The position numbers and the translations under genes were made by a program. The notes beneath the pieces were generated by a model that saw nothing but the letters and a program-made list of their open reading frames with translations, had not been told where the DNA came from and made no database searches. From positions 1 through 61,014 of the IMG/VR virus record IMGVR_UViG_3300043567_000426: a DNA stretch of 61,014 nt. One strand, written 5' to 3'. How positions within the stretch are numbered: position 1 is the stretch's first letter; each line of letters begins with the position of its first letter. Below, one piece after another: positions 1 to 61,014 of the stretch. The stretch comes from a virus.

Positions 1-1188
1 ATTTTATCAAATATACTTTTGTTCCTGGTATGGGTTTTTACGATATCGGTTTACTTCATATTTTGGGTAATACCACAAACGCGGTTACTGCCGCTTGGCG
101 CGAGATGCTCGATGCCGGCATGTATGCTAACTTCCCCGGCTTCCTTATGGCGGATACTGGCGCGCGTCAGAATACGAATATATTCCGCGTTCCGCCGGGC
201 GGTGGGGCGTTAGTTAAGACGGGCGGCATGCCAATCAATCAGGCCATTATGCCATTGCCTTACAAAGAGGCTGGAGCAGGCTTGATGAACCTTGTCACTA
301 ATATTGTTGAGACGGGACAACGCGTTGGCGGCACGGCTGAAGTTGCTGTTGGCGAAGGGCGCAACGATGCGCCTGTCGGAACAACGATTGCGTTGATTGA
401 TCAGGCGACGAAGGTTCTCAACTCAGTTCACAAGCGCATGCATGCTTCGCAGGCAGAAGAGTTCCAGTTGCTTGTGCGCTGCTTCCGCGAACATCCAGAA
501 AGCTTCTGGAAGAAATGCCGCAAGCCATCAATTCAATGGAGCGAAGCTATCTTCATGCAAGCAGTCAATGACTGCGAGCTTGTTCCGCAAGCAGATCCAA
601 ACACGGCAAGTCATACGCAGCGCGTCATGAAGATCATGGCGTTGAAGCAATTGCAGCAACAAAATCCAGCTATGTATGATCCAAAGGCGATCGACATGGC
701 GGCGTTGAAGGCGATGGGCTGGAGCAACCCAGAACAGTTTATGGTTCCGGCTGAGACGCAGCAACAAGTCCCGCCGGAAGTTCAGAAGGCGATGGCAGAG
801 CTTCAGATCTTGAAGCAGGAGGCAGACGCCAAAACGGCGGTAGCCCAGGCTTCGGTCCAGGAGTCGCAAGTCGATGGCCAAGCGCGTCTGATGGATGCAG
901 AGACCAAGCGCATCCTTGCGCAAGCCAAGTTGCAAGAGACGCAAGCTAAAAGCGGCGTAGAAGCGCCACGCGGCGAAGATCCTTGGCGCCAGGTAGACGC
1001 AGAAGCAAAGATGATGGACGCAGAGACGCGCCGCATACTTGCAGAGCTAAAGGCTGCCGATCTTGGTCTTAACGTAGATAAGATGCAGATGGAATCAGAT
1101 CACCGCGAAGCTGATCGCATTCTTGATTCGCATCATCGCGCTGCTGATCGTGCAACGCAGTTGGCTAAAAACATTAATCCTGTTGAGG
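1..1188. repeat. Left copy of the 1,188-bp terminal direct repeat
   Basis: Bases 1-1188 align without gaps to 59827-61014. I count 37 substitutions by eye (about 96.9% identity), concentrated at third codon positions of the portal gene. The repeat shows that the contig is the linear form of a circular or circularly permuted genome of 59,826 bp. Because the copies are not identical, they probably come from two related strains or a mixed population, not from one molecule. Confidence 0.97.
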
Positions 1189-1196
1189 GTGAATAA
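1..1196 (+). CDS. Portal protein, C-terminal part (5' end lies at the other end of the window)
   Basis: The frame is open from the first base to TAA at 1194-1196 and continues the gene that begins at 58674. Once the circle is closed the protein is about 782 residues, similar to or slightly longer than P22-type portals. It forms the dodecameric ring at the capsid vertex through which DNA is packaged and ejected. This part holds the conserved core (FVPGMGFYDIGLLHILGN) and, after about residue 640 of the joined protein, a charged helical tail with repeated 'MDAETKRILA' and 'MDAETRRILA' segments, reminiscent of a portal barrel or C-terminal helix. The next gene starts on the last base of the stop codon. 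Call by family resemblance and position downstream of TerL. Confidence 0.93.
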   Translation, partial: FIKYTFVPGMGFYDIGLLHILGNTTNAVTAAWREMLDAGMYANFPGFLMADTGARQNTNIFRVPPGGGALVKTGGMPINQAIMPLPYKEAGAGLMNLVTNIVETGQRVGGTAEVAVGEGRNDAPVGTTIALIDQATKVLNSVHKRMHASQAEEFQLLVRCFREHPESFWKKCRKPSIQWSEAIFMQAVNDCELVPQADPNTASHTQRVMKIMALKQLQQQNPAMYDPKAIDMAALKAMGWSNPEQFMVPAETQQQVPPEVQKAMAELQILKQEADAKTAVAQASVQESQVDGQARLMDAETKRILAQAKLQETQAKSGVEAPRGEDPWRQVDAEAKMMDAETRRILAELKAADLGLNVDKMQMESDHREADRILDSHHRAADRATQLAKNINPVEGE

Positions 1197-3640
1197 TGTC
1201 CCGCATCATTGAGCGCGCTCTATCAATCATTAATGATAATCTGAAGGATCAGACCACAAGCTTTGCTGATCCTGTCAGCATCAAGCCAATGGCGCGTGGC
1301 GGCGATGTTAAAGGCCGTATTTTGCAGGACGAATATCCTACGCATTATCTTCCGCATATCGGTCGCCAAGTGATGGCTGATGGCGGTGCACCTGTTAAGG
1401 GCTTTGAGGGACGCGTATTTAGCCCACCTCCTGTTGAGGAGCCTGTCTCCGCTGAAGGCGTAGAAGCTTATCACGGTTCTCCGCATGAGTTTGAAAATTT
1501 TGATATAAGCAAGATTGGCACGGGCGAAGGCGCGCAAGTTTATGGGCATGGACTATATTTTGCTGGGAATGAAAATGTAGCAAAGTATTATAGAGACTCT
1601 CTTACTGATCCCGACAATGTTCCTTTGCATTTTAAGGGAAAGCCTGTTGATACAGTTTGGAATGATGAAATATCTGATCGATGGAAAGATATTGTAAAAA
1701 AATTACCAAAAGATCATGAGGATGATTTTCAAACAGTTATGGGTAATCTTTCTCAAATTAACAATATGTCTGACCTAAAGCATATTCGCGCTAATTTAGA
1801 TCGCAAACAAAATAATATTCTTGATAAAATTGTTTTACCGGAACTTTCTAAACCAGAGATAGGTTCCGGTCATATGTATGAAGTTCGTATTGATGCGCAT
1901 CCAGAAGAACATTTGCTTGATTGGGATAAGCCACTAAAGGATCAGCATCCTAATGTTCTAGCTGCATTTAACAAATCTGTTATTCCTATTAAAGATGACG
2001 AAGATAAGATGATACATGAGATGTATGGCAATAAGGCCGCTCATGAATATCTTGGGTTATTTGATAGAAGCAAGGGCTCTCAGGCATATAAGACGTTTGC
2101 TGAACATCTTGGTGGACCTGAGAAAGCAAGCGCCGCCTTGGCAGAAGCTGGCATTCGCGGCATCCGTTATCTTGATGCTGGCTCACGCGGTCAAGATGAG
2201 CAAAGCGGCTCGCATAACTACGTCATATTTGATCCGAAGCACATTAAGATCAAGCGCCGTTATGCAGAAGGCGGAGAGATTCCAGAAAAGGATGATGAGG
2301 GAATAGCAGCTTATGCTTTTGGTAATTCTATCCCGCATCTTGATCAAAGAATAAAAAATGAATATCAAGGTTCGCATCAATCTCCAGGGCCAGAAAATGG
2401 CGCGCCTTTATGGAGAATGCATGATTTATATCCAGATGATTTATATTCCTCAAATGGATTTAGATATTACGCAGATTATGGCCTCCCTTACGATAGAGAA
2501 GGGTATAACAGGGCGATATCCTATGTAAATCGGCCAAATAGCTTCGTAACAATTTATAGGGCGGTTCCTAAAGATACTTCTATTAAAAATATAAATCCAA
2601 GTGATTGGGTTACTTTAACAAGAAGCTACGCAAAAGATCATGGAGAATCCACTCTTGGGGGCGAATATAAGATATTAAAAAAAATGGTTAGAGCCAGAGA
2701 TCTTTTTACTCATGCAGATTCTATCCATGAATTTGGATACAATCCACAGCCTCGCGTATCTGATGACGAAATAGTTTCAAGAATGTCCGATGAAGAGGCT
2801 AAAAATAAATTAGAAAGATTGTCTCCACAGGCAAGGACCACCTTAAAGCGAGCTCTTGAAAATAGATTAGCGCCAAAGAAAGCATACGGCGGAGATGTTG
2901 AAGATAACGATATTCAACTTTCTCCTGATGCTGAGGCCATAGATGAAATGCCTGATCAGGCGTTCAATTCTGCCAAGACATCACGCAATCAGATCCCTGC
3001 ATTGTTTAATAGCCCAGCGTTTGAACGCAATAAAGGAAGCCGCAATCTAGATTACGGCGGTGGCGCTTTCGACAAGGGATCAGAATATCTTGCGCAAGAG
3101 CATGGCGTTGATAGCCAAGTTTACGATCCTTTCAATCGATCAAAAGAGCATAATGATTTTGTATTGAAGGGCTTTAAGAAAGAACCCGCAGATACAGCAA
3201 CAGTTGCAAATGTGCTTAATGTGATTGCGGAGCCAGAAGCTCGTATGCATGTCATTAAACAAGTCCATCAACATATTAAGCCAGACGGCAAAGCTTACTT
3301 CACAGTTTATGAAGGCGACGGGAAAGATAAGAACAGCGGCAACTCGCGCATGACGCGCGATGGCTGGCAAGAGAATCGCCCAACGCATTCTTATGTCGAA
3401 GAGATCAAGCAAGTGTTCCCTGATGTGCGTCTTTCCGGCAAGACGATCATCGCCAGTAAAAAGCCAGCGAAAGCTTACGGTGGCTCTATCCCTGGACCAA
3501 AGCTTACGGAAGAAAACGCCGATGACTTTGCGCGTCGTTTGATCGCTTGGACGTTCGCCACGGCGCCACTGTTCCAGCGCGCTGCTGGCGGCTCTGTTAT
3601 TGATGATCCACTTGATGTATTATCCAAACTTCGCCGTTGA
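1196..3640 (+). CDS. Multidomain 'polyvalent' protein: two ART-like domains plus a methyltransferase-like domain
   Basis: This 814-residue protein follows the portal with a one-base overlap. Residues about 90-350 begin 'YHGSPHEFENFDISKIGTG' and contain 'GHGLYFA', matching ADP-ribosyltransferase domains found in phage polyvalent proteins (ART-PolyVal type). Residues about 370-560 hold a second ART-like unit with 'IYRAVPKD' (R455) and 'SIHEFGY' (E512). Residues about 600-760 resemble a class I SAM methyltransferase: 'DYGGGAFDKG' as glycine loop, then 'VYDPFNRS' and 'ATVANVLNVI'. Domains are separated by short linkers ending in GG (YAEGG, KAYGG, RAAGG). It may be carried in the virion and injected, modifying host targets or blocking defences. 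Domain calls rest on motif memory; activity is inferred. Confidence 0.72.
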   Translation: MSRIIERALSIINDNLKDQTTSFADPVSIKPMARGGDVKGRILQDEYPTHYLPHIGRQVMADGGAPVKGFEGRVFSPPPVEEPVSAEGVEAYHGSPHEFENFDISKIGTGEGAQVYGHGLYFAGNENVAKYYRDSLTDPDNVPLHFKGKPVDTVWNDEISDRWKDIVKKLPKDHEDDFQTVMGNLSQINNMSDLKHIRANLDRKQNNILDKIVLPELSKPEIGSGHMYEVRIDAHPEEHLLDWDKPLKDQHPNVLAAFNKSVIPIKDDEDKMIHEMYGNKAAHEYLGLFDRSKGSQAYKTFAEHLGGPEKASAALAEAGIRGIRYLDAGSRGQDEQSGSHNYVIFDPKHIKIKRRYAEGGEIPEKDDEGIAAYAFGNSIPHLDQRIKNEYQGSHQSPGPENGAPLWRMHDLYPDDLYSSNGFRYYADYGLPYDREGYNRAISYVNRPNSFVTIYRAVPKDTSIKNINPSDWVTLTRSYAKDHGESTLGGEYKILKKMVRARDLFTHADSIHEFGYNPQPRVSDDEIVSRMSDEEAKNKLERLSPQARTTLKRALENRLAPKKAYGGDVEDNDIQLSPDAEAIDEMPDQAFNSAKTSRNQIPALFNSPAFERNKGSRNLDYGGGAFDKGSEYLAQEHGVDSQVYDPFNRSKEHNDFVLKGFKKEPADTATVANVLNVIAEPEARMHVIKQVHQHIKPDGKAYFTVYEGDGKDKNSGNSRMTRDGWQENRPTHSYVEEIKQVFPDVRLSGKTIIASKKPAKAYGGSIPGPKLTEENADDFARRLIAWTFATAPLFQRAAGGSVIDDPLDVLSKLRR

Positions 3641-3685
3641 TGGGCGAGACGGGGACGCCCGTAAAAATCCGGCCGGAGAACAAGA

Positions 3686-4963
3686 ATGTATGAATTAGCT
3701 AAAAGCTCACGCGATAAGATGAAGGCGAAAGCCCGTCGTCTCGCTAACCCAGGTGACTATTACAAAGACCAAGAGGTCTCCAGCGCGGATTGGTCTCCAG
3801 CGCCTCCTCTCAAAACTGAGATGAAGACCGGCGCGCGTCCAATTATGAAGCCATCGTCCAAAGGCACAGGCGAATCATACGCCGCTCGCGATACGAAAAA
3901 GGCTATTGGCGCAGACATGAAGCGCGGCGCTTTTAAAGCCGGCGGCGCTGTAAAAGGCAGCAAGATTCCTTCCGCAGAAGAGACGCTATCCACAAAAGCG
4001 ATCGTTGGTTCTAACCCTATTAAGCCAACGCGCGGCGCAGCTGGCCACTATAAAAAAGGCGGCGCGGTTAAAAAGGCTGATGGCGGCGATGTTGATGCTT
4101 CAAAAGCTCCGCAAAGAACCACAGCTTCGCAAAATGTTTATTCGCCTAAATATAATGAAGATGCTGTAAACAAAGCGATTGCTTCATCAAATAGATCTGG
4201 CCAACGCATTAGCGGCAAAGAATCATCGGCTATTAAAGCTTTGTTGAAGGGCCGCACTGGCCGCGCTGGCGGTGGATCGGCTCTTGAAAAAATGGTCGGC
4301 AAACCAAAAACCGGCAGCGACATGAGCCAAGTCGGAAAGATGGGAACTGCTAACTATACGCAAGAAGAGAAGGGCGCTCTTAATCGCGTATTAAACAAAG
4401 AAGATTCGTTGCCAGAACCAGCTGAAGCAGCAGAGCGTTCCGGAAAATATCAAAACTACAAGAAGGGTGGCCGTGCAGAACGCAAAGCAGGCGGCCGCAC
4501 TCGCGCCAAGGGCAAGACGAATATTAACATCGTTATCGCCGCTGGCCGCAAAGCTGGCCCAGAAGCTCCAGCGTTGGATATGGCCGCTGGCATGCCTTCG
4601 GCTCCTGCAAACATTCCTGTGCCTATGCCAGGCGCTGGCGCTCCGCCTCCAGCTGCAATGCCTATGGGCGGCCCTCCAGGCGCTCCTACGCCAGGCATTC
4701 CAGGTCTGCCTCCAGGCCGGAAGGCTGGCGGCCGCATCACCAAGATTGCAAGCTCATACAAGGATATGCAGGCTGGCTCTGGCAGCGGCGAAGGCCGTTT
4801 GCAGAAAACTGATATCGCCAAGAAGCATCATGACGCGCCTGCGCGTAAGGCTGGCGGCAAGGTCTACAGTTCCTATAAGGACATGGATGCGGGTGCTGGT
4901 TCCGGTCCCGGTCGTCTAGAAAAGACTGAGATCGAAAGGAAACAGAGAGCTCGCGGCAAGTAA
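3686..4963 (+). CDS. Basic, low-complexity GG-repeat protein, probable virion component
   Basis: This 425-residue protein is rich in Lys, Arg, Gly and Ala, with little predicted order. It carries many short units of the form K-x-GG-x-V/I (FKAGGAVKG, YKKGGAVKK, RKAGGRITK, RKAGGKVYS). Its C-terminus contains a duplicated unit, 'SSYKDMQAGSGSGEGRLQKT' followed by 'SSYKDMDAGAGSGPGRLEKT'. A proline/alanine/methionine-rich stretch lies at about residues 295-345. The basic composition and its place between portal and scaffold suggest a DNA-associated internal head or ejected protein. No enzymatic domain is recognised. Confidence 0.75.
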   Translation: MYELAKSSRDKMKAKARRLANPGDYYKDQEVSSADWSPAPPLKTEMKTGARPIMKPSSKGTGESYAARDTKKAIGADMKRGAFKAGGAVKGSKIPSAEETLSTKAIVGSNPIKPTRGAAGHYKKGGAVKKADGGDVDASKAPQRTTASQNVYSPKYNEDAVNKAIASSNRSGQRISGKESSAIKALLKGRTGRAGGGSALEKMVGKPKTGSDMSQVGKMGTANYTQEEKGALNRVLNKEDSLPEPAEAAERSGKYQNYKKGGRAERKAGGRTRAKGKTNINIVIAAGRKAGPEAPALDMAAGMPSAPANIPVPMPGAGAPPPAAMPMGGPPGAPTPGIPGLPPGRKAGGRITKIASSYKDMQAGSGSGEGRLQKTDIAKKHHDAPARKAGGKVYSSYKDMDAGAGSGPGRLEKTEIERKQRARGK

Positions 4964-4980
4964 TTGCAGCGATCGGGGTC

Positions 4981-5006
4981 GGTCGTCATCCCCCTTTATG
5001 ACGGCC
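4981..5006 (+). terminator. Hairpin after the GG-repeat gene
   Basis: A 9-bp stem (4981-4989 with 4998-5006, one G-T pair) with an 8-nt loop lies 18 nt after the stop of the preceding gene. No strong U-tract follows, so it may be a weak terminator or a transcript-stabilising stem before the small gene at 5048. Confidence 0.4.
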
Positions 5007-5047
5007 GGCCTCATTAAATTTAAAGGGACCAGTGAAAGGGGCTGGTT

Positions 5048-5260
5048 GTGGCGACGTATACAAGAACCCATATGTTTGAGCATGAGCTCAAAAAACTTAT
5101 TGAGATCGAAATCGAAAGACTGAAAGAGAATATGTCTCTTGGTTTAATCTCAGATCATGAAGAATACCGGCAGATTGCTGGGAAGATCGCGGGTTTGCGC
5201 CTCGCGATTGAATATATGGCTGAAGCAGACGCCATATGTAACGGTAAAGCGCGAGACTAA
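5048..5260 (+). CDS. Small coiled-coil protein of the head module
   Basis: 70 residues, starting at GTG with AAAGGGG seven bases upstream. It is mostly charged helix (residues 10-60, 'FEHELKKLIEIEIERLKENM'), so probably a small coiled coil. It lies between the basic GG-repeat protein and the GroES-like gene, in the same direction, and ends 17 bases before the next start. Function unknown; such small helical proteins are common beside portal and scaffold genes. Confidence 0.7.
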   Translation: MATYTRTHMFEHELKKLIEIEIERLKENMSLGLISDHEEYRQIAGKIAGLRLAIEYMAEADAICNGKARD

Positions 5261-5277
5261 CGAAAGGGGAACCCATA

Positions 5278-5670
5278 ATGTCAGCCATGTTGATGGATCA
5301 TGAGATTGATCCAAAAGAAAAGATTTTAAAAGAGCTTGGAGATCTGTCCAATATAGAAATATTCAACAATCAGATTCTTGTCGCCGTCTATGTGCGCCCA
5401 GAAAAAACTAAGAGCGGCTTGTATCTTTCTGATTCGATGCGCTCAGAAGACCAATTTCAAGGCAAAACTGGCTTGTTAGTTGGCATGGGGCCGGCTGCTT
5501 TTAATGATGAAAGCGGTCAGTGGTTCAATAACGCCAGTTTTAATCTGCATGATTGGCTTGTGTTCCGGCCTTCTGATGGCTGGAGCATAAAAGTTAACGG
5601 CGTTTTGTGTCGAATGATGGCTGATACGCAAGTAAAGGCAAGAATTTCCGGCCCAGATCAGGTTTGGTGA
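5278..5670 (+). CDS. GroES-like co-chaperonin
   Basis: 130 residues. 'NNQILVAVYVRPEKTKSGLYLSD' is the Cpn10 N-terminal strand and mobile-loop region, followed by 'GKTGLLVGMGP', 'HDWLVFRPSDGW' and 'NGVLCRMMADTQVKARI', which matches phage GroES-like proteins (Cpn10 fold, functionally like T4 gp31). It would cap host GroEL and help fold the capsid protein, consistent with its place just before scaffold and capsid genes. GAAAGGGG lies 8 bases before ATG 5278; in-frame ATGs at 5287 and 5293 are weaker alternatives. Confidence 0.85.
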   Translation: MSAMLMDHEIDPKEKILKELGDLSNIEIFNNQILVAVYVRPEKTKSGLYLSDSMRSEDQFQGKTGLLVGMGPAAFNDESGQWFNNASFNLHDWLVFRPSDGWSIKVNGVLCRMMADTQVKARISGPDQVW

Positions 5671-5680
5671 GGAGAATTAT

Positions 5681-6601
5681 ATGTCTGATGAACAAGAACA
5701 TATTGAAGTAGAGCTAGAAGAGCCAAAAAAGGACGATGAGCTTAAAGTTGAGGTCAAAGATGACCCAGAACCAGAGAAAAAAGCGAAGAAAGCTGAGAAA
5801 ACTGAAGAAGTAGCGCCAGAAGACGGCATTCAAGAGCTTAAAAAGCGCCTTGAACAAGAAAAGCAGGCTCGCATTGAGGCTGAACGCCGCGCGCATCAGG
5901 CAAATAACCAGATCAACAAGGCTTACCAAGAGGTAAAAGATACAAATTACCAGTTGGTGACGAATGCGATTGAGACGGTAAAGAGCCGCGCTGAAATGTT
6001 GAAGAACGCCTACCGCGAATCAATGTCGGTTAGCGATTTTGACAAGGCTGCTGATATCCAACAGGCGATGATTGAGAATGATCGTCAGTTGTCTGATCTG
6101 AAAAGAGGCGAAAAAGCCCTCAAAGAGCAAATGGAGGAATCCAATGCTCAACCAGTGCGGCCAGTATCGCCTCCAGCCGCAGATCCTATTGAGCAAATGG
6201 CGCAAGCCGTTTCTCCAGCGTCTGCTGCTTGGCTGCGAGATAACCGCGACAACTTAAAAGATGAGCGCAGCATCAGAAAAATGTTCCGCGCGCATGAAGA
6301 CGCTCTTGATGAAGGTATCTTGGCGGATACGCCAGAATATTTTGGCTTCATTGAGCAACGCCTTGGCGTTCGCAGATATGAAGAAGAGGCTCCAGAGCCA
6401 TTGTCTGCCGCTTCGGCGCCAGCACCTCGCAAGTCAGTATCGCCTCCAGCTGCTCCTGTCTCTCGCGGTAACGGAACGCGCCCTGGCGTTGTCCGTTTGA
6501 CAAGGGAACAGGCTGATACGGCTAAAATGATGGGCATGACTGAAAAGGAATATGCCACGGCCATGCTGGCGCTTCGCGAAGAAGGCAAGCTTACACATTA
6601 A
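5681..6601 (+). CDS. Capsid scaffolding protein
   Basis: 306 residues. It has an acidic N-terminus (about residues 1-50), a long coiled coil (about 50-165, 'QELKKRLEQEKQARIEAERR'), a Pro/Ala-rich segment and a short C-terminal helix ('LTREQADTAKMMGMTEKEYA'), which is the usual architecture of tailed-phage scaffolds that nucleate procapsid assembly through the C-terminal helix. It lies between GroES-like and capsid genes. No protease motif is seen, so the scaffold is probably recycled or expelled, as in P22. Start ATG has GGAG 6-10 bases upstream. Confidence 0.85.
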   Translation: MSDEQEHIEVELEEPKKDDELKVEVKDDPEPEKKAKKAEKTEEVAPEDGIQELKKRLEQEKQARIEAERRAHQANNQINKAYQEVKDTNYQLVTNAIETVKSRAEMLKNAYRESMSVSDFDKAADIQQAMIENDRQLSDLKRGEKALKEQMEESNAQPVRPVSPPAADPIEQMAQAVSPASAAWLRDNRDNLKDERSIRKMFRAHEDALDEGILADTPEYFGFIEQRLGVRRYEEEAPEPLSAASAPAPRKSVSPPAAPVSRGNGTRPGVVRLTREQADTAKMMGMTEKEYATAMLALREEGKLTH

Positions 6602-6612
6602 TGGAGATATAG

Positions 6613-7197
6613 ATGGAAACTGTAATTAAGCGTAACCCACGCCCTCGCGGCCTTCTCAATCTGAAGGCTGATGAGCCAGCTGTGGCTACAGAAGCGCCAC
6701 AAGATACGTTGAGAGGCCCTATGCGCGAAGAAGATTCTTTATCAAGAGCCGCCCAGCGCGCCGCAGAATTGCGTGGGCATTTGAAGGATGAAGTCAGCGA
6801 TTCTGAAGACAAGTTCTTCATTGACATTGATATCATCCCAGACGGCTGGACGTATGAATGGAAGCGCCACACCATTTATGGAGAAGAAGATCCTGCCTAT
6901 CAGGTTCAACTAGCCCGCGCAGGCTGGACGGCTGTCCCTGTTCATCGCCATCCTAACATGATGCCGCACAATACTGACCATAAGGTCATTACGCGTGACG
7001 GCATGATTCTGATGGAATGCCCGACGGAAATCATTGATGAGCGCCGTCGCAATGAATTGGTCAAAGCGCGCAATCAAGTTCGCCATAAAGAGGCGCAGCT
7101 TGCTGGAACGCCTGATGGAACGCTTACGCGCGATCATGCCCAGGTTAAGCCAAACATCAAGAAATCGTTTGAGGCTATGCCTGTTCCTGAGAAGTAA
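6613..7197 (+). CDS. Conserved head-module protein
   Basis: 194 residues, starting in the 'TAATGGAGATATAGATG' version of the genome's recurrent leader. The centre contains 'IIPDGWTYEWKRHTIYGEED' and 'RAGWTAVPVHRHPNMMP', a family I recognise from podovirus head modules just before the capsid genes but whose function is unknown to me. The C-terminal third is charged and helical. It is probably a minor virion or assembly protein. A terminator-like hairpin follows. Confidence 0.75.
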   Translation: METVIKRNPRPRGLLNLKADEPAVATEAPQDTLRGPMREEDSLSRAAQRAAELRGHLKDEVSDSEDKFFIDIDIIPDGWTYEWKRHTIYGEEDPAYQVQLARAGWTAVPVHRHPNMMPHNTDHKVITRDGMILMECPTEIIDERRRNELVKARNQVRHKEAQLAGTPDGTLTRDHAQVKPNIKKSFEAMPVPEK

Positions 7198-7232
7198 AAA
7201 GATAATAAAACGCTTTTCTTATTACCCAAAAA

Positions 7233-7270
7233 TAGAGCCGTCGGAAGAAATTTCGGGGGCTCTTTACTTT
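7233..7270 (+). terminator. Rho-independent-type terminator after the pre-capsid genes
   Basis: AGAGCC (7234-7239) pairs with GGCTCT (7258-7263), with an inner AT-rich palindrome, and is followed by TTTACTTTT. It lies 36 nt after the stop of the preceding gene and before a candidate promoter, separating the packaging/scaffold transcript from the capsid transcript. Confidence 0.6.
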
Positions 7271-7281
7271 TAAGTCTATGT

Positions 7282-7311
7282 TTGCAATAATTACTACAGG
7301 CTATCTATAAG
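7282..7311 (+). promoter_or_regulatory. Candidate sigma70-type promoter for the capsid genes
   Basis: TTGCAA (7282-7287), 18-bp spacer, TATAAG (7306-7311), about 120 nt upstream of the decoration protein. It sits directly after a terminator-like hairpin in one of the few longer gaps of the late region (7198-7431). The rest of that gap is a GC-rich leader ending in AAGGAG before ATG 7432. The call rests on hexamer similarity only. Confidence 0.5.
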
Positions 7312-7431
7312 CGCGCTCCCGGTGCAGTTGCGCTTGCCCCGTCTCCCCCGGTGCGGAGATATTAACCAATCCCCGGTTCTATACTCGCCCCGGCGCGCGA
7401 TGATGAGCCTCCTATATAAGGAGAACCCGTC

Positions 7432-8016
7432 ATGGCGAATACGTTCGCGCCTTTCGGTTTTCGTCAGTATAGCGGGAACGGCTCTGCCCCGACTTATGAA
7501 CAAGTCGAGATGCAGATTGCTTCCAACTATACGACTGCTATTTTCTTTGGTGACGCTGTCCTTCAAGACACTAACGGCACGATCACGCGCGCTGGCGATG
7601 CGCCAACGACGCAGCTTGCTGGCGTGTTCCAAGGCTGTAAATATCTTTCAACGTCTCAGAAGCGCACTGTTTGGTCAAACTACTGGCCGGGCTCAGACAA
7701 CAATGGCGTTGTCTATGCTTACGTCGTAAACGATCCAAACGCTCGTTTCCTTGTGCAAGCTGGCAGCACCACGAATGTGACGCAGGCTGGCGTTGGCGCC
7801 TCAATTTCGCTTGCTGGCGGCTCCGCTGGTAACACGGCGAACGGCATCTCTGGCATGTATGTTGAAACGCTTGGAACGTCTTCGACGGCTCCTTTCCGCG
7901 TCATCAGTCTTGTCACTGACCCGCCAGGTTCAAACGGCACCGATACGGCCTCGAATGCTAACTACGTTATTGTTGGCTTCTTGAACGTCTCGACCAAGAC
8001 GCTTGTCACAATCTAA
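7432..8016 (+). CDS. Putative capsid decoration / head structural protein
   Basis: 194 residues. The opening 'MANTFAPFGFRQYSGNGSAP' and the core 'GCKYLSTSQKRTVWSNYWPG' are typical of a podovirus structural family encoded immediately upstream of the major capsid protein. It is beta-rich, Gly/Ser/Thr-rich, without a signal peptide. It probably coats or stabilises the capsid. AAGGAG lies 7 bases before the ATG, and the capsid gene follows after 13 bases, so strong co-expression is likely. Confidence 0.75.
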   Translation: MANTFAPFGFRQYSGNGSAPTYEQVEMQIASNYTTAIFFGDAVLQDTNGTITRAGDAPTTQLAGVFQGCKYLSTSQKRTVWSNYWPGSDNNGVVYAYVVNDPNARFLVQAGSTTNVTQAGVGASISLAGGSAGNTANGISGMYVETLGTSSTAPFRVISLVTDPPGSNGTDTASNANYVIVGFLNVSTKTLVTI

Positions 8017-8029
8017 GGAGTAAGGACCA

Positions 8030-8941
8030 ATGGCTGTTAATCTTTCTGCCATTAAAGACCTTCTCCTCCCCGGTCTCCGTGGGGTTGAAGGCAAATACGA
8101 GCAGATCCCGTCGCAATACGACAAGATCTTCACGAAGCATGATTCAAAAATGGCTTTGGAACGCACCGCTGAAATGCGCTTCCTTGGTCTTGCACAGCTG
8201 AAAACCGAAGGCGCTCAGACCGCTTTCGATAACGGCGCTGGCGAACGCTACGTCTATAACCAAGAGCATACTGAAATTGCTCTAGGCTATGCGATTACGC
8301 GTAAGGCAATCGATGATAACCTGTATAAGACACAGTTTATGCCATCGAACCTTGGCCTTATTGAATCGTTCCAGCAGACGAAGGAAATTTACGGCGCCAA
8401 CGTGTTAAACACGGCGACGACGTATAATGCTTCGATCGGCGGTGACGGTAAGGCCCTTATCGCTACAGACCATCCTATCGATGGCGGCACGGTTGCTAAC
8501 CGTCCTGCGGTTGATGTTGATCTGAACGAAGCGACGTTGTTGAACGGCATGATTTCGATCAGAACAAACTTTAAAGACCAAGCTGGTCTTAAAGTATTTG
8601 CTCGCGGTCGTCGTCTTGTTGTTCCGCCTGCTCTGGAACCAGTTGCAATTCGTCTTACTAAGACTGAACTGCGCCCAGGAACGGCAGATAATGACGTCAA
8701 TGCGATCATGATGACTGCTGGCGGATTGCCAGAAGGCTACATGGTCAACGACTATCTGACGTCTGCTCGTGCATGGTTCTTGCTCACGAACATTGATGGG
8801 CTCTCATATATGGAGCGCGTAAAGTTCGAGTCCGACATGCAAGTCGATTTTGTGACTGACAACTTACTCGTAAAGGGTTATGAACGTTACAGTTTCGGCT
8901 ATTACAACTGGCGTTCGATCTTCGGATCTTTCCCAACGTAA
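8030..8941 (+). CDS. Major capsid protein
   Basis: 303 residues. Recognisable features are 'LLPGLRGVEGKYEQIPSQYD' at the N-terminus, 'TDHPIDGGTVANRPAVDVDL', 'TELRPGTADNDVNAI', 'LSYMERVKFESDMQVDF' and 'LVKGYERYSFGYYNWRSIFG', as in HK97-fold major head proteins related to the Mu gpT-like group. It forms the icosahedral shell with the scaffold at 5681. A strong ribosome-binding site (AAGGAG) precedes ATG 8030, and a 10-bp hairpin follows the stop codon. Confidence 0.92.
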   Translation: MAVNLSAIKDLLLPGLRGVEGKYEQIPSQYDKIFTKHDSKMALERTAEMRFLGLAQLKTEGAQTAFDNGAGERYVYNQEHTEIALGYAITRKAIDDNLYKTQFMPSNLGLIESFQQTKEIYGANVLNTATTYNASIGGDGKALIATDHPIDGGTVANRPAVDVDLNEATLLNGMISIRTNFKDQAGLKVFARGRRLVVPPALEPVAIRLTKTELRPGTADNDVNAIMMTAGGLPEGYMVNDYLTSARAWFLLTNIDGLSYMERVKFESDMQVDFVTDNLLVKGYERYSFGYYNWRSIFGSFPT

Positions 8942-8950
8942 ATCAAATAA

Positions 8951-8976
8951 AAGTGGGCTCTTTAATGAGCCCACTT
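8951..8976 (-). terminator. Perfect 10-bp hairpin after the capsid gene, T-tract on the leftward side
   Basis: AAGTGGGCTC (8951-8960), loop TTTAAT, GAGCCCACTT (8967-8976). Read rightward it is followed by CCATCTT, a poor U-tract; read leftward it is followed by TTATTTG. It may protect the 3' end of the capsid mRNA or terminate antisense transcripts. Confidence 0.5.
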
Positions 8977-9017
8977 CCATCTTGGAACATCAGTTACGTT
9001 GACCGTCCAAGCGGACT

Positions 9018-9049
9018 CTGCACAGACAACGTAATTAAACCTTGTGCAG
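9018..9049 (+). promoter_or_regulatory. Inverted repeat just upstream of the next ribosome-binding site
   Basis: CTGCACA (9018-9024) pairs with TGTGCAG (9043-9049), ending directly before AAGGAG of the gene at 9064. A stem here could set transcript stability or translation between capsid and head-fibre genes. No other role can be argued. Confidence 0.35.
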
Positions 9050-9063
9050 AAGGAGTAAATTAA

Positions 9064-9522
9064 ATGGGAACGACTACGTTCACCGGCCCTATAAAGGCTG
9101 GCAATGTTCTTGATACAACTGGAACGACAGTTGGCTCAATCAAGAATGTTGGTTTTTGCCTTATGGCTCAATCGGCTGACATTGTTCAGTCAACGACATC
9201 AGCGCAGACTGCAATTACAATTCCTGCAAACAGCACGATCGTTAGCATTGACGTTCTTGTTGATGTTGCATGGTCGAGCGCGACGACGACTTACACATTA
9301 AGCGTTGGAACGTCATCAACTGCTACTGAGTTAGTTGCTGCGACGAATGCGAATGCTGTTGGCTTGCTTTCTCTTAATCCAGGCACTGATGCTACGCGCA
9401 CTGGCGTTTGGCAGGATGTTGGCACATCTGATGTTGCTATCTGGATTGATAGCGGCGCCCCAAGTGCTACGCCTGGCGCAGGCAAGCTGATCGTTACATA
9501 CATTCAAGCAAACAACGCTTAA
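9064..9522 (+). CDS. Head or tail decoration protein
   Basis: 152 residues, beta-rich, with 'MGTTTFTGPIKAGNVLDTTG' followed by Thr/Ser/Ala-rich strands. I recognise this opening from small structural proteins placed after capsid genes in marine and freshwater podoviruses. It is probably a surface decoration or head fibre. It has a good AAGGAG site and lies 12 bases before the next start. Confidence 0.6.
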   Translation: MGTTTFTGPIKAGNVLDTTGTTVGSIKNVGFCLMAQSADIVQSTTSAQTAITIPANSTIVSIDVLVDVAWSSATTTYTLSVGTSSTATELVAATNANAVGLLSLNPGTDATRTGVWQDVGTSDVAIWIDSGAPSATPGAGKLIVTYIQANNA

Positions 9523-9534
9523 TAGGAGATTACA

Positions 9535-9795
9535 ATGGGTGCTTACACAAGAACTGATTCTAAGAAGGTTCAAGGCGCTTCTGCTTCTTCAAAAAAATCA
9601 GGAACCGAAGACGATTCATTCGTTACGGCTGAACGCTTCAAAAAAGGCGGTAAGGCAGAAAAAGCTCACGGCGGCTGCATGAAAAAAGGCGGCAACGTAA
9701 TGTCGAAAGCTGCGCGTCCTGCTCGTAAGAGCGGCGGCGGCGTTCTTTCGTCAGCTGCTTCTGGCTCACCTCGCGGTAAAGCTTCGCACTACTAA
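9535..9795 (+). CDS. Small basic GG-motif protein
   Basis: 86 residues, Lys-rich and unstructured, with several K-x-GG units (FKKGG, KAHGG, MKKGG, RKSGG), as in the 425-residue protein at 3686. It may be a small internal head protein. It ends 24 bases before a strong terminator. No domain is recognised. Confidence 0.65.
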   Translation: MGAYTRTDSKKVQGASASSKKSGTEDDSFVTAERFKKGGKAEKAHGGCMKKGGNVMSKAARPARKSGGGVLSSAASGSPRGKASHY

Positions 9796-9818
9796 TTTGC
9801 TCCTTGGTATGCGATATT

Positions 9819-9849
9819 ACGGGGGCGTTCGGTAACGCTCCCGTTTTTT
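9819..9849 (+). terminator. Strong Rho-independent terminator
   Basis: An 11-bp stem with one G-T pair (9819-9829 with 9834-9844), loop CGGT, followed by six T residues (9844-9849). It closes the capsid/decoration transcript before the DUF6321-like gene. Confidence 0.85.
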
Positions 9850-9862
9850 GTAAGAGGGCATT

Positions 9863-10132
9863 ATGGCAAAGTCTCCTGCTTGGCAAAGATCTGAAGGAAA
9901 AAACCCAGAAGGCGGTTTAAACGCCAAGGGGCGCGCTTCCGCAAAGCGAGAAGGCCATAATTTAAAGCCGCCTGTTTCAAGCGAACAAGCAAAGAAAAGT
10001 CCAAAGGCTGCATCACGCCGTTCTTCTTTTTGTGCTAGAATGACAGGCATGAAAAAGAAATTGACGGGCGCCGCAGCTGCGGCAGATCCAAATAGCCGAA
10101 TCAATAAATCATTGCGAAAGTGGGATTGCTGA
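9863..10132 (+). CDS. DUF6321-like small basic protein
   Basis: 89 residues. 'AKSPAWQRSEGKNPEGGLNA' followed by 'KGRASAKREGHNLKPP' and 'RRSSFCARMTGMKKKL' matches the small phage family I know as DUF6321, usually encoded near head-tail genes. It is very basic and probably DNA-contacting, but the family function is unknown. Its stop overlaps the next start (TGATG). Confidence 0.7.
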   Translation: MAKSPAWQRSEGKNPEGGLNAKGRASAKREGHNLKPPVSSEQAKKSPKAASRRSSFCARMTGMKKKLTGAAAAADPNSRINKSLRKWDC

Positions 10133-10305
10133 TGAGCAAGCCATTTTGGGAAAAAGATGCACCAAAAGACGCAAAGAGCAAGGCTCTTAGCTCAAAAGGT
10201 GTTAAGATAGCCAAGGCTAAAGCCAGAGCCGCCGGGCGCCCTTATCCGAATTTAGTAGATAATGTGGCTGCTGCTAGAGCCGGCCATACAAAAGGAAAAC
10301 GCTGA
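10132..10305 (+). CDS. Small basic protein, translationally coupled
   Basis: 57 residues, Lys/Ala-rich ('KDAKSKALSSKGVKIAKAKA'), ending 'HTKGKR'. ATG 10132 overlaps the upstream stop, and its own stop overlaps the next ATG at 10305, so it is embedded in a coupled chain. An earlier in-frame TTG at 10120 is unlikely. Function unknown; possibly DNA-binding. Confidence 0.65.
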   Translation: MSKPFWEKDAPKDAKSKALSSKGVKIAKAKARAAGRPYPNLVDNVAAARAGHTKGKR

Positions 10306-10961
10306 TGCAGCCTATTTATGTTACTGTTGGCCCTTTAGCTGCGGCAAGCGCCAATGCGATTGCTTTAAGCCAGACGACTGCTGGAGCGGCGAATCTTACT
10401 CTTAATGGCGCTCTTGTAAGCAGCGGTGTCGCCATTTTGGATGAGCCAAGGCAAGTTTTAATTACCAATGTCGGCAATGATAGCGGCATTACATTTACAG
10501 TTTACGGAACTTGGATTGGCGGTCAAACGATTTCTGAGACGGTGCAAGGCACAAGCGGCAGCACTGTTGCAACCACGTTAGACTTCGCGACCGTAACTCG
10601 CGTGGCTGCAAGCGGCGCCACAAGCGTAAGTGGCGTGACTGTTGGCACAAATGGCGTTGCTGGTTCTAGCTGGTTGCGTTTTGATAGCTGGGCAGATGCT
10701 CAGACTGCTATTCAATGCAATGTTTCTGGAACTGTTAATTACACGATTCAAGTGACAATGGACGATCCAAATAGTCCGACGAATCCTGTCACAATTGAGA
10801 ATGTTGAGTGGCTAAACACCAATGACACGGATGCGGTGACTTCTGTCGCCAATGTTTTTTCTAACTTTCAATTTACGCCAACTTTTGCGCGCGTTTTATT
10901 AAACAGCGGCACGGGTTCCGTAACGGCTACCTTTGCTCAGTTTAACGTGGTGAACAAATGA
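10305..10961 (+). CDS. Beta-rich structural protein of the connector/tail module
   Basis: 218 residues with alternating Thr/Val/Ala strands ('QVLITNVGNDSGITFTVYGT'), no signal peptide and no catalytic motif. The pattern is that of virion decoration or fibre-base proteins. It is coupled to neighbours on both sides by overlaps. A specific role cannot be assigned. Confidence 0.6.
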   Translation: MQPIYVTVGPLAAASANAIALSQTTAGAANLTLNGALVSSGVAILDEPRQVLITNVGNDSGITFTVYGTWIGGQTISETVQGTSGSTVATTLDFATVTRVAASGATSVSGVTVGTNGVAGSSWLRFDSWADAQTAIQCNVSGTVNYTIQVTMDDPNSPTNPVTIENVEWLNTNDTDAVTSVANVFSNFQFTPTFARVLLNSGTGSVTATFAQFNVVNK

Positions 10962-11275
10962 GTGGACCTGCTTGGATACCTGGCACAGGCGGCACTGCGT
11001 CTACGACGCTTCCGTATACGGGTGTGTCGGCTACTTACATTGTCCAAAATACAGATTGCATAGTAAATTGCACATCTGGAACATTTACCGTGACGCTGCC
11101 TACAGCGATTGGTAAAGAGGGGCAATATTTTATTATTAAGAATAGCGGAACTGGCGTTATCACGCTTGACGCATTTGGCTCTGAAACAATTGATGGTCAA
11201 GCACAACAAGTATTGGCCGTTCGATACGAGGCGTATTTCGTAGTTTCTAATAACGCGAACTGGATTGTTGTGTAA
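10958..11275 (+). CDS. Small beta-rich fibre-like protein
   Basis: 105 residues. 'GTFTVTLPTAIGKEGQYFII' followed by 'NSGTGVITLDAFGSETIDGQ' is a motif often found in phage fibre and spike repeats, forming a small beta domain. It overlaps the upstream gene by 4 bases and the next by one base, so it is co-translated. Probably a fibre or decoration subunit. Confidence 0.6.
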   Translation: MSGPAWIPGTGGTASTTLPYTGVSATYIVQNTDCIVNCTSGTFTVTLPTAIGKEGQYFIIKNSGTGVITLDAFGSETIDGQAQQVLAVRYEAYFVVSNNANWIVV

Positions 11276-11763
11276 TGTCTCATCACATACCTCCCGGACC
11301 TCACGCGACATTTTCCAGCACTCAGACGCAAACAGTATTGAATGCGGCAAATTCGCAAGCGATCACATATAATACGACGTTAAATGCTGCTGGCATTACA
11401 TTAAATAGTAATACGCAAATTGTATTGCCGCAGATCGGCAATTATTGCTTTACATTTTCTGTGATTGGCCACAACTCAGGTTCGGCCAGCGCAAAATGGT
11501 TGAACATTTTCTTTAAGAAAAACGGAAATCTTGTCGATAATAGCAGCACGATTGTCGCAACAGTAAAGGATGAGCCTATAACTGTTGTCGCTACATTTGA
11601 TTTGGACTGCACGACTGTTGGCGATTATTACGAATTATTTATGGCTGGGCAGGATAATAGCACACAGATTCTAGCAACTGGCGCCCAAGCGGCTGTTCCT
11701 GGCGTATCTCCAGCCATGCCTGCTTGCCCATCAGTTGTTATCGCAGTTTGGCAGATTAGCTAA
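11275..11763 (+). CDS. Putative jelly-roll structural protein
   Basis: 162 residues. 'IGNYCFTFSVIGHNSGSASA' and 'VVATFDLDCTTVGDYYELFM' give the strand pattern of C1q/TNF-like jelly-roll domains in phage fibres. It is coupled to the preceding gene. Likely a trimeric decoration or fibre tip; similarity is by pattern only. Confidence 0.55.
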   Translation: MSHHIPPGPHATFSSTQTQTVLNAANSQAITYNTTLNAAGITLNSNTQIVLPQIGNYCFTFSVIGHNSGSASAKWLNIFFKKNGNLVDNSSTIVATVKDEPITVVATFDLDCTTVGDYYELFMAGQDNSTQILATGAQAAVPGVSPAMPACPSVVIAVWQIS

Positions 11764-11773
11764 GGATGAATAG

Positions 11774-12450
11774 ATGGCCACGAGCGGAACATATACTTTC
11801 AATCCGTCTCTTGGCGAGCTTACGGTATACGCCTATCAGCTAATTGGCGTTCGCCCCACTGCTCTTTTGCAAGAGCACATGGATGCTGCGCGAACAGCAA
11901 CAAATATGATGTTTACGCGTTGGAGCAACCAAGGTGTTAATCTTTGGCAGGTTGAGCTTACCACTGTCCCACTTGTCGCTGGCACATCATTTTATTCAGT
12001 TGACGCAAGCACGGTTGTGATTCTTGATGCCTATATCTCATATGGCACACCAGCGATTGACCGTATTATTCTGCCAATCAGTAGAACTGAATATGCGTCT
12101 TACCCTAATAAAACGCAGCAAGGTTTCCCGACGACTATATGGTTTGATAGAACGTTAAATCCTGGTCTTTACTTGTGGCCTGTTCCTGATGGAACGCAAA
12201 CATCATTAAAATATTATTCTGTTTTACGCCTCCAAGACGCCAATATGAACGGAACAGAGCAAGTTGACGTCCCTCCGATATGGCTGGAAGCGATGGTTTA
12301 CGGCCTTGCAGAGCGCCTTGCGATGATTTGGGCTCCAGAAAAAGCGGCTATTATGAAGCCAATGGCTGATGAGGCTTACAGCATCGCCGCCGCTCAAAAT
12401 GTTGAAACTGCCCAGCAATATATTTCGCCTCAAATTAGCGGATATTTTAG

Positions 12451-12454
<4 letters not shown>
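11774..12454 (+). CDS. P22 gp4-like head-tail adaptor / tail accessory protein
   Basis: 226 residues. The N-terminal helices ('LGELTVYAYQLIGVRPTALL') followed by 'DAARTATNMMFTRWSNQGVN', the beta region, then 'PPIWLEAMVYGLAERLAMIW' are typical of gp4-type proteins that bind under the portal and start tail assembly after packaging. The length suits the family. It overlaps the zinc-ribbon gene by 4 bases. Confidence 0.75.
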
Positions 12455-14723
<2,269 letters not shown>

Positions 14724-14724
14724 T

Positions 14725-15603
14725 ATGAGCACAATTTCATTATACGGCGACACATCTGGATACGTTAATATAACGGTTCCGCTGACGATTGCTGTCCCTT
14801 GGACAGTGACGCTTCCATCTGCCGCTCCGACAGCGAACGGTCAATATCTTTCCTCGACAACTGCTGGCGTTACTTCATGGTCGTCGCTTGGACCTGCGAC
14901 ATACGCAACTATTGTCGGCTATACGACAACGGTTACATCAGCAAGTCCCGTTACGCTGACATCTTCAAGCACATTTTATCAATTCTTTACTGGCTCAACG
15001 GCGCAGACAGTTGTTCTTCCAGTAACAAGCACACTTGCGACGGGTTGGACTTTCAATATCGTCAATAATAGCACTGCTAATATTACGGTTAATTCGTCAG
15101 GCAGCAATCTCGTTGCAACATGCTTGCCCGGCACAACGCTTCGTCTTATTTGTATCCTGACATCAGGCACTACCGCCGCGTCTTGGGATTCTGAAGTTGT
15201 TGGCTTTACGACTGTAACCGGCACAGGAAATAATGTTTTAGCAACGGCACCAACAATTACTAACCCAACAATCACCGATTACATTGAAACATATTTCAAC
15301 ATCGGAACTGTTACTACATCAGCTTCGCCAACTCTTTCAAACGGAACTGTGCAAACATTGACGCTAACGGCGTCAACAACATGCACAGTTACAATGCCAA
15401 CGGCGACTGCTGGCAAATCATTTATACTTCTTGTTCGTCAAGCTGCATCAACAGGAAATGGCGCAGTGACGTGGTCGTCAGTTAAATGGAATAGCGGAGG
15501 AACGCCAACTGTTACCGCAACCGCTGGCAGGATGGATATTTTTACTTTTGTTGCTGATGGCACAAATTGGTATGGATCTGCCTCACAGGGATATACGCCC
15601 TAA
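14725..15603 (+). CDS. Tail fibre / spike protein
   Basis: 292 residues, Thr/Ser/Val-rich beta repeats ('VVLPVTSTLATGWTFNIVNN', 'TVTMPTATAGKSFILLVRQA'), typical of phage fibre shafts and heads. It is without cysteines in clusters and lacks membrane segments. It starts one base after the collagen-like gene's stop and overlaps the next gene by one base, so the fibre genes form one operon. Confidence 0.65.
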   Translation: MSTISLYGDTSGYVNITVPLTIAVPWTVTLPSAAPTANGQYLSSTTAGVTSWSSLGPATYATIVGYTTTVTSASPVTLTSSSTFYQFFTGSTAQTVVLPVTSTLATGWTFNIVNNSTANITVNSSGSNLVATCLPGTTLRLICILTSGTTAASWDSEVVGFTTVTGTGNNVLATAPTITNPTITDYIETYFNIGTVTTSASPTLSNGTVQTLTLTASTTCTVTMPTATAGKSFILLVRQAASTGNGAVTWSSVKWNSGGTPTVTATAGRMDIFTFVADGTNWYGSASQGYTP

Positions 15604-17159
15604 TGTTTTCGGCGCTTAATTTCTTTCTTGCTGGTGGTGCGGCAAGATATTCAATTGTTGAAACATTTAATGCTTCTGGAAACTGGGTTGCGCCTACAGG
15701 CGTGACGCAACTTGATAGTTATTTAATAGTTGCCGGTGGCGCATCAGGCGGCGGCGGATATGGCGGCGGGGGTGGTGCTGGCGGCTATGTTACCGGATCA
15801 AATCTTTCCGTTACAGCTGGTTCTTCATACACAGTATCCGTAGGCGGCGGTGGCACGGCCTCTGCTGGACAAGGCAATAATGGGAGCCCTAGCTCTTTTC
15901 CGGGTGCGACAACAGCAGTCGGCGGCGGTGGTGGAGGCGCTGTAGCAGCTGGGTCAAATGGCGGTTCTGGCGGCGGTGCTGGATATGGAACTTATCCGGG
16001 CGGAAACGGAACAGCACCACAAGGCTTCAAAGGCGGCGATGCGGTAAATTCTCCCGGTGTAGGCAGCACGGGCGGCGGCGGCGGCGCTGGAGCAGCTGGG
16101 GGCAATGGGACTTATACCCCAAACCCAAACAAATCAGGTGATGGCGGAATAGGCCTTAATACTTATTCTGGCTATAGCGGTTATCTCGCAGGCGGTGGCG
16201 GCGGCGGCATTTATGGCCCAGGTGGAGGAACGGCAGGACTAGGCGGAAATGGCGGCGGCGGCAATGGGGCCGCAAGCGGCGTAGGTTCCAATGGAGCAGC
16301 TAATACAGGTGGTGGTGGCGGCGGCGGGGGTCCCGGTTCTAACAGCGGTGCAGGCGGGTCTGGAATTGTAATTTTAACTTATAAAATTGCCGCAGCTACA
16401 GCGATTACGTTCACTTCTACAGCTACTGTAAAAATTCCGACCGGCTGCACATCAATTGATTATCTTGTTGTTGCTGGTGGTGGCGCTGGCGGAGATAATG
16501 CAGGAGGCGGCGGAGGGGCCGGTGGTTTTGTTACGGCATCAGGCATTGCCGTTACTGCTGGCAATACATTAACCGCGACAATAGGCGCTGGCGGCAATGC
16601 TGGTAATACGGGCAGCGCGCCCGGCGGCAATGGCAGCAACTCAACATTATCTGGAACGGCTCCATTTTCTACTGTAACCGCAACAGGCGGCGGCGGTGGT
16701 GGATATTACAATGGCAATGGAGCGAATGGTGGTTCTGGCGGTGGTGGTGGAGGAGGTTTTCCTTCTAATACAGCTGGAGGAACTGGTGTATCAAGCCCTG
16801 CTCGCCAAGGGTATGATGGCGGCACTGGCGGCTATTATAGCGCCAAGCGCAATGCCGGTGGCGGTGGTGGTGCGAGCATTAATGGAAATAACGGCGCTAC
16901 GGGCCAAGCAGGAAATGGCGGCAATGGCCTAACATTTGGTGGCGTTTATTATGCAGGCGGCGGAGGTGGCGGCGGTAACGACGTAACCAATGTCGGCGCA
17001 GGTGGATTAGGCGGCGGAGGCAGTGGCGGCACTTTCCCAAGCACAATACCGGTAGCAGGATCGCCTAATACAGGCGGTGGCGGAGGCGGAGGCGGATATC
17101 CGCCAAGCTATTATGGCACCAATGGCGGTTCTGGAATCGTAATCATTAAATTTAACTAG
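15603..17159 (+). CDS. Glycine-rich receptor-binding fibre, paralogue 1
   Basis: 518 residues from ATG 15603 (overlapping TAATG). It has two copies of a unit that begins 'VETFNASGNWVAPTGVTQLD' or similar, continues 'YLIVAGGASGGGGYGGGGGA' and ends in 'GSGIVI'. The runs of glycine fit polyglycine-II helix bundles, as in the adhesin (gp38) of phage S16. It would sit at a fibre tip and recognise a host surface polymer. Its last residues, 'GGSGIVIIKFN', are repeated in the paralogues at 18097 and 21658. Confidence 0.75.
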   Translation: MFSALNFFLAGGAARYSIVETFNASGNWVAPTGVTQLDSYLIVAGGASGGGGYGGGGGAGGYVTGSNLSVTAGSSYTVSVGGGGTASAGQGNNGSPSSFPGATTAVGGGGGGAVAAGSNGGSGGGAGYGTYPGGNGTAPQGFKGGDAVNSPGVGSTGGGGGAGAAGGNGTYTPNPNKSGDGGIGLNTYSGYSGYLAGGGGGGIYGPGGGTAGLGGNGGGGNGAASGVGSNGAANTGGGGGGGGPGSNSGAGGSGIVILTYKIAAATAITFTSTATVKIPTGCTSIDYLVVAGGGAGGDNAGGGGGAGGFVTASGIAVTAGNTLTATIGAGGNAGNTGSAPGGNGSNSTLSGTAPFSTVTATGGGGGGYYNGNGANGGSGGGGGGGFPSNTAGGTGVSSPARQGYDGGTGGYYSAKRNAGGGGGASINGNNGATGQAGNGGNGLTFGGVYYAGGGGGGGNDVTNVGAGGLGGGGSGGTFPSTIPVAGSPNTGGGGGGGGYPPSYYGTNGGSGIVIIKFN

Positions 17160-17215
17160 CAAGAAATAAGTGGCTCAATTGGCGCATAGCTGTTAAAATT
17201 TTCTAGAGGTTCGCA

Positions 17216-18097
17216 ATGGTTGCAACAGTAAAATGCGATACGATCACGAACGCCGCTAACACCGGCACGGCGAACCTGTCGCTTGATTCCAGTGGCAATG
17301 TCACTTTTGGAAACAGTTTAACTATTTCTACTGCGAGCGCGCGTTTTCTTGGTGACTTTTCAAACGCAACTGTATCTACGCGGCTTGCTTTTCAAACAAG
17401 CACAACAAACGGCTCGACGGGCATTTACGCGCTGCCAAATGGCACATCAACTGCTGCAAGTTGGCAGGCGACGAATAATTCTGATCCAACAAATGCCAGC
17501 AAGATTTTGATTGCAACAAATGCAAGCACAGACGTCCAGCTTGTATCTGGAGTTAATGGGTCAGGCACATATCTTCCGCTATCTATTTGGAATAGCGGTG
17601 GCCAGACAGCGCAATTTAGCACGACAAGGGGCACATTTACGCTTGGTGTCGCGGGAACCGCAGCCGGTGTTTTGGTTCTTGCGGGTAGCACATCGGGCAC
17701 TGCAACCCTTAATACCGCAGCTGTTGCTGGATCTTTCACCTACACGTTCACCAATCCCGGCGTTAACGTCAATGTTGGCTATTTAGAGGTTCCACAAAAC
17801 TCACAAGGAAACGGATATACAACCGTTCTTTCTGATAGTGGAAAACATCTTTATTTTAGTGCAGGTGGCGCAACAATTACAATTGCTGCAAATGGCAGCG
17901 TTGCTTATCCACTTGGAACAGTGCTGACGTTTATTAATATGAACGCAAGCAGCTGCTCAATCGCCATATCGTCAGACACAATGTATTTATCCGGCACCGG
18001 AACAACCGGAACGCGCGCACTTGCGCAATACGGGATGGCGACGGCGATTAAAACCGCTTCAACAACTTGGCTGATCAGCGGTTCGGGATTGACCTAA
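17216..18097 (+). CDS. Tail fibre protein
   Basis: 293 residues. 'MVATVKCDTITNAANTGTAN' is a frequent fibre N-terminus that probably docks to the tail or to another fibre, followed by repetitive beta strands. It lies between two glycine-rich adhesin genes and overlaps the second by one base (TAATG), suggesting that shaft and adhesin are made together. Confidence 0.65.
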   Translation: MVATVKCDTITNAANTGTANLSLDSSGNVTFGNSLTISTASARFLGDFSNATVSTRLAFQTSTTNGSTGIYALPNGTSTAASWQATNNSDPTNASKILIATNASTDVQLVSGVNGSGTYLPLSIWNSGGQTAQFSTTRGTFTLGVAGTAAGVLVLAGSTSGTATLNTAAVAGSFTYTFTNPGVNVNVGYLEVPQNSQGNGYTTVLSDSGKHLYFSAGGATITIAANGSVAYPLGTVLTFINMNASSCSIAISSDTMYLSGTGTTGTRALAQYGMATAIKTASTTWLISGSGLT

Positions 18098-19683
18098 TGA
18101 GCGGCGTTCTTAACCTGCTTTTGGCGAGCGGCGGCAAGGGGCAGGCAACTGTTGTTCAAACCTTTACGGCGTCAGGTAACTGGACGGCACCGACGGGCGT
18201 CACGCAAATTGACAGCTATCTAATCGTCGCAGGCGGTGGCGGTGGCGGAGGATTTGGTGGCGGCGGCGCAGGTGGTTTTAGGACAGCGACCAATGTTGCG
18301 GTTACTGCTGGAACTACTTATGCAATCCAAGTTGGTGGCGCTGGCGCTGGTAGTGGATCTGGATCGGTAAAAGGTAATCCTGGAACCGATAGTTATATAG
18401 CCATAGGTTCATCTCCTTATTCTGCATATAGGTCCGCAGGCGGCGGTGGCGGCGGGGCTTTTAGCAACGCAAATGCGCAAGGGGCTGATGGAGGCTCAGG
18501 TGGAGGCGGCGGAACTGATAGTAGCCCGCCATATACAGGACGCGCTGGTGGCTCGCCCAGCCCTGCAACAACTCCGGCACAAGGATATGCCGGAGGGTCT
18601 GGGGCCACTGGCGGCGCGGCAGGCGGCGGCGGAGGAGGAGCTAATACATCTACGGGAACCGGAGGTAATGGTTCTGGCAGTTCTGGCGGTTCTGGCGGAA
18701 ATGGCGCTCCTTATTCTTTAGGGCCATTTGCTATTTATGCAGGCGGCGGTGGTGGAGCAGGTTCTGGTGCTCTTGGTCCTGGCGGGTCTGGCGGCGGCGG
18801 TAATGGAGAAAAATATAATTTAGCTCCAGCCGCGACTGCCGGTGGCACCAACCAAGGAGGAGGTGGTGGAGGTTCTTATGCAGGAACCCAAGCGGCCGCA
18901 GGAGGATCTGGGATTGTAATTATTTCTTACAAACAACCCGCCTCATCAGTCGCCATCTTCTATTCATCCGGCACCGTAACGATCCCAACGGGCGTTTCAA
19001 CGATTGATTATCTTGTTGTTGCAGGTGGAGGATCTGGAGCGACAGGAACAGGATCGGGCGGCGGAGGCGCTGGCGGTTATAAAGCGGGTACTACAGCCGT
19101 TACAGCCGGAACACCATATACAATAACTGTTGGCGCTGGCGGAACTTCAACAGCCGCCCCTAGTTCAGCTGTAGGAGGCGATGGAACTGGTTCAAGTATC
19201 GGGTCTTTAGTCACCACAACAGGCGGCGGCGGTGGCGGATATGAAGCTCCAAATAGAAACGGACGCAGCGGGGGCTCCGGTGGCGGGGGAGCATATGGCG
19301 GTGGCACTGGTGGGCCAGGAACACCGGGAGAAGGGAATGCTGGCGGCGCTGGCTACAATCCCGCAACAAGTCCTTATGGAGGAGGTGGCGGTGGTGGTGC
19401 TGGAGGAACCGGAGGAAGCGCGCCTAATTCAACTACTGCCGGAAATGGTGGAGCAGGAACTCCATATGGGACGCCTTCAGTAGGCTATGCAGGCGGCGGC
19501 GGCGGTGGCATTAGAACTCCTAGTCCGGCAAGTAGTGCTTCTTCGGGAGGCGGCGCTGGAGGTGTATCTGGTGCTGGAACTGCTGGAACTGCTAATAGAG
19601 GGGGCGGCGGTGGCGGTGCTGGAACCGATGCTACTTTAGGCGGCAATGGCGGCTCTGGCATAGTAATCATCAAGTTCAATTAA
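18097..19683 (+). CDS. Glycine-rich receptor-binding fibre, paralogue 2
   Basis: 528 residues. Two glycine-rich units start 'FTASGNWTAPTGVTQIDSYL' and 'VSTIDYLVVAGGGSGATGTG', each with polyglycine runs, ending 'GGSGIVIIKFN'. This is the same architecture as the 15603 protein, with diverged loops, as expected for adhesins varying their host range. ATG 18097 overlaps the stop of the fibre at 17216. Confidence 0.75.
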   Translation: MSGVLNLLLASGGKGQATVVQTFTASGNWTAPTGVTQIDSYLIVAGGGGGGGFGGGGAGGFRTATNVAVTAGTTYAIQVGGAGAGSGSGSVKGNPGTDSYIAIGSSPYSAYRSAGGGGGGAFSNANAQGADGGSGGGGGTDSSPPYTGRAGGSPSPATTPAQGYAGGSGATGGAAGGGGGGANTSTGTGGNGSGSSGGSGGNGAPYSLGPFAIYAGGGGGAGSGALGPGGSGGGGNGEKYNLAPAATAGGTNQGGGGGGSYAGTQAAAGGSGIVIISYKQPASSVAIFYSSGTVTIPTGVSTIDYLVVAGGGSGATGTGSGGGGAGGYKAGTTAVTAGTPYTITVGAGGTSTAAPSSAVGGDGTGSSIGSLVTTTGGGGGGYEAPNRNGRSGGSGGGGAYGGGTGGPGTPGEGNAGGAGYNPATSPYGGGGGGGAGGTGGSAPNSTTAGNGGAGTPYGTPSVGYAGGGGGGIRTPSPASSASSGGGAGGVSGAGTAGTANRGGGGGGAGTDATLGGNGGSGIVIIKFN

Positions 19684-19702
19684 TGAGAAAAAGGGGCTCA
19701 TT

Positions 19703-19969
19703 ATGGATAAGCAGACGAAAATATACAGGCTAATGGGTATTGATACGGCAATGCATTTATTGCGTCCCGGCGCTGCTTGGGAGATCAGCAACAATACATT
19801 CACGCGCTGGGAGGATGAACGTCCCTGCCCGACGATCGAAGAGGTTTACGAGACGATCGACAAGATCAAGGCGTTTGAGGATAGCATCAAGACGATCTAC
19901 ACGGCCAAGCAGCTTGAAGAAATGGGCGTAAAGCAGCGGGAACTAGAGGAGGCTCTCGGTGATAATTGA
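19703..19969 (+). CDS. Small protein of the fibre module
   Basis: 88 residues, mostly helical and charged ('MGIDTAMHLLRPGAAWEISN', 'EEVYETIDKIKAFEDSI'). The family occurs next to fibre genes and may be a fibre-assembly helper, but no function is established here. It overlaps the oxygenase start by 11 bases, with the oxygenase's ribosome-binding site inside its 3' end. Confidence 0.65.
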   Translation: MDKQTKIYRLMGIDTAMHLLRPGAAWEISNNTFTRWEDERPCPTIEEVYETIDKIKAFEDSIKTIYTAKQLEEMGVKQRELEEALGDN

Positions 19970-20564
19970 GAACCTTTATCCAATCCCGATTGGCTTTTTC
20001 AAGCATGAAGAGGGCATAACGGAAGCTCAAACAACATTCATGGTTGATCAGGAGCAGCGGCCTAATGACGGCAATACAAGCAGCGTCAATAGATATTTGC
20101 TGAAAGAAAAGAAGCTCGCAAATCTCACTACATTTATTGAGAAATGCGCGCATGAATATCTGATGGCGACGATCTGCCCAAAGAATGATGTTAGGCTTCG
20201 GATTACGCAATCTTGGCTCAATTGGACCAAGCCGGGGCAGTTTCATCATAAGCATGCGCATCCAAACAGCCTGATCTCTGGCTGTTATTATGTCAAAGCC
20301 AACAAGGAAACTGATAAGATATTTTTCTACAAAGATGGATATCAGCAAATTAAGTTTCCGCCTGTCGAGTGGAATAGTTACAATTCGGAGAGTTGGTGGT
20401 ATCCTGTAGGAACCGGAGATTTAGTGTTTTTCCCTTCCAGCCTGACCCATATGGTTCAGCCAGTAGGCGGCGAAGACACAAGGATCAGCCTAGCCTTTAA
20501 CACTTTCCCCGTCGGGCATGTCGGGGACGAAGACGAACTAACCGCACTTTATTTAGGAAAGTAA
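19959..20564 (+). CDS. 2OG-Fe(II) oxygenase-like protein
   Basis: 201 residues from GTG 19959 with AGAGGAGG upstream. 'QSWLNWTKPGQFHHKHAHPN' followed by 'SLISGCYYV', and later 'GDLVFFPSSLTHMVQPVGGE' followed by 'RISLAFNTF', match the phage 2OG-Fe(II) oxygenase family (2OG-FeII_Oxy_5-like). Likely iron ligands are in H99-x-H101 and H164; R175 would bind 2-oxoglutarate. It would hydroxylate a protein or sugar. Its position in the fibre operon suggests a virion protein substrate, possibly the collagen-like fibre. Fold call by motif; substrate inferred. Confidence 0.8.
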   Translation: MIIENLYPIPIGFFKHEEGITEAQTTFMVDQEQRPNDGNTSSVNRYLLKEKKLANLTTFIEKCAHEYLMATICPKNDVRLRITQSWLNWTKPGQFHHKHAHPNSLISGCYYVKANKETDKIFFYKDGYQQIKFPPVEWNSYNSESWWYPVGTGDLVFFPSSLTHMVQPVGGEDTRISLAFNTFPVGHVGDEDELTALYLGK

Positions 20565-20566
20565 AG

Positions 20567-20938
20567 ATGGCTCATTTTGCTGAATTAGATAACAACGACG
20601 TCGTCCTTCGAGTAATCGTCGTCTCCAATTCCGATACGTCAACGCCTGACGGCAATGAAGTTGAGAGCATTGGCATTGCTTTTTGCCAACGCCTCTTTGG
20701 CGGCAATTGGCGTCAGACAAGCTACAACGGCAATTTCCGCGTTCGATATGCGGGAATTGGTTACACATACAATTCGCAGCTTGATGCGTTTATTCCGCCA
20801 AAGCCTTATCCATCATGGGTGTTAAGCCCTGTGACGGTTGATTGGGAAGCGCCTGTTCCTTACCCAACTGATGGCAAGGTTTACTTTTGGAATGAAGGCA
20901 CTGGGTCTTGGGCATTGGTTGAGCCACAGCCTGCATAA
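20567..20938 (+). CDS. Widespread phage tail-module protein
   Basis: 123 residues. 'MAHFAELDNNDVVLRVIVVS', 'NWRQTSYNGNFRVRYAGIGY' and 'AFIPPKPYPSWVL' match a family common in cyanophage and other environmental phages and usually encoded among fibre genes. It is thought to be structural, but its role is unknown. It begins 2 bases after the oxygenase stop. Confidence 0.75.
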   Translation: MAHFAELDNNDVVLRVIVVSNSDTSTPDGNEVESIGIAFCQRLFGGNWRQTSYNGNFRVRYAGIGYTYNSQLDAFIPPKPYPSWVLSPVTVDWEAPVPYPTDGKVYFWNEGTGSWALVEPQPA

Positions 20939-20949
20939 GGAATACTGAC

Positions 20950-21264
20950 ATGGCCGTAGTTATCAATGGCACAACTGGTATATCTGGCGTAGATGGCAGC
21001 GCGGGAACGCCTGCGCTGCAAGGCACAGATACCAATACGGGCATTACCTATCCCGCATCAAATGTCATTGGCTTTTCGGCTGACGGTGTCGAGCGTTTGC
21101 GCGTTACTACAAGCGGCTTGCAGTATAACGGCTCGACAAGCGGATCAATTACCTTAACTGCCACGGCTACTGCTGGCAGCAATACGCTAACACTTCCGGC
21201 TACGACCGGAACCGTTGCTACGACAGGATTTTCTGTAGCAATGGCGCTCGTTCTCGGAGGATAA
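20950..21264 (+). CDS. Small fibre-shaft protein
   Basis: 104 residues. 'MAVVINGTTGISGVDGSAGT' is a typical fibre N-terminal motif, followed by beta strands ('GFSADGVERLRVTTSGLQYN'). The short length suggests a truncated or modular fibre piece that trimerises with neighbouring proteins. It is encoded between the widespread tail protein and another small structural gene. Confidence 0.6.
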   Translation: MAVVINGTTGISGVDGSAGTPALQGTDTNTGITYPASNVIGFSADGVERLRVTTSGLQYNGSTSGSITLTATATAGSNTLTLPATTGTVATTGFSVAMALVLGG

Positions 21265-21265
21265 A

Positions 21266-21658
21266 ATGGCTAATCCTAATATTGTTAGCGTCACATCTAT
21301 ACTTGGCGTTACGACATATCTGACGCCAAGTGTCACAACTGCAATTTCTTTGCTAAATAATCCAGCTTCTTCTAACAAGGTTTTTAAAATCGAAAGCCTT
21401 GTCGCGTCAAATAACACTGGCTCTGCTGCGACATGCACTGTTTCGTATTACACGGCGGCTAACGTGCAAGGAACAAATCCTCCTACTGGTGGCACCGCTT
21501 TTCCAATTTGCACAAGCGTTTCTGTTCCTGCAAATGCATCATTGGTTGTGATTGAAAAGAGCAACGGCATCTATTTAATGGAAAATGCCTGCATATCTGT
21601 AACGTCTGGCACGGGCAGCGCCATTACCTACACTGTTTCTTATGAGGACATCTCTTAA
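21266..21658 (+). CDS. Small beta-rich tail-module protein
   Basis: 130 residues with strand pattern 'NKVFKIESLVASNNTGSAAT' and 'VSVPANASLVVIEKSNGIYL', a family seen with fibre genes in environmental phages. Probably a jelly-roll subunit. It overlaps the glycine-rich gene by one base. Confidence 0.6.
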   Translation: MANPNIVSVTSILGVTTYLTPSVTTAISLLNNPASSNKVFKIESLVASNNTGSAATCTVSYYTAANVQGTNPPTGGTAFPICTSVSVPANASLVVIEKSNGIYLMENACISVTSGTGSAITYTVSYEDIS

Positions 21659-23355
21659 TGTCTCGCAGACAAAACGGCGGCGTTCTTGGCCCTAATAATA
21701 CGCCAACAACATCTGTTGCATCCGGCGTTTGGTCCTTATTAGCGGCGCAGATTTACACAAGCCAAGGCATTTGGCCTGTTCGAAGAACCATTGTTCAGAC
21801 ATTTACTGCTACGCAAAATTGGACGGCACCTACAGGTGTAACAAGCGTCGATTATCTTGTTGTTGCTGGCGGCGGTGGGGGCGGGTATGAAACTGGCGGT
21901 GGTGGTGGCGGCGGGGGTTTTTTAGCAGGAACAGGGCAAGCTGTTACCGCAGGCGCTTCTTATACAATAACTGTTGGCGCAGCCGGATCGGCAGGAATAT
22001 CCGGATCAGCAACAGGTGGAACAGGCGGCACTTCTTCTATTGCTTTAACCGCATCTCCTTTTACCACGTTAGTATCATCTACTGGTGGTGGGGGTGGAGG
22101 CGGGCAGGCAGGAAATGGCGCGACAGGCGGAGCAGGCGGCGGCGCTAGTCGCGGAGGGACAAAAGGAACAGGAACGTCTGGTCAAGGCGCTGATGGTGGA
22201 AATGGCGGACCTTCATCTGGCGCTGATGTTGCCACTGGTGGCGGTGGTGGGGGTGGGGCCTCTACCAATATTGCGCCCTATCAAGGGGCTAACGGAACAA
22301 GCGGTGTCGGCGGGAATGGTGGTAGCGGAACTGCGTATTCTGGCACATTTTATGCTGGCGGCGGTGGCGGCAGCATCTACTCTGTGCTTAACACTGGAAC
22401 TGTAGGTTCTGGCGGTGCTGGTGGTGGTGGCAATGCAAATCAAGCGGCCGCAGGCTCAAATGGGTCTACTAATTTAGGCGGCGGCGGTGGTGGTGGTGCG
22501 CTTACTAACTCCACTACATACAATGGCGGCGCAGGCGGTTCCGGTATTGTTATTTTATCTTATGTTCAATTTGGCCCGAATGTTCTTGTTTTTAATTCTT
22601 CTGGATCTTTTGTTGTTCCTACTGGCGTATCAACAATTGATTATCTTGTTGTTGCTGGCGGCGGAGGTGGTGGCCAGCTTGGTGGCGGTGGCGGCGCTGG
22701 TGGTTTTATTACTGCATCATCCCAAAGCGTTACTGCTGGCACATCTTATACAGTTACTGTTGGTGCGGGTGGCGCTGGATCAGCTTCTGCTACTTACGCT
22801 ACTACAGGAAGCCCCGGCGGCAATTCGTCATTTGGTCCTTCAGTTACAGCAACGGGGGGCGGTGGCGCTGGAACATACGGCACCTCTTATTTGAGCGGAT
22901 TAAGTGGCGGTTCTGGTGGTGGGGCTGCTCGCCGCGATGCTTCCCCATTGGCAGCTGGAAGTGCTGGGCCTGGAACACCGGGGCAAGGCAATAATGGCGG
23001 CGGCGCTACTGCATCTTCTGGTTATTATGGCGGTGCTGGCGGCGGCGGCGCAGGCGGCGTCGGCGCAAGCATTTCTGGTGCTAATAATAATGGAGGCAAT
23101 GGTGGCGCTGGGTTACCTTCTTCAATAAGTGGAATTACTCCTTCACCATCGTATGCTGGAGGGGGGGGCGGCGCAGCAGGAAGCCCAGGAACTGGAGGAA
23201 CAGCATCTTCTGGCGGTGGCGCTGGTGTCACTAATGCTTCTGGAAACGGGACTGCCGGAACGCCAAATACTGGCGGCGGTGGCGGCGGTTGCGGAAATTA
23301 TCCCAATGTTGGCGGCAACGGCGGCTCAGGCATAGTCATCATCAAGTTCAACTAA
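21658..23355 (+). CDS. Glycine-rich receptor-binding fibre, paralogue 3
   Basis: 565 residues. An N-terminal anchor (about 45 residues, 'MSRRQNGGVLGPNNTPTTSV') is followed by two glycine-rich units ('FTATQNWTAPTGVTSVDYLV' and 'GSFVVPTGVSTIDYLVVAGG') ending 'GGSGIVIIKFN'. The anchor differs from those of paralogues 1 and 2, suggesting a different mounting point. A single cysteine lies near the C-terminus ('GGGGCGNYP'). Confidence 0.75.
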   Translation: MSRRQNGGVLGPNNTPTTSVASGVWSLLAAQIYTSQGIWPVRRTIVQTFTATQNWTAPTGVTSVDYLVVAGGGGGGYETGGGGGGGGFLAGTGQAVTAGASYTITVGAAGSAGISGSATGGTGGTSSIALTASPFTTLVSSTGGGGGGGQAGNGATGGAGGGASRGGTKGTGTSGQGADGGNGGPSSGADVATGGGGGGGASTNIAPYQGANGTSGVGGNGGSGTAYSGTFYAGGGGGSIYSVLNTGTVGSGGAGGGGNANQAAAGSNGSTNLGGGGGGGALTNSTTYNGGAGGSGIVILSYVQFGPNVLVFNSSGSFVVPTGVSTIDYLVVAGGGGGGQLGGGGGAGGFITASSQSVTAGTSYTVTVGAGGAGSASATYATTGSPGGNSSFGPSVTATGGGGAGTYGTSYLSGLSGGSGGGAARRDASPLAAGSAGPGTPGQGNNGGGATASSGYYGGAGGGGAGGVGASISGANNNGGNGGAGLPSSISGITPSPSYAGGGGGAAGSPGTGGTASSGGGAGVTNASGNGTAGTPNTGGGGGGCGNYPNVGGNGGSGIVIIKFN

Positions 23356-23382
23356 TATCAGCATTCTCAGAAGGGGGAGAAT

Positions 23383-25116
23383 GTGCTTCCAATCGTCACT
23401 TGCACAGTGGACGGCAAATGCTTGCCCGTATTACAGGCGAGCATCAAAGCATATGCGCCTGATGTCCCGCATCTAATCTACAGCCCAAAGAAAGAGACAT
23501 CCGCCAAATCATACGACGTCGCGCTAAAAATAGCCTTTCAAGAATATGATGAAGTAATTGTCTGCGCTGATGATCTGGTTTTAACGCCTGATAGTTATCG
23601 CTTGATATGCGAAGACATCGACAATCTAAAAGCAATACACGGCGACAAGCTTGGCATAGTTGCGGCTCATACTGACTTCACGCGCTACACGCAAAATATA
23701 CGCTATCAGCAATCGCCATCAGACAAGCTAGAATACGGCAAATGGTCTTGGGAGCATGAGTGCAGACCAATAAAGCGTCTCAGCCCAATATTCCATTATA
23801 TGTCTAAAACAGCTTATGAAGCATGCCAGATTGCGCCAATTGAATGGTATAGCGACGACGTTTGGTGTGAAGATTTAAATGCCCTTGGCTATCATCATTA
23901 CATATCGCGATCATATGTGCATCACGCTGGCTCACAGACATTAGGGCAAAACACGCAAAAGCTGCATGACGAAGCCATGCCGTGGTTGATAAAAAATCGC
24001 CCACAATATTTGGATCTATTTTTTGGAGAAGGGGCCAGAAAAAAGATGGAAAATAAATTAAAAATCGCCGTCTATACGATAACAAAAAACGAAGAGCAAT
24101 TTATTGAGCGTTGGGCGCAATCAGCCAAAGACGCAGACTTGCTCCTCATTGCCGATACTGGATCAACGGATGACACAGTCAAAATTGCAAAAGAAAATGG
24201 AGTAACCGTTCATGAGATCTGCGTTACGCCTTGGCGCTTCGATCATGCGCGTAATGCCTCTCTTGCTCTTATTCCTCGCGATATGGACGTCTGCATTTGT
24301 CTTGACGCGGATGAGGTTATGGAACCCGGCTGGCGGGAGGAAATAGAGCGCGTTTGGACGCCTGAGACGACGCACTTACGCTACAAGTTTGATTGGAGCT
24401 TGGGGATCATTTTCTACTCAGAAAAGATCCACGCGCGGCATGGTTATTACTGGCATCATCCCTGCCACGAACACATCCGCGCAGACCTGCGAATCACTGA
24501 AGTGTGGGCGCACACTGACTTTTTGCTCATAACGCATCATCCTGACCCTACAAAAAGCAGGGGTCATTATATGGAAACGCTGGAGCTATCGGTCAAAGAA
24601 GACCCACACTGCCCACGAAACGCCTTCTATTATGCGCGTGAGCTCTATTTCTATAACCGCTATGAAGAGGCGATTGAGGCGCTTAACCGTTATCTGAAAA
24701 TGCCAGAAGCGACTTGGGTCAACGATCGATGCTACGCCATGCGCGTTATGGGTCAATGCTATGCGGCGCTTGGAGATCAAGCCGCAGCTGAAGGCTGGTA
24801 TCACAAGGCGGCGGCTGAAGCGCCACACACGCGCGAACCTTGGGTGGCGTTGACTAAATTATATTATGAACAGAACAAATGGGCTGAAAGTTATGGGGCC
24901 GCGATGCGCGCCCTATCTATCAAAAATAAAGAATTAGTTTATACTACCGACCCATCTTCTTGGGGGGCGCTCCCGCACGATCACGCCGCAATTGCCGCGT
25001 ATCGTCTTGGGCTGAAGGAAGCGGCGATAGAACAGGGCAGGCTCGCCTGTGAGCTTGATCCAGACGACAAGCGACTACAGGAAAACCTCCTGTGGTATAC
25101 GGGCGAGAAAGAATAA
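23383..25116 (+). CDS. Two-domain glycosyltransferase with TPR-like tail
   Basis: 577 residues from GTG 23383 after AAGGGGGAG. Residues 1-215 look like a GT-A domain with 'CADDLVL' as acidic motif. Residues 225-400 are a GT2-type domain: 'IAVYTITKNEEQFIERWAQS', 'IADTGSTDDTV' and the DxD motif 'LDADEVM' (D308, D310). Residues 410-577 are helical TPR-like repeats. It would transfer sugars to a virion protein or host glycan. Following the fibre genes, it may glycosylate threonines of the GPT repeats. Fold confident, substrate inferred. Confidence 0.82.
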   Translation: MLPIVTCTVDGKCLPVLQASIKAYAPDVPHLIYSPKKETSAKSYDVALKIAFQEYDEVIVCADDLVLTPDSYRLICEDIDNLKAIHGDKLGIVAAHTDFTRYTQNIRYQQSPSDKLEYGKWSWEHECRPIKRLSPIFHYMSKTAYEACQIAPIEWYSDDVWCEDLNALGYHHYISRSYVHHAGSQTLGQNTQKLHDEAMPWLIKNRPQYLDLFFGEGARKKMENKLKIAVYTITKNEEQFIERWAQSAKDADLLLIADTGSTDDTVKIAKENGVTVHEICVTPWRFDHARNASLALIPRDMDVCICLDADEVMEPGWREEIERVWTPETTHLRYKFDWSLGIIFYSEKIHARHGYYWHHPCHEHIRADLRITEVWAHTDFLLITHHPDPTKSRGHYMETLELSVKEDPHCPRNAFYYARELYFYNRYEEAIEALNRYLKMPEATWVNDRCYAMRVMGQCYAALGDQAAAEGWYHKAAAEAPHTREPWVALTKLYYEQNKWAESYGAAMRALSIKNKELVYTTDPSSWGALPHDHAAIAAYRLGLKEAAIEQGRLACELDPDDKRLQENLLWYTGEKE

Positions 25117-25349
25117 TGGATTTCCAAACTCTCTTGAACTTTGGCGTTGGTGCGGCGGTAGCCGTTTTTGGTTGGTTTGCGAGGGAGCTTTGGGTCGCTG
25201 TCAAAGAGCTTAAAGAAGACATCCATAAAATAGAAGTTGAACTCCCAAGCCATTATTTAAGAAAAGACGAATTTGCCGAAGCCATGAAAGAAGTGAAAGA
25301 CATGCTTGGCAAGATATTTGATAAGTTAGACGATAAGGCCGACAAATGA
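25116..25349 (+). CDS. Small membrane protein of the lysis cassette
   Basis: 77 residues from ATG 25116 (TAATG overlap). An N-terminal membrane segment ('LLNFGVGAAVAVFGWFA') is followed by a charged helix to the end. The family commonly sits just before phage endolysins and may be a holin accessory or a membrane-tethered coiled coil. It overlaps the endolysin start by 4 bases. Confidence 0.65.
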   Translation: MDFQTLLNFGVGAAVAVFGWFARELWVAVKELKEDIHKIEVELPSHYLRKDEFAEAMKEVKDMLGKIFDKLDDKADK

Positions 25350-25849
25350 AGGAAAATTATCCGCAAGCTCTTAAACAAGTATTGAAATACGAAGGCGGCT
25401 ACGTTGATCACCCCAAAGATCCGGGCGGCCCGACGAATAAGGGCATTACGCAAGCGGTCTATGATGCTTGGCAAAAGAAAAACGGTCTCCCAACCCAAAG
25501 CGTTCGCAACATCAGCGACGCAGCTGTGGCAGCAATTTATAAACAGCAATACTGGGATGCTATTTCTGGAGATGATTTGCCCTCTGGCGTTGATTTTGCT
25601 GTGTTCGATTTTGCAGTAAACAGCGGCGTATCAAGAGCGGCTAAATATCTGCAAGCAGTTGTTGGCGTCACGCAAGACGGCCAGATAGGGCCTCAGACGA
25701 TACAGGCCACCAAGACCTACGTCGCAATGGCTGTGACCAATAAGCGACTGGCGTTTATGCAATCGTTATCTATTTGGTCTACGTTTGGCAAAGGCTGGTC
25801 CGCAAGAATAGCTGATGTAAAGAATCAAATTTTGGCTTTGACTAAGTAG
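25346..25849 (+). CDS. Endolysin, GH108-type N-acetylmuramidase
   Basis: 167 residues. 'LKYEGGYVDHPKDPGGPTNK' followed by 'GIT' is the GH108 active-site region with catalytic E16. 'FDFAVNSGVSRAAKYLQAVV' and 'DGQIGPQT' fit the C-terminal peptidoglycan-binding (PG_binding_3) part. It cleaves host peptidoglycan at lysis. No signal peptide is present, so release depends on a holin, probably a small membrane protein next to it. Confidence 0.92.
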   Translation: MKENYPQALKQVLKYEGGYVDHPKDPGGPTNKGITQAVYDAWQKKNGLPTQSVRNISDAAVAAIYKQQYWDAISGDDLPSGVDFAVFDFAVNSGVSRAAKYLQAVVGVTQDGQIGPQTIQATKTYVAMAVTNKRLAFMQSLSIWSTFGKGWSARIADVKNQILALTK

Positions 25850-25858
25850 GAGAGACTA

Positions 25859-26029
25859 ATGAGCGGTATTTTTAGAAATCTTCTTACGACTATCCCTGGC
25901 ATTTTTGCACTGATCACGGTCGGCATTCAAGCCTGGCAAACTAAAACGATTGATTGGCCAACTCTTCAGAATGCGCTGATCGGCGTTGGTCTTGTTTTCG
26001 CCAAAGACTTTAACGTAGTCGGTAAATGA
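25859..26029 (+). CDS. Small holin-like membrane protein
   Basis: 56 residues. Two hydrophobic stretches (about residues 12-24, 'IPGIFALITVGIQ', and 38-48, 'NALIGVGLVFA') with a basic N-terminus suit a small holin. It has GGAGAG before ATG 25859 and lies directly after the endolysin, and its stop overlaps the i-spanin start (ATGA). This is the best holin candidate, with the 25116 protein as alternative. Confidence 0.6.
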   Translation: MSGIFRNLLTTIPGIFALITVGIQAWQTKTIDWPTLQNALIGVGLVFAKDFNVVGK

Positions 26030-26265
26030 TCTACGCCATCCTGACAATTATTGGCAGCCTATTTGCGGCTGCCGGTAAGATGTTTGATTGGCTTTATGCC
26101 AAGAACCTTGTTGATGCGGGTAAAACGCAGCAACAGGTGGCAGACCTAAAGGCACAGATAGATGCGGCACATAAAGCCCTTGAAGCCCGTCTGGCTGTTG
26201 AGCGCGAGCGCCAGCTTAATCCTGGCGGGGTGCATGACGACGATGGATTCAAACGCCCCGATTAA
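26026..26265 (+). CDS. Inner-membrane spanin (Rz-like)
   Basis: 79 residues. An N-terminal membrane segment ('YAILTIIGSLFAAAG') is followed by a periplasmic coiled coil ('QQQVADLKAQIDAAHKALEA'). It overlaps a lipoprotein gene in the +1 frame, the classical Rz/Rz1 arrangement. Together they would fuse inner and outer membranes at lysis, which implies a Gram-negative host. Confidence 0.8.
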   Translation: MIYAILTIIGSLFAAAGKMFDWLYAKNLVDAGKTQQQVADLKAQIDAAHKALEARLAVERERQLNPGGVHDDDGFKRPD

Positions 26266-26395
26266 TCAGCAAGCTACCTTTTGTGCGACAGCTAAACCCA
26301 TTTACTGGAGCGATAAGGACAGCGACGGGACGATCTGGGAAGCCAAAGAGCATAACCGGGTCGGAAAAGAGCTTTGCGGCTGGGGCAAGAAGTAG
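26162..26395 (+). CDS. Outer-membrane spanin lipoprotein (Rz1-like)
   Basis: 77 residues. A basic N-terminus and hydrophobic signal end in the lipobox 'LILAGC' (Cys24), giving a mature lipoprotein of about 54 residues. It begins inside the i-spanin gene in another frame and runs 130 bases past it. Lipobox, embedding and length strongly support a functional o-spanin. Confidence 0.82.
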   Translation: MRHIKPLKPVWLLSASASLILAGCMTTMDSNAPINQQATFCATAKPIYWSDKDSDGTIWEAKEHNRVGKELCGWGKK

Positions 26396-26398
26396 CCA

Positions 26399-26430
26399 TT
26401 AGGGCGCTTATTATGGTAAACTCGCCCTAA
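26399..26430 (+). terminator. Hairpin between lysis and tail genes
   Basis: TTAGGGCG (26399-26406) pairs perfectly with CGCCCTAA (26423-26430) around a 16-nt loop, followed by CTAGCGGGGTTTTAG. It could end the lysis transcript or partly attenuate read-through into the tail gene at 26446. Confidence 0.5.
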
Positions 26431-26445
26431 CTAGCGGGGTTTTAG

Positions 26446-27186
26446 ATGACTACGGGTCTGAGTTACGCCGGGACAGTTGCTGGCACAACAAGCTATATAA
26501 CTCAAATTGCGACTATGGCCGTTGTTGAGGAGTCGGATACTGCCTTTTTGGCGATTCTCCCTCAAATGATTACCTACGCTGAAAACCGCATTTATCGTGA
26601 CGTTGATTTCCTTTTTACCTCAATATCCAACTCAAACTATACTGTCCCGGTTAATACGCGAACAATAACAGTCCCCAGCGGGACTTTTGTCGTTCCAGAG
26701 CAAATTAACCTTCTAACGCCAGCTGGCTCGACAGACCCAGAAACGAGCACCAGAGTCCCGCTTTTACCGACAACAAAAGAGTTTCTAGACGCCGTTTATG
26801 GCGCCTCGCAGTTGATTGGGCAGCCTAAATATTTCTGCCCTTTTGATGATTATACTTTCCTTGTTGGCCCTTACGCCAACGCGACATACACAGTAGAGAT
26901 TGTTGGCACTTATCGGCCGCCAAGCTTATCTTCTACTAATACAACTACGTTTATCAGCCTTTACTTGCCTGATCTCTTTATCATGGCAAGCATGATCTAT
27001 ATTGCAGCTTATCAGCGTAATTTCTCCAGCGCGCTTGGCAATGATCCTCAAATGCCGATTACTTATGAGACACAATATCAGGCTCTCTTGAAGAGCGCGA
27101 TGTCCGAAGAAAATCGCAAGAAGTTCGAGGGCGCCGCGTGGAGTTCACAGTCTATCTCCACCACTGCAACGCCTACGAGAGGCTAA
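26446..27186 (+). CDS. Tail/adaptor structural protein
   Basis: 246 residues. 'YAENRIYRDVDFLFTSISNS', 'NLLTPAGSTDPETSTRVPLL' and 'PKYFCPFDDYTFLVGPYANA' resemble adaptor-type tail proteins found just before gp10-like tail proteins in environmental podoviruses. No enzymatic motif. It ends 3 bases before the next start and is probably part of the tail hub. Confidence 0.7.
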   Translation: MTTGLSYAGTVAGTTSYITQIATMAVVEESDTAFLAILPQMITYAENRIYRDVDFLFTSISNSNYTVPVNTRTITVPSGTFVVPEQINLLTPAGSTDPETSTRVPLLPTTKEFLDAVYGASQLIGQPKYFCPFDDYTFLVGPYANATYTVEIVGTYRPPSLSSTNTTTFISLYLPDLFIMASMIYIAAYQRNFSSALGNDPQMPITYETQYQALLKSAMSEENRKKFEGAAWSSQSISTTATPTRG

Positions 27187-27189
27187 TAA

Positions 27190-29922
27190 ATGCCTCACGC
27201 TACACTCAAATTACAGCCTGGCGTCGATCAAAACAGGACGCTTACTCTTAACGAGGCGGCAATATCAGAGACGCAGCTTGTTAGGTTTGTTCCTGACAGA
27301 CAGGGCCTTGGCCTCGTTCAGAAGCTTGGCGGCTGGACAAGATATTTCCCGTCAAATGTTGGCTCACGCGTTCGCTGCTTATGGGCGTGGCAAGATACAA
27401 ACGCCAATCAATATCTTGGTCTTGGAAGCGAAAATAGAGTTGTTGCGACAACTGGAGCCACTGGCGACGGAACAACTGCAACGCTGACATTTGATGGAAC
27501 CGCCGCTTTCTCCGCTGGCGAAACGATTTATGTTTCTGGCGTTACGCCAACTGTTTATAACGGCACTTTTACAGTTACATCCGCAACCGCAACGACAGTT
27601 AGCTATGCCAGCACTGCAACCGGCGCGCAGGAAATTGCTGGAACGATTGCTGCCGGCGATGCTCTTTCTGTCATTTCTGATGGCGCTCGTGAAATCATTA
27701 CGCCAAGAACGACTGAGTTTAATACAACGCCTATCTTTGATACAACCCTTGGAAGCAATCAGGTAAGAGTTACGATAAGCAATTCTTATGTAGATAGCTA
27801 TGATAGCGCGTATATTAAAACGCAAGTTTCTGTTGGCGGGTTAGTTTTCTTTGGACTTTATCCAACAACATATATTGATGGATTAGATTATTTTTATATT
27901 TATGCCGTTGATTCTTTGGGACAGCCTGTTCTTGCAACATCTACTGTTACTAGCGGCGGCTCTGTTCCTTCTTTTGAATTTTTTGATACTCAGGCTTATT
28001 CCGATGTCACTTTGGCAAATCACGGATATGCTGTTGGAGATACATTCCCAGTTTTAGTTCCGTTACGCGCCGGTTCTATCACCATATACGGCAACTATAT
28101 TGTATCTGAAGTAGAGTCATCTAGCGTCTTCAGAATCCCTCTTGGCACATCTGCGACAACAGCTAATGTCTCTAGCGCATCTTGGAGCGGTGGAACGGCA
28201 AGTGTTATTTATGAGGGAAATTATAATTTCAATGTAGGCGATTACGTCGTTGTCGATGCTATAAATCCAGTTGGCTACAATACGGTATCAACAGGCGTTG
28301 CCGTAACATCTGCCGGTAATCCAGTTAATATTACTGCCGCGTCATGGGCGGCTGGCACGGCGACTTTAACATATACTGGCGATCGCGCCTTCACAGTTGG
28401 CGAAACGATAATAGTAGTCGGCATAAATCCTGTTGCTTATGACGGGACATATACTGTAACGGCTGAAACGGCATCAACTGTATCATTTGCGATTGCGTCA
28501 AATCCTGGGGCATATGTTGAAGGCGGTCAGATTAGGGGCCGTGTTTCTTATGCAGTTGCATCTAATCCAGGCGCATATGTTTCTGGCGGAACGGTCTTTA
28601 ACTATATTGCGCAGCTGAATGGCGGATTAGCTCAAATCGTCATTTACAATACGCCGGGGCCGTTGCCAGAAGGCACAGGATACGGCGTTGGCGGTTATGG
28701 CGAAGGCGGGTATGGTTCTGGCGTTGAGCCGCCATTTGGCTTTCAAGGCAACCCTATAACAACCACAGATTGGTCGCTTGATAACTGGGGCGAGATATTT
28801 GTTTCTTGCCCAGTAAATGATGGAATTTATACATGGCAGCCTGTAACGGGCGCAACGCGCGCATCTATTATTCCAGAGGCGCCGCCAGTAAATGACGGCA
28901 TGTTCGTCGCCATGCCTCAGAGGCAAATCATTGCATGGGGCTCAACATTTACCGGCATTCAAGATCAACTACTGATCCGCTGGTGCGATGTTAATGATTA
29001 TAATTCTTGGACAGCGCAAATAACGAATCAAGCTGGCTCTTATCGTCTGCCAAAGGGGTCAAGAATTGTCGGATGCATACAAGGCCCGCAACAAGGTCTT
29101 GTATGGACTGATCTTGGCGTATGGGCGATGCAATATGTTGGCCCTCCTTATGTTTATCAGTTCAACGAGATTGGTAATGGTTGCGGCATGATTGCCAGAA
29201 AAGCTGCCGCATCAATGAACGGTATTGTTTATTGGATGGGGCAGTCTCAATTCTTCCGTCTTGGCGGCTCCGGCGTTGAGACAATACGATGCCCAATATG
29301 GGACGTTATTTTCCAAGATTTGGACACTGATAACTTAGATCGAATTCGCGTTGCGCCAAATTCTCGCTTTAATGAGATCTCTTGGTATTACCCAACCCAG
29401 AGCAATGGCGGCGAGGTCAATGCTTACGTTAAATATAATATTGGCCTTGATCAGTGGGATTTTGGAACGCTATCAAGAACAGCGTGGATTAATCAGTCTG
29501 TTCTTGGGCCGCCTATTGGAGCAGGAACAACTGTTCCTGCCGACGAAGAGAATTTAATCTTTCAGCATGAGACATCAACAAATGCTGATGGAGAGCCGAT
29601 GATCTCCAGTTTCCAAACTGGCTACTTCGCCATGACAGATGGCGAATATAAAGTTTTTGTTGACCAAGTCTGGCCAGACATGAAATGGGGATATTACGGC
29701 GGATTACAGGACGCCGATCTCAATCTGACATTTTATGTTGCAGATTATCCTGGGGAAACAGCGACAGTCTTTGGCCCATATGCTCTAAACAGCACTACAA
29801 AATTCGTAACGCCGAGATTTCGTGGTCGCTTAATGTCGATCAAGATGGAAAGCTCAGACGCTGGATCTTTCTGGCGTATTGGCGGCACAAGATATCGCAT
29901 TCAACAGGATGGTAAATTCTAA
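27190..29922 (+). CDS. P22 gp10-like packaged-DNA stabilisation / tail hub protein
   Basis: 910 residues. The N-terminus ('LKLQPGVDQNRTLTLNEAAI') and the C-terminal half ('DRIRVAPNSRFNEISWYYPT') fit large gp10-type tail factors. Between about residues 90 and 480 sit at least three copies of a small beta repeat of the form 'FTVGETIIVVGINPVAYDGT', which also occurs in the 29922 and 12451 proteins. The repeats look like an insertion that lengthens or decorates the hub. It is tightly coupled to the next gene (TAATG). Confidence 0.75.
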   Translation: MPHATLKLQPGVDQNRTLTLNEAAISETQLVRFVPDRQGLGLVQKLGGWTRYFPSNVGSRVRCLWAWQDTNANQYLGLGSENRVVATTGATGDGTTATLTFDGTAAFSAGETIYVSGVTPTVYNGTFTVTSATATTVSYASTATGAQEIAGTIAAGDALSVISDGAREIITPRTTEFNTTPIFDTTLGSNQVRVTISNSYVDSYDSAYIKTQVSVGGLVFFGLYPTTYIDGLDYFYIYAVDSLGQPVLATSTVTSGGSVPSFEFFDTQAYSDVTLANHGYAVGDTFPVLVPLRAGSITIYGNYIVSEVESSSVFRIPLGTSATTANVSSASWSGGTASVIYEGNYNFNVGDYVVVDAINPVGYNTVSTGVAVTSAGNPVNITAASWAAGTATLTYTGDRAFTVGETIIVVGINPVAYDGTYTVTAETASTVSFAIASNPGAYVEGGQIRGRVSYAVASNPGAYVSGGTVFNYIAQLNGGLAQIVIYNTPGPLPEGTGYGVGGYGEGGYGSGVEPPFGFQGNPITTTDWSLDNWGEIFVSCPVNDGIYTWQPVTGATRASIIPEAPPVNDGMFVAMPQRQIIAWGSTFTGIQDQLLIRWCDVNDYNSWTAQITNQAGSYRLPKGSRIVGCIQGPQQGLVWTDLGVWAMQYVGPPYVYQFNEIGNGCGMIARKAAASMNGIVYWMGQSQFFRLGGSGVETIRCPIWDVIFQDLDTDNLDRIRVAPNSRFNEISWYYPTQSNGGEVNAYVKYNIGLDQWDFGTLSRTAWINQSVLGPPIGAGTTVPADEENLIFQHETSTNADGEPMISSFQTGYFAMTDGEYKVFVDQVWPDMKWGYYGGLQDADLNLTFYVADYPGETATVFGPYALNSTTKFVTPRFRGRLMSIKMESSDAGSFWRIGGTRYRIQQDGKF

Positions 29923-30518
29923 TGGCTACCTTAGACGATATCCTGACAACGCAGAAAAATGGCGTTGTTGCGCTCAATAATATATCGCAAGAGTTAAAGC
30001 TAATTGAAAATAGATACATCCTCGTAACTGGCGAATTAAGATCAACAACTGTTACGTCAAGAACAGAAATTGCCGTTGGTTCTGGTCGCCTTGTATCTGT
30101 GAATATTATTGTCGCTGGCTCTGCTGCTGGATTTATTTATGATTCTAGAATACCTATCATTACAACGGCGACAAATGATGGAACAACATCCACAGTTACA
30201 TATGTTGGCGCATATGACGTTTCAGTTGGCGATACTGTAATTATTACTGGCAATAGCGTAAGCGCATATAATTCAACATTTACTGTTTCCGCAATTGGCA
30301 CAGGCGCTATACCAAATTCTTATACGATTCAATTTGCTTTGACCCCTGATCCAGGCGACGGCGTTGGAGGCTTATTATTTGATCAAAAAGCCGCAAATAG
30401 AATTGTTTCTATTCCTACATCTATTTCAGTCGTTCAAGTTGGAGCTCCATTTACAACTGGATTGGTTGTAGAACCTGGAACAGGACAATCTCTTAATGTC
30501 GTTTACTCATTAGACTGA
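29922..30518 (+). CDS. Tail structural protein with the shared beta repeat
   Basis: 198 residues. An N-terminal helix ('LTTQKNGVVALNNISQELKL') probably docks to the tail hub. The centre carries one beta repeat ('VSVGDTVIITGNSVSAYNST') homologous to those in the 910-residue protein. The C-terminus is beta-rich. Role inferred from the shared repeat and gene order. Confidence 0.6.
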   Translation: MATLDDILTTQKNGVVALNNISQELKLIENRYILVTGELRSTTVTSRTEIAVGSGRLVSVNIIVAGSAAGFIYDSRIPIITTATNDGTTSTVTYVGAYDVSVGDTVIITGNSVSAYNSTFTVSAIGTGAIPNSYTIQFALTPDPGDGVGGLLFDQKAANRIVSIPTSISVVQVGAPFTTGLVVEPGTGQSLNVVYSLD

Positions 30519-30525
30519 GGATAAG

Positions 30526-31062
30526 ATGCCGCTCAAAGAAGGCAAAAGCCAAAAAACAATTTCTGCAAATATTGCAGAGATGATCCGCTCTGGCCATAAG
30601 CAGGATCAAGCTATTGCTGCGGCATTAAGCACTGCGCGCAAATCCCGTGCTGAAGGCGGGGAGATGCAATCAGACCTTCCAGACGCTCCAGACAAGGATA
30701 AGATCCATGTTGGTCCTATACATAGCACTGTCGCTGGCCGCACTGATCACTTGCCAATTAACGTTCCTTCGGGTGCTTACGTTATACCAGCCGATATCAT
30801 ATCAGGCATGGGCGAAGGAAACACGATGAATGGCTTTAAGAACGCCAACCGCATGTGGGGTGAGCAACGCCTTTATGGCGATGAGATACCAACCCCAATT
30901 GTTGCGGCTGGCGGCGAATATGTCATTGACCCGCATAGCGTAGAAGAAGTTGGCGGGGGAGACGTAGACGTAGGTCATGCTGAACTGGATAAGTTTGTAA
31001 AGCAGTTTCGGGCAGACTTGATCAAAACATTGAAAGAGTTGCCTGGACCAAAACGCGATTAA
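30526..31062 (+). CDS. Conserved phage protein of the ejection module (DUF6496-like N-terminus)
   Basis: 178 residues. 'MPLKEGKSQKTISANIAEMI' is a DUF6496-like N-terminus. 'HVGPIHSTVAGRTDHLPINV' followed by 'PSGAYVIPADIISGMGEGNT' is a conserved family seen before GNAT and internal-virion genes. It carries GG units (RAEGG, VAAGG). Probably a minor virion protein. Confidence 0.7.
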   Translation: MPLKEGKSQKTISANIAEMIRSGHKQDQAIAAALSTARKSRAEGGEMQSDLPDAPDKDKIHVGPIHSTVAGRTDHLPINVPSGAYVIPADIISGMGEGNTMNGFKNANRMWGEQRLYGDEIPTPIVAAGGEYVIDPHSVEEVGGGDVDVGHAELDKFVKQFRADLIKTLKELPGPKRD

Positions 31063-31072
31063 AGGGGTCGCT

Positions 31073-31579
31073 ATGCCAAGAAAAGAGATTGAGGACGTAA
31101 AAGTCAGGGTTGGAACGCCAGAAGATATAGAAGGCGTTATGAATCTGGCGATGATGGTTTGCAGAGAAAACGGGGTGTTTGAGCCAAATGTCGATAAGAT
31201 ATTTGCCGATATCTGGCCTTCTCTGCATCAGGATTTTGGCCTCATTGGCGTTATTGGCGCCCCAGGTGAGCCATTAGAGGGTTTCGTTTTGCTCCGCGTG
31301 GGAACCATGTGGTATAGTGATGCTGGGATAATCGAAGAAAAAACAGTTTTTGTGCATCCAGATTTAAGAGGCGCAGCTGGCGGCAGAGCGCGTAAGCTCT
31401 GTGAGTTCAGCAAAAAGGTTTCTGATGAACTTAACTTGCCGCTTATTATTGGCGTTTTGTCTAATAATCGGACGCGAAGTAAAGTAAGAATGTATGAACG
31501 GGTATTTGGCGAGCCGGCTGGAGCCTTTTTCTTATATGGGGCAAAAACCGGAAACTGGGTGCAGCAAGCTGCCGAATAG
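31073..31579 (+). CDS. GNAT-family acetyltransferase-like protein
   Basis: 168 residues. 'KTVFVHPDLRGAAGGRARKL' corresponds to the GNAT acetyl-CoA loop region, followed by 'LPLIIGVLSNNRTRSKVRMY'. N-terminal 'VRVGTPEDIEGVMNLAMMVC' is the usual first strand and helix. Phages often encode such a GNAT beside internal virion proteins, where it may acetylate a host or virion target. The fold is likely, but the substrate is unknown. Confidence 0.7.
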   Translation: MPRKEIEDVKVRVGTPEDIEGVMNLAMMVCRENGVFEPNVDKIFADIWPSLHQDFGLIGVIGAPGEPLEGFVLLRVGTMWYSDAGIIEEKTVFVHPDLRGAAGGRARKLCEFSKKVSDELNLPLIIGVLSNNRTRSKVRMYERVFGEPAGAFFLYGAKTGNWVQQAAE

Positions 31580-31593
31580 TTTGGAGAATGTGA

Positions 31594-34500
31594 ATGTGCG
31601 GTAAGGGCTCTTCTGGCGGCGGCGGGTTTGGTAGCCTAGCTCCAATTCAGCAATCAACTACCCAAGCCTCTCCGCAGGCTATTCAAGCCTACACCAAGGC
31701 TTTAGGTCTTGCTGATGTTGCCGCTGCGCAGCCCTTCCAGAAATATAGCACAGATCCAAATGCTTTCGTTGCGCCTCTGACAGGAACGCAGCAACAAGCT
31801 ATTGGCGGTCTTTATGGCGCCCAAGGCGCTTATCAGCCTTATTATCAAGCCGCAGGCGCTTTGACGGGCGCAGCTGGGACGACATCAACGCCACAAGTTG
31901 TCGGCCAATATATGAACCCGTTCATGCAGCAAGTTGTGAATCCTGTTCAACAGGCGCTTCAACAGCAACAAGGCCAGCAACTTGCCCAGCAACAGGCTGA
32001 AGCTATCAAGGGCGGCGCCTTCGGCGGCGAGCGCGCTGGATTGCAGCGTCAAGTTCTACGCGGCCAACAGCAACTGGGCATGGGCCAAGCTCTTAGCCCT
32101 CTTTACCAGACAGGTTATGGACAGGCGCTGCAAGCGGCGCAGGGCGATCTTTCGCGTCAATTACAGGCTGGGCAGGCTCTTGGGGCGCTTGGCACAGGCG
32201 CTCAGACGGCGGCTCTTCAAGCTCCGCAGGCCCTTCTTGGCGCTGGGACATTAGAGCAGCAAACGCAGCAAGCCGGTTTGTCGGCGCTCTATAATCAGTT
32301 CCTGCAAGAGCGCGCTTATCCTTATCAGCAAGCTCAATTCTATTCCAATATCGCCGGCGGTCTTGGGCCGCTTCTTGGCCAGCAAACATTTCAATCACAA
32401 GCTCAAAATCCTTTTGGCATGTTCCTGTCAGAGCCGGGCGCCAAAATGGGCGTCGATGGCCGGCCAGAAGCGGCTATGGGAGGCGAGCAAGATCGATCGC
32501 AGCCTGACGTTGTCGGCAAGACTTTTGATGATCAAAATATCTATGCCTATCGCTATAAGGATGGCAGCCCAGCGCAGCTTGGCCTTATGGCTGATGAGGT
32601 GCAGAGAGCGCATCCAGAAGCTGTTGGCTATGCGCCTACAGGCGATCGCATGGTTGACTATGCGGCTGCCACTGATGCGGCTGCGCGTATGGGCGGCGCT
32701 GTAAAAGATACAGGCGACTATGCCCGTGGCGGTTACGCCATCGGCGGCCATCTTTCTTATATTGATCCATCAGACCCTTCAGCTGCCGATCGTCGCCGCA
32801 TGGAGGCGCTTATCGCCAGCCATAAGGGCGGCTTATCTGGCGCAGCTTCTGAATATGGCCCAAGCGGTCAATCCTATGTGACCCAGAAGACATATGTCCC
32901 AGAGGGCAAGGTTCGCGCTGGGCAGCAATTAGAGCATGCTAGATTTTCTGCGCCTCAACAGCAAGGCGGCCTTGGCAGCGCATTGGCTACTGGCGAAAAG
33001 TTGGGCAGCCTTCTGAGCAAGGGCTATGAAGCTTATAATAAATATAAATCATCTGGCTCGACTGACGGCGAACATGCAAGAGCCGCTGGCGGTATTGTCC
33101 CTACTTCTTACATACCAGAAGAAATTACTGGTGAGGTTAGAGCATCTCAACCGCTTAGACCGGCAGAATTTGCCGAAAGGGGGCAGGATAAAGAAGGCGG
33201 CCTTAGTAAATTAATGGGCGTTGGTGAGAAGGCGCTTGATATTGGTATTAAATATGGCCCTCTTTTAGCCAAGGGCGCCACGATGCTTGCGTCTATGTCT
33301 GAGCCGCGCATGAAAACAGGCGTCCGTTCTAGCTATGCTGAAGGCGGCGAATCAAACTTTATCGATAATTTGATCAATGCGCTTTCCGGCCACGGCTATA
33401 TAACTGGAGAGACTTGGGAACGCCCAGAGCGCCCACAGCGCGAAGTCGCCACAAGAGAGCCTATGGAGCTTCATCCTGCCGCTCGATCAAAAGGCGTTGT
33501 TCCAAGTATCAGCCCAGAGCAATATCGTTATGAAAGGCGCATGGCTGAACGCAACATGGCTCCAAGACTGACTGAGGAGCAATATCAGCAAGAGTTGGAA
33601 ATGGGGCGCAACAATATGCGCATTGAAAGGCCAATGATTGCTGGCGCAACTGGTATCGTGCCGTCAAATAGATTTACGCCAGATCTAGATCGTGAATTGG
33701 CTATGGGCCGCCATAATATGCAGTATCCAACGCTCTCTGAAGAGCTTGCGATGGGTCGCCGCAATCTTGAATATCCGACGCTTGCTGAAGAGTTTGAAAT
33801 GGGGCGCCGCAATTTAGCGCCTTCGCTTACTGAAGAAGAAGCCGATAGAGAACTTGCGATGGGCCGTCAGAACATGATGTCTCATGGCGGTCGAACGGGA
33901 TATGCGACGGTAGGCGGCGTAAGGCCATCAAATGAAGATGATATCTTTGAAAAAGGAATCATTGGAGCCGAATCGCGCGGCCGTCAGTTTGACAGAGAAG
34001 GGCGCCCATTAACGTCTTCAGCTGGCGCTATTGGTATTGCGCAAGTTATGCCCGGCACGGCGCCAGAAGCTGCAAAGCTTGCTGGCTTAGAATATGATCC
34101 TGTCCGTTACCGCACTGACCCAGAATATAACAAAGCTTTAGGCAAAGCTTATTTCAATAAGCAGCTAGAGACTTTTGGATCAGAAGATAAAGCGGCGGCC
34201 GCATATAACGCCGGCCCTGGCGCATTGCAGAAAGCTCTTGCTCGCGCAGAGCGCGAAGGCGGCGATTATCTATCTTATCTCCCTGCGGAAACGCGCGCAT
34301 ATGTGCCAAAGGTTATGGGACTTGCTGGCGCGCGTGGTGAAGGCGAAGGCGTTTCAAGGATTACGCCAGAATCAGTGGCTCGCGCTAAATCTGGATTAAG
34401 TCTAGACCGTATGGCTGGCAACTTTACGCCAGAGCAACGCCGCATGATGGCGCTTGACGAATCTTCTCGTAAAGAAGGTATTGGGGCGGCAAAAGAAGGC

Positions 34501-35721
34501 GATTTAGGCGATTATCTTACAAGCGAAGAGTTCTTGATTCCTGCGCTTACAGGTCTTGGCACAGCTGCAACAACGATGCTTGGAGCGCCTACCACTAGCG
34601 TAGGGTCTGCTATTGGCATGGGTCTTGGCGCAGGAACTGTTGCTGGCGCACAGCAAGTATTGGCTACTAAAGCCAAGCAGGCTGAGATTGAGAAAGCCAA
34701 GCAAGAAGCTGGTAAAATAGGTCAGGAAGCCAAAAAGATTGGCGGGATTGATACTGAAAGAGTTCAAGCTGAAATTGATCAAATTCGCGCTGGACTTTAT
34801 CAGACTGTCGTTGTTCCTGGCGAAGGCGTTCTTCTCTTCGATAAGAACAATCCTTATGCCGGTTATACAAAAATTATGGAAGCTGATGGAACGCCTGTCC
34901 CAGGCAAAGAGCATCTTGCAGAAGCTGCTAAACAATCTGGCGCTCCAACAACTTCTCCTACATCGGCTCCTTTACAATCTTGGGAAACGCCAACAGTTAC
35001 AAATATACCCGCTAATTATAGGCCAGCGGGACAGGCTCCATTAGCACTTGATCCTGTTGCCGCTGAAGAGGCAAAAACACGAGGATATCAAGAAGCTGAA
35101 AAAGCGAGAGCTCTTGGATCAGACGCGTCACGCCAAATGATGCGTATTACAGAGATGGAAGAGGCTGTTAAAAATCTAGAATCTCCAAAGGGCGGCTGGC
35201 TTACAAAGCAAGGGCCGTGGGCTGAAAGCAGATTAAATATAGCTAAAAATATTAACTTTTTAACCTCTGCTATAACGGGTAAAGAGGCGCTTCCAGCTGA
35301 CGAAATAGCGTCAATGGAGGTTCTTAACAAAGATGCATTTAGACTTGGCTCTTCTGCAATTTCAGCTTTGTCAGGGCATCCTGCTGCATCAATAGTGCAG
35401 CAATCCGTTGTGGCGACTCCAAGCCTAGCAAATACAAGAATGGGCTATCAAAGGCTTCTTTCGGGTCTGAAAATGGCCGCTCAATATGAAAGAGATCGCG
35501 GCGCGTTTTTTAGTAATTACTACAATAAATTCCATAATACGCAGCAAGCCCAAGAACTATTTGATGAGTTAAACCCTCCTCAAAAATACGCTCAAAAGGC
35601 AATTGCTGCTGTAGTTCTTCCGGCGCATCTTGAAGCGTTAAAGAAATACGGGCCAAATATAAAAGACAAAATTGATGCGATTTATGGGGCTGGCACAACT
35701 AAAGTTTTGATGGGGCAATAA
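31594..35721 (+). CDS. Large internal virion / ejection protein with lytic transglycosylase domain
   Basis: 1375 residues. The N-terminal 270 are Gln/Ala/Gly-rich helices. Residues 276-367 resemble a peptidase-S74 chaperone ('QNIYAYRYKDG', 'LGLMADEVQRAHPEAV') after S279-E-P-G, and a second S74-like entry 'SEPRMKTGV' starts at S569. Residues about 650-770 hold tandem 'ELAMGRRNL' repeats. Residues 785-905 are an SLT domain with E793 in 'IIGAESRGR' and 'GIAQVMPGTA', 'AAAYNAGPGAL'. A Gly/Ala-rich hydrophobic segment lies at about 985-1015. It would be ejected to cut peptidoglycan and help form the DNA channel. Confidence 0.85.
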   Translation: MCGKGSSGGGGFGSLAPIQQSTTQASPQAIQAYTKALGLADVAAAQPFQKYSTDPNAFVAPLTGTQQQAIGGLYGAQGAYQPYYQAAGALTGAAGTTSTPQVVGQYMNPFMQQVVNPVQQALQQQQGQQLAQQQAEAIKGGAFGGERAGLQRQVLRGQQQLGMGQALSPLYQTGYGQALQAAQGDLSRQLQAGQALGALGTGAQTAALQAPQALLGAGTLEQQTQQAGLSALYNQFLQERAYPYQQAQFYSNIAGGLGPLLGQQTFQSQAQNPFGMFLSEPGAKMGVDGRPEAAMGGEQDRSQPDVVGKTFDDQNIYAYRYKDGSPAQLGLMADEVQRAHPEAVGYAPTGDRMVDYAAATDAAARMGGAVKDTGDYARGGYAIGGHLSYIDPSDPSAADRRRMEALIASHKGGLSGAASEYGPSGQSYVTQKTYVPEGKVRAGQQLEHARFSAPQQQGGLGSALATGEKLGSLLSKGYEAYNKYKSSGSTDGEHARAAGGIVPTSYIPEEITGEVRASQPLRPAEFAERGQDKEGGLSKLMGVGEKALDIGIKYGPLLAKGATMLASMSEPRMKTGVRSSYAEGGESNFIDNLINALSGHGYITGETWERPERPQREVATREPMELHPAARSKGVVPSISPEQYRYERRMAERNMAPRLTEEQYQQELEMGRNNMRIERPMIAGATGIVPSNRFTPDLDRELAMGRHNMQYPTLSEELAMGRRNLEYPTLAEEFEMGRRNLAPSLTEEEADRELAMGRQNMMSHGGRTGYATVGGVRPSNEDDIFEKGIIGAESRGRQFDREGRPLTSSAGAIGIAQVMPGTAPEAAKLAGLEYDPVRYRTDPEYNKALGKAYFNKQLETFGSEDKAAAAYNAGPGALQKALARAEREGGDYLSYLPAETRAYVPKVMGLAGARGEGEGVSRITPESVARAKSGLSLDRMAGNFTPEQRRMMALDESSRKEGIGAAKEGDLGDYLTSEEFLIPALTGLGTAATTMLGAPTTSVGSAIGMGLGAGTVAGAQQVLATKAKQAEIEKAKQEAGKIGQEAKKIGGIDTERVQAEIDQIRAGLYQTVVVPGEGVLLFDKNNPYAGYTKIMEADGTPVPGKEHLAEAAKQSGAPTTSPTSAPLQSWETPTVTNIPANYRPAGQAPLALDPVAAEEAKTRGYQEAEKARALGSDASRQMMRITEMEEAVKNLESPKGGWLTKQGPWAESRLNIAKNINFLTSAITGKEALPADEIASMEVLNKDAFRLGSSAISALSGHPAASIVQQSVVATPSLANTRMGYQRLLSGLKMAAQYERDRGAFFSNYYNKFHNTQQAQELFDELNPPQKYAQKAIAAVVLPAHLEALKKYGPNIKDKIDAIYGAGTTKVLMGQ

Positions 35722-37488
35722 ATGGCAGACAAATATGAAATGCCCCCAGAAGGCTTCACACTTGATCCGATAGGACAAGAGCCTGCTCCTGCGCCTACGC
35801 AGGAGACATCAAAATATGCCGCGCCTCCTGCTAATTTCCAATTGGCCCCTATGCCAGGAGAAGCCGTTAAAAAGCCAATACCTCCTGTCCCGCAAGGCGT
35901 TTTAAGCGCAACGCAAGTTGCGCAATCTGCTTATGAGCACTTGATCCCTAGCGCGATAAAAACAGGCAAAGAGCTTGCTTATCCTTTTATGCATCCACAA
36001 GAGACGCTTGAAGGCGTAAAGACATTAGCATCTGGATTGGCTTCTAAAGCCGGCATACGGGACGATGTAGAATCTGAAAAAGCACTATCTGCAATAGGCG
36101 ATTATTACAAACAGAGATATGGCGGCATTGAAGAAGCCAAGCGCGCGTTCGCTGAAGACCCAGTTGGCGTTGCTTCTGATGTAGCAACAATATTTACAGG
36201 CGGCGGCGGCGCCATGAAGGGCCTTGCAAAAGGCGCTGAATTGGCCGGCATGGCTAGAACCGCGACGGGTCTTGGCAAAGCTGGCGAAATTATTGGTGAA
36301 ACAGGAAGATTAGTAGACCCTGTAACAGCTTCTACTAAGCTTGGAGCAATGGCGGCAGAGCCAATAACAAAAGGCGTAACGCCAGCAATACTATCTTTCA
36401 AAAGCGGTAAAACGATCAAATCTTTGCAAGACGCAGAAGAAGCTGGCGTCACATCAAATCCAGAATTTTGGCGCCATTTTTCTGGAGAGGCAAACCCGCA
36501 AGAAGTTATTGATGCAGTAAAAGACTCTATCAATAAGATAAAAGATGAGCGTAGCCAGCAATATTTTAATTCAAGCCAAGGTTGGAAATCAAGCCAAGCT
36601 CAGTTGGACATGATGCCAACTGTTAATTCTTATATGAAGGAATTAACGGCATATTCTCCCAGCGGCAAAACGCCAATTTATATGCAGGCTCCAATGAAAG
36701 ATATTGGAGAGACGCTTCGGCATTGGGGCGGCTCTAACAAAACAATGTCTGATTTTGATTTCTTAAAAAGAGATCTTGATAAATTATACAATTCTCCAAA
36801 TTTTAGAGGCAACCCAGAAGCCCAAGCTGTTCTTACAAAGGTTAGGAATCAGGCTTGGCAAACCATTGTTGATCATGATCCAAAATATGCTGAGATCATG
36901 AAAAATTATGAAAATGCCACTAAAGAGCTTGGAGAAATAACAAGCGAAGTTGGGACAAATAAAGCAGCTGCAACAACAAGATTGAAGAAGCTTATAAAAG
37001 CAAATGATAAAAAAACAATTGATAGATTGATTCAAGAAAACCCAAATCTTCCCTATATGATTGCTGGCCAAGAACTAAATCCTCTTGTCCCAGAAGGTTT
37101 AAGAGGGGCTCTTTTATCTAGCTTGGCCTATTCTATTCCTGCTATGGCTTTCCACCCTGGCGCTTTTGTTGGCGTTGCTGGCGCAAGTCCTAAAATCGCA
37201 GGCGGTCTGCAATACGGCCTTGGCGCTGCTAGAACTCTTCCAATGCAGGCTGAAAAGATGGCGATACCCCAAGCGACACGCCGCGCAGCTATGGCTGCTG
37301 AACAGCCATTTATGGAAGAAGAACAGCCTGTCGCTCGCGCCACAGGCGGCCGCGTCATGACCGCCGATCGCATGATGTCTATGGCGAAACGTGCTAAAAA
37401 AGAAATTGAAAGCCAAACAAAGGCGCTGCTTGAAGAGCCGGATGAGCATATTGTCAAGGCGCTTAAAGTAGCCAACGAACATATTTAA
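35722..37488 (+). CDS. Ejection (internal virion) protein
   Basis: 588 residues, starting one base after the transglycosylase protein. It has a Pro-rich N-terminus ('PPEGFTLDPIGQEPAPAPTQ'), long amphipathic helices with Ala/Gly-rich hydrophobic stretches at about 145-205 and 465-505, and a basic C-terminus with 'RATGGRVMTADRM'. The pattern and position fit proteins ejected with DNA that build a trans-envelope channel. No catalytic motif is recognised. Confidence 0.7.
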   Translation: MADKYEMPPEGFTLDPIGQEPAPAPTQETSKYAAPPANFQLAPMPGEAVKKPIPPVPQGVLSATQVAQSAYEHLIPSAIKTGKELAYPFMHPQETLEGVKTLASGLASKAGIRDDVESEKALSAIGDYYKQRYGGIEEAKRAFAEDPVGVASDVATIFTGGGGAMKGLAKGAELAGMARTATGLGKAGEIIGETGRLVDPVTASTKLGAMAAEPITKGVTPAILSFKSGKTIKSLQDAEEAGVTSNPEFWRHFSGEANPQEVIDAVKDSINKIKDERSQQYFNSSQGWKSSQAQLDMMPTVNSYMKELTAYSPSGKTPIYMQAPMKDIGETLRHWGGSNKTMSDFDFLKRDLDKLYNSPNFRGNPEAQAVLTKVRNQAWQTIVDHDPKYAEIMKNYENATKELGEITSEVGTNKAAATTRLKKLIKANDKKTIDRLIQENPNLPYMIAGQELNPLVPEGLRGALLSSLAYSIPAMAFHPGAFVGVAGASPKIAGGLQYGLGAARTLPMQAEKMAIPQATRRAAMAAEQPFMEEEQPVARATGGRVMTADRMMSMAKRAKKEIESQTKALLEEPDEHIVKALKVANEHI

Positions 37489-37497
37489 GGATGCGTC

Positions 37498-38301
37498 ATG
37501 ACGACTAAAACAAATCTATCACAGCCGGCATATAACGCGCCTAACTGGAATACGCCGCTCAATTCCAATTTTGGAAATATTGATGACGCATTGGGCAACT
37601 CTACATCAATTTCGGTTACATCTGTCGATGTTACACTTTCAGTTGAACAAGCAAGAAATATGCGAATTGTTCTTTCTGGAACGCTAACAGGCAACAGAGT
37701 TGTAAATCTGCCAAGCAGCACAACTGGCATGTGGATCGTTACTAACGGAACAAGCGGTTCTTATACAGTAACGATAAAAAGCGACGGCGGCGGCGCTACA
37801 GGAACAGTTGTTACGCAGGGCTATTCCACGATCATATTTGCCGCAGTATCTGGCGTTGCCGTTGAAGTCTTTGCAGCCGATAGCGATCGCGTAAAGACAT
37901 CTGGCGATACGATGGTCGGCTCTCTTAACTTGCCCTCCAATGGCCTTAACGTGGGATCTGGGCAGCTTCAAGTAACTGGCGGCAATGTCACTACCAGTGG
38001 CCAGTTCACTGCTACCAGCAACGTCACAGCTTATTCTGATGAGCGCCTAAAAGAAAATATCAAGCCAATTCTAAATGCATTGGCCAAGGTAAATTCAATG
38101 CGCGGCGTTACTTTTAATACGCGCAAGGATGGCGCTCCAGGCGTTGGATTTATTGCACAAGAGATTCAACCGTATATTCCAGAAGCGGTTTACGAAGACT
38201 ATGCTGGTTATCTGCATGTTGCGTATGGCAATATCACAGGTCTTCTTGTTAACGCCATTAACGAATTAACAGAGCGTGTAGAGGCTTTGGAGAATAAATA
38301 A
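37498..38301 (+). CDS. Tail fibre with C-terminal peptidase-S74 chaperone
   Basis: 267 residues. An N-terminal fibre domain ('NAPNWNTPLNSNFGNIDDAL') and a beta shaft lead to 'SDERLKENIKPILNALAKVN' at about residue 179 and 'GVGFIAQEIQPYIPEAV', ending in a coiled coil. The S74 domain trimerises the fibre and then cuts itself off at the Ser-Asp step. Its stop overlaps the next gene's ATG. Confidence 0.88.
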   Translation: MTTKTNLSQPAYNAPNWNTPLNSNFGNIDDALGNSTSISVTSVDVTLSVEQARNMRIVLSGTLTGNRVVNLPSSTTGMWIVTNGTSGSYTVTIKSDGGGATGTVVTQGYSTIIFAAVSGVAVEVFAADSDRVKTSGDTMVGSLNLPSNGLNVGSGQLQVTGGNVTTSGQFTATSNVTAYSDERLKENIKPILNALAKVNSMRGVTFNTRKDGAPGVGFIAQEIQPYIPEAVYEDYAGYLHVAYGNITGLLVNAINELTERVEALENK

Positions 38302-39101
38302 TGACGCTTCCAAGCAGCGGCACAATCACCCTTCTGCAAGTTTATACTGAAGCGCAATTACAGCCGACAAGCGCATGGTATGACAAAGGACCTAACATAG
38401 GCGGTTATCGCGGCTTGCAATGGTGGCAAGATAATACTGTTACTGGGTTCTTTTCTTCCGGCGCATTATCAATGTCGGATTTTTATAGCAAAAGAAGCTT
38501 TAGCCCTGTAACGCCAGGCGCGTATAGATTTTATATTTCTGGATATGATCCAACCCCAGGAGCTCCTGCTGGCGCAACGCTTGTTGCTACTTCTCAAAGC
38601 AGTTCCTTTGTTGTCCCAGTTTATAATATTTTGACTATTAGTGTTTATGGCGGCGCAGGAGGTGGCGCAGGCGGCCAAGGAGGTGGCGGTGGTGAACAGC
38701 CAGGAGGAAACGGCGTAGCTTCAACTTTTGGCTCTAGCACTTGGTATGCTTATGGCGATTATGGTCGCAGAGGGACAATTGGCGGATCTGGGAATAGAGG
38801 CGCTGATGGAACTCCGTTGAGTTCATATCCGGCAGGCGGAAGTGGCGGCTCTGGAGGCGGCGGAAACTTTGCTGCTGGCGGCCCAGGGGGCAATGGCGGC
38901 AAAACATCTTTAATAGTAGCTAATCCTATTTCTGGTGGAGGGTCTGGATATCCATCAGGACCTCCAGTTGGTTCTACAGTTTCTTTTTTTATAGGAAATG
39001 GTGGAGGCGGAGGATCGGGGGCAAGTTCAAACTTTTTCTTCCCAGGCGGCTATAATGGCTCTCCTGGTCAGTGGGGATGGATAGATGTTGTCTGGTCATG
39101 A
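38301..39101 (+). CDS. Glycine-rich fibre protein, paralogue 4
   Basis: 266 residues. The N-terminus 'MTLPSSGTITLLQVYTEAQL' and 'DNTVTGFFSSGALSMSDFYS' is a common fibre adaptor. The C-terminal 150 residues form a single glycine-rich unit ('TISVYGGAGGGAGGQGGGGG') ending 'GWIDVVWS'. It is shorter than the other three paralogues and has a different end. It is coupled to the S74 fibre, which may act as its shaft. Confidence 0.7.
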   Translation: MTLPSSGTITLLQVYTEAQLQPTSAWYDKGPNIGGYRGLQWWQDNTVTGFFSSGALSMSDFYSKRSFSPVTPGAYRFYISGYDPTPGAPAGATLVATSQSSSFVVPVYNILTISVYGGAGGGAGGQGGGGGEQPGGNGVASTFGSSTWYAYGDYGRRGTIGGSGNRGADGTPLSSYPAGGSGGSGGGGNFAAGGPGGNGGKTSLIVANPISGGGSGYPSGPPVGSTVSFFIGNGGGGGSGASSNFFFPGGYNGSPGQWGWIDVVWS

Positions 39102-39223
39102 TGCATCCAGATCATTTCGCGCTCATCATAAAAATTATGAGAGTTGCGCTGATGATCTTTATTGCAATATATGCATTTAAACTTGGCCGCACTGTTTATT
39201 GGATGATCAGTCAACCGACTTAA
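39098..39223 (+). CDS. Possible 41-residue membrane peptide
   Basis: ATG 39098 overlaps the preceding stop (ATGA). The peptide has a continuous hydrophobic segment ('FALIIKIMRVALMIFIAIYA'). Its 3' end overlaps the convergent GcrA-like gene by 17 bases. Coupling and membrane character support it, but there is no independent evidence. It could be a last late-operon microprotein or chance. Confidence 0.4.
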   Translation: MMHPDHFALIIKIMRVALMIFIAIYAFKLGRTVYWMISQPT

Positions 39224-39689
39224 TTGATTGTTGTCTTGCCGGATAATAGCAAATGGCGCCATGCTCTTTGCAATAAGAGCCGTGCTCCTGCGGCTTGCCG
39301 CAAAAGATCATCTCCGGCGCTTCATCTGGCGATATTGGATAGCGGCATGAAAGGCGAGTTAAACCCATAAGATTGACGCTATGATCCTTTGTGTCTATCA
39401 CTTCTGCCTTAAAAACATTTTTCTTTGGCTTTTTAGGTTTAATTACTTTTGCTTTCTTTTCTTTTTTCTCTTTTGCTATTTTTGCTTTAACTACTTTCTG
39501 CACAAAAACATTATTTCTTAATGCGCGGAATTTCTCAAACGGGCGCTTAAATTCATAACCATTTCTCCTCTGACGATTTATAAAACCTAAAATTGAGCAT
39601 CTGGAAACGCCTAGCATCTCGCCTATAGCTTGGCCCGTCATGCCTTGTTCCCAGAGGTCAATAACTTTTTGCTTTTCGTCCTCAGTCAT
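39207..39689 (-). CDS. gcrA: GcrA-like cell-cycle regulator
   Basis: 160 residues. An N-terminal helix-turn-helix ('LWEQGMTGQAIGEMLGVSRC') is followed by a Lys-rich linker and the GcrA C-terminal region ('MGLTRLSCRYPISPDEAPEM', 'FCGKPQEHGSYCKEH'). GcrA of Caulobacter binds sigma70-RNA polymerase and activates promoters carrying methylated GANTC. A phage copy could redirect host transcription or couple phage expression to methylation state. Its start is preceded by the recurrent leader ATGGAGATATTGATATG. This is one of the best host indicators (Alphaproteobacteria). Confidence 0.85.
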   Translation of the reverse strand: MTEDEKQKVIDLWEQGMTGQAIGEMLGVSRCSILGFINRQRRNGYEFKRPFEKFRALRNNVFVQKVVKAKIAKEKKEKKAKVIKPKKPKKNVFKAEVIDTKDHSVNLMGLTRLSCRYPISPDEAPEMIFCGKPQEHGSYCKEHGAICYYPARQQSIKSVD

Positions 39690-39704
39690 ATCAATATCTC
39701 CATA

Positions 39705-40031
39705 TCAACTAAATTCATTCTCTAGCGAATAAATTAAGGAGCGCCATTTAGTGATCATTACGCCATGAACAGTCAAGGTCTTTGCTCTTGCTACACCAGC
39801 ATGCTCAACAATTTCATTCTTGGCGGCTTTCCTAGCAATGCTGCCCCAAGCCCTATTATCGCCGTTCATAATGATGTCTGTTCTAAATTTGCGAACATCT
39901 TCTGTCGTAAAGAACGGATGATATCTGGCATATTCTACAAAAGCATCATATGCCGAATCTTTCCAATCATCACCGCAATTATCTGCGGCAATCTCAGCCA
40001 TCTCGTGGCCGATCTTTAAGCCCTCATTCAT
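39705..40031 (-). CDS. Conserved small phage protein, winged-helix-like
   Basis: 108 residues. 'HPFFTTEDVRKFRTDIIMNG' and 'RAWGSIARKAAKNEIVEHAG' resemble a small family of phage proteins found in replication or regulation clusters, with a likely winged-helix fold. GAGG precedes the start. It lies in the leftward operon between GcrA and a lipoprotein-like gene. Function unknown. Confidence 0.65.
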   Translation of the reverse strand: MNEGLKIGHEMAEIAADNCGDDWKDSAYDAFVEYARYHPFFTTEDVRKFRTDIIMNGDNRAWGSIARKAAKNEIVEHAGVARAKTLTVHGVMITKWRSLIYSLENEFS

Positions 40032-40040
40032 CTCAAACCT

Positions 40041-40232
40041 CTATCTCGATTTACACTTTGTCAAAGAGTTACTTACTCTAACGCATTCTACTTTTGATTG
40101 AATGCCATCGCTTTTATAATAATATCCATTTGTATCAATGTTCCTTAAAGGGACGGAACAGGACATTAAACCTAAAGCTAGAATGCCGATTAATAGCCCA
40201 TAGAAGAGCACTTTCTCTATGAATATAATCAT
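40041..40232 (-). CDS. Small lipoprotein-like protein
   Basis: 63 residues starting at 40232 with AAAGGAGG upstream. A hydrophobic N-terminus ends in a lipobox-like 'LGLMSC', followed by a short polar part with two further cysteines. It may be an envelope protein made early, for example in superinfection exclusion. The lipobox is imperfect and the role is inferred. Confidence 0.6.
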   Translation of the reverse strand: MIIFIEKVLFYGLLIGILALGLMSCSVPLRNIDTNGYYYKSDGIQSKVECVRVSNSLTKCKSR

Positions 40233-40246
40233 GCGGCCTCCTTTGG

Positions 40247-40858
40247 TTACGCATTCACCCTTGTGACTCGCGCATTCCAGCGCGGTGTTTCTACGATAAG
40301 AGTTGGGTCTTTCGCGTCTTGGGTGAGGAAGGTTGTTGCGATCGGCCCTATGCCAAGGGCCATCCAATAACGGGCGCCAGTAGATGGCTTATCGCCCCAT
40401 GATTGAAGGTATGAGAACTTCAATACATCTTGGTAATATACACCAAGAACATTCATTTGTGAAATCTCTTCTTCAAAAGCGACAATCTGAGCGCCATGCC
40501 CTGTCGCTGGCGGCCAGCATTTGAAAAAATCAAATTGCGGGTAATTGATATAATTACCGCCAATGCGCACCATCTCGCCCCAGCCGATCGGCGGGTTCAA
40601 GACCACTTTCTTTCCGCCGGGATAATCATCGCGCCATTCGGCAATGCCAAATCCAGTTCTATATTGATAGAACCATTTATTCAGCCATGTTCCTGCCGAA
40701 TCGTAATTATTGTAAAGCATGCTGTCGCTGCCGACGTCATAGCTAAACACAGACGTAAATGGCGGCACGGTAGAATCTTCGCTGACATAATCAAAACGGC
40801 GAAGCTCGTGCGTTTTAAACAATGGCCAATATGCAGGAACAAAAATATTATTGCTCAT
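40247..40858 (-). CDS. Unknown protein of the leftward operon
   Basis: 203 residues from 40858 ('MSNNIFVPAYWPLFKTHELR'), rich in Tyr, Trp and Phe ('YNNYDSAGTWLNKWFYQYRT', 'WPPATGHGAQIVAFEEEISQ'). I do not recognise a family. The aromatic content suggests a compact globular protein. It overlaps the upstream HTH gene by 11 bases, so it is translated with it. Confidence 0.6.
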   Translation of the reverse strand: MSNNIFVPAYWPLFKTHELRRFDYVSEDSTVPPFTSVFSYDVGSDSMLYNNYDSAGTWLNKWFYQYRTGFGIAEWRDDYPGGKKVVLNPPIGWGEMVRIGGNYINYPQFDFFKCWPPATGHGAQIVAFEEEISQMNVLGVYYQDVLKFSYLQSWGDKPSTGARYWMALGIGPIATTFLTQDAKDPTLIVETPRWNARVTRVNA

Positions 40859-41054
40859 TTTCAGCCTCGATAAGTTCGACTTTTTCTCTAATGATTTTAA
40901 ACCGCGCGCCAATTGTTCTAGCATTTGACTTTCCATCCAAAGCTTCTGCCATCTGGCTATATGTCAAGCCCTGCTTACGCAGATCCAACAGCGTCTCTTC
41001 ATAAGGCGTCAGTCTTGCAGGATCTTTTAAATGATGCGTTACATCAACAGTCAT
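40848..41054 (-). CDS. Small helix-turn-helix protein
   Basis: 68 residues. 'EETLLDLRKQGLTYSQMAEA' followed by 'LDGKSNARTIGARFKIIREK' reads as a helix-turn-helix of the LuxR or sigma-region-4 kind. GAGGG precedes the ATG. It overlaps the methyltransferase upstream by 11 bases. A regulator of the leftward operon or of host genes is plausible. Confidence 0.65.
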   Translation of the reverse strand: MTVDVTHHLKDPARLTPYEETLLDLRKQGLTYSQMAEALDGKSNARTIGARFKIIREKVELIEAENEQ

Positions 41055-41691
41055 AGTCGCCCTCTCTCTCCAGTTGTTTGCGGCATGGCGGTATCCAGCG
41101 AAGAACAGTTGTCTTTTCTACGTCTGGCAAATGGTCAATATACCAAACGAGCCAGCAATAGCTGGTTGCCGTTGACGCTTTCTTGTCAATGCGCCCTTTG
41201 ACCATTGGCACACGCTCAGAAAACTGCGCGACGATGTCTGGAGGGTTTTTGAGATACATCGTTTGATAGCGCATGCATCCTTCAAGAAAAGATGTGCGCA
41301 CCAACATGGCGACTCCGTCTGTCGCTATTCTTTGCGATTTTTCAATAAATTGCTGCGCTTTATTAAACGGCGGATTGGTAATGATCCAATTAAACAAACC
41401 GCGAGTATCATCAGCGTTAAGAAAATCGCAAATAGCCTTTTGCCCATAGTCATAAATATCTGACTCCGCAACAGCTTTAAAATACTCTTGTAATGGCCGG
41501 GACATAAAGCCCCGATTAACTGCCGGCTCCCATACGTTACAATCAGCAACGCGATCTTTGCCAATAATATGCTCAATAAGAGCTCTTGTCGCCCAGGGAG
41601 GAGTTGGGAAATCGTCCAGGCTATTTTTATCTTCAATGCGTTGAGAGATAACGGCGTTAGATCTATTCCCTAGTGTGTTTGTCACTTTCAT
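41044..41691 (-). CDS. DNA adenine-N6 methyltransferase-like protein
   Basis: 215 residues from 41691, preceded by GAGG. 'DDFPTPPWATRALIEHII', 'VWEPAVNRGFM' (SAM-binding region) and the catalytic 'ITNPPF' identify an N6-adenine-type methyltransferase common in phages. It could protect phage DNA from restriction or change GcrA-type regulation. It is not obviously CcrM, which carries DPPY. Target sequence unknown. An earlier start at 41715 has no ribosome-binding site. Confidence 0.8.
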   Translation of the reverse strand: MKVTNTLGNRSNAVISQRIEDKNSLDDFPTPPWATRALIEHIIGKDRVADCNVWEPAVNRGFMSRPLQEYFKAVAESDIYDYGQKAICDFLNADDTRGLFNWIITNPPFNKAQQFIEKSQRIATDGVAMLVRTSFLEGCMRYQTMYLKNPPDIVAQFSERVPMVKGRIDKKASTATSYCWLVWYIDHLPDVEKTTVLRWIPPCRKQLEREGDYDC

Positions 41692-41902
41692 ATACCTCAA
41701 TATCAATAATATCATCGCGTTTCGGAGCGCGAACTACACCTATATCATTTTCTGGCATTACGGGCAATCCTTCGCCGCCCCAGCGGTAAAGCGAAGCATA
41801 TGCCGCATGAGGATAGCCAAGATCTGCTTCATAAACCCAGCCCTTATCCTCAAAGACTTTCTGCCGATGATGCGGCACATAAGCATAAACTTTATCAGCC
41901 AT
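41663..41902 (-). CDS. Small protein of the leftward operon
   Basis: 79 residues from 41902 ('MADKVYAYVPHHRQKVFEDK'). It overlaps the DnaA-like gene by 8 bases and the methyltransferase by 29, an arrangement typical of coupled operon genes. The composition is polar, with His and Tyr. No family recognised; the overlaps and conserved leader arrangement support expression. Confidence 0.55.
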   Translation of the reverse strand: MADKVYAYVPHHRQKVFEDKGWVYEADLGYPHAAYASLYRWGGEGLPVMPENDIGVVRAPKRDDIIDIEVYESDKHTRE

Positions 41903-42197
41903 CTTTGCGCTTTCCGCCGCCGTAGACCTTGTAGGACTTGTTATAGTAGTGTCCGTTATGTTGTTCAGCAACTCTATAAATGTGTAAGACAGTAGAATGA
42001 TCGCGCCCAAAAAGACGGCCAATGCGAGCAAAGCTAAAATCTGTTTCTTTCTTGATTCGCCAAATAGCGCGGGTGCGCGCCTGTCGCAAATGAAGATGCG
42101 GGTTTTTTCCGATGATTTCATCTAATGAAACCTTATATTCCGCCGCCACTTCTTTTAATATTTTATGGGCGTAAACTTTAACGGGCTTTTCTTCCAT
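41895..42197 (-). CDS. DnaA domain IV-like DNA-binding protein
   Basis: 100 residues from 42197, with leader GAGAATTGATATG. 'RQARTRAIWRIKKETDFSFA' followed by 'RIGRLFGRDHSTVLH' is the DnaA C-terminal signature (domain IV), which recognises DnaA boxes; the AAA+ part is absent. It could compete with host DnaA or bind the phage origin. It lies in the same operon as GcrA and the methyltransferase. Confidence 0.8.
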   Translation of the reverse strand: MEEKPVKVYAHKILKEVAAEYKVSLDEIIGKNPHLHLRQARTRAIWRIKKETDFSFARIGRLFGRDHSTVLHIYRVAEQHNGHYYNKSYKVYGGGKRKDG

Positions 42198-42238
42198 ATC
42201 AATTCTCAAAGGAAAAGGGCGCTTTTGGCGCCCTAGTA

Positions 42239-42661
42239 TTATTCTGGGATATCAAGCTCTGCGCTGACGTTTGCCATCGCTTGCTTCAGCGCGTCTTCGC
42301 TTATTGCTTTTGTTTGCGCGCCTTTCTTTCCTGCAAAAGGGAGCGTGTTCTCCGGCAAATTAATACCGCGCAGCCCAAGATCAGATGGATTGGCCCTTGG
42401 CGTTTCTGTCGCAAAGTGGCCAGCAAACGCAACGTAGTTGATCTTATCCTGCCAGCTATCAATTTTGGTCTTGTCATGCATCAAGCGCGCAGTCTTAACA
42501 AAATCCATGACCATAGCAATTTCAAACGGCGTTACTTCACGCTCAAAGAACACAGAAGCTAAAGCAGCAGCGCGGCCAAAACATTTTTCTGGAGCGCCAT
42601 AGTCGCTGCCGCGCTCAGTTAAGATGCCGGCTGACGACGTTAATATTGTATCATATCTCAT
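42239..42661 (-). CDS. DUF6378-like phage protein
   Basis: 140 residues. 'ILTERGSDYGAPEKCFGRAA' and 'IAMVMDFVKTARLMHDKTKI' followed by 'DSWQDKINYVAFAG' match a helical phage family (DUF6378-like). The fold may resemble MazG-type all-alpha proteins; catalytic residues are not certain. The start has GGAGAAATTGATATG. Confidence 0.7.
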   Translation of the reverse strand: MRYDTILTSSAGILTERGSDYGAPEKCFGRAAALASVFFEREVTPFEIAMVMDFVKTARLMHDKTKIDSWQDKINYVAFAGHFATETPRANPSDLGLRGINLPENTLPFAGKKGAQTKAISEDALKQAMANVSAELDIPE

Positions 42662-42909
42662 ATCAATTTCTCCTGACTATTGAATACTTTTACCTTGCCA
42701 ACATATCGATGGTTAAGCGCAACATGACCACGGCTATAATATTCTGCATCTACTCTATCTTTGTAAAATTCCTCAACAATCACATAATCGTTATTGTTAA
42801 GCGCATTCACAAAGTCATCAAGGCTTGTTGACTCTTTATGCTCAACTTGCATTTGATGGACTAAATGGCCAGAATAGCTTGGCATATTCATCGTAACCAA
42901 AAAACGCAT
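42658..42909 (-). CDS. Small unknown protein
   Basis: 83 residues from ATG 42909, with AAGGAAT upstream. It contains 'DDFVNALNNNDYVIVEEFYK' and a basic C-terminal half. It overlaps the next gene by 4 bases and lies after two strong hairpins, so it may be first in a sub-operon. No family recognised. Confidence 0.6.
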   Translation of the reverse strand: MRFLVTMNMPSYSGHLVHQMQVEHKESTSLDDFVNALNNNDYVIVEEFYKDRVDAEYYSRGHVALNHRYVGKVKVFNSQEKLI

Positions 42910-42928
42910 GTCCATTCCTTATGTGAGC

Positions 42929-43001
42929 GGGGTGTGACGCTGCTTTGCGGATAACATCACACCCCTTTATTAGGTAGCATTGGTTGGGCCGTGCTACCTA
43001 A
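42929..43001 (-). terminator. Two adjacent perfect hairpins after the SSB-like gene
   Basis: TTAGGTAGCA (42970-42979) pairs with TGCTACCTAA (42992-43001). GGGGTGTGA (42929-42937) pairs with TCACACCCC (42957-42965). Both are perfect and sit one after the other in the 100-base gap between two leftward genes. They probably terminate or attenuate the nuclease/SSB transcript or mark an mRNA processing site. Confidence 0.6.
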
Positions 43002-43009
43002 TTACTTAA

Positions 43010-43672
43010 TCAACCAAAGTCGTCCATGCTTGGCGCAGATACGCGGGTTGATCCTGTTGATGGAGGCGTGGAGACCGACACCGTAACGGTATCTGAGGCA
43101 CTCGAACTACGCGCCTGATAAACGAGATCGTCTGGACGCGAAACCCAGCCAGTAATCTCGAAAACAGGAACGTAGTTCGTGCTCCTCGTGGCCCCTTCTC
43201 CAGAGGTCTCTGCATAACTGTCGTTCATTGTTACGACAGGTAACTTTCCAGCGTTCTTCTTGACGCCTTCTAAATATTCTCCATACAGCTTCTTGGCTGC
43301 TTTAACGAATGCTTTCGCGTTCGATGCAAGTTCGCGAACGTCGCCTCCACAGTCCTTCGCAAGCTTGACGATAACACGCACACCCTTCTTGTATCCATCT
43401 CCTGGGTTTGCGACGGGATCTCCATCTGCGAGGCGCGCAACTCTGAAGTCGGGAGCCATGCCAGCGGCAAAGCGAATATAGCCGCCTTCAAGATTCTCAA
43501 AGTCAAAAACTGCTTTAAACGTGCGTGAAATATCATGGCTATGGTTCTCTCCGCCTTCACGATCAATACGCGCCATTCTACCAGAACGCGCATCATATTT
43601 AACGATAGGAAGAAAGTCTGCGCCACCGGCGCCATTGCCACCAACATCATCAAAAAAAGAAAAGCCACTCAT
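43010..43672 (-). CDS. Putative single-strand DNA-binding protein
   Basis: 220 residues. The body is beta/alpha with 'FKAVFDFENLEGGYIRFAAG' and 'FEITGWVSRPDDLVYQARSS'. The last 40 residues are a Ser/Thr-rich disordered linker ending in the acidic tip 'SMDDFG', as in SSB proteins that recruit partners by their C-terminus. It is paired with a PD-(D/E)XK nuclease upstream, as in phage recombination modules. GGAG precedes ATG 43672. Confidence 0.6.
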   Translation of the reverse strand: MSGFSFFDDVGGNGAGGADFLPIVKYDARSGRMARIDREGGENHSHDISRTFKAVFDFENLEGGYIRFAAGMAPDFRVARLADGDPVANPGDGYKKGVRVIVKLAKDCGGDVRELASNAKAFVKAAKKLYGEYLEGVKKNAGKLPVVTMNDSYAETSGEGATRSTNYVPVFEITGWVSRPDDLVYQARSSSASDTVTVSVSTPPSTGSTRVSAPSMDDFG

Positions 43673-43734
43673 GCTTTTGCTCCATTATGTAGTGATCTGG
43701 CCCACTACTCGCCTTCGCCCGATATGGGCAATTC

Positions 43735-44523
43735 CTATATTCCCCAAATCTCAAAAGCAGCTTGCGCTGTATCTGGATCGTTAAAGTAAAAGCTATCGCG
43801 CTCTGGCACCACAAATGATGCAAGCTCCGCTGGATCTTTCGATAAAGATAAAAACCGCTGTATCGTTAAGGCGATTCGTTCAACGGCTTTGACATGCTCT
43901 GCAATATTTTCAAGCCTATATGTTGCGCACTTTTTTGGCGTGACGTAGGTAAGGCGGCCATCAATATCCCCACCCGTCGCTGCACAGTAAAGGGCAACTT
44001 GACGCGCATGTTTGTTCGAGATTTTAGACGGTAATGCATGGGTTGTCTTCAGATCGACCAGAATTTTACTTTGTTCCCAAAATAAATCGTAATACCCAAT
44101 GATCGGCACTGACAGCCAATCGACGCGATATTCGATCTTACCTTGGGTCGAGGATGGTGCCCCATACGGCGCAAGCTCTTGCAAGCCGATTTTAACCATC
44201 TCTCCAACAGCGGATTTTTCTTTTTCGGATCGTGGGTCACTAGATAATACGTTAAGGCGCCAAAATTCTTTTTCCGCGACATCGACGCATTCCTTCTCGC
44301 TTGCGCCAGTTGTTAACCCATGAACAATACCTGTCTCTACAGATGTGCCTCTGTGCGCAGCTGCTCCTACCTGTCCTTTTTTCTTGAACACATAGGACAA
44401 TAGAAACGCGGCCGGAGAAGCCTCGTAAAGATTGCATGATGAAGATGATAGGTGTTCTATGCCGTGCGCGGCAAACGCGTCATTAACCACTTCTACCTCA
44501 ATTTCGATTTGATGGCCTAACAT
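43735..44523 (-). CDS. PD-(D/E)XK (Cas4/RecB-type) exonuclease-like protein
   Basis: 262 residues if started at ATG 44523. 'VPIIGYYDLFW' followed by 'ILVDLKTTHALP' is the D...ExK-type core (here D-x-K), and 'HARQVALYCAATG' is the following helix. It would process DNA ends for recombination or replication. A GTG at 44490 has a better ribosome-binding site (GAGG), and a promoter-like TTGACT-17-TATGTT overlaps the ATG, so the protein may really begin 11 residues later. Confidence 0.8.
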   Translation of the reverse strand: MLGHQIEIEVEVVNDAFAAHGIEHLSSSSCNLYEASPAAFLLSYVFKKKGQVGAAAHRGTSVETGIVHGLTTGASEKECVDVAEKEFWRLNVLSSDPRSEKEKSAVGEMVKIGLQELAPYGAPSSTQGKIEYRVDWLSVPIIGYYDLFWEQSKILVDLKTTHALPSKISNKHARQVALYCAATGGDIDGRLTYVTPKKCATYRLENIAEHVKAVERIALTIQRFLSLSKDPAELASFVVPERDSFYFNDPDTAQAAFEIWGI

Positions 44524-44547
44524 AGCCACCCAGATTTTTTCAGTCAA
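44519..44547 (-). promoter_or_regulatory. Candidate leftward promoter of the recombination/regulator operon
   Basis: On the minus strand, GGCGCTTGACT (the same -35 context as the four operator promoters at 52.6-55.2 kb) is followed after 17 bases by TATGTT. It lies just before or across the nuclease start. No palindromic operator is present here, so it may be a constitutive relative of those promoters. The rest of the divergent gap (44524-44770) holds a TATATA-rich stretch and one CAACGCAACG repeat. Confidence 0.4.
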
Positions 44548-44729
44548 GCGCCAAAAAAGTGTTTGACAAAAGATTTTTTCCATTTAACCCTATATACACT
44601 GTGACGTATCGATATTGAATTAGGTGCTCTATGCAAAACACAAGTTCATCATCGCATCTTGTCGAGCCTCGCGGCGTCACTGTGTCGCGTAACGCAAGGT
44701 TGCGTGGCGCGTCGTATCTCAATGCCTTA

Positions 44730-44739
44730 CAACGCAACG
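44730..44739. repeat. Isolated CAACGCAACG repeat upstream of the RAMP-like gene
   Basis: CAACGCAACG at 44730-44739, 31 bases before the start of the next gene and in the same orientation as the large array at 45.4-46.6 kb. The preceding bases contain the same GC-rich words (cctcgcggcg, tgtcgcg) seen between array units. Confidence 0.7.
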
Positions 44740-44770
44740 TTTATCTAACGCAAACTAAATGGAGATTGAA

Positions 44771-45340
44771 ATGAGAATGTGCCGTATTAAAATTAAATCC
44801 ATCACGCCTTATTCAGCATCGCGTCCTGTCGATATTGAGAGAAATAAATCGGAAGGCCATGAGGAATTTGACAAGCGCATTTGGCGCGAGAAAGCGCACT
44901 TCACAAAAGATGAAGATGTTTTTATTCCCGGCGTTTCTTTCAAGCTGGCATTGGATGAAGTTGCATCTATGCTTAATGAAAAGATCAAAGGTAAAGGCAA
45001 TCAGACTTACGGAAAGATTGTTTCCACAGCAACTGTAGCAATGAGTGATCTTTTTATTAGTGTTAAAAAATCAGATCTAAAATCTATCACGATCTTTGCT
45101 AACCTTGATGGCAAGCGCGGCGGAACTGTTCGCGGAAATAGAACTTTCCCTATTGTGCCATCATGGGAAGGATCTGTTGATTTCCAGATCTTTAATGATG
45201 AACTTCCTGCGGAAGTCTTTGAGCGTTATATGACGCAAGCCGGATTGCTTACAGGCGTAGGCCGTGGGCGTCCGGGCATGAAGGCCCCTGCGGGTAATGG
45301 TCGTTTCCAGCCAATATCTTTTGAGTGGTCGGAAATTTAA
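44771..45340 (+). CDS. Conserved phage protein with RAMP-like motifs
   Basis: 189 residues from ATG 44771, with GGAG six bases upstream (an earlier in-frame ATG at 44759 overlaps that site). 'ITPYSASRPVDIERNKSEGH', 'DVFIPGVSFKLALDEVASML', 'KIKGKGNQTYGKI' and 'AGLLTGVGRGRPGMKA' then 'GNGRFQP' define a family widespread in phages. The 'IPG-SFK-AL' and glycine-rich 'GRGRPG...GRF' segments recall RAMP (Cas5/6/7-type) folds, which would imply RNA binding. This is a pattern-based suggestion only. It is flanked on both sides by the CAACGCAACG repeats. Confidence 0.65.
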   Translation: MRMCRIKIKSITPYSASRPVDIERNKSEGHEEFDKRIWREKAHFTKDEDVFIPGVSFKLALDEVASMLNEKIKGKGNQTYGKIVSTATVAMSDLFISVKKSDLKSITIFANLDGKRGGTVRGNRTFPIVPSWEGSVDFQIFNDELPAEVFERYMTQAGLLTGVGRGRPGMKAPAGNGRFQPISFEWSEI

Positions 45341-45386
45341 TATTCGCACCATGACGTTTCGCCACGCGGCGCGACTCTTCTATCTG

Positions 45387-45603
45387 CAACGCAACGATAG
45401 ACAGGAGTTAACATCAAAAATGCTAGAGATCTATTTAAAAAATAGAAAGGTTTAACATCGCCTCGAAACTAATTGCGACGAAGCTAACCGTGGCGACACG
45501 CTGCGCAATACAACGCAACGGTTCATTAGACAATTTATTGTCGCTCTGTGCCGACCCGCGTCGTTACGCATCTTGACGAGTCGCGTAGCAACTCAACGCA
45601 ACA
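45387..45603. repeat. CAACGCAACG repeat array, first block
   Basis: Copies at 45387-45396, 45511-45520 and 45594-45603 (last base variant), spaced 124 and 83 bases. The 45511 copy has the extended core CAACGCAACGGTTCATTA followed three bases on by AATTTATT. The gap 45341-45622 holds no convincing gene; an 11-codon ORF after AGGAG at about 45421 is too short to call. The last copy ends 19 bases before the start of the next gene. Confidence 0.8.
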
Positions 45604-45622
45604 AATCACCAAGGAGAGTAAA

Positions 45623-46114
45623 ATGCCTAGAAGGCCAATGTTTAAGCAATCAGAAGAGACAATAAAAATTATTGCTCTCTTTAAGGAAATGCCGATTGGT
45701 AAGGAAATATCGTATCAAGACGCATCAGCAATCGTAGGGTTTAAGATAACGTCAACGCTTCCAGCATATCAGACAGCAAAGAAAGCTGCGGAGCGGGATC
45801 ATAACGTCGTTGTAGAAAGCATCAGAAGCTTTGGCTTTGTGCGCATTGACGGCACTGGCATGGTCGATCGCGCAAGCCGATTCTTTAAGAAAGTTCGCAA
45901 GGGCTCGCGCCGGGAGGCCCATGTGCAGGAAATCGCCATAACCACAAATCTCACGCGCGGTCAAATGATAACCGCGACTGAGCAGCTATCGCGCTTACGA
46001 ATATTAGAGACGACCGCATCAAGAGTTAAGTCTAGTAAAAACAAAGACGATGATGCGCTAAATAATTTTGTGTTTGACAATAGAGAAGCTTTGAAGGCTC
46101 TATTGACGAAATAA
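45623..46114 (+). CDS. Conserved phage protein, possibly DNA-binding
   Basis: 163 residues from ATG 45623 with AAGGAGAG upstream. 'EMPIGKEISYQDASAIVGFK' and 'AAERDHNVVVESIRSFGFVR' followed by 'IDGTGMVDRASRFFKKVRKG' belong to a phage family of unknown function, with a basic central region and possible winged-helix character. It sits between two blocks of the repeat array and is the obvious candidate partner for those repeats, but this is inference. Confidence 0.6.
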   Translation: MPRRPMFKQSEETIKIIALFKEMPIGKEISYQDASAIVGFKITSTLPAYQTAKKAAERDHNVVVESIRSFGFVRIDGTGMVDRASRFFKKVRKGSRREAHVQEIAITTNLTRGQMITATEQLSRLRILETTASRVKSSKNKDDDALNNFVFDNREALKALLTK

Positions 46115-46193
46115 TGCGGGACGCTGCTCGACGCTTTGCCGCGCGGCGCTTCTTGGCGACTTGTCGCTAATCGTAACGCCCGATTCTGCAACT

Positions 46194-46595
46194 CAACGCA
46201 ACGGTTCATTAGATGATTTACTACCGCAACGCTACACGCCTAGTCTTCCTGCAACGCTCTGCTCCGCATCTTAGCGCGCCTCAGTGTCACGCAACACAAC
46301 GCAACGGTTTATTTGTCAATTTACCCTCGCGGCTCATCGCACTACCCCTCAACGCAACGCAGGGTGGCGCTCTGCAACTCAACGCAACGGTTCATTATGC
46401 AATTTATTCACGCCGCTAATCGCATTGTGCCTCAACGCACTGCGTCGTGTCGCCGTGCAACTCAACGCAACGGTTCATTATGAAATTTATCTCCGTCACG
46501 CTTGGCTCCTCGCCGTATTGCATCGTTTCTCAGCATGGCGCACAGTCACGCACAGCACGGCTCCTTGACGCTACGCCCAGCAACTCAACGCAACG
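46194..46595. repeat. CAACGCAACG repeat array, main block
   Basis: Copies start at 46194, 46297, 46350, 46380, 46463 and 46586. Leaving out the solitary 46350 copy, the spacings are 103, 83, 83 and 123 bases. Four copies extend as CAACGCAACGGTT-Y-ATT followed by an AATTTAT/ATTTAC element. Sequences between copies are GC-rich and not conserved. The gap 46115-46604 (490 bases) contains no supported gene. All copies have the same orientation, and the last ends 9 bases before the RuvC-type gene. Confidence 0.85.
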
Positions 46596-46604
46596 GAATA
46601 TTAA

Positions 46605-47060
46605 ATGACTGAAGCATGCATCATGGGAATAGATCCCGGCGTCTCTGGCGCCGTGGCATTTTATTTTCCAGATTACCCTAATAGAATTTCGGTATATGAT
46701 GCGCCATCGGTAGGGAAAGAAATTAATGCTCCAGCACTTGCGCAGCTTATTAAACAATATAGCCCAACAATTTGTTATATCGAATCAGTCAACGCAATGC
46801 CAAAGCAAGGCGTCACAAGCAGCTTCAACTTCGGACAAGCATATGGCTGCGTTCGAGGAGTGGTTGCAGCGTGTGGAGTTCCGACTGTTTTGGTAAGCCC
46901 ACGAAAGTGGAAAAGCTTTTTTGCTTTGGATTCGGATAAAGAAAAATCCAGAAGACTAGCAATAATGAAATGGCCTGATGGCGGTCATTTTAACAGAAAG
47001 AAAGATGACGGCCGCGCGGAAGCGGCCTTGATTGCTTTATATGGGAGCAAACAGTTATGA
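46605..47060 (+). CDS. RuvC-like Holliday-junction resolvase
   Basis: 151 residues. 'IMGIDPGVSGAVAFYF' (D10), 'ICYIESVNAMP' (E60) and 'KKDDGRAEAALIALYG' (D134/D135) give the acidic active site of phage RuvC-type nucleases. It would resolve branched replication intermediates before packaging. Its ATG follows immediately after the repeat array with no strong ribosome-binding site, which is unusual. It overlaps the next gene by 4 bases. Confidence 0.88.
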   Translation: MTEACIMGIDPGVSGAVAFYFPDYPNRISVYDAPSVGKEINAPALAQLIKQYSPTICYIESVNAMPKQGVTSSFNFGQAYGCVRGVVAACGVPTVLVSPRKWKSFFALDSDKEKSRRLAIMKWPDGGHFNRKKDDGRAEAALIALYGSKQL

Positions 47061-47362
47061 GTGATTTTACTAATCTTTTAGAAAAATTGCGCAGCGAGCA
47101 TAACGACCCTTGGCAAGTAAATCCTGCCGCAAAGATAGCGGCCGACGCTATTGAATGGCTGGTAAAAGAAATCAATAATTTACGCGAAATGAGCGTTGCA
47201 GAAGAAGTTTTAGCAAATCAAATTAGAAAAGAAATTAGAGAAGATGAGCGTGAGCGTTGCGCAAAAATTGCGGAGCAGTTTTTATCAAATAACGAGCCGG
47301 TGCGCTTGACCGCAAGCAGTATAGCTGCCGCTATTAGGGAGAGAAGTAATGGGACTATTTGA
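47057..47362 (+). CDS. Small helical phage protein
   Basis: 101 residues. 'EIREDERERCAKIAEQFL' and the terminal 'ASSIAAAIRERSNG' match a common short phage protein with an 'ERERCAKIAE' helix and unknown role. It is coupled to RuvC (ATGA) and overlaps the next gene by 14 bases. Confidence 0.7.
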   Translation: MSDFTNLLEKLRSEHNDPWQVNPAAKIAADAIEWLVKEINNLREMSVAEEVLANQIRKEIREDERERCAKIAEQFLSNNEPVRLTASSIAAAIRERSNGTI

Positions 47363-47729
47363 CAGCCCTTGGCTTAGTAAAGAAGATCATGAGCGGCTTG
47401 TCCATCTCAATCTTATTGGCCAAGTCAATATGCTTAATCTGCATAACTACGAGCTACAGGCTAAATTGGAAATGGCGCGTGGTAGGATAGTAGAACTAGA
47501 ACATCAACTGAAAGTTGAATGTGACACCTATCTCTGGAATCGCAAACTAATGTCGAGACGCATTGCGTCCTTACAGGGATGGATGAAGAAATTATTCAAA
47601 TACGGCAGTTCGTCGGAAGCAATACGCAATCAAATGACAATGACGACAGAGATACCCGACACATTGATGCGGGAAGGTGAGGATATTTTAATTGAAATAA
47701 CGCCAGCATTGGAGAACGGTAAAGAATAA
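47349..47729 (+). CDS. Small coiled-coil protein
   Basis: 126 residues, with a coiled coil at about residues 20-60 ('NYELQAKLEMARGRIVELEH') and an acidic C-terminus. No family recognised. It is the last gene of the RuvC operon and is followed by a strong hairpin. Confidence 0.6.
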   Translation: MGLFDSPWLSKEDHERLVHLNLIGQVNMLNLHNYELQAKLEMARGRIVELEHQLKVECDTYLWNRKLMSRRIASLQGWMKKLFKYGSSSEAIRNQMTMTTEIPDTLMREGEDILIEITPALENGKE

Positions 47730-47759
47730 AAAAGACGGCGTAGTTGGAGCTACGCCGTC
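47728..47759 (-). terminator. Strong hairpin oriented as a leftward terminator
   Basis: GACGGCGTAG (47734-47743), loop TTGGAG, CTACGCCGTC (47750-47759). On the minus strand it is followed by TTTTTTATT, a full Rho-independent signal; on the plus strand it is followed by GCCAGAAG. It may act in both directions, but the sequence favours stopping leftward transcripts. Confidence 0.7.
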
Positions 47760-47790
47760 GCCAGAAGTCTGGGAAGTCTCGATAAGTTTT

Positions 47791-47855
47791 TATAATGCAT
47801 TCTGTTAAGGAATGCAACATTTCCCCGACTCTGGTGGACAGTAAAAAACGCCAGA
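47791..47855 (+). promoter_or_regulatory. Candidate -10 box and leader hairpins before the primase-helicase
   Basis: A perfect TATAAT (47791-47796) lies 70 bases before the primase-helicase start; the matching -35 is poor. Two small stems follow (TGCATTC/GAATGCA, CTCTGG/CCAGAG), the second just before the start codon. This could be an activator-dependent promoter with a structured leader. Confidence 0.45.
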
Positions 47856-47865
47856 GGATAATAAA

Positions 47866-50151
47866 ATGATCGACTTCGATGATGAATATGCAAGCATTCG
47901 GCAATGGGCCAGAATGTATTTCGATCTTGGGCTGCAAGTTGTTCCTGCTTACAAGCCAGGAGAGCGCGATCAGTGGAAGCGCCCAGCGTTAAAGAACTGG
48001 ACGCATCTGCAAAAGCTGAAAATGTCTGAGGAGGATTTCAATCAATGGTGGGGGGATCATGGCGAGTTCGTTAACAGACATAGCCTTGGCTTCATTAATG
48101 GTTATGTTTCTGGCGATGTCTTTACTATTGATATAGACAGCTACAAAGACACCAACGCGGCCCTATGGCTCGAAGAAGCGCAAAACCTATTCAACGAAGG
48201 TAAGCTATTTAATACGCCAACGCAGACAACTGGCGGCGGCGGCAAGCAGCTTCTATTCAGAGCGCCTCCAGGTTGGTCGCCGCCAACATCAGCAAACCCT
48301 GTTATGGGAATTGATATCAGAGGCGAAGGCGGCTTTGCGATGTTGCCGCCATCTAATCATACGTCAGGCAAGCAATACGCATGGGATGATGATTATGAGC
48401 CATGGACCACACCCATCATGGAGGCTCCAGAAGGTTTCTGCGCAGCCATTGATGAGCTCTTTGGGCGGTTTAACAATAACCTTGGCGCAACGTCTCTAAC
48501 ACAAAAGGCGCTTTCAACGATTAAGATGCCAACGCCGGCATATAAGGAGGATGCTTTTGGTGGCGTAATTGATGGCCGTGAAGATCTGATGTTTCGATGG
48601 GTGTTTAAAGCATTAGTTGTTTTACACATCGAAACAAATGGCGAAGCGCCAACGGTAGATCAGGAAAGAGAAAGCTTTGAGCGGCTTTGCAAGTATTGGA
48701 TCGACAAGGTTGATTGCCAAGACCAGAACCCACCGCCGGGCTTAACAAAAGAACAGCTGCTAGACAGAGAAAACAGAGGGCCAAAATTACTCTGGAGCAA
48801 ATGGCGCCATACAATGCAGAAGCATTGGGCGGGGCGCATTGCGGAGGCGGCAAGAAATCCTAGAGAGGGTTTTAAAAGCCAGAAGGTAAATAAGCCGGAG
48901 CTCTACGATAGTTTTGATGAGATTGATTCTGAGCCTTCCGATTCGGAAGATTTTGTAGCGCCAAAGAAGAAGCTCTTCATCTTTAAAGATATGGAAGACA
49001 TTGAAAACTTCGTCCCGCCAAAAACGCTTGTCTCCTCAACCATCATCGAAAACAGCCTTGGCTTTTTCTTTGGAGCACCAGGTTCCGGCAAGACGTTCGT
49101 CTGCACATCCCTAGCTTTGTCGATCGCATATGGCGTTAAGAAGTGGTTTTGGAACACAATAATAGAGCGCCACGGTCCTGTGATTTACATCAGCACGGAA
49201 GGCACAAGCGATGTCAGGTTCCGCATAGAGGCGTGGAAGAAGCACCATAAATTAAAACGAAGAGCGCCTTTCTACCTCTTGGATGAAACGGTCAATTTCC
49301 TAGAGCGCGAAAGCGTCAACATGCTGATGGAATCAATAAAGAGCTTAATCCAGAACAAATTAGGCGGGGAAATGCCGGTGGCCATTTTTGTCGATACGGT
49401 TTCAAGGACGATCGCGGGAGCCGATGAGAATGGCCAAAAGGACATGACAAAATTTGTCGAGGTCTGCGACAAGATCCGGCGCGTCTTCAAAACCACGGTC
49501 ATCGGCGTTCACCACACCGGGCGCCAAGGCGAGACCATGCGCGGCTCAACGGTGCTAGACGGCGCTGCTGATTTCCTCATGCTGGTGAGCAGGCAGGATG
49601 GCTCCGAAAACGGAATCATCAGAGCGGAGAAGATCAAAGCCTTCAGAGACAAATGGGAGAAGCCATTCGCCTTAAAGCATATGGATTTAGGAGACATATG
49701 GAGCGAGGGTTCTCTGGTGGCTACTGACGTAGGCCCAGAGCCAAACACGGCGCCAGGAGCCTTTGGGGGCCCGCAGGAGACAGGTTTCTACCAAGCCGGC
49801 CCGATCAGGCTAACGATCGAAGAGAGAGACAATATCATAGCCTCTATAAAAGAGGATTGGGATGCATATCGCCCTTGGTCTATGGCGAGGAACATGAAGC
49901 TAGATCCACGCCATGCCTACCGCAGGCTGCATGCCGTAACGAAGCGCAGACTGAGCGAATCAAATTCATACGGGGTGATTTCTGCGTTCATTGATTCGGG
50001 TTTTGTATCCGAAGGAATACGAGATTCAAAAACCAAATTGAAGGGATTGAAAATAATTTTTGACCCCAAAAAAGCTACGGAAGTAAGCCAAAATAATTAC
50101 GGAGATGCGGAAGGAACTACCGTCTCTGAACCTAATGAAAACAACGACTAA
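47866..50151 (+). CDS. Bifunctional primase-polymerase / helicase
   Basis: 761 residues. Residues 1-190 form a prim-pol domain: 'FTIDIDSYKD' (D89, D91), 'TTGGGGKQLLFRAP' and 'GIDIRGEGGFAMLPPSNH'. Residues 380-620 are a RepA/DnaB-type ATPase with Walker A 'GAPGSGKT' (K409), Walker B 'AIFVDTVSRT' (D510) and 'TVIGVHHTGRQGETMRGS'. The C-terminus has a winged-helix-like region ('RHAYRRLHAVTKRRLSES'). It primes and unwinds phage DNA. With no phage polymerase seen, it would recruit the host replicase. Confidence 0.9.
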   Translation: MIDFDDEYASIRQWARMYFDLGLQVVPAYKPGERDQWKRPALKNWTHLQKLKMSEEDFNQWWGDHGEFVNRHSLGFINGYVSGDVFTIDIDSYKDTNAALWLEEAQNLFNEGKLFNTPTQTTGGGGKQLLFRAPPGWSPPTSANPVMGIDIRGEGGFAMLPPSNHTSGKQYAWDDDYEPWTTPIMEAPEGFCAAIDELFGRFNNNLGATSLTQKALSTIKMPTPAYKEDAFGGVIDGREDLMFRWVFKALVVLHIETNGEAPTVDQERESFERLCKYWIDKVDCQDQNPPPGLTKEQLLDRENRGPKLLWSKWRHTMQKHWAGRIAEAARNPREGFKSQKVNKPELYDSFDEIDSEPSDSEDFVAPKKKLFIFKDMEDIENFVPPKTLVSSTIIENSLGFFFGAPGSGKTFVCTSLALSIAYGVKKWFWNTIIERHGPVIYISTEGTSDVRFRIEAWKKHHKLKRRAPFYLLDETVNFLERESVNMLMESIKSLIQNKLGGEMPVAIFVDTVSRTIAGADENGQKDMTKFVEVCDKIRRVFKTTVIGVHHTGRQGETMRGSTVLDGAADFLMLVSRQDGSENGIIRAEKIKAFRDKWEKPFALKHMDLGDIWSEGSLVATDVGPEPNTAPGAFGGPQETGFYQAGPIRLTIEERDNIIASIKEDWDAYRPWSMARNMKLDPRHAYRRLHAVTKRRLSESNSYGVISAFIDSGFVSEGIRDSKTKLKGLKIIFDPKKATEVSQNNYGDAEGTTVSEPNENND

Positions 50152-50263
50152 TATGCTTTACGGAAGCAATATTCTTCCGTAGTCAAAAAACAGCCTTTTA
50201 CTTACGGAGTTTTATTATGCAATATCAACGCCTTACATACGGAAGTAGGATTACGGAAGTAAA
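50074..50263. repeat. Cluster of ACGGAAG half-sites around the 3' end of the primase-helicase
   Basis: ACGGAAGTA-type words occur near 50074, 50240 and 50254. A palindrome TACGGAAG-7-CTTCCGTA spans 50159-50181. The half-site CGGAAG/CTTCCG is the same as in the four operator promoters, but the gap is 7 bases instead of 3. The gap 50152-50403 otherwise holds GC-rich words (gcgctcgcgctgcgcttggc) and no gene. Confidence 0.5.
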
Positions 50264-50403
50264 TACCCCCCTTTGGGGAATCCCCCCTGCTCGCGCATCG
50301 CGCCTGACGGCGCTCGCGCTGCGCTTGGCGCTTGACGCGAGGCGCGAAGTTGGTTTAGCCTTAACGGCGATTTGATATTGAGATTAATTATTGAGGTAGT
50401 GTG

Positions 50404-51087
50404 ATGGCGCGAAAGCCCCAAAAGAAACTTCCTATGTCTGATCGTGGCGTTCCGGTATCAACGCGTCCGGCAATGCCTTGGGCGACAACTCCCGGAATGT
50501 ATATCGCTGGCAAGGAGGCGTTAGACGCCGCCGACTTTCTTGGCGTGAAGATGGACAGGTATTGGGGCGTGGGCCGATTGCGCCTTCTGGTCGATAGCGC
50601 GTTGAGGGAGAAGTTCGATCGGCAACGGTATCTTCTGGCGCAGGCTCGATGGGAAGGAACGCTCGAAGACGTCAAGCGAGAGAGCCAGCGCATGGTAACG
50701 GCGTATAAGGCGCTCAACGCTTATGCGCAGGCGTTAGGAGACCCGCCCGTGGACGATAGCGTCTGGGAGGTGGGGATACCCACTGGCGTATTGGCTGGAA
50801 CGGTGCTGGCCGTCATCAAGAATGATGAGGCAATGGCGAAGGTTGTTGCAGAGGGCCGTAACGTGATTGTGATGACGCTGGATGAGGTGGCGCGGTATAT
50901 TGGGCAGGATCGCGATCTTCTGGAAATAAAGAAGACATTCCCCGGAGCGCAAATCAAAAGAGCCGAAATGCCAATAGACCCGCTTATGCCGTCTCTAACG
51001 CCAATGGATGAAGGCATGCCAGATGTGAAGGCGCCAATTGATGGCGTATTGGATTACGGCGATTTGAATGATGAAGTTCCGTTTTAG
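50404..51087 (+). CDS. Replication-module protein with SSB-like acidic tip
   Basis: 227 residues from ATG 50404 with GAGG upstream (GTG at 50401 is possible). It has a helical core ('KFDRQRYLLAQARWEGTLED', 'SQRMVTAYKALNAYAQALGD') and a flexible Pro/Asp-rich tail ending 'DLNDEVPF', very like the C-terminal tip of SSB. Family known to me only as hypothetical. It may bind a host replication factor through the tip, or be a divergent SSB. Confidence 0.65.
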   Translation: MARKPQKKLPMSDRGVPVSTRPAMPWATTPGMYIAGKEALDAADFLGVKMDRYWGVGRLRLLVDSALREKFDRQRYLLAQARWEGTLEDVKRESQRMVTAYKALNAYAQALGDPPVDDSVWEVGIPTGVLAGTVLAVIKNDEAMAKVVAEGRNVIVMTLDEVARYIGQDRDLLEIKKTFPGAQIKRAEMPIDPLMPSLTPMDEGMPDVKAPIDGVLDYGDLNDEVPF

Positions 51088-51096
51088 GAAAATAAT

Positions 51097-51288
51097 ATGA
51101 TTCCAATTGCGCCAATTGTAATGTTTGTAACGCACATAAACGGCATGACGTTTGTGCCATTTTATGATCTTGATTCTTGTATAAAAGCGAGAGAAGATTT
51201 AAAAAAGATGGATAGATCCATCACAACTAAATGCGTTCCAACAAGCGTAGAAACGCGTAAGGAACTAGAAGAATTACAAAAGAAATGA
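51097..51288 (+). CDS. Small protein with hydrophobic N-terminus
   Basis: 63 residues. 'MIPIAPIVMFVTHINGMTFV' could be a signal or membrane segment, followed by 'FYDLDSCIKAREDLKKMD' and a second cysteine. A common environmental phage microprotein, perhaps periplasmic. It is last in the rightward operon and convergent with the HTH gene. Confidence 0.6.
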   Translation: MIPIAPIVMFVTHINGMTFVPFYDLDSCIKAREDLKKMDRSITTKCVPTSVETRKELEELQKK

Positions 51289-51375
51289 GTCTTTTGTAAT
51301 ATTAGCGTTCAACTACTAGGAGCAGCCATCGGAAAGACAAAGATACATACACATATCGCGTGACAACATATGTGT

Positions 51376-51403
51376 TAAAAAGGGGAGGCAACTTACCTCC
51401 CCT
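51376..51403 (-). terminator. Leftward terminator of the small-gene operon
   Basis: AGGGGAGG (51381-51388), 7-nt loop, CCTCCCCT (51396-51403). On the minus strand it is followed by TTTTTAA. It lies 20 bases after the last leftward gene and closes the whole 51.4-55.2 kb operon. Just to its left is an ACACATAT...ATATGTGT inverted repeat of unknown role. Confidence 0.75.
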
Positions 51404-51422
51404 AATTCATGCAAGGCGATTT

Positions 51423-51647
51423 TTATAGGTAATCGCGCATCTCTTTTCTTATTACTCTTTCAATCCACGGCAAATCTATTTTCCCTTTATCGTATGCTTG
51501 AAGAACCATTGATACTGCGCGTGGAATGCCATGAGCGCCATTGCGCCATGACGTTACTTGGCGAAACGAAACATCAGCAATCAACATAATATCGTTATTG
51601 CACATATTATGTTTGGTCATGATTGCTTTGAACTCATCTGCCGACAT
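51423..51647 (-). CDS. Small helix-turn-helix regulator
   Basis: 74 residues from ATG 51647 (AAAGGAT upstream). 'MSADEFKAIMTKHNMCNNDI' followed by 'MLIADVSFRQVTSWRNGAHG' is a Cro/C1-type helix-turn-helix with the usual 'W..G' end. Last gene of the leftward operon. It is a candidate for the protein that binds the operators in this operon's promoters, which would give autoregulation, but nothing in the sequence proves it. Confidence 0.7.
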   Translation of the reverse strand: MSADEFKAIMTKHNMCNNDIMLIADVSFRQVTSWRNGAHGIPRAVSMVLQAYDKGKIDLPWIERVIRKEMRDYL

Positions 51648-51780
51648 TGCGTAGTATCCTTTCACGAATAGCGGCAATGACGTCGCGCTCTGTCCAGTGT
51701 TCCGCAGGATAATTAATGCGACCAGTAAGAGCGCAGAAGTAAGTCCAGAGCTCTGGGTTAGCTGTGTGGCAAGGTTCCAT
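51634..51780 (-). CDS. 48-residue protein of the small-gene operon
   Basis: ATG 51780, preceded by GAGGGG. Begins 'MEPCHTANPELWTYFCALTG' and ends 'AAIRERILRNVGR'. It overlaps the HTH gene by 14 bases and the upstream membrane peptide by one base (TAATG). Short phage proteins ending in 'AAIRERI' are common. The coupling supports translation. Function unknown. Confidence 0.6.
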   Translation of the reverse strand: MEPCHTANPELWTYFCALTGRINYPAEHWTERDVIAAIRERILRNVGR

Positions 51781-51884
51781 TATTTATCCCCTCTTGTAAC
51801 GATATAAACGATGATTAACGCATTGAAAGACGCAACAATAAACGCAACAAAAAAGATCGTGAGCGTTTGTAATGCGTCATCCAT
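51780..51884 (-). CDS. 34-residue membrane peptide
   Basis: ATG 51884 with GAGGAA eight bases upstream. A single hydrophobic span ('IFFVAFIVASFNALIIVYIV') makes up most of the peptide. It overlaps the gene at 51877 by 8 bases and couples to the next by TAATG. A small inner-membrane peptide, perhaps altering host envelope functions. Confidence 0.6.
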   Translation of the reverse strand: MDDALQTLTIFFVAFIVASFNALIIVYIVTRGDK

Positions 51885-52125
51885 TAACATATTCCTCATA
51901 GTTTAGTTGATCGTTGGTGAGAACAATGTCTTGCTCAATTTCTGCAAGCGCATCTGTTACTGATACGAGATGATCGAATGAGTGCAGGATAATTTTATAT
52001 CCTTGCTTCTCCGCCATGCCGCGAAAGATGCGCGCATCATCTGGCGTTGAAAAAGAGAATGTGCGCTCAGACACCATGTCAGTTGTGACAGGATAAGCGA
52101 CGGTTACTTTGTGGAATATACGCAT
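51877..52125 (-). CDS. Small unknown protein
   Basis: 82 residues from 52125 ('MRIFHKVTVAYPVTTDMVSE'), with the recurrent leader GGAGATTGATATG. Acidic C-terminus ('EIEQDIVLTNDQLNYEEYVN'). An alpha/beta pattern 'FSTPDDARIFRGMAEKQGYK' suggests a small folded domain. No family recognised. Confidence 0.6.
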   Translation of the reverse strand: MRIFHKVTVAYPVTTDMVSERTFSFSTPDDARIFRGMAEKQGYKIILHSFDHLVSVTDALAEIEQDIVLTNDQLNYEEYVNG

Positions 52126-52126
52126 A

Positions 52127-52225
52127 TCAATCTCCAAAGAAATACCAAACAAGGGTCATTGCGGAACCTACCCCCACCGTTGCTACGGTGAGGGAGGTTA
52201 AAATGAAGTAAAGCCAGAAGCGCAT
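52127..52225 (-). CDS. 32-residue membrane peptide
   Basis: ATG 52225 overlaps the stop of the previous gene (TAATG). The peptide is one membrane helix ('FWLYFILTSLTVATVGVGSA'). Its 3' end contains the leader (GGAGATTGA) of the following gene. Second membrane microprotein of this operon. Confidence 0.55.
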   Translation of the reverse strand: MRFWLYFILTSLTVATVGVGSAMTLVWYFFGD

Positions 52226-52533
52226 TATGCTACGGCTTTGAGGTTAGCCGTGACGCGAAGCGCCTTGGTCTCTTCGCCATAATTGAAGCAGCTTTCGACT
52301 TGCTCTGCGGTAGCGCCAAGCTCCAGAAGCAACTTGGTGACTGCGTCCTTGTTGAGGGTCTTGGCGCCCTTCTTAGTGTCAACGATAACGGAGCAAACGT
52401 CACCGTCGATTTGCTTGGCGCCAGTAGCAAGGATCTCCTTTTTGGCTGCCTCTACACGAGCCTTGATTTGCTTCTCTTGGTCTTTGAGAAGAGCGTAAGC
52501 GTCAGCGAGAGGAGCTAAGTTGGAAAGCGTCAT
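52225..52533 (-). CDS. Conserved small helical protein
   Basis: 102 residues. 'LADAYALLKDQEKQIKARVE' and 'AKKEILATGAKQIDG' form a coiled coil, followed by a small beta/alpha part ending 'ALRVTANLKAVA'. A family I have seen in phages as hypothetical. It is directly downstream of operator promoter A and so the first gene of its transcript. Confidence 0.7.
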   Translation of the reverse strand: MTLSNLAPLADAYALLKDQEKQIKARVEAAKKEILATGAKQIDGDVCSVIVDTKKGAKTLNKDAVTKLLLELGATAEQVESCFNYGEETKALRVTANLKAVA

Positions 52534-52571
52534 TTTGTATCTCCATGTCTAAGTCAATTTCAATGATGATA

Positions 52572-52600
52572 GGTATACCGGAAGAAACTTCCGCTGTCAA
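52572..52600 (-). promoter_or_regulatory. Operator promoter A
   Basis: Minus strand: TTGACA (52600-52595), 17-bp spacer containing the palindrome CGGAAG-TTT-CTTCCG (52579-52593), TATACC (52577-52572). The operator fills the spacer, so a bound protein would block RNA polymerase. A conserved 5' leader (ATCATCATTGAAATTGA) follows. Confidence 0.85.
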
Positions 52601-52627
52601 CTGCCTTCTGAAACTTTTTTTATTTTT

Positions 52628-52789
52628 TTATTCTTCTCCCCGTGGATACATTTCTTTGAGCTCAACAATGGCTTCTTCTTCTGTGCTTCCAAAACCACGA
52701 TCCATGCGGCCGTCATCATCTGGTTCATCGTCGTCGTAATAGGCAACCCATTCGCGAGTGAAGTCCTCATAGTAAGTGTTAATTTTCAT
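52628..52789 (-). CDS. 53-residue acidic protein
   Basis: Starts at 52789 ('MKINTYYEDFTREWVAYYDD') and is strongly acidic (DDDEPDDDG, TEEE). It overlaps the upstream HTH gene by 11 bases. Acidic phage microproteins can mimic DNA, but this is only a possibility. An AT-rich stretch follows its stop. Confidence 0.6.
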   Translation of the reverse strand: MKINTYYEDFTREWVAYYDDDEPDDDGRMDRGFGSTEEEAIVELKEMYPRGEE

Positions 52790-52982
52790 TTGTAATGCTC
52801 CGCCAGGTTTTATGGTTTAAGATGTCAGATATGGTTGAGCAGCCAACGCCATATTGCTGCGCCAACTCTCGATAGGTTACGGCGCCGGCGTCATACTGCC
52901 GGCGTATATCTTTAACGTCTTGCGCAGATAGCTTGCTGTGAGGATGTTTCTCGCCAGAAGCATAATTGCCAATAAACATCAC
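52779..52982 (-). CDS. Small helix-turn-helix protein
   Basis: 67 residues. 'HPHSKLSAQDVKDIRRQYDA' and 'TYRELAQQYGVGCSTISDIL' form a resolvase/homeodomain-like helix-turn-helix ending 'NHKTWRSI', typical of phage HNH-associated or stand-alone regulators; no nuclease domain is present. Its start overlaps the previous stop. A second candidate operator-binding protein. Confidence 0.65.
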   Translation of the reverse strand: MMFIGNYASGEKHPHSKLSAQDVKDIRRQYDAGAVTYRELAQQYGVGCSTISDILNHKTWRSITNEN

Positions 52983-53173
52983 TTGTAGGCCCTCGCATAG
53001 GCTAGATGGTGACGGGCGTCAGCTAGAAGCTTTTCAGCATGCTCTGCATTGCGTGTGATAAAAAGCTTGTAATCGCGAATCTTGCGAAGACCCATTTGCT
53101 TGTGAAATGATTCGGCGCATTTGCCGAAAGCTGCGCGGATCTGCCCTGGGTTCATGTCGTATACTGAAAGCAT
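52979..53173 (-). CDS. Small unknown protein
   Basis: 64 residues from 53173 ('MLSVYDMNPGQIRAAFGKCA'), basic and helical ('EHAEKLLADARHHLAYARAY'). It has the exact leader CCTTATGGAGATTGATATG and overlaps the next gene by 4 bases. No family recognised. Confidence 0.6.
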   Translation of the reverse strand: MLSVYDMNPGQIRAAFGKCAESFHKQMGLRKIRDYKLFITRNAEHAEKLLADARHHLAYARAYK

Positions 53174-53192
53174 ATCAATCTCCATAAGGTTA
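53171..53192 (-). repeat. Leader repeat 1
   Basis: TAACC followed by TTATGGAGATTGATATG. The GGAG is the ribosome-binding site and the final ATG the start of the 53173 gene. An upstream in-frame ATG (which would give MEIDM) overlaps the GGAG and is unlikely to be used. Confidence 0.8.
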
Positions 53193-53200
53193 GGGATGTT

Positions 53201-53216
53201 AGGGGCCGAAGCCCCT
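53201..53216 (-). terminator. Intercistronic UUCG hairpin 1
   Basis: On the minus strand AGGGGC-TTCG-GCCCCT, a very stable tetraloop stem four bases after the stop of the 53221 gene and just before leader repeat 1. No U-tract, so more likely an mRNA stabiliser or processing site than a full terminator. Confidence 0.65.
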
Positions 53217-53220
53217 TTGA

Positions 53221-53421
53221 TCAGGCTGCCTTGCGGCTGCGGCGCTTTGGCGCAACATAGTTTGCGGCGCGCTCTTCATAGCAACGAACATGGCGCTCTA
53301 ATTCTTCCACAGTGTTAAAGAAAGCGCAGAATGTCATGATGTCCTGATTGATGTTTGCTGGATGATTTTGAGCTTTGCCGAGTCTGGCCATCAATTCTGG
53401 GTTGCTTTTCCATACGCTCAT
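53221..53421 (-). CDS. Small basic protein
   Basis: 66 residues from 53421 (GGAGA upstream). 'PANINQDIMTFCAFFNTVEE' precedes a basic end ('YVAPKRRSRKAA'), which suggests nucleic-acid binding. First gene after operator promoter B. Confidence 0.6.
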   Translation of the reverse strand: MSVWKSNPELMARLGKAQNHPANINQDIMTFCAFFNTVEELERHVRCYEERAANYVAPKRRSRKAA

Positions 53422-53459
53422 TTTAGTTCTCCGTTTCAATCTCAATCTCAATGATGATA

Positions 53460-53488
53460 TGTATATCGGAAGTTTCTTCCGATGTCAA
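53460..53488 (-). promoter_or_regulatory. Operator promoter B
   Basis: Minus strand: GGCGC then TTGACA (53488-53483), 17-bp spacer with CGGAAG-AAA-CTTCCG (53467-53481), TATACA (53465-53460), then ATCATCATTGAGATTGA. Same layout as promoter A. Confidence 0.88.
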
Positions 53489-53506
53489 GCGCCTTTAAAA
53501 TATTTT

Positions 53507-53677
53507 TTAAAAATTTTTATAACGCCCGTTTATTAAACGCTGCACTCGAAAAACCTGAGATTTATTTTTATAAATATCTATTTGAGCATCTAATGCGGAT
53601 AGCTCCCACGCTGCCGTTATCATAAGCCATTTGCCATCATGCAGAATCTGCAATCTAAATTCTGGGTATGCGCGCAT
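53507..53677 (-). CDS. Small unknown protein
   Basis: 56 residues from 53677 ('MRAYPEFRLQILHDGKWLMI'), beta-like with a basic end ('RVQRLINGRYKNF'). It uses leader repeat 2 and ends 18 bases before the -35 of promoter B. No family recognised. Confidence 0.6.
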   Translation of the reverse strand: MRAYPEFRLQILHDGKWLMITAAWELSALDAQIDIYKNKSQVFRVQRLINGRYKNF

Positions 53678-53696
53678 ATCAATCTCCATAAGGTTA
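53675..53696 (-). repeat. Leader repeat 2
   Basis: Identical copy of TAACC + TTATGGAGATTGATATG; its first three bases are the stop codon of the upstream gene. Confidence 0.8.
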
Positions 53697-54038
53697 AGCG
53701 AATGATTCAGCTAAAGCATTTGCGCGTGATAGAATGCGGGTCATTTCGTCGTTGACTGTGTGGTCGCAGATGACATCATGGCCATCGTTGCCGTAGACCA
53801 GATAAACCATGCCGATGCGCATATTTTTTGAGTCTTTAAAGGTTAAATACTCTTCGTCACACTGACGGATCTCTTTCATCATGCGCTTGAAATTGATAGC
53901 GCGATTGTCATCTGGCGCGGCGATACAGGTTATCTCTTCCCCGTTAGTGTGGCTAACCGTGTATCCAAGATCCAAAGCGTTTTGGATTATCGTAAAAACG
54001 ATTTCATGCTCGATGAGGGCTATGTCCTGGCGGTTCAT
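53694..54038 (-). CDS. Unknown protein of the small-gene operon
   Basis: 114 residues from 54038 ('MNRQDIALIEHEIVFTIIQN'), alpha/beta, acidic, with 'FKDSKNMRIGMVYLVYGNDG' and a helical end. Leader repeat 3 supplies the start. No family recognised. Confidence 0.6.
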   Translation of the reverse strand: MNRQDIALIEHEIVFTIIQNALDLGYTVSHTNGEEITCIAAPDDNRAINFKRMMKEIRQCDEEYLTFKDSKNMRIGMVYLVYGNDGHDVICDHTVNDEMTRILSRANALAESFA

Positions 54039-54057
54039 ATCAATCTCCATAAGGTTA
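54036..54057 (-). repeat. Leader repeat 3
   Basis: Identical copy of TAACC + TTATGGAGATTGATATG, placed between the 54066 gene and the 54038 gene. Confidence 0.8.
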
Positions 54058-54065
54058 AAAACGAA

Positions 54066-54293
54066 TCAGCCGATCATGTTGACGTCATGGACCGGGAAGC
54101 CATTGCGGCGAGCGGCTGCGGCAGCCTGAGTGCGATTACGCGCGAACACATAGATGCGGCCATCTCTGACGCGGCCATCGACGCTCTCAACGCTTGTGCC
54201 GATAGAATACTCGTGGCCCTTGCCAGCTTTGATCTCTACGGTGTGGCCCGCCAAGAAGTCAGCGGTTAGTGGTTTTACAAGTTCCCAAGCCAT
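54066..54293 (-). CDS. Small unknown protein
   Basis: 75 residues ('MAWELVKPLTADFLAGHTVE'). 'RDGRIYVFARNRTQAAAAAR' and 'NGFPVHDVNMIG' suggest a small beta-alpha fold. GGAG lies before the ATG. First gene after operator promoter C. No family recognised. Confidence 0.6.
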   Translation of the reverse strand: MAWELVKPLTADFLAGHTVEIKAGKGHEYSIGTSVESVDGRVRDGRIYVFARNRTQAAAAARRNGFPVHDVNMIG

Positions 54294-54329
54294 TTTGTTT
54301 CTCCGTCAATCTCAATTTCAATGATGATA

Positions 54330-54358
54330 CATATACCGGAAGAAACTTCCGATGTCAA
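54330..54358 (-). promoter_or_regulatory. Operator promoter C
   Basis: Minus strand: GGCGC then TTGACA (54358-54353), 17-bp spacer with CGGAAG-TTT-CTTCCG (54337-54351), TATATG (54335-54330), then the shared leader ATCATCATTGAAATTGA. Nearly identical to B over more than 40 bases. Confidence 0.88.
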
Positions 54359-54362
54359 GCGC

Positions 54363-54581
54363 CTAATTTAAAGATTTTGCTTTTCTGATAAAATTTCCAT
54401 CAACATAAAGACCCGTCGTATGAAGGCCGCCATCGCGCACCCATTTGTGGGCTATTTGACCAGAAACTATTTTGAAGGTTCTTACTGGATCGTCGCGATA
54501 AATAGCCATCCAGCTGTCTATCTCTCCTTTTGTGTAATCATGTAAAACGCGATAGCCATTGTGTGATTCGATTACATACAT
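54363..54581 (-). CDS. Small unknown protein
   Basis: 72 residues from 54581 ('MYVIESHNGYRVLHDYTKGE'), with 'DSWMAIYRDDPVRTFKIVSG'. Leader repeat 4 supplies the start. Ends just before promoter C. No family recognised. Confidence 0.6.
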   Translation of the reverse strand: MYVIESHNGYRVLHDYTKGEIDSWMAIYRDDPVRTFKIVSGQIAHKWVRDGGLHTTGLYVDGNFIRKAKSLN

Positions 54582-54600
54582 TTCAATCTCCATAAGGTTA
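54579..54600 (-). repeat. Leader repeat 4
   Basis: One-base variant: TAACC + TTATGGAGATTGAAATG. Confidence 0.78.
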
Positions 54601-54608
54601 GAGGTAGG

Positions 54609-54624
54609 AGGGGCTAACGCCCCT
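54609..54624 (-). terminator. Intercistronic hairpin 2
   Basis: AGGGGC-GTTA-GCCCCT on the minus strand, starting at the stop codon of the 54624 gene and just before leader repeat 4. Same stem as hairpin 1 with a different loop. Confidence 0.6.
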
Positions 54625-54968
54625 CAGTCTACTGCCCAAGAATAATCGTCGCGCTGATATTCACGCTCGCGGTAGTCGTCATAGTCTGGCTCATCATCAT
54701 CACAGCTATCGTTGATGTGTTGCATGATGTCGTCTTGGACAACTGCAAGATCAGCGACCAAATCGAACATGGCGCCCGTCAACTCAAACTCTGGGCGAAT
54801 AATCTTGCTGCCTAAGTCTTGGCTAATCCAGATCTTCTCAATATCCCATTCTACGTCTTCCGCTGGGTCCCAGTAGGTAGCAGCCGCACCATGTGATGTG
54901 ATTTTATATTCGATCGTGACAACCCAATCGGTATCCATCATGTAGAGGTAGGATGTTGCAGTAGCCAT
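54624..54968 (-). CDS. Acidic unknown protein
   Basis: 114 residues from 54968 ('MATATSYLYMMDTDWVVTIE'), with 'YWDPAEDVEWDIEKIWISQD' and an Asp-rich end ('DSCDDDEPDYDDYREREYQR'). The net charge is strongly negative. It could be a DNA-mimic or protein-binding inhibitor, but that is speculation. Leader repeat 5 supplies the start. Confidence 0.6.
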   Translation of the reverse strand: MATATSYLYMMDTDWVVTIEYKITSHGAAATYWDPAEDVEWDIEKIWISQDLGSKIIRPEFELTGAMFDLVADLAVVQDDIMQHINDSCDDDEPDYDDYREREYQRDDYSWAVD

Positions 54969-54987
54969 ATCAATCTCCATAAAGTTA
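54966..54987 (-). repeat. Leader repeat 5
   Basis: One-base variant: TAACT + TTATGGAGATTGATATG. Confidence 0.78.
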
Positions 54988-54997
54988 AGGGGTGGTA

Positions 54998-55011
54998 GGG
55001 GCCGAAGCCCC
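54998..55011 (-). terminator. Intercistronic UUCG hairpin 3
   Basis: GGGGC-TTCG-GCCCC on the minus strand, six bases after the stop of the 55017 gene and before leader repeat 5. Confidence 0.6.
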
Positions 55012-55016
55012 AGCCA

Positions 55017-55142
55017 TTAATCTAAGTTGATAAGAAGTTTCCACATTCCCGTATCTAACTGAACAAGTGACGCTCCACATGGAACATCATGACGAATAAG
55101 GAAGTGACGGGCTGCTTTATCTGAGTAGAAGAAGTATTCCAT
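55017..55142 (-). CDS. 41-residue protein, first gene of the leftward operon
   Basis: ATG 55142 with GGAGAG upstream: 'MEYFFYSDKAARHFLIRHDV' ... 'GMWKLLINLD'. It has the same promoter-leader-start layout as the genes after promoters A-C, which supports it despite its size. No family recognised. Confidence 0.6.
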   Translation of the reverse strand: MEYFFYSDKAARHFLIRHDVPCGASLVQLDTGMWKLLINLD

Positions 55143-55178
55143 TTTGTCTCTCCATCAATCTCAATTTCAATGTTCATA

Positions 55179-55207
55179 CCTATAGCGGAAGAAACTTCCG
55201 ATGTAAA
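55179..55207 (-). promoter_or_regulatory. Operator promoter D
   Basis: Minus strand: TTTACA (55207-55202), 17-bp spacer with CGGAAG-TTT-CTTCCG (55186-55200), TATAGG (55184-55179), then the shared leader ACATTGAAATTGAGATTGA. It is the first promoter of the leftward operon and has a weaker -35. Confidence 0.85.
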
Positions 55208-55275
55208 CCCCCTCCCACTCATTATTTGCTGTTTTTTGAAAAATAATTCATTTTCTAAAAAAAGGACGCCTTGCA

Positions 55276-55458
55276 ATGAAAAACGAATTAAGAGATATTG
55301 TCGCTACTGCGATTTGTAAATTTAACATTGAGATTGATGAAAATAATAACTTCGCAGGCGCAATCTCAGACGATCGATGCGAGCAAACATGCGACTATTG
55401 CCGCTTGTTTGCTGAATATATATGCAAACAGATAAATGGAGATATTGATGACAAATAA
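55276..55458 (+). CDS. Small Cys-containing protein
   Basis: 60 residues. '[18 protein letters not shown]' carries four cysteines in a C-x3-C-x2-C arrangement plus one, which may bind metal. AAGGA lies ten bases upstream. It diverges from the operator-promoter operon and overlaps the GapR-like gene by 11 bases. Confidence 0.6.
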
Positions 55459-55756
55459 CCAAATTAAGGCCCTTGTTGAGCGAATTGAGAAGCTCGAAGA
55501 GGAAAAGGCGGCAATCGCGGAAGACATCAAAGAGGTTTATGCAGAGGCCAAAAGTAATGGGTTTGATCCAAAGATTATCAAAAAGGTTGTCGCCCTCAGA
55601 AAGCAAGACGCCCAGAAGCGCGCAGAGGAGCAAGCTATTCTCGCGACTTATATGGATGCTCTGGGGATGCTGGCGACGACCCCCTTGGGAGCAGCCGCGA
55701 TAAGATCTGCCACAAATAAAGCGGCGGTAGTCGTTGAAGAGGACGATTTTATTTAA
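55448..55756 (+). CDS. GapR-like (DUF2312) nucleoid-associated protein
   Basis: 102 residues from ATG 55448 (leader ATGGAGATATTGATG). '[20 protein letters not shown]' followed by '[20 protein letters not shown]' and 'KVVALRKQD' is the DUF2312/GapR domain. In Caulobacter, GapR binds overtwisted DNA ahead of forks and polymerases. Here it may ease phage replication or displace the host protein. The family is alphaproteobacterial. A C-terminal extension ends in the acidic tip 'EEDDFI', not usual for GapR. Confidence 0.88.
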
Positions 55757-55765
55757 AGTAAACAA

Positions 55766-55795
55766 TTGAGGCGGCTTGTGATATAGTCGCCTCAA
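55766..55795 (+). terminator. Inverted repeat between GapR-like and terminase genes
   Basis: TTGAGGCG (55766-55773) pairs with CGCCTCAA (55788-55795) around a 14-nt loop containing GATATAGT. No U-tract. It could be a weak terminator, or an operator or attenuator before the packaging genes. Confidence 0.45.
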
Positions 55796-55809
55796 CTTAG
55801 GGTTTGGAC

Positions 55810-56265
55810 ATGAGTGAAACGGCCAAAGTAAAGCGGCCTGTCGGAAGGCCATCGAAATATAAACCTGAGTATTGCGAGCAAATAATTGAGCTTGGCAAGC
55901 TAGGTAAAAGTATTGCGCAGATGGCTTCACACTTCGATGTTGATAAGGCGTCGATCTTTGATTGGGCGGCCGCTCACGAAGATTTCTCCACCGCACTCGC
56001 GCGCGCCAAGGCGCATTCGCAGACTTGGTGGGAGAATGCGGCCCAGCAAAACATGGATAACCGGAACTTCAACGCGCAGCTTTGGCTCAAAAGCGTGGCG
56101 TCCAGGTTCCGCGATGATTATACCGAAAAGCAGGTGACTGAGCTCACCGGCGCCAATGGCGGCGCGGTCCAGGTGCAGACCAAAGTTGACACTGACGCAC
56201 TGTCGGCGGAGCAGCGCAACGCCTTGCGCGATCTTATCATGGCGGCCAAGGCTGCATCGAAATGA
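55810..56265 (+). CDS. terS: Terminase small subunit
   Basis: 151 residues from ATG 55810 (TTG at 55804 is a less likely start). 'RPVGRPSKYKPEYCEQIIEL' and 'SIAQMASHFDVDKASIFDWA' form the DNA-binding helix-turn-helix, then 'WWENAAQQNMDNRNFNAQLW' and 'LKSVASRFRDDY'. It recognises phage DNA and loads the large subunit. Next to TerL. Confidence 0.85.
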   Translation: MSETAKVKRPVGRPSKYKPEYCEQIIELGKLGKSIAQMASHFDVDKASIFDWAAAHEDFSTALARAKAHSQTWWENAAQQNMDNRNFNAQLWLKSVASRFRDDYTEKQVTELTGANGGAVQVQTKVDTDALSAEQRNALRDLIMAAKAASK

Positions 56266-56272
56266 GCAGCTA

Positions 56273-56557
56273 ATGTTTAACATCAGCGATCCTCACAACG
56301 ATCTGGCGCCTGATGCCAGGGAGCGCATTGAGGATCTTGCGAATAAGATGCTTGGCTCCGTTGACGAAGTTGCCAACGATCCAATGGAGGCTTTGCAAGC
56401 TTTAGCTGCTGTTCTTGCTTTTGTGATTTCAGAAGGCTTTCTGAGCCGCAAGAGCGCAGATCAGGCGCTCGCCGTCGTCATGATGGTTGTCGTCTCCAGT
56501 ATGGAGCAGGCAGAGCAAGACGGTAACACATGCTGGTCGCAGAAGACGACGCATTGA
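56273..56557 (+). CDS. Small protein between terminase genes
   Basis: 94 residues ('MFNISDPHNDLAPDARERIE'). Helical, with 'ALQALAAVLAFVISEGFLSR'. It sits between TerS and TerL, coupled by short spacing. Function unknown; could be a packaging accessory. Confidence 0.65.
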   Translation: MFNISDPHNDLAPDARERIEDLANKMLGSVDEVANDPMEALQALAAVLAFVISEGFLSRKSADQALAVVMMVVVSSMEQAEQDGNTCWSQKTTH

Positions 56558-56567
56558 GGGGAATGCG

Positions 56568-58217
56568 ATGAATAAGCATGTCTCGCCCAATGACATATTC
56601 ATGGGCGAAGATCCTGATGATCTTTTAGAGCGCCTCAGTATCTCCGACGATCGAGAAGCTTGCGACGGCAATCTCGTTGAGTTCATTAGGCGCGCCTGGC
56701 ATGTCATCGAACCTGGCGCCGAATATGTCCATGGCTGGCACATCGATTACATTGCCGAATCATTGATGGCCGTTACGTTTGAAGAAGAGTTTGAGGATGG
56801 CTCCCCGTATAACCGGCTAATGATTGCCGTGCCTCCGGGCGCTATGAAATCGCTTATGGTTAACGTCTTCTGGCCGGCTTTCGAGTGGGGGCCATGTAAG
56901 CTTCCGCACATGCGGTATATTTGCGTATCGCATAGCCAAGAGCTTGCAATTCGCGACGGTCTCAAAATGCGCCGGCTGATCGAATCAGATTGGTATCAAA
57001 AGCGATGGCCGGTGCCTCTCGCGAAAGATCAGAATCAGAAGCAGAAATTTGAGAATCTATTTACTGGCTTTCGCCAATGCTGCGCCATCAACTCAATAAC
57101 CGGCGCCCGTGCAGATCGGGTTATTGCTGATGATCTCTTGTCGGTCTCTGACGCCGCTTCTCAACAAATCAAAGATACTACGAATCAACAGTTCTTCGAG
57201 GCAATCCCGACGCGGCTCGTTAATCCAAAGCAGTCAGCCATCGTGGTTATCCAGCAAAGGCTGGCTGAAGACGACATCATCGGCAGTATCTTGGACCGGG
57301 ATTTGCCATACGATTACCTGATGCTGCCCATGCGCTATGACCCTTCCAGGGCGCAGCCATCGCTTCTTGGCCTTGAAGATCCACGCAAGCAGGAGGGAGA
57401 GCTCCTTTTCCCCGATCGCTTTCCAGAAGAGGTTGTTGCGCGCGATGAGCTCATCATGGGGCCGTGGGCGGCAGCTGCTCAATTCCAGCAATTGCCAAGT
57501 CCTAGAACTGGCGGCGTTATCAAGCGCGAATGGATACCGGAATGGAAGCGCGCTTCTTATCCTCCTTTTGATTTCATCATTGCTGCCGTCGATGGCGCCT
57601 ATACGACCAAGGCTGAGAACGATCCATCCGCCATGACCGTTTGGGGCGTTTGGTCTGGAGGCGATCAGACCGCGCAAATAACTCGATCGATCACATCTGA
57701 CGGCGAGATGATGGCCGCTGTTGAGCGAACCTACACGCAAGAGCACCCCAAGGTCATGCTCATGTATGCGTGGGCAGAGCGCCTAGAGTTCCACGATCTT
57801 GTTCAGAAAGTTCAAGAGACGATGTATGATTACGGCGTCCACAAGCTGCTGATCGAGAACAAAGCTTCTGGTATCAGCATCGCCCAGGAGATGCGCCGGC
57901 TATACGGCCATGAAGACTTCGGCGTTCAGCTGATCGATCCCAAGGGACAAGACAAGCTTGCGCGCCTCTATTCGATCCAGCATCTCTTTGCTGAAGGACT
58001 GATCTGCGCGCCAAAGCGATCGTGGTCTGAAATGGTCATCAATCAGCTGGCGGTCTTCCCGAAGGGCAAGCACGATGACTTAGTAGACACCACAAGCATG
58101 GCGCTAAAGCATTTGCGCGATCTTGGCCTTCTCGTGCGCAATGCTGAATGGACGGCGGACCTTGATCAAAGTAGATTACATCAAGGCGCTCCGCCGGAGC
58201 CGCTCTATCCCGTTTAA
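56568..58217 (+). CDS. terL: Terminase large subunit
   Basis: 549 residues from ATG 56568 (GAGGGG upstream). The N-terminal ATPase has the Walker A variant 'VPPGAMKS' at about residue 87 and an acidic Walker B-like 'RVIADDLLS'. The C-terminal nuclease has 'IAAVDGAYTTKAENDPSAMT', 'LLIENKASGISIAQEM' and 'KGKHDDLVDTTSMAL'. It drives DNA into the procapsid and cuts it. Circular permutation of the contig fits a headful-type enzyme, though this cannot be proved here. Confidence 0.93.
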   Translation: MNKHVSPNDIFMGEDPDDLLERLSISDDREACDGNLVEFIRRAWHVIEPGAEYVHGWHIDYIAESLMAVTFEEEFEDGSPYNRLMIAVPPGAMKSLMVNVFWPAFEWGPCKLPHMRYICVSHSQELAIRDGLKMRRLIESDWYQKRWPVPLAKDQNQKQKFENLFTGFRQCCAINSITGARADRVIADDLLSVSDAASQQIKDTTNQQFFEAIPTRLVNPKQSAIVVIQQRLAEDDIIGSILDRDLPYDYLMLPMRYDPSRAQPSLLGLEDPRKQEGELLFPDRFPEEVVARDELIMGPWAAAAQFQQLPSPRTGGVIKREWIPEWKRASYPPFDFIIAAVDGAYTTKAENDPSAMTVWGVWSGGDQTAQITRSITSDGEMMAAVERTYTQEHPKVMLMYAWAERLEFHDLVQKVQETMYDYGVHKLLIENKASGISIAQEMRRLYGHEDFGVQLIDPKGQDKLARLYSIQHLFAEGLICAPKRSWSEMVINQLAVFPKGKHDDLVDTTSMALKHLRDLGLLVRNAEWTADLDQSRLHQGAPPEPLYPV

Positions 58218-58228
58218 TAGGAAAGACA

Positions 58229-58456
58229 ATGCGCATTTTATGCAATGCGACGGTCGATATTATCGACGCGCCGCCAGCCCACGGCAAAGGCTTGGGAAAG
58301 TTCAAAGTAGAAGTCTGGGGCAAGGAACCGCACGATTATGTGCGTATCTATGAAATAACTGCGCGAGATGATAATATGGCCGCGCGCGAAGGTCTCGACC
58401 GTTTCGTTGAAGAAATTGGCAAGCTGATTGCAGACAAAAATGAGGAAAGCGAATGA
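58229..58456 (+). CDS. Small unknown protein before the Tad2-like gene
   Basis: 75 residues ('MRILCNATVDIIDAPPAHGK'), with 'GKFKVEVWGKEPHDYVRIYE' and a helical acidic end. AGGAAAG lies upstream. It overlaps the Tad2-like gene by 4 bases. No family recognised. Confidence 0.65.
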   Translation: MRILCNATVDIIDAPPAHGKGLGKFKVEVWGKEPHDYVRIYEITARDDNMAAREGLDRFVEEIGKLIADKNEESE

Positions 58457-58671
58457 ATTTTTCGCAGGCTCTTGACCTGATCAAGTGGGGTCAGCCAATG
58501 ACGCGCGAGGCTTGGGGTAATCCAGCCGTTTACGTCGTCAGAGATCCTCCCGTCCCAGGTGATGATTATAACATCAATAAACGATTGGCTGATGGCGCGA
58601 TGGTTCCTTGGGAGCCAACGGTTGATGACATTATGGCTAATGATTGGGCCACCACAGTAAGGATTGATTGA
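58453..58671 (+). CDS. Tad2-like (DUF2829) protein
   Basis: 72 residues. 'MNFSQALDLIKWGQPMTREA' and 'ADGAMVPWEPTVDDIMANDW' match the DUF2829 family, which includes Tad2, a phage sponge that sequesters the signalling molecule of Thoeris defence. Here the sponge role is inferred from family membership. It is coupled to the previous gene (ATGA) and sits just before the portal. Confidence 0.75.
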   Translation: MNFSQALDLIKWGQPMTREAWGNPAVYVVRDPPVPGDDYNINKRLADGAMVPWEPTVDDIMANDWATTVRID

Positions 58672-58673
58672 TC

Positions 58674-61014
58674 ATGCCGATGACGCCGGGCTTGCCCTAC
58701 AATATTCGTCAAGAGCAGCAAGCACCGGCAGGGCTTGGCGCCGCTGAAGATCTGATGGTTGAGATTGAAGAGGGGCCGGACAAGCCAAAGACTGATGAGA
58801 GCGGCAAGATCTTAACGATTGAGCATGATGACGGCTCCATCACGGTATCGCTTGATGGCCGTTCGCTTGATGGCGATTCAGATGCCGCTCGCGCAGAAGA
58901 GTGGTTTGGCAATCTCGTTGAAGACATAGACCAAGCAACGCTTGGCCGCATTGCAGAAGATCTGCTTCGCGGCGTTCGCGATGACTTAGATAGCAGGCAG
59001 GATTGGATTGAAGACCGCGCCCAAGGCATGAAGCTTTTGGGCTTGAAGGTTGAGATACCAGGTTTGCAGGGCGCCGTTGACGGTGCGCCTGTTGAAGGCA
59101 TGAGCCGCGTTCGCCATCCATTGCTACTTGAAGCGGTGCTCCGCTTCCAAGCCAATGCGCGCAGCGAGTTGCTTCCAACTGACGGTCCTGTGAAGGTTCG
59201 CGATGATGCGGATAAAGATTCGCCAGAGCAGCAACAGCTTGCTGATGCGTTGGAGAACGATCTTAATCAGTATCTGACGGCGGTAGCCAAAGAATATTAT
59301 CCTGATACTGACCGCATGCTTTTCATGCTTGGCTTTGGCGGCACGGCCTTCAAAAAAGTTTACTTCTGCCCATTGCGCGGCAGACCTGTAAGCGAGACGG
59401 TCGATGCTGATGACTTGATCGTTAACAATGCGGCGACGACGCTAGACGACGCAAAGCGCATAACGCATCGCGTCTTCATGCGCCCGTCAACTGTGCGCAG
59501 ATTGCAGATCCTTGGCGTTTATCGCGACATTGATCTGACAACGCCAAATCAATATCAGGCCGATGAGGTGCAACGCCAGAAGGCAGACGTTCAAGGTATC
59601 TCGATTGATTCGATGAACCCGGACGATCGCGACCGGGAGATCTATGAGATTTATTGTGAGCTCGACATACCGGGCTTCGAGCACAAATATAAGGGGAAAG
59701 AAACTGGCCTCGAAATTCCGTATCGCGTAACGATCGATGTGAGCTCGCGAGAGATCCTCTCAATAGTGAGGAACTACGATGAGCCAACGGGAGAAGAAGG
59801 CGACGAACTGCCTGAGTCCAGAAACAATTTTATCAAATATACTTTTGTTCCTGGTATGGGTTTTTACGATATCGGTTTACTTCATATTTTGGGTAATACC
59901 ACAAACGCGGTTACTGCCGCTTGGCGCGAGATGCTCGATGCCGGCATGTATGCGAACTTCCCCGGCTTCCTTATGGCGGATACTGGCGCGCGTCAGAATA
60001 CGAATATATTCCGCGTTCCGCCGGGCGGTGGGGCGCTAGTTAAAACGGGCGGCATGCCAATCAATCAGGCCATTATGCCCTTGCCTTACAAAGAGGCTGG
60101 CGCAGGCTTGATGAACCTTGTCACCAATATTGTTGAGACGGGCCAGCGCGTTGGCGGCACGGCTGAAGTTGCTGTTGGCGAAGGGCGCAATGATGCGCCT
60201 GTCGGAACAACGATTGCGTTGATTGATCAGGCGACGAAGGTTCTCAACTCAGTTCACAAGCGCATGCATGCTTCGCAGGCAGAAGAGTTCCAGTTGCTTG
60301 TGCGTTGCTTTCGCGAACACCCAGATAGCTTCTGGAAGAAATGCCGCAAGCCATCAATTCAATGGAGCGAGGCGATCTTCATGCAAGCAGTCAATGACTG
60401 CGAGCTTGTTCCGCAAGCAGACCCAAACACCGCAAGCCATACGCAGCGCGTCATGAAGATCATGGCGTTGAAGCAATTGCAGCAACAAAACCCAGCCATG
60501 TATGATCCAAAGGCGATCGACATGGCGGCATTGAAGGCGATGGGCTGGAGCAACCCAGAACAGTTTATGGTTCCGGCTGAGACGCAGCAACAAGTCCCGC
60601 CGGAAGTCCAGAAGGCGATGGCGGAGCTTCAGATCTTGAAGCAGGAGGCAGACGCCAAGACGGCGGTTGCCCAGGCTTCGGTCCAGGAGTCGCAAGTCGA
60701 TGGCCAAGCGCGCCTGATGGACGCAGAGACCAAGCGCATCCTTGCGCAGGCGAAGCTGCAAGAGACGCAAGCCAAAAGCGGCGTAGAAGCGCCACGCGGC
60801 GAAGACCCTTGGCGCCAAGTAGACGCAGAAGCACAGATGATGGACGCAGAGACGCGCCGCATACTTGCAGAGTTAAAGGCTGCTGATCTTGGTCTTAACG
60901 TAGATAAGATGCAGATGGAATCAGATCATCGCGAAGCTGATCGCATTCTTGATTCGCATCATCGCGCTGCTGATCGTGCAACGCAGTTGGCTAAAAACAT
61001 TAATCCTGTTGAGG
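58674..61014 (+). CDS. Portal protein, N-terminal 780 codons (runs off the window)
   Basis: Starts 'MPMTPGLPYNIRQEQQAPAG' with AAGGAT upstream, and stays open to the last base. N-terminal features 'RSLDGDSDAARAEEWFGNLV', 'SRQDWIEDRAQGMKLLGLKV' and 'DTDRMLFMLGFGGTAFKKVY' are typical of P22-like portals (wing and stem regions). The last 1,188 bases duplicate the start of the window, where the stop codon lies at 1194-1196. Full length is about 782 residues. Confidence 0.95.
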   Translation, partial: MPMTPGLPYNIRQEQQAPAGLGAAEDLMVEIEEGPDKPKTDESGKILTIEHDDGSITVSLDGRSLDGDSDAARAEEWFGNLVEDIDQATLGRIAEDLLRGVRDDLDSRQDWIEDRAQGMKLLGLKVEIPGLQGAVDGAPVEGMSRVRHPLLLEAVLRFQANARSELLPTDGPVKVRDDADKDSPEQQQLADALENDLNQYLTAVAKEYYPDTDRMLFMLGFGGTAFKKVYFCPLRGRPVSETVDADDLIVNNAATTLDDAKRITHRVFMRPSTVRRLQILGVYRDIDLTTPNQYQADEVQRQKADVQGISIDSMNPDDRDREIYEIYCELDIPGFEHKYKGKETGLEIPYRVTIDVSSREILSIVRNYDEPTGEEGDELPESRNNFIKYTFVPGMGFYDIGLLHILGNTTNAVTAAWREMLDAGMYANFPGFLMADTGARQNTNIFRVPPGGGALVKTGGMPINQAIMPLPYKEAGAGLMNLVTNIVETGQRVGGTAEVAVGEGRNDAPVGTTIALIDQATKVLNSVHKRMHASQAEEFQLLVRCFREHPDSFWKKCRKPSIQWSEAIFMQAVNDCELVPQADPNTASHTQRVMKIMALKQLQQQNPAMYDPKAIDMAALKAMGWSNPEQFMVPAETQQQVPPEVQKAMAELQILKQEADAKTAVAQASVQESQVDGQARLMDAETKRILAQAKLQETQAKSGVEAPRGEDPWRQVDAEAQMMDAETRRILAELKAADLGLNVDKMQMESDHREADRILDSHHRAADRATQLAKNINPVE
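59827..61014. repeat. Right copy of the 1,188-bp terminal direct repeat
   Basis: Partner of 1-1188 with 37 substitutions and no indels. By reading the codons I find only two amino-acid changes (Glu to Asp in 'HPESFW' and Lys to Gln in 'EAKMMD'). Both copies therefore look selected as functional portal sequence. Confidence 0.97.

What the first reader, a model, noticed from the sequence alone, without database searches (positions are those of the whole stretch)
44771..45340. RAMP-like unknown protein embedded in the repeat array
'FIPGVSFKLAL' and the glycine-rich 'GVGRGRPG...GRF' recall RAMP proteins of CRISPR effector complexes. With repeats on both sides and a RuvC-type nuclease nearby, the cluster is at least formally like an RNA-guided or repeat-binding system. 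It carries no Cas1, Cas2 or effector nuclease, so it would be a new type if functional.
Basis: inference. Interest (0 to 1): 0.7.

Follow-up and report, generated by a model that had tools for sequence, protein, structure and literature searches.

The report
Phage VIPR guide system, altered code
A phage carries a small protein shaped like a CRISPR effector subunit beside nine RNA-guide-like tracts written in five-letter units, which makes it a divergent member of the recently described VIPR systems, apparently with a changed unit (CGY plus two free letters instead of GGY plus two).

Summary
The 189-aa protein at 44771-45340 has a RAMP fold: its model's best PDB matches are type VII Cas7 and Csm3 (Foldseek E 8.4e-7; VIA Z 12.0). 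It is a remote member of phrog_4652, which I identify with Vipr of the VIPR systems reported in 2026 (PMC13142463). The second gene (45623-46114) matches the accessory Vap family. The 'repeats' are nine tracts of pentamers in one frame: three near-constant letters, two free, then a conserved 3' end. That is the layout of vrRNAs, whose free pairs specify DNA targets non-contiguously. A sister contig with 99% identical Vipr has gained and lost whole tracts, as expected of guides. The constant triplet is CGY, not the published GGY; 82 of 83 other loci have GGY tracts. This Vipr is only 18-29% identical to the others aligned. The nearest named phage lacks the module. No target was found for the four guides scanned. 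The RuvC-type gene is an ordinary phage resolvase. Verdict: a real, divergent VIPR system, a new variant of a known kind. In passing: some VIPR arrays, mostly of actinophages, are punctuated by tRNA-like elements.

The parts
44771..45340 (+). vipr: RAMP-fold protein, 189 aa (the finding)
   Evidence: phrog_4652 E 1.9e-5; AlphaFold2 model pLDDT 79.6, pTM 0.76; PDB matches type VII Cas7 and Csm3
45623..46114 (+). vap: accessory protein, 163 aa, predicted winged helix plus long helices
   Evidence: 24.6 bits, E 9.4e-10 (database of one sequence) to an HMM of 83 downstream genes of other Vipr loci; model pLDDT 85.6; winged-helix domains, Z up to 9.0 over residues 3-78
44653..44747 (+). vrRNA tract v1 (upstream of vipr), 17 pentamer units incl. 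the conserved last ones
45345..45402 (+). vrRNA tract v2, 10 units
45459..45528 (+). vrRNA tract v3, 12 units, tail CGGTTCATTA
45537..45611 (+). vrRNA tract v4, 13 units
46122..46211 (+). vrRNA tract v5, 16 units (no aligned counterpart in sister contig L002)
46220..46314 (+). vrRNA tract v6, 17 units
46323..46397 (+). vrRNA tract v7, 13 units
46406..46480 (+). vrRNA tract v8, 13 units (missing in sister contig L002)
46489..46603 (+). vrRNA tract v9, 21 units

Best explanation
The locus is a phage VIPR system of a divergent kind. Vipr (44771-45340) is a RAMP protein. Several copies are inferred to line up on each vrRNA, one per pentamer. The near-constant CGY triplet of each pentamer would be held by the protein, and the two free letters (NN) would base-pair with a double-stranded DNA target with a skipped base between pairs, as shown for the published GGY/NN systems. 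Binding would repress genes of competing phages, satellites or prophages. Vap, a predicted winged-helix protein, is inferred to help DNA binding. The nine tracts are the replaceable guides. Shown here: RAMP fold (by prediction); Vap homology; pentamer frame with three constrained and two free letters; conserved 3' ends; gain and loss of whole tracts between sister phages; absence of the module from the nearest named relative. Inferred from the published relatives: transcription, RNA binding, the 1-nt skip rule, repression, and the kind of target. The link between the changed triplet (CGY for GGY) and the changes in the protein is my inference.
For: RAMP fold: Foldseek against the PDB gives 66 matches at E 0.001 or less, and all 50 rows shown are from CRISPR effector complexes or RAMP fusions (best 8yhe_J, type VII, E 8.4e-7); VIA Z 12.0 to Csm3 6ifk_E, 162 residues, rmsd 3.4. 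Family: phrog_4652 E 1.9e-5; a weak hit (E 0.8) to Gordonia phage Trine gp41, which belongs to phrog_4652 at 5e-62 and whose relatives include a gene of phage SUSP1, the experimental system of PMC13142463. Vap. Code: 125 units (9 window tracts plus 2 of L002, last three units of each left out) have entropies of 1.02, 1.11, 1.39, 1.97 and 1.99 bits at positions 1-5; C is 99/125 at position 1, G 89/125 at position 2, C or T 107/125 at position 3; the lowest phase entropy in 2000 shuffles was 1.73. Cross-validated matrix scan. Other loci: 82 of 83 have an 8-unit GGYNN run (at least 20 of 24 constant letters) near vipr on its strand, 6 of 83 on the opposite strand, 2 of 83 in the rest of the locus (the rest is usually shorter than the near part). 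Turnover: L002, with Vipr 98.9% identical, shares seven tracts with 2 differences in 495 letters, both in constant positions, lacks v8, and has other tracts where the window has v5. Accessory nature: phage ct7L0027 (major capsid protein 89% identical) has no Vipr or Vap match above noise and no pentamer array.
Against: No target was found: four guides (v1, v5, v6, v9), each tested with one exact 8-unit seed in IMG/VR, gave 19, 5, 18 and 5 places, none of which extends convincingly; five guides were not scanned there. No self-target stands out (36 guide-skip tests against 40 shuffles each; one, v1 at skip 3, beat all 40, about what 36 tests give). The constant triplet differs from GGY. The 3' tail shows no structure beyond shuffles, whereas the published SUSP1 clade has a structured tail. 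Vipr identity to the other family members is only 18-29%, and tblastn in named phages and plasmids finds no significant relative. There are no RNA data. The tracts were delimited by me, in a frame anchored on the conserved CGCAAC.
Confidence: 0.92

Rival explanations
1. The pentamer tracts are protein-binding DNA repeats (iterons or operators) for replication or transcription control, bound by Vap or by the phage's DnaA-like and GcrA-like proteins; Vipr is incidental.
For: The cluster lies in the replication module beside a resolvase, a DnaA-C-like gene and a primase-helicase. The predicted Vap fold contains a winged helix. Five bases is about half a DNA turn.
Against: Two of five positions are free (1.97 and 1.99 bits) while three are constrained; iterons are expected to be near-identical copies. 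The same layout flanks vipr-vap pairs of other phages in quite different gene neighbourhoods (tail genes in L012 and L015, repressor and integrase genes in L016) and is on the vipr strand. Published relatives are transcribed and bound by Vipr (PMC13142463).
Confidence: 0.04
2. A decayed VIPR: the protein has lost its partner code, the tracts drift, and the CGY triplet is erosion of GGY.
For: Low identity to the family; no target found; irregular constant letters (99/125, 89/125, 107/125).
Against: Erosion would not give one dominant replacement letter (C 99, G 9 of 125 at position 1). Vipr and Vap frames are open, Vipr is 99% conserved between contigs, and shared tracts differ by 2 of 495 letters from the sister contig. 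Tracts are still gained and lost as whole units.
Confidence: 0.04

Closest known systems
VIPR systems (Vipr + Vap + vrRNA), PMC13142463, especially the type II SUSP1 and P. fulva clades
   Same: Small single RAMP protein; one adjacent accessory gene predicted to bind DNA; tracts of pentamers with a constrained triplet and a free dinucleotide; conserved 3' end; tracts outside and around the genes; phage-encoded
   Different: Constant triplet CGY instead of GGY; tail apparently unstructured; Vipr lacks the N-terminal LLMH..LANPLDP segment and has insertions after about residue 67 and in the Gly-rich loop; 18-29% identity to the aligned members. The paper allows 'a related consensus' in a supplementary figure that I could not read.
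Csm3 / Cas7 backbone subunits of CRISPR type III and type VII effectors
   Same: RAMP fold over the whole protein, Gly-rich loop, inferred oligomer on a periodic RNA
   Different: 9-18% sequence identity in the fold alignments; unit of five rather than six nucleotides (the paper names every sixth position for class 1 CRISPR); no other Cas protein seen in the ORFs scanned; arrays are not CRISPR repeats and spacers
phrog_4652 (PHROGs, unknown function)
   Same: Sequence family match, E 1.9e-5
   Different: Remote member; the family's typical tracts are GGYNN

Membership tests
VIPR | Minimal RAMP-fold Vipr of about 20 kDa | tested here: met
   189 aa
VIPR | Adjacent vap gene | tested here: met
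   Window gene 45623-46114 matches the Vap HMM (24.6 bits); predicted winged helix
VIPR | Tandem pentamers: constrained triplet alternating with a hypervariable dinucleotide | tested here: met
   Entropies 1.02/1.11/1.39 against 1.97/1.99 bits
VIPR | The triplet is GGY (or a related consensus) | tested here: inconclusive
   It is CGY here; whether that is among the paper's 'related consensus' sequences could not be read
VIPR | 9-16 units per vrRNA | tested here: inconclusive
   10-21 units with the conserved last three, 7-18 without; the ends of the RNAs are not known
VIPR | Invariable 3' tail after the tract | tested here: met
   AACGCAAC core in 9 of 9 tracts; CGGTTCATTA in v3, v5, v7, v8, variants in the others
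VIPR | Structured tail (reported for the SUSP1 clade) | tested here: not met
   Folds no better than shuffles; the main text reports it for the SUSP1 clade and does not make it a requirement for all types
VIPR | vrRNA transcribed and bound by Vipr | not testable with these tools
   -
VIPR | DNA target read with a 1-nt skip | tested here: inconclusive
   4 of 9 guides scanned in IMG/VR with one seed each, no convincing target
CRISPR-Cas class 1 | Cas1/Cas2 or several Cas effector subunits | tested here: inconclusive
   None among the 15 window ORFs scanned in Pfam; the PD-(D/E)XK gene matches a PHROG labelled 'CRISPR/Cas system associated' but not Cas1 or Cas2; not every ORF was scanned
CRISPR-Cas class 1 | CRISPR array of near-identical repeats with unrelated spacers | tested here: not met
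   The 'spacers' are themselves pentamer-periodic
Iteron-type replication origin | Near-identical repeated binding sites | tested here: not met
   Two of five positions are free

The most novel reading that the evidence does not exclude
A VIPR lineage with an altered, possibly orthogonal guide code: a Vipr that reads CGY/NN pentamers, with the change in the first constant letter tied to loss of the N-terminal MH-containing segment and to insertions after residue 67 and in the Gly-rich loop. It would show that the protein-read part of the noncontiguous code can evolve, and that VIPR codes can be mutually exclusive in one cell.
Probability: 0.45. Interest if true: 0.75.

Novelty: new variant of a known kind. 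Interest (0 to 1): 0.62.

Why it matters
VIPR is, on its authors' account, a DNA-recognition system related to the ancestors of CRISPR effectors, reported only in 2026. A member with a different constant triplet, and with sister phages that share most guides and differ in a few, gives a natural test of which letters the protein reads and which letters the target reads. If the CGY code is exclusive, two VIPR systems could be programmed independently in one cell.

Tried and rejected
Targets: exact 8-unit seeds with a 1-nt skip for v9, v6, v5 and v1 in IMG/VR gave 5, 18, 5 and 19 places; outside the seeds the matches are at about chance level. The best, L115 for v6, matches ten consecutive units but sits in a phage whose proteins look Gram-positive to me, and with 18 places a two-unit extension by chance is not rare; rejected. 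Self-targets at skips 0-3: none convincing. Guides against the other loci then held: no high score.

Relatives: the 3' end pattern occurs only in the same three contigs. A profile scan of IMG/VR found nothing between 29% and 99% identity. Two genome-contig scans found no relative; the second used a single short pattern. Plasmids and phages by tblastn: nothing significant. NCBIfam and PADLOC have no model for either protein. Rfam has no match in 44000-47500, so no hammerhead was found there. Promoter and terminator consensus scans were at shuffle level.

Considered and rejected: CRISPR array (spacers are periodic); iterons; coding sequence (the ORFs inside the tracts are unsupported); the RuvC-type gene as the system's nuclease (it is a phage resolvase family).

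Full report
What was claimed and what is there. The window is a 61,014-base virus record.

The protein. Pfam, the PDB by sequence, NCBIfam and PADLOC give nothing significant. PHROGs gives phrog_4652, unknown function, E 1.9e-5. A sub-threshold tblastn hit, Gordonia phage Trine gp41 (E 0.8), proved to be a strong member of phrog_4652 (E 5e-62), with relatives in 135 phage records. An alignment of 54 sequences (the window, L002 and 52 of the 80 loci that one search kept out of 453 confirmed) gave an AlphaFold2 model with pLDDT 79.6 and pTM 0.76; residues 109-116, 118-120 and 167-172 are below 50. All 50 Foldseek rows shown are from CRISPR effector complexes or RAMP fusions, with TM-scores (by query length) of 0.41-0.56. 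VIA gives Z 12.0 to Csm3. In the viral structure library, 3 of 143 matches have E 0.001 or less, one named 'Cas system-associated RAMP superfamily protein'. So the RAMP reading is right.

The module. In six of the seven annotated phages read, the phrog_4652 gene is directly followed by a second gene of 146-188 aa; in the seventh, Trine, the annotated start of the downstream gene lies upstream of an array, which its first part would read through. An HMM of the seven finds 83 of 88 candidates, those seven phages included, and an HMM of the 83 finds the window's second gene with 24.6 bits. Its model shows an N-terminal winged helix and long helices (Foldseek has no match at 0.001 or less, and Z of 7-9 is modest).

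The repeats. Around these pairs lie pentamer tracts, plain to see as GGYNN in Mycobacterium, Gordonia, Pseudomonas and Felixounavirus-type phages. In 82 of 83 IMG/VR loci a GGYNN run lies near vipr on its strand; the one miss, L095, ends 287 bases after the match. In the window, with a frame fixed by the conserved CGCAAC, the units read CGY plus NN: C 99/125, G 89/125 (T 26), C or T 107/125, then two positions at 1.97 and 1.99 bits. Matrices learned on one part of the tracts recover the other. Position 1 is mostly G in 83 of the 88 loci with a good run; of the five exceptions one is the window and the other four have GGY runs of 22-24 of 24 letters near vipr in the other test.

Identification. 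A paper search found PMC13142463. I read its whole main text; its supplements could not be read. It describes VIPR: a RAMP-fold Vipr, a Vap, and vrRNAs of 9-16 pentamers in which GGY alternates with free NN, with a conserved 3' tail, reading DNA with one skipped base per pair, mostly in phages and proviruses and directed at competitors. Its experimental phage SUSP1 carries a phrog_4652-type gene. I conclude that phrog_4652 is Vipr; that equation is mine. Two further searches found no other paper on it.

Guide turnover. Contigs L002 and L003 have Vipr 98.9% identical to the window's. Compared tract by tract, L002 shares seven tracts with the window (2 differences in 495 letters, both at constant positions), lacks v8, and carries other tracts where the window has v5; the alignments of L003 agree with those of L002. 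L004 is identical to the window over this region. The phage ct7L0027, with a major capsid protein 89% identical and terminase 55%, has no such module. This fits an accessory module with exchangeable guides.

How it probably works, and what is not shown. See Best explanation. Transcription, RNA binding, the skip rule and the kind of target are carried over from the published systems. Four of nine guides were tested for targets in IMG/VR with exact seeds and none was found. That is weak evidence against, since the scan demands eight perfect units and the right competitor in the collection.

What is new. The category is known. The triplet CGY, the apparently unstructured tail, the missing N-terminal segment and the insertions make this a divergent member; the closest other sequences found, sister contigs apart, are 29% identical or less. 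Whether the authors already list such a consensus is unknown to me.

A side result. In 14 of 90 vipr loci (seven annotated phages plus 83 IMG/VR loci; L006 and L047 look like the same phage), mostly actinophages where the host is named, a tRNA T-arm motif occurs 26 times near vipr on its strand, once near it on the other strand, and five times elsewhere in about half as many bases. I examined 21 of the 26; left out were L006's third, the three of L047 and the one of L062. Of the 21, 20 have an acceptor-like stem of at least 5 pairs across a 10-13-nt linker, against a mean of 4.0 and a maximum of 11 in 500 shuffles of the 3' strands. The T-stem is 99% paired, with 28 double changes against 7.9 expected from shuffles; related copies are counted apart in both. 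Most linkers contain a GG that could play the part of the D-loop (my reading). Several lie between tracts, so RNase P and tRNA 3' processing could release the vrRNAs (inference). ARAGORN calls two tRNAs without a proper anticodon in the 12 loci given, and Rfam none in four. The VIPR main text mentions hammerhead-interspersed arrays but has no occurrence of 'tRNA-like'.

Noticed in passing
L014 1650-3144, L006 6410-6686, L012 4740-6382, L030 2604-2940 and others: VIPR arrays of actinophages and some metagenome phages are punctuated by tRNA-like elements (acceptor stem, linker with GG, T-arm; no anticodon arm), with strong covariation. They could be processing sites for RNase P.
   Followed up: partly
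L017 (Escherichia phage wV8) 4703-4807 and 6096-6200: The annotated 'DR_4' repeats flank the vipr-vap pair and lie within or beside its pentamer arrays, so they look like vrRNA tails or leaders.
   Followed up: partly
window 1-1188 and 59827-61014: The contig's ends are 96.9% identical over 1188 bases: an imperfect terminal overlap, perhaps a strain mixture or circular permutation.
   Followed up: partly
L002 6640-6792; window about 45424-45456: The sister contig has a 46-50-codon ORF between tracts v2 and v3; the window keeps only about 11 codons of its end.
   Followed up: no
window 39207-39689 and 41895-42209: GcrA-like (E 2.4e-18) and DnaA C-terminal-like (E 1.6e-15) genes. GcrA suggests an alphaproteobacterial host (recalled knowledge).
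   Followed up: no
window 43735-44583: A PD-(D/E)XK nuclease gene is divergently placed next to the module. A 'Cas4 family exonuclease' gene lies near the vipr-vap pair in prophiBWHA-1. Probably a phage recombination gene.
   Followed up: no

What the first reader, a model, noticed from the sequence alone, without database searches (positions are those of the whole stretch)
45387..46595. CAACGCAACG repeat array with spacings of 83, 103 and 123/124 bases
Ten same-strand copies lie in the gaps around the genes at 44771, 45623 and 46605. Main spacings are 83 (three times), 103, 123 and 124, that is 83 plus multiples of about 20, close to 8, 10 and 12 helical turns, so sites would face one side of the DNA. 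Core extends to CAACGCAACGGTTCATTA plus an AT-rich element; between copies is GC-rich unique sequence. This could be an iteron-type replication origin, a partition or packaging site, or a set of small RNAs.
Basis: seen in the sequence. Interest (0 to 1): 0.85.

Follow-up and report, generated by a model that had tools for sequence, protein, structure and literature searches.

The report
Phage RNA-guide array, VIPR type
The repeats are the constant ends of a row of guide-RNA genes that a phage carries next to a small CRISPR-like protein (a VIPR system), written in a five-letter code (CGC plus two free letters) that, read by the published rule, spells pieces of rival phages' integrase genes.

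Summary
The repeats are real (9 exact CAACGCAACG, 10 CAACGCAAC, all on one strand; chance 0.16), but they are not iterons. They are the constant 3' ends of nine tandem-pentamer tracts, (CGC NN)n. The anchored frame matches CGC at 215 of 306 positions, against 100±9 in shuffles (z 12.7); the NN positions are near random (1.96 and 1.99 bits). The 83/103/123 spacings are 5n+23 (n = 12, 16, 20 pentamers). Sister phages add 93 and 98, which rules out helical phasing.

The gene at 44771 is homologous to SUSP1 Vipr (hhalign E 1e-9; sole PDB sequence hit 36pp) and its predicted fold is Cas7/RAMP. The gene at 45623 is a winged-helix, vap-like protein. So this is a VIPR system (PMC13142463, 2026) with CGC/NN where the described code is GGY/NN. 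The same module occurs in many other phages and alphaproteobacterial genomes.

By the published 1-nt-skip rule, a Paracoccus guide matches prophage terminase genes perfectly (4 exact, 3 one-mismatch, skip base at wobble). Two of the window's guides spell tyrosine-integrase motifs. Their exact targets were not found, and RNA expression is untested. Best reading: guides that silence competing temperate phages. New variant of a known, very recent kind.

The parts
44653..44739 (+). Guide tract T1: 15 variable pentamers plus constant end TACAACGCAACG, just upstream of vipr. Antisense decode = tyrosine-integrase catalytic box
   Evidence: Pentamer parse; decode; Alphaproteobacteria search gave one hit (3 mismatches), in an integrase
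44771..45340 (+). vipr gene (189 aa, RAMP/Cas7-like, G-loop GVGRGRP...NGRF)
   Evidence: phrog_4652 E 1.9e-5, the family of SUSP1 Vipr; hhalign E 1.1e-9; PDB 36pp E 1e-8; model pLDDT 88.5; all 50 listed fold matches are Cas7-family CRISPR subunits or Cas7-11
45345..45396 (+). Guide tract T2 (8 variable pentamers plus constant end), directly after the vipr stop codon
45397..45454 (+). Remnant of a small ORF; intact 46-aa ORF in L010/L011
   Evidence: alignment
45456..45520 (+). Guide tract T3 (9 variable pentamers plus AA AA AA end)
45521..45541 (+). AT-rich 21-nt core between tracts T3 and T4
45542..45603 (+). Guide tract T4 (9 variable pentamers plus constant end), upstream of the vap-like gene
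45623..46114 (+). vap-like gene (163 aa): winged helix plus long helix, predicted DNA binding
   Evidence: Model pLDDT 82; fold matches are winged-helix regulators, none below E 0.001; weak collinear similarity to SUSP1 vap1 (E 0.013, probability 3%); linked to gene A in other phages
46117..46203 (+). Guide tract T5 (14 variable pentamers plus constant end), directly after the vap stop codon. Sense decode = integrase arm-domain motif D-x-E-L-R-G-F-G-L-R-I-K-P-S
   Evidence: five hits with 3 mismatches in Alphaproteobacteria, all integrases
46204..46224 (+). AT-rich core (GTTCATTAGATGATTTACTAC)
46225..46306 (+). Guide tract T6 (16 pentamers)
   Evidence: identical in L010/L011
46307..46327 (+). 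AT-rich core
46328..46389 (+). Guide tract T7 (12 pentamers; the extra CAACGCAACG at 46350 lies inside it, in frame)
46390..46410 (+). AT-rich core
46411..46472 (+). Guide tract T8 (12 pentamers); one whole 83-nt unit of T7/T8 is missing in L010/L011
46473..46493 (+). AT-rich core
46494..46595 (+). Guide tract T9 (20 pentamers), ends 9 nt before the RuvC-like start codon
   Evidence: target searches negative or at background
46605..47060 (+). RuvC-like Holliday junction resolvase gene (neighbour, probably not part of the system)
   Evidence: phrog_1770 E 2.9e-32

Best explanation
The array is the guide-RNA part of a phage VIPR system. Nine tracts of CGC-NN pentamers (10 to 20 each, counting the constant ones), each ending in a constant ...CAACGCAAC, lie on the coding strand before, between and after vipr (44771) and a vap-like gene (45623). 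Inferred mechanism: the region is transcribed in one direction and cut into guide RNAs (vrRNAs). Vipr, a single-domain RAMP protein, coats each guide, holding the fixed CGC positions and presenting the NN pairs. The NN pairs read double-stranded DNA as NN-x-NN-x with one base skipped, usually the codon wobble base. The bound complex blocks transcription of the target. For this phage at least two guides (T1, T5) spell conserved motifs of tyrosine integrases, so the likely use is to silence integrases of competing temperate phages, probably in an alphaproteobacterial host. Shown here: pentamer code, RAMP homology and fold, linkage, whole-unit gain and loss, terminase match for a relative's guide, integrase motifs for two own guides. 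Inferred: transcription, processing, RNA binding, DNA binding and silencing.
For: Code: CGC in the frame anchored on the repeat, 215/306 against shuffled 100±9, z 12.7; NN entropies 1.96 and 1.99 bits; autocorrelation peaks at 5, 10 and 15. Family-wide, 149 tracts and 2193 pentamers: C .91, G .77, C .94, NN near uniform. Protein: hhalign to SUSP1 Vipr E 1.1e-9 over 170 columns; sole PDB sequence hit 36pp SUSP1 Vipr E 1e-8; all 50 listed fold matches are Cas7-family subunits or Cas7-11. Linkage: most phage loci with such arrays carry gene A, and most of those gene B; alphaproteobacterial genomes too. Targets: a Paracoccus guide gave 4 perfect and 3 one-mismatch hits, all in phage terminase large-subunit genes, codon frame, skip at wobble, reversed control 0. 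Window T5: 5 hits, all integrases (about 0.35 expected). Window T1: 1 hit, integrase (about 0.03 expected). Published rule and anatomy: PMC13142463.
Against: The described consensus is GGY/NN; here it is CGC/NN (in the window closer to C-K-Y). In the window the fixed positions are degenerate (70% match), so some tracts may be decaying. No exact target of a window guide was found in IMG/VR for T9, T1 or T5, and the integrase hits have three mismatches each. A second Paracoccus guide gave no hit within 2 mismatches. The T9 search gave one background-like hit. The published vrRNAs end in a structured tail; here the constant end looks unstructured. The seven terminase hits are homologous and count as one event (chance of a perfect hit about 0.003 by my estimate). 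The integrase motifs were recognised before the searches. No expression data.
Confidence: 0.88

Rival explanations
1. Iteron-type replication origin: the repeats bind an initiator (45623 or the primase nearby) and the AT-rich cores are unwinding elements.
For: Array lies where gene direction and GC skew switch, near recombination/replication genes; the 45623 protein is winged-helix.
Against: Spacings are 5n+23 and vary by whole pentamers. The sequence between copies carries a 5-nt code with variable NN, which iterons do not. Arrays follow vipr/vap across phages and bacterial genomes, and are absent when those genes are absent although RuvC is kept (L015). The GC-skew switch is expected from gene direction alone.
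Confidence: 0.03
2. Regulatory cassettes (operators, promoters or leaders) placed before each gene, like the PeSL elements of T4-type phages or start-associated sequences of mycobacteriophages.
For: Copies end 9-35 nt before start codons of 44771, 45623 and 46605.
Against: Five consecutive tracts have no gene between them (46117-46595); the NN positions are random rather than conserved; a promoter or operator does not explain the Cas7-fold partner or the decoded phage motifs. Comparison with those named systems rests on my own knowledge and was not tested.
Confidence: 0.04
3. Class 1 CRISPR-like array: the repeats are CRISPR repeats and the 45-90 nt stretches are contiguous spacers used with a Cas7-like protein.
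For: Direct repeats with unique stretches between; Cas7 fold; unit gain and loss between strains.
Against: The stretches are themselves (CGCNN)n, so they cannot be copies of contiguous foreign DNA; units vary by pentamers; no other cas-type protein was seen among the neighbouring genes scanned.
Confidence: 0.02
4. A decayed VIPR system: the anatomy is inherited, but the window's tracts have drifted and no longer guide.
For: Fixed positions match CGC at only 70%, against about 87% over the family; the small ORF between the tracts is broken in the window; no exact targets found.
Against: vipr is 99-100% identical with an intact reading frame in three other contigs; NN strings of T1 and T5 still spell integrase motifs; natural SUSP1 vrRNAs also show imperfect fixed positions.
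Confidence: 0.1

Closest known systems
VIPR systems (PMC13142463), type II exemplar Escherichia phage SUSP1 (KT454805; PDB 36pp)
   Same: Small single RAMP protein homologous to SUSP1 Vipr; adjacent small DNA-binding accessory gene; noncoding tracts of pentamers with three fixed and two free letters on the gene strand, before and after the genes; guides decode to phage genes under the 1-nt-skip rule with skip at wobble.
   Different: Fixed letters CGC instead of GGY; up to 20 pentamers per tract (published 9-16); constant end CAACGCAACG looks unstructured in the window; tracts sit in every gap of the operon and run up to start codons; 21-nt AT-rich core between tandem tracts. Hosts are alphaproteobacterial where known. 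Whether this consensus is in the paper's fig. S17 could not be checked.
Class 1 CRISPR-Cas effectors (Cas7 of types III and VII)
   Same: Protein fold (RRM core with G-loop), expected RNA coating
   Different: No crRNA-type repeat/spacer array, single RAMP, no other cas gene seen among the neighbours, guides are pentamer tracts
Iteron replication origins
   Same: Same-strand short direct repeats beside replication genes, AT-rich stretches
   Different: Five-nucleotide code with variable letters, spacing by whole pentamers, linked to vipr/vap rather than to an initiator

Membership tests
VIPR system | Single small RAMP protein (RRM core, G-loop) in a phage genome | tested here: met
   189 aa; hhalign E 1.1e-9 to SUSP1 Vipr; PDB 36pp E 1e-8; Cas7-family fold matches
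VIPR system | Adjacent vap gene (DNA-binding in types II, VI, VII) | tested here: met
   Winged-helix protein at 45623; linked homologs in other loci. Homology to SUSP1 vap1 itself only suggestive (E 0.013, probability 3%)
VIPR system | Noncoding tandem pentamers, three fixed and two hypervariable letters, flanking vipr | tested here: met
   z 12.7; NN entropy 1.96/1.99 bits; 2193 pentamers family-wide
VIPR system | Fixed letters GGY or a related consensus | tested here: inconclusive
   Here CGC: second and third letters agree with GGY, first does not. The paper allows 'a related consensus' (fig. S17), whose content could not be read
VIPR system | Invariable, structured 3' tail after the tract | tested here: inconclusive
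   Constant 3' end present on every window tract; weak folding in the window (mean -2.9 kcal/mol per 40 nt downstream), strong hairpins after tracts in L193, L204, L205, L209
VIPR system | Targets read with a 1-nt skip, in competing mobile elements | tested here: met
   Met for relative L202: 4 perfect and 3 one-mismatch terminase hits. For the window only motif-level: integrase hits with 3 mismatches
VIPR system | Tracts are transcribed and co-purify with Vipr | not testable with these tools
   Needs small-RNA sequencing and pull-down
CRISPR-Cas class 1 | CRISPR array with near-identical repeats and contiguous spacers, several cas genes | tested here: not met
   Stretches between repeats are themselves (CGCNN)n; no further cas gene seen among neighbours scanned
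Iteron origin | Regular helical spacing of initiator sites | tested here: not met
   Spacings 5n+23, including 93 and 98 in L010

The most novel reading that the evidence does not exclude
A separate VIPR code class, CGC/NN, in phages of Alphaproteobacteria, with tracts in every gap of the operon and an unstructured guide end, used by a phage in which no integrase was seen to silence integrases and terminases of temperate rivals. The fixed trinucleotide of the code would then be evolvable while the NN/1-skip reading is conserved.
Probability: 0.4. Interest if true: 0.85.

Novelty: new variant of a known kind. Interest (0 to 1): 0.78.

Why it matters
VIPR was described only in April 2026 as a possible ancestor of CRISPR, with a GGY/NN code. 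This array and its relatives show a different fixed trinucleotide with the same five-letter period and, by decoded targets, the same one-base-skip reading, found without using that paper's data sets. That makes the generality of the code directly testable (swap CGC for GGY; swap proteins), adds natural targets (terminase, integrase), and gives a simple sequence signature, CGCNN tracts ending in CAACGCAACG beside a phrog_4652-like gene, for finding more.

Tried and rejected
Helical phasing: rejected by 93/98 spacings and mod-5 rule. Protein-coding repeat: 83 is not a multiple of 3 and tracts are not conserved as protein. Known RNA families: no Rfam match in the window or in 18 related loci, hammerhead included. 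Exact 18-mer hit L078: an isolated copy in an unrelated phage region, chance or unrelated. Local target search in 1.56 Mb of fetched loci: no excess for any skip rule, as expected for so little sequence. Exact database scans for T9, T1, T5: no hits. Paracoccus guide 'd': none within 2 mismatches in 397 genomes. T9 in 289 genomes: one 3-mismatch hit in a repetitive, surface-protein-like ORF, taken as background. Pfam/tblastn of decoded 15-mers: nothing, too short for the filters. Self-targeting of the window: best 1-skip matches at about chance level.

Full report
Observation. The repeats are as described: nine exact CAACGCAACG on the + strand, 0.16 expected, ten CAACGCAAC in all, with the extended core CAACGCAACGGTTCATTA. 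They lie in the gaps around ORFs 44771, 45623 and 46605, at the point where leftward genes (39-44.6 kb) meet rightward ones and GC skew changes sign. The window is a 61,014-base IMG/VR virus record; its terminase is closest to a spring-water phage, and alphaproteobacterial phages are among the next best.

What lies between the copies. Counting back in fives from each CAACGCAACG, every tract parses as CGC-NN pentamers in one frame. With the constant ends removed, the anchored frame matches CGC at 215 of 306 positions; dinucleotide shuffles give 100±9 (maximum 132 in 2000). Other frames give 18-125. Base frequencies are C 76%, G 72%, C or T 86% at the fixed positions, and entropies of 1.96 and 1.99 bits at the two free positions. 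Autocorrelation peaks at 5, 10 and 15. Spacing between tandem units is 5n+23: 83, 103 and 123 are 12, 16 and 20 pentamers plus CG plus a 21-nt AT-rich core. Sister phages L010/L011 (vipr protein 99% identical) show 93 and 98 too, have extra units after gene 45623 and lack one 83-nt unit. The 124 spacing is a remnant of a 46-aa ORF that is intact in the sisters.

Relatives. Apart from coding and simple-repeat chance hits, many of them have arrays of clean CGCNN pentamers ending in CGCAACGCAACG in the gaps around homologs of gene 44771 and gene 45623. A scan of bacterial genomes gave eight loci, mostly Alphaproteobacteria (Paracoccus, Devosia, Rhizobium, Roseomonas, Rhodobacteraceae, Hyphomicrobiales), most with arrays. 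Over 149 tracts and 2193 pentamers the consensus is C .91, G .77, C .94, N, N. L015, whose RuvC is 87% identical to the window's, lacks both genes and the repeats, so the array travels with the two genes.

The proteins. Gene 44771 matches phrog_4652 (E 1.9e-5). The same family matches SUSP1 Vipr at E 2.1e-98. A 21-sequence profile aligns to SUSP1 Vipr over 170 columns (E 1.1e-9) and finds one chain in the PDB, 36pp 'SUSP1 Vipr protein' (E 1e-8). The model (pLDDT 88.5) matches Cas7-family CRISPR subunits and Cas7-11 in all 50 listed fold matches. Gene 45623 is a winged helix followed by a long helix, nearest to winged-helix regulators, none below E 0.001. Its similarity to SUSP1 vap1 is collinear but weak.

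Comparison with what is known. PMC13142463 describes VIPR: Vipr plus an accessory gene plus ~100-nt vrRNAs of 9-16 YNNGG pentamers and a 3' tail. Guides bind double-stranded DNA by the NN pairs with one base skipped, repress transcription and target competing phages. I read the SUSP1 array for comparison: GGT-NN pentamers on the gene strand, some with imperfect fixed letters. The window's register corresponds, with CGC in place of GGY. The paper says that all types use GGY/NN 'or a related consensus' (fig. S17). The supplement was not available, so I cannot say whether CGC/NN is among them.

Target test, relative. For the Paracoccus litorisediminis locus L202, the guide at 4895-4969 gives GAnCCnCTnATnGAnCGnGTnACnCTnGT. 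In 397 genomes of the family it had four perfect and three one-mismatch hits; the reversed control had none. By my estimate 0.003 perfect hits were expected. All seven lie in phage terminase large-subunit genes (named from the sequence, by its neighbour and motifs) at DPLIERVTLVKPVRVGFTT, in the codon frame with the skipped base at the wobble position. They are homologous, so they count as one event. Another guide of the same locus had no hit within two mismatches.

Target test, window. T1 read antisense gives (SR)(FL)(IM)TP(HQ)(FL)(FL)R(HQ)TAAT(IM), the tyrosine-recombinase box. T5 read sense gives (DE)(CW)(DE)(FL)RG(FL)GLR(IM)(KN)PS, the arm-domain motif of phage integrases. I recognised these motifs from my own knowledge before searching. 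In 289 alphaproteobacterial genomes T5 had five hits with three mismatches (about 0.35 expected) and T1 one (about 0.03 expected). All six lie in tyrosine integrases by Pfam, at those motifs and in codon frame. T9 had one hit, in a repetitive ORF, which shows the background. Exact searches of IMG/VR for T9, T1 and T5 found nothing. So the integrase reading is at the level of the motif; the exact prey is not identified.

How it most likely works. Shown: code, protein family, linkage, unit turnover, target match for a relative. Inferred: transcription as one precursor with cuts near the AT-rich cores, Vipr coating the guide, NN pairs reading DNA with one-base skips, transcription block. The guide's constant end looks unstructured in the window, whereas L193, L204, L205 and L209 have strong hairpins after their tracts, closer to the published tail.

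Verdict. First-reader observation confirmed; of its ideas 'small RNAs' survives, and origin, partition and packaging do not. A new variant of a very recently described kind.

Noticed in passing
window 1-127 and 59827-59953: The first 127 bases of the window recur exactly at 59827, about 1.06 kb before the end; 127 is a common assembler k-mer length, so this may mark an assembly loop or a circular genome with a variant end rather than a biological repeat.
   Followed up: partly
L015:2204-2947: In the relative with 87% identical RuvC, a glycosyltransferase-like gene stands where the window has vipr, vap and the array: a clean swap of an accessory module.
   Followed up: partly
OQ594955.1 4903-5334 (Pseudomonas phage vB_Pae_LESphi2): A distant homolog of the Vipr-like protein (25.6% identity, E 7e-7) sits as a hypothetical protein in this P. 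aeruginosa phage.
   Followed up: no
L047:2163-2732: A contig brought in by its RuvC gene also encodes a distant gene A homolog (25% identity, E 1e-8), without CAACGCAAC repeats.
   Followed up: no
L204, L205, L209, L193: In these relatives strong hairpins follow the tracts (e.g. ACTGGCTC..GAGCCAGT in L209), possibly the structured vrRNA tail or terminators.
   Followed up: partly
L010:7641-7710: An extra guide tract of the sister phage, read antisense, gives V(SR)G(KN)PSG(SR)S(KN)G, reminiscent of the SGNPxGRPKG motif of DUF5681 proteins; recalled from memory, not tested.
   Followed up: no
window 1196-3634: Large protein with similarity to a phage ParB C-terminal domain family (phrog_2579, E 3e-30) and to an endolysin family.
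   Followed up: no
window 20040-20558: 2OG-Fe(II) oxygenase (phrog_81, E 6e-41) encoded among structural genes.
   Followed up: no
L208 (JAKPCO010000016.1): A MAG labelled Euryarchaeota carries a gene A homolog (43% identity); probably viral or misbinned sequence.
   Followed up: no
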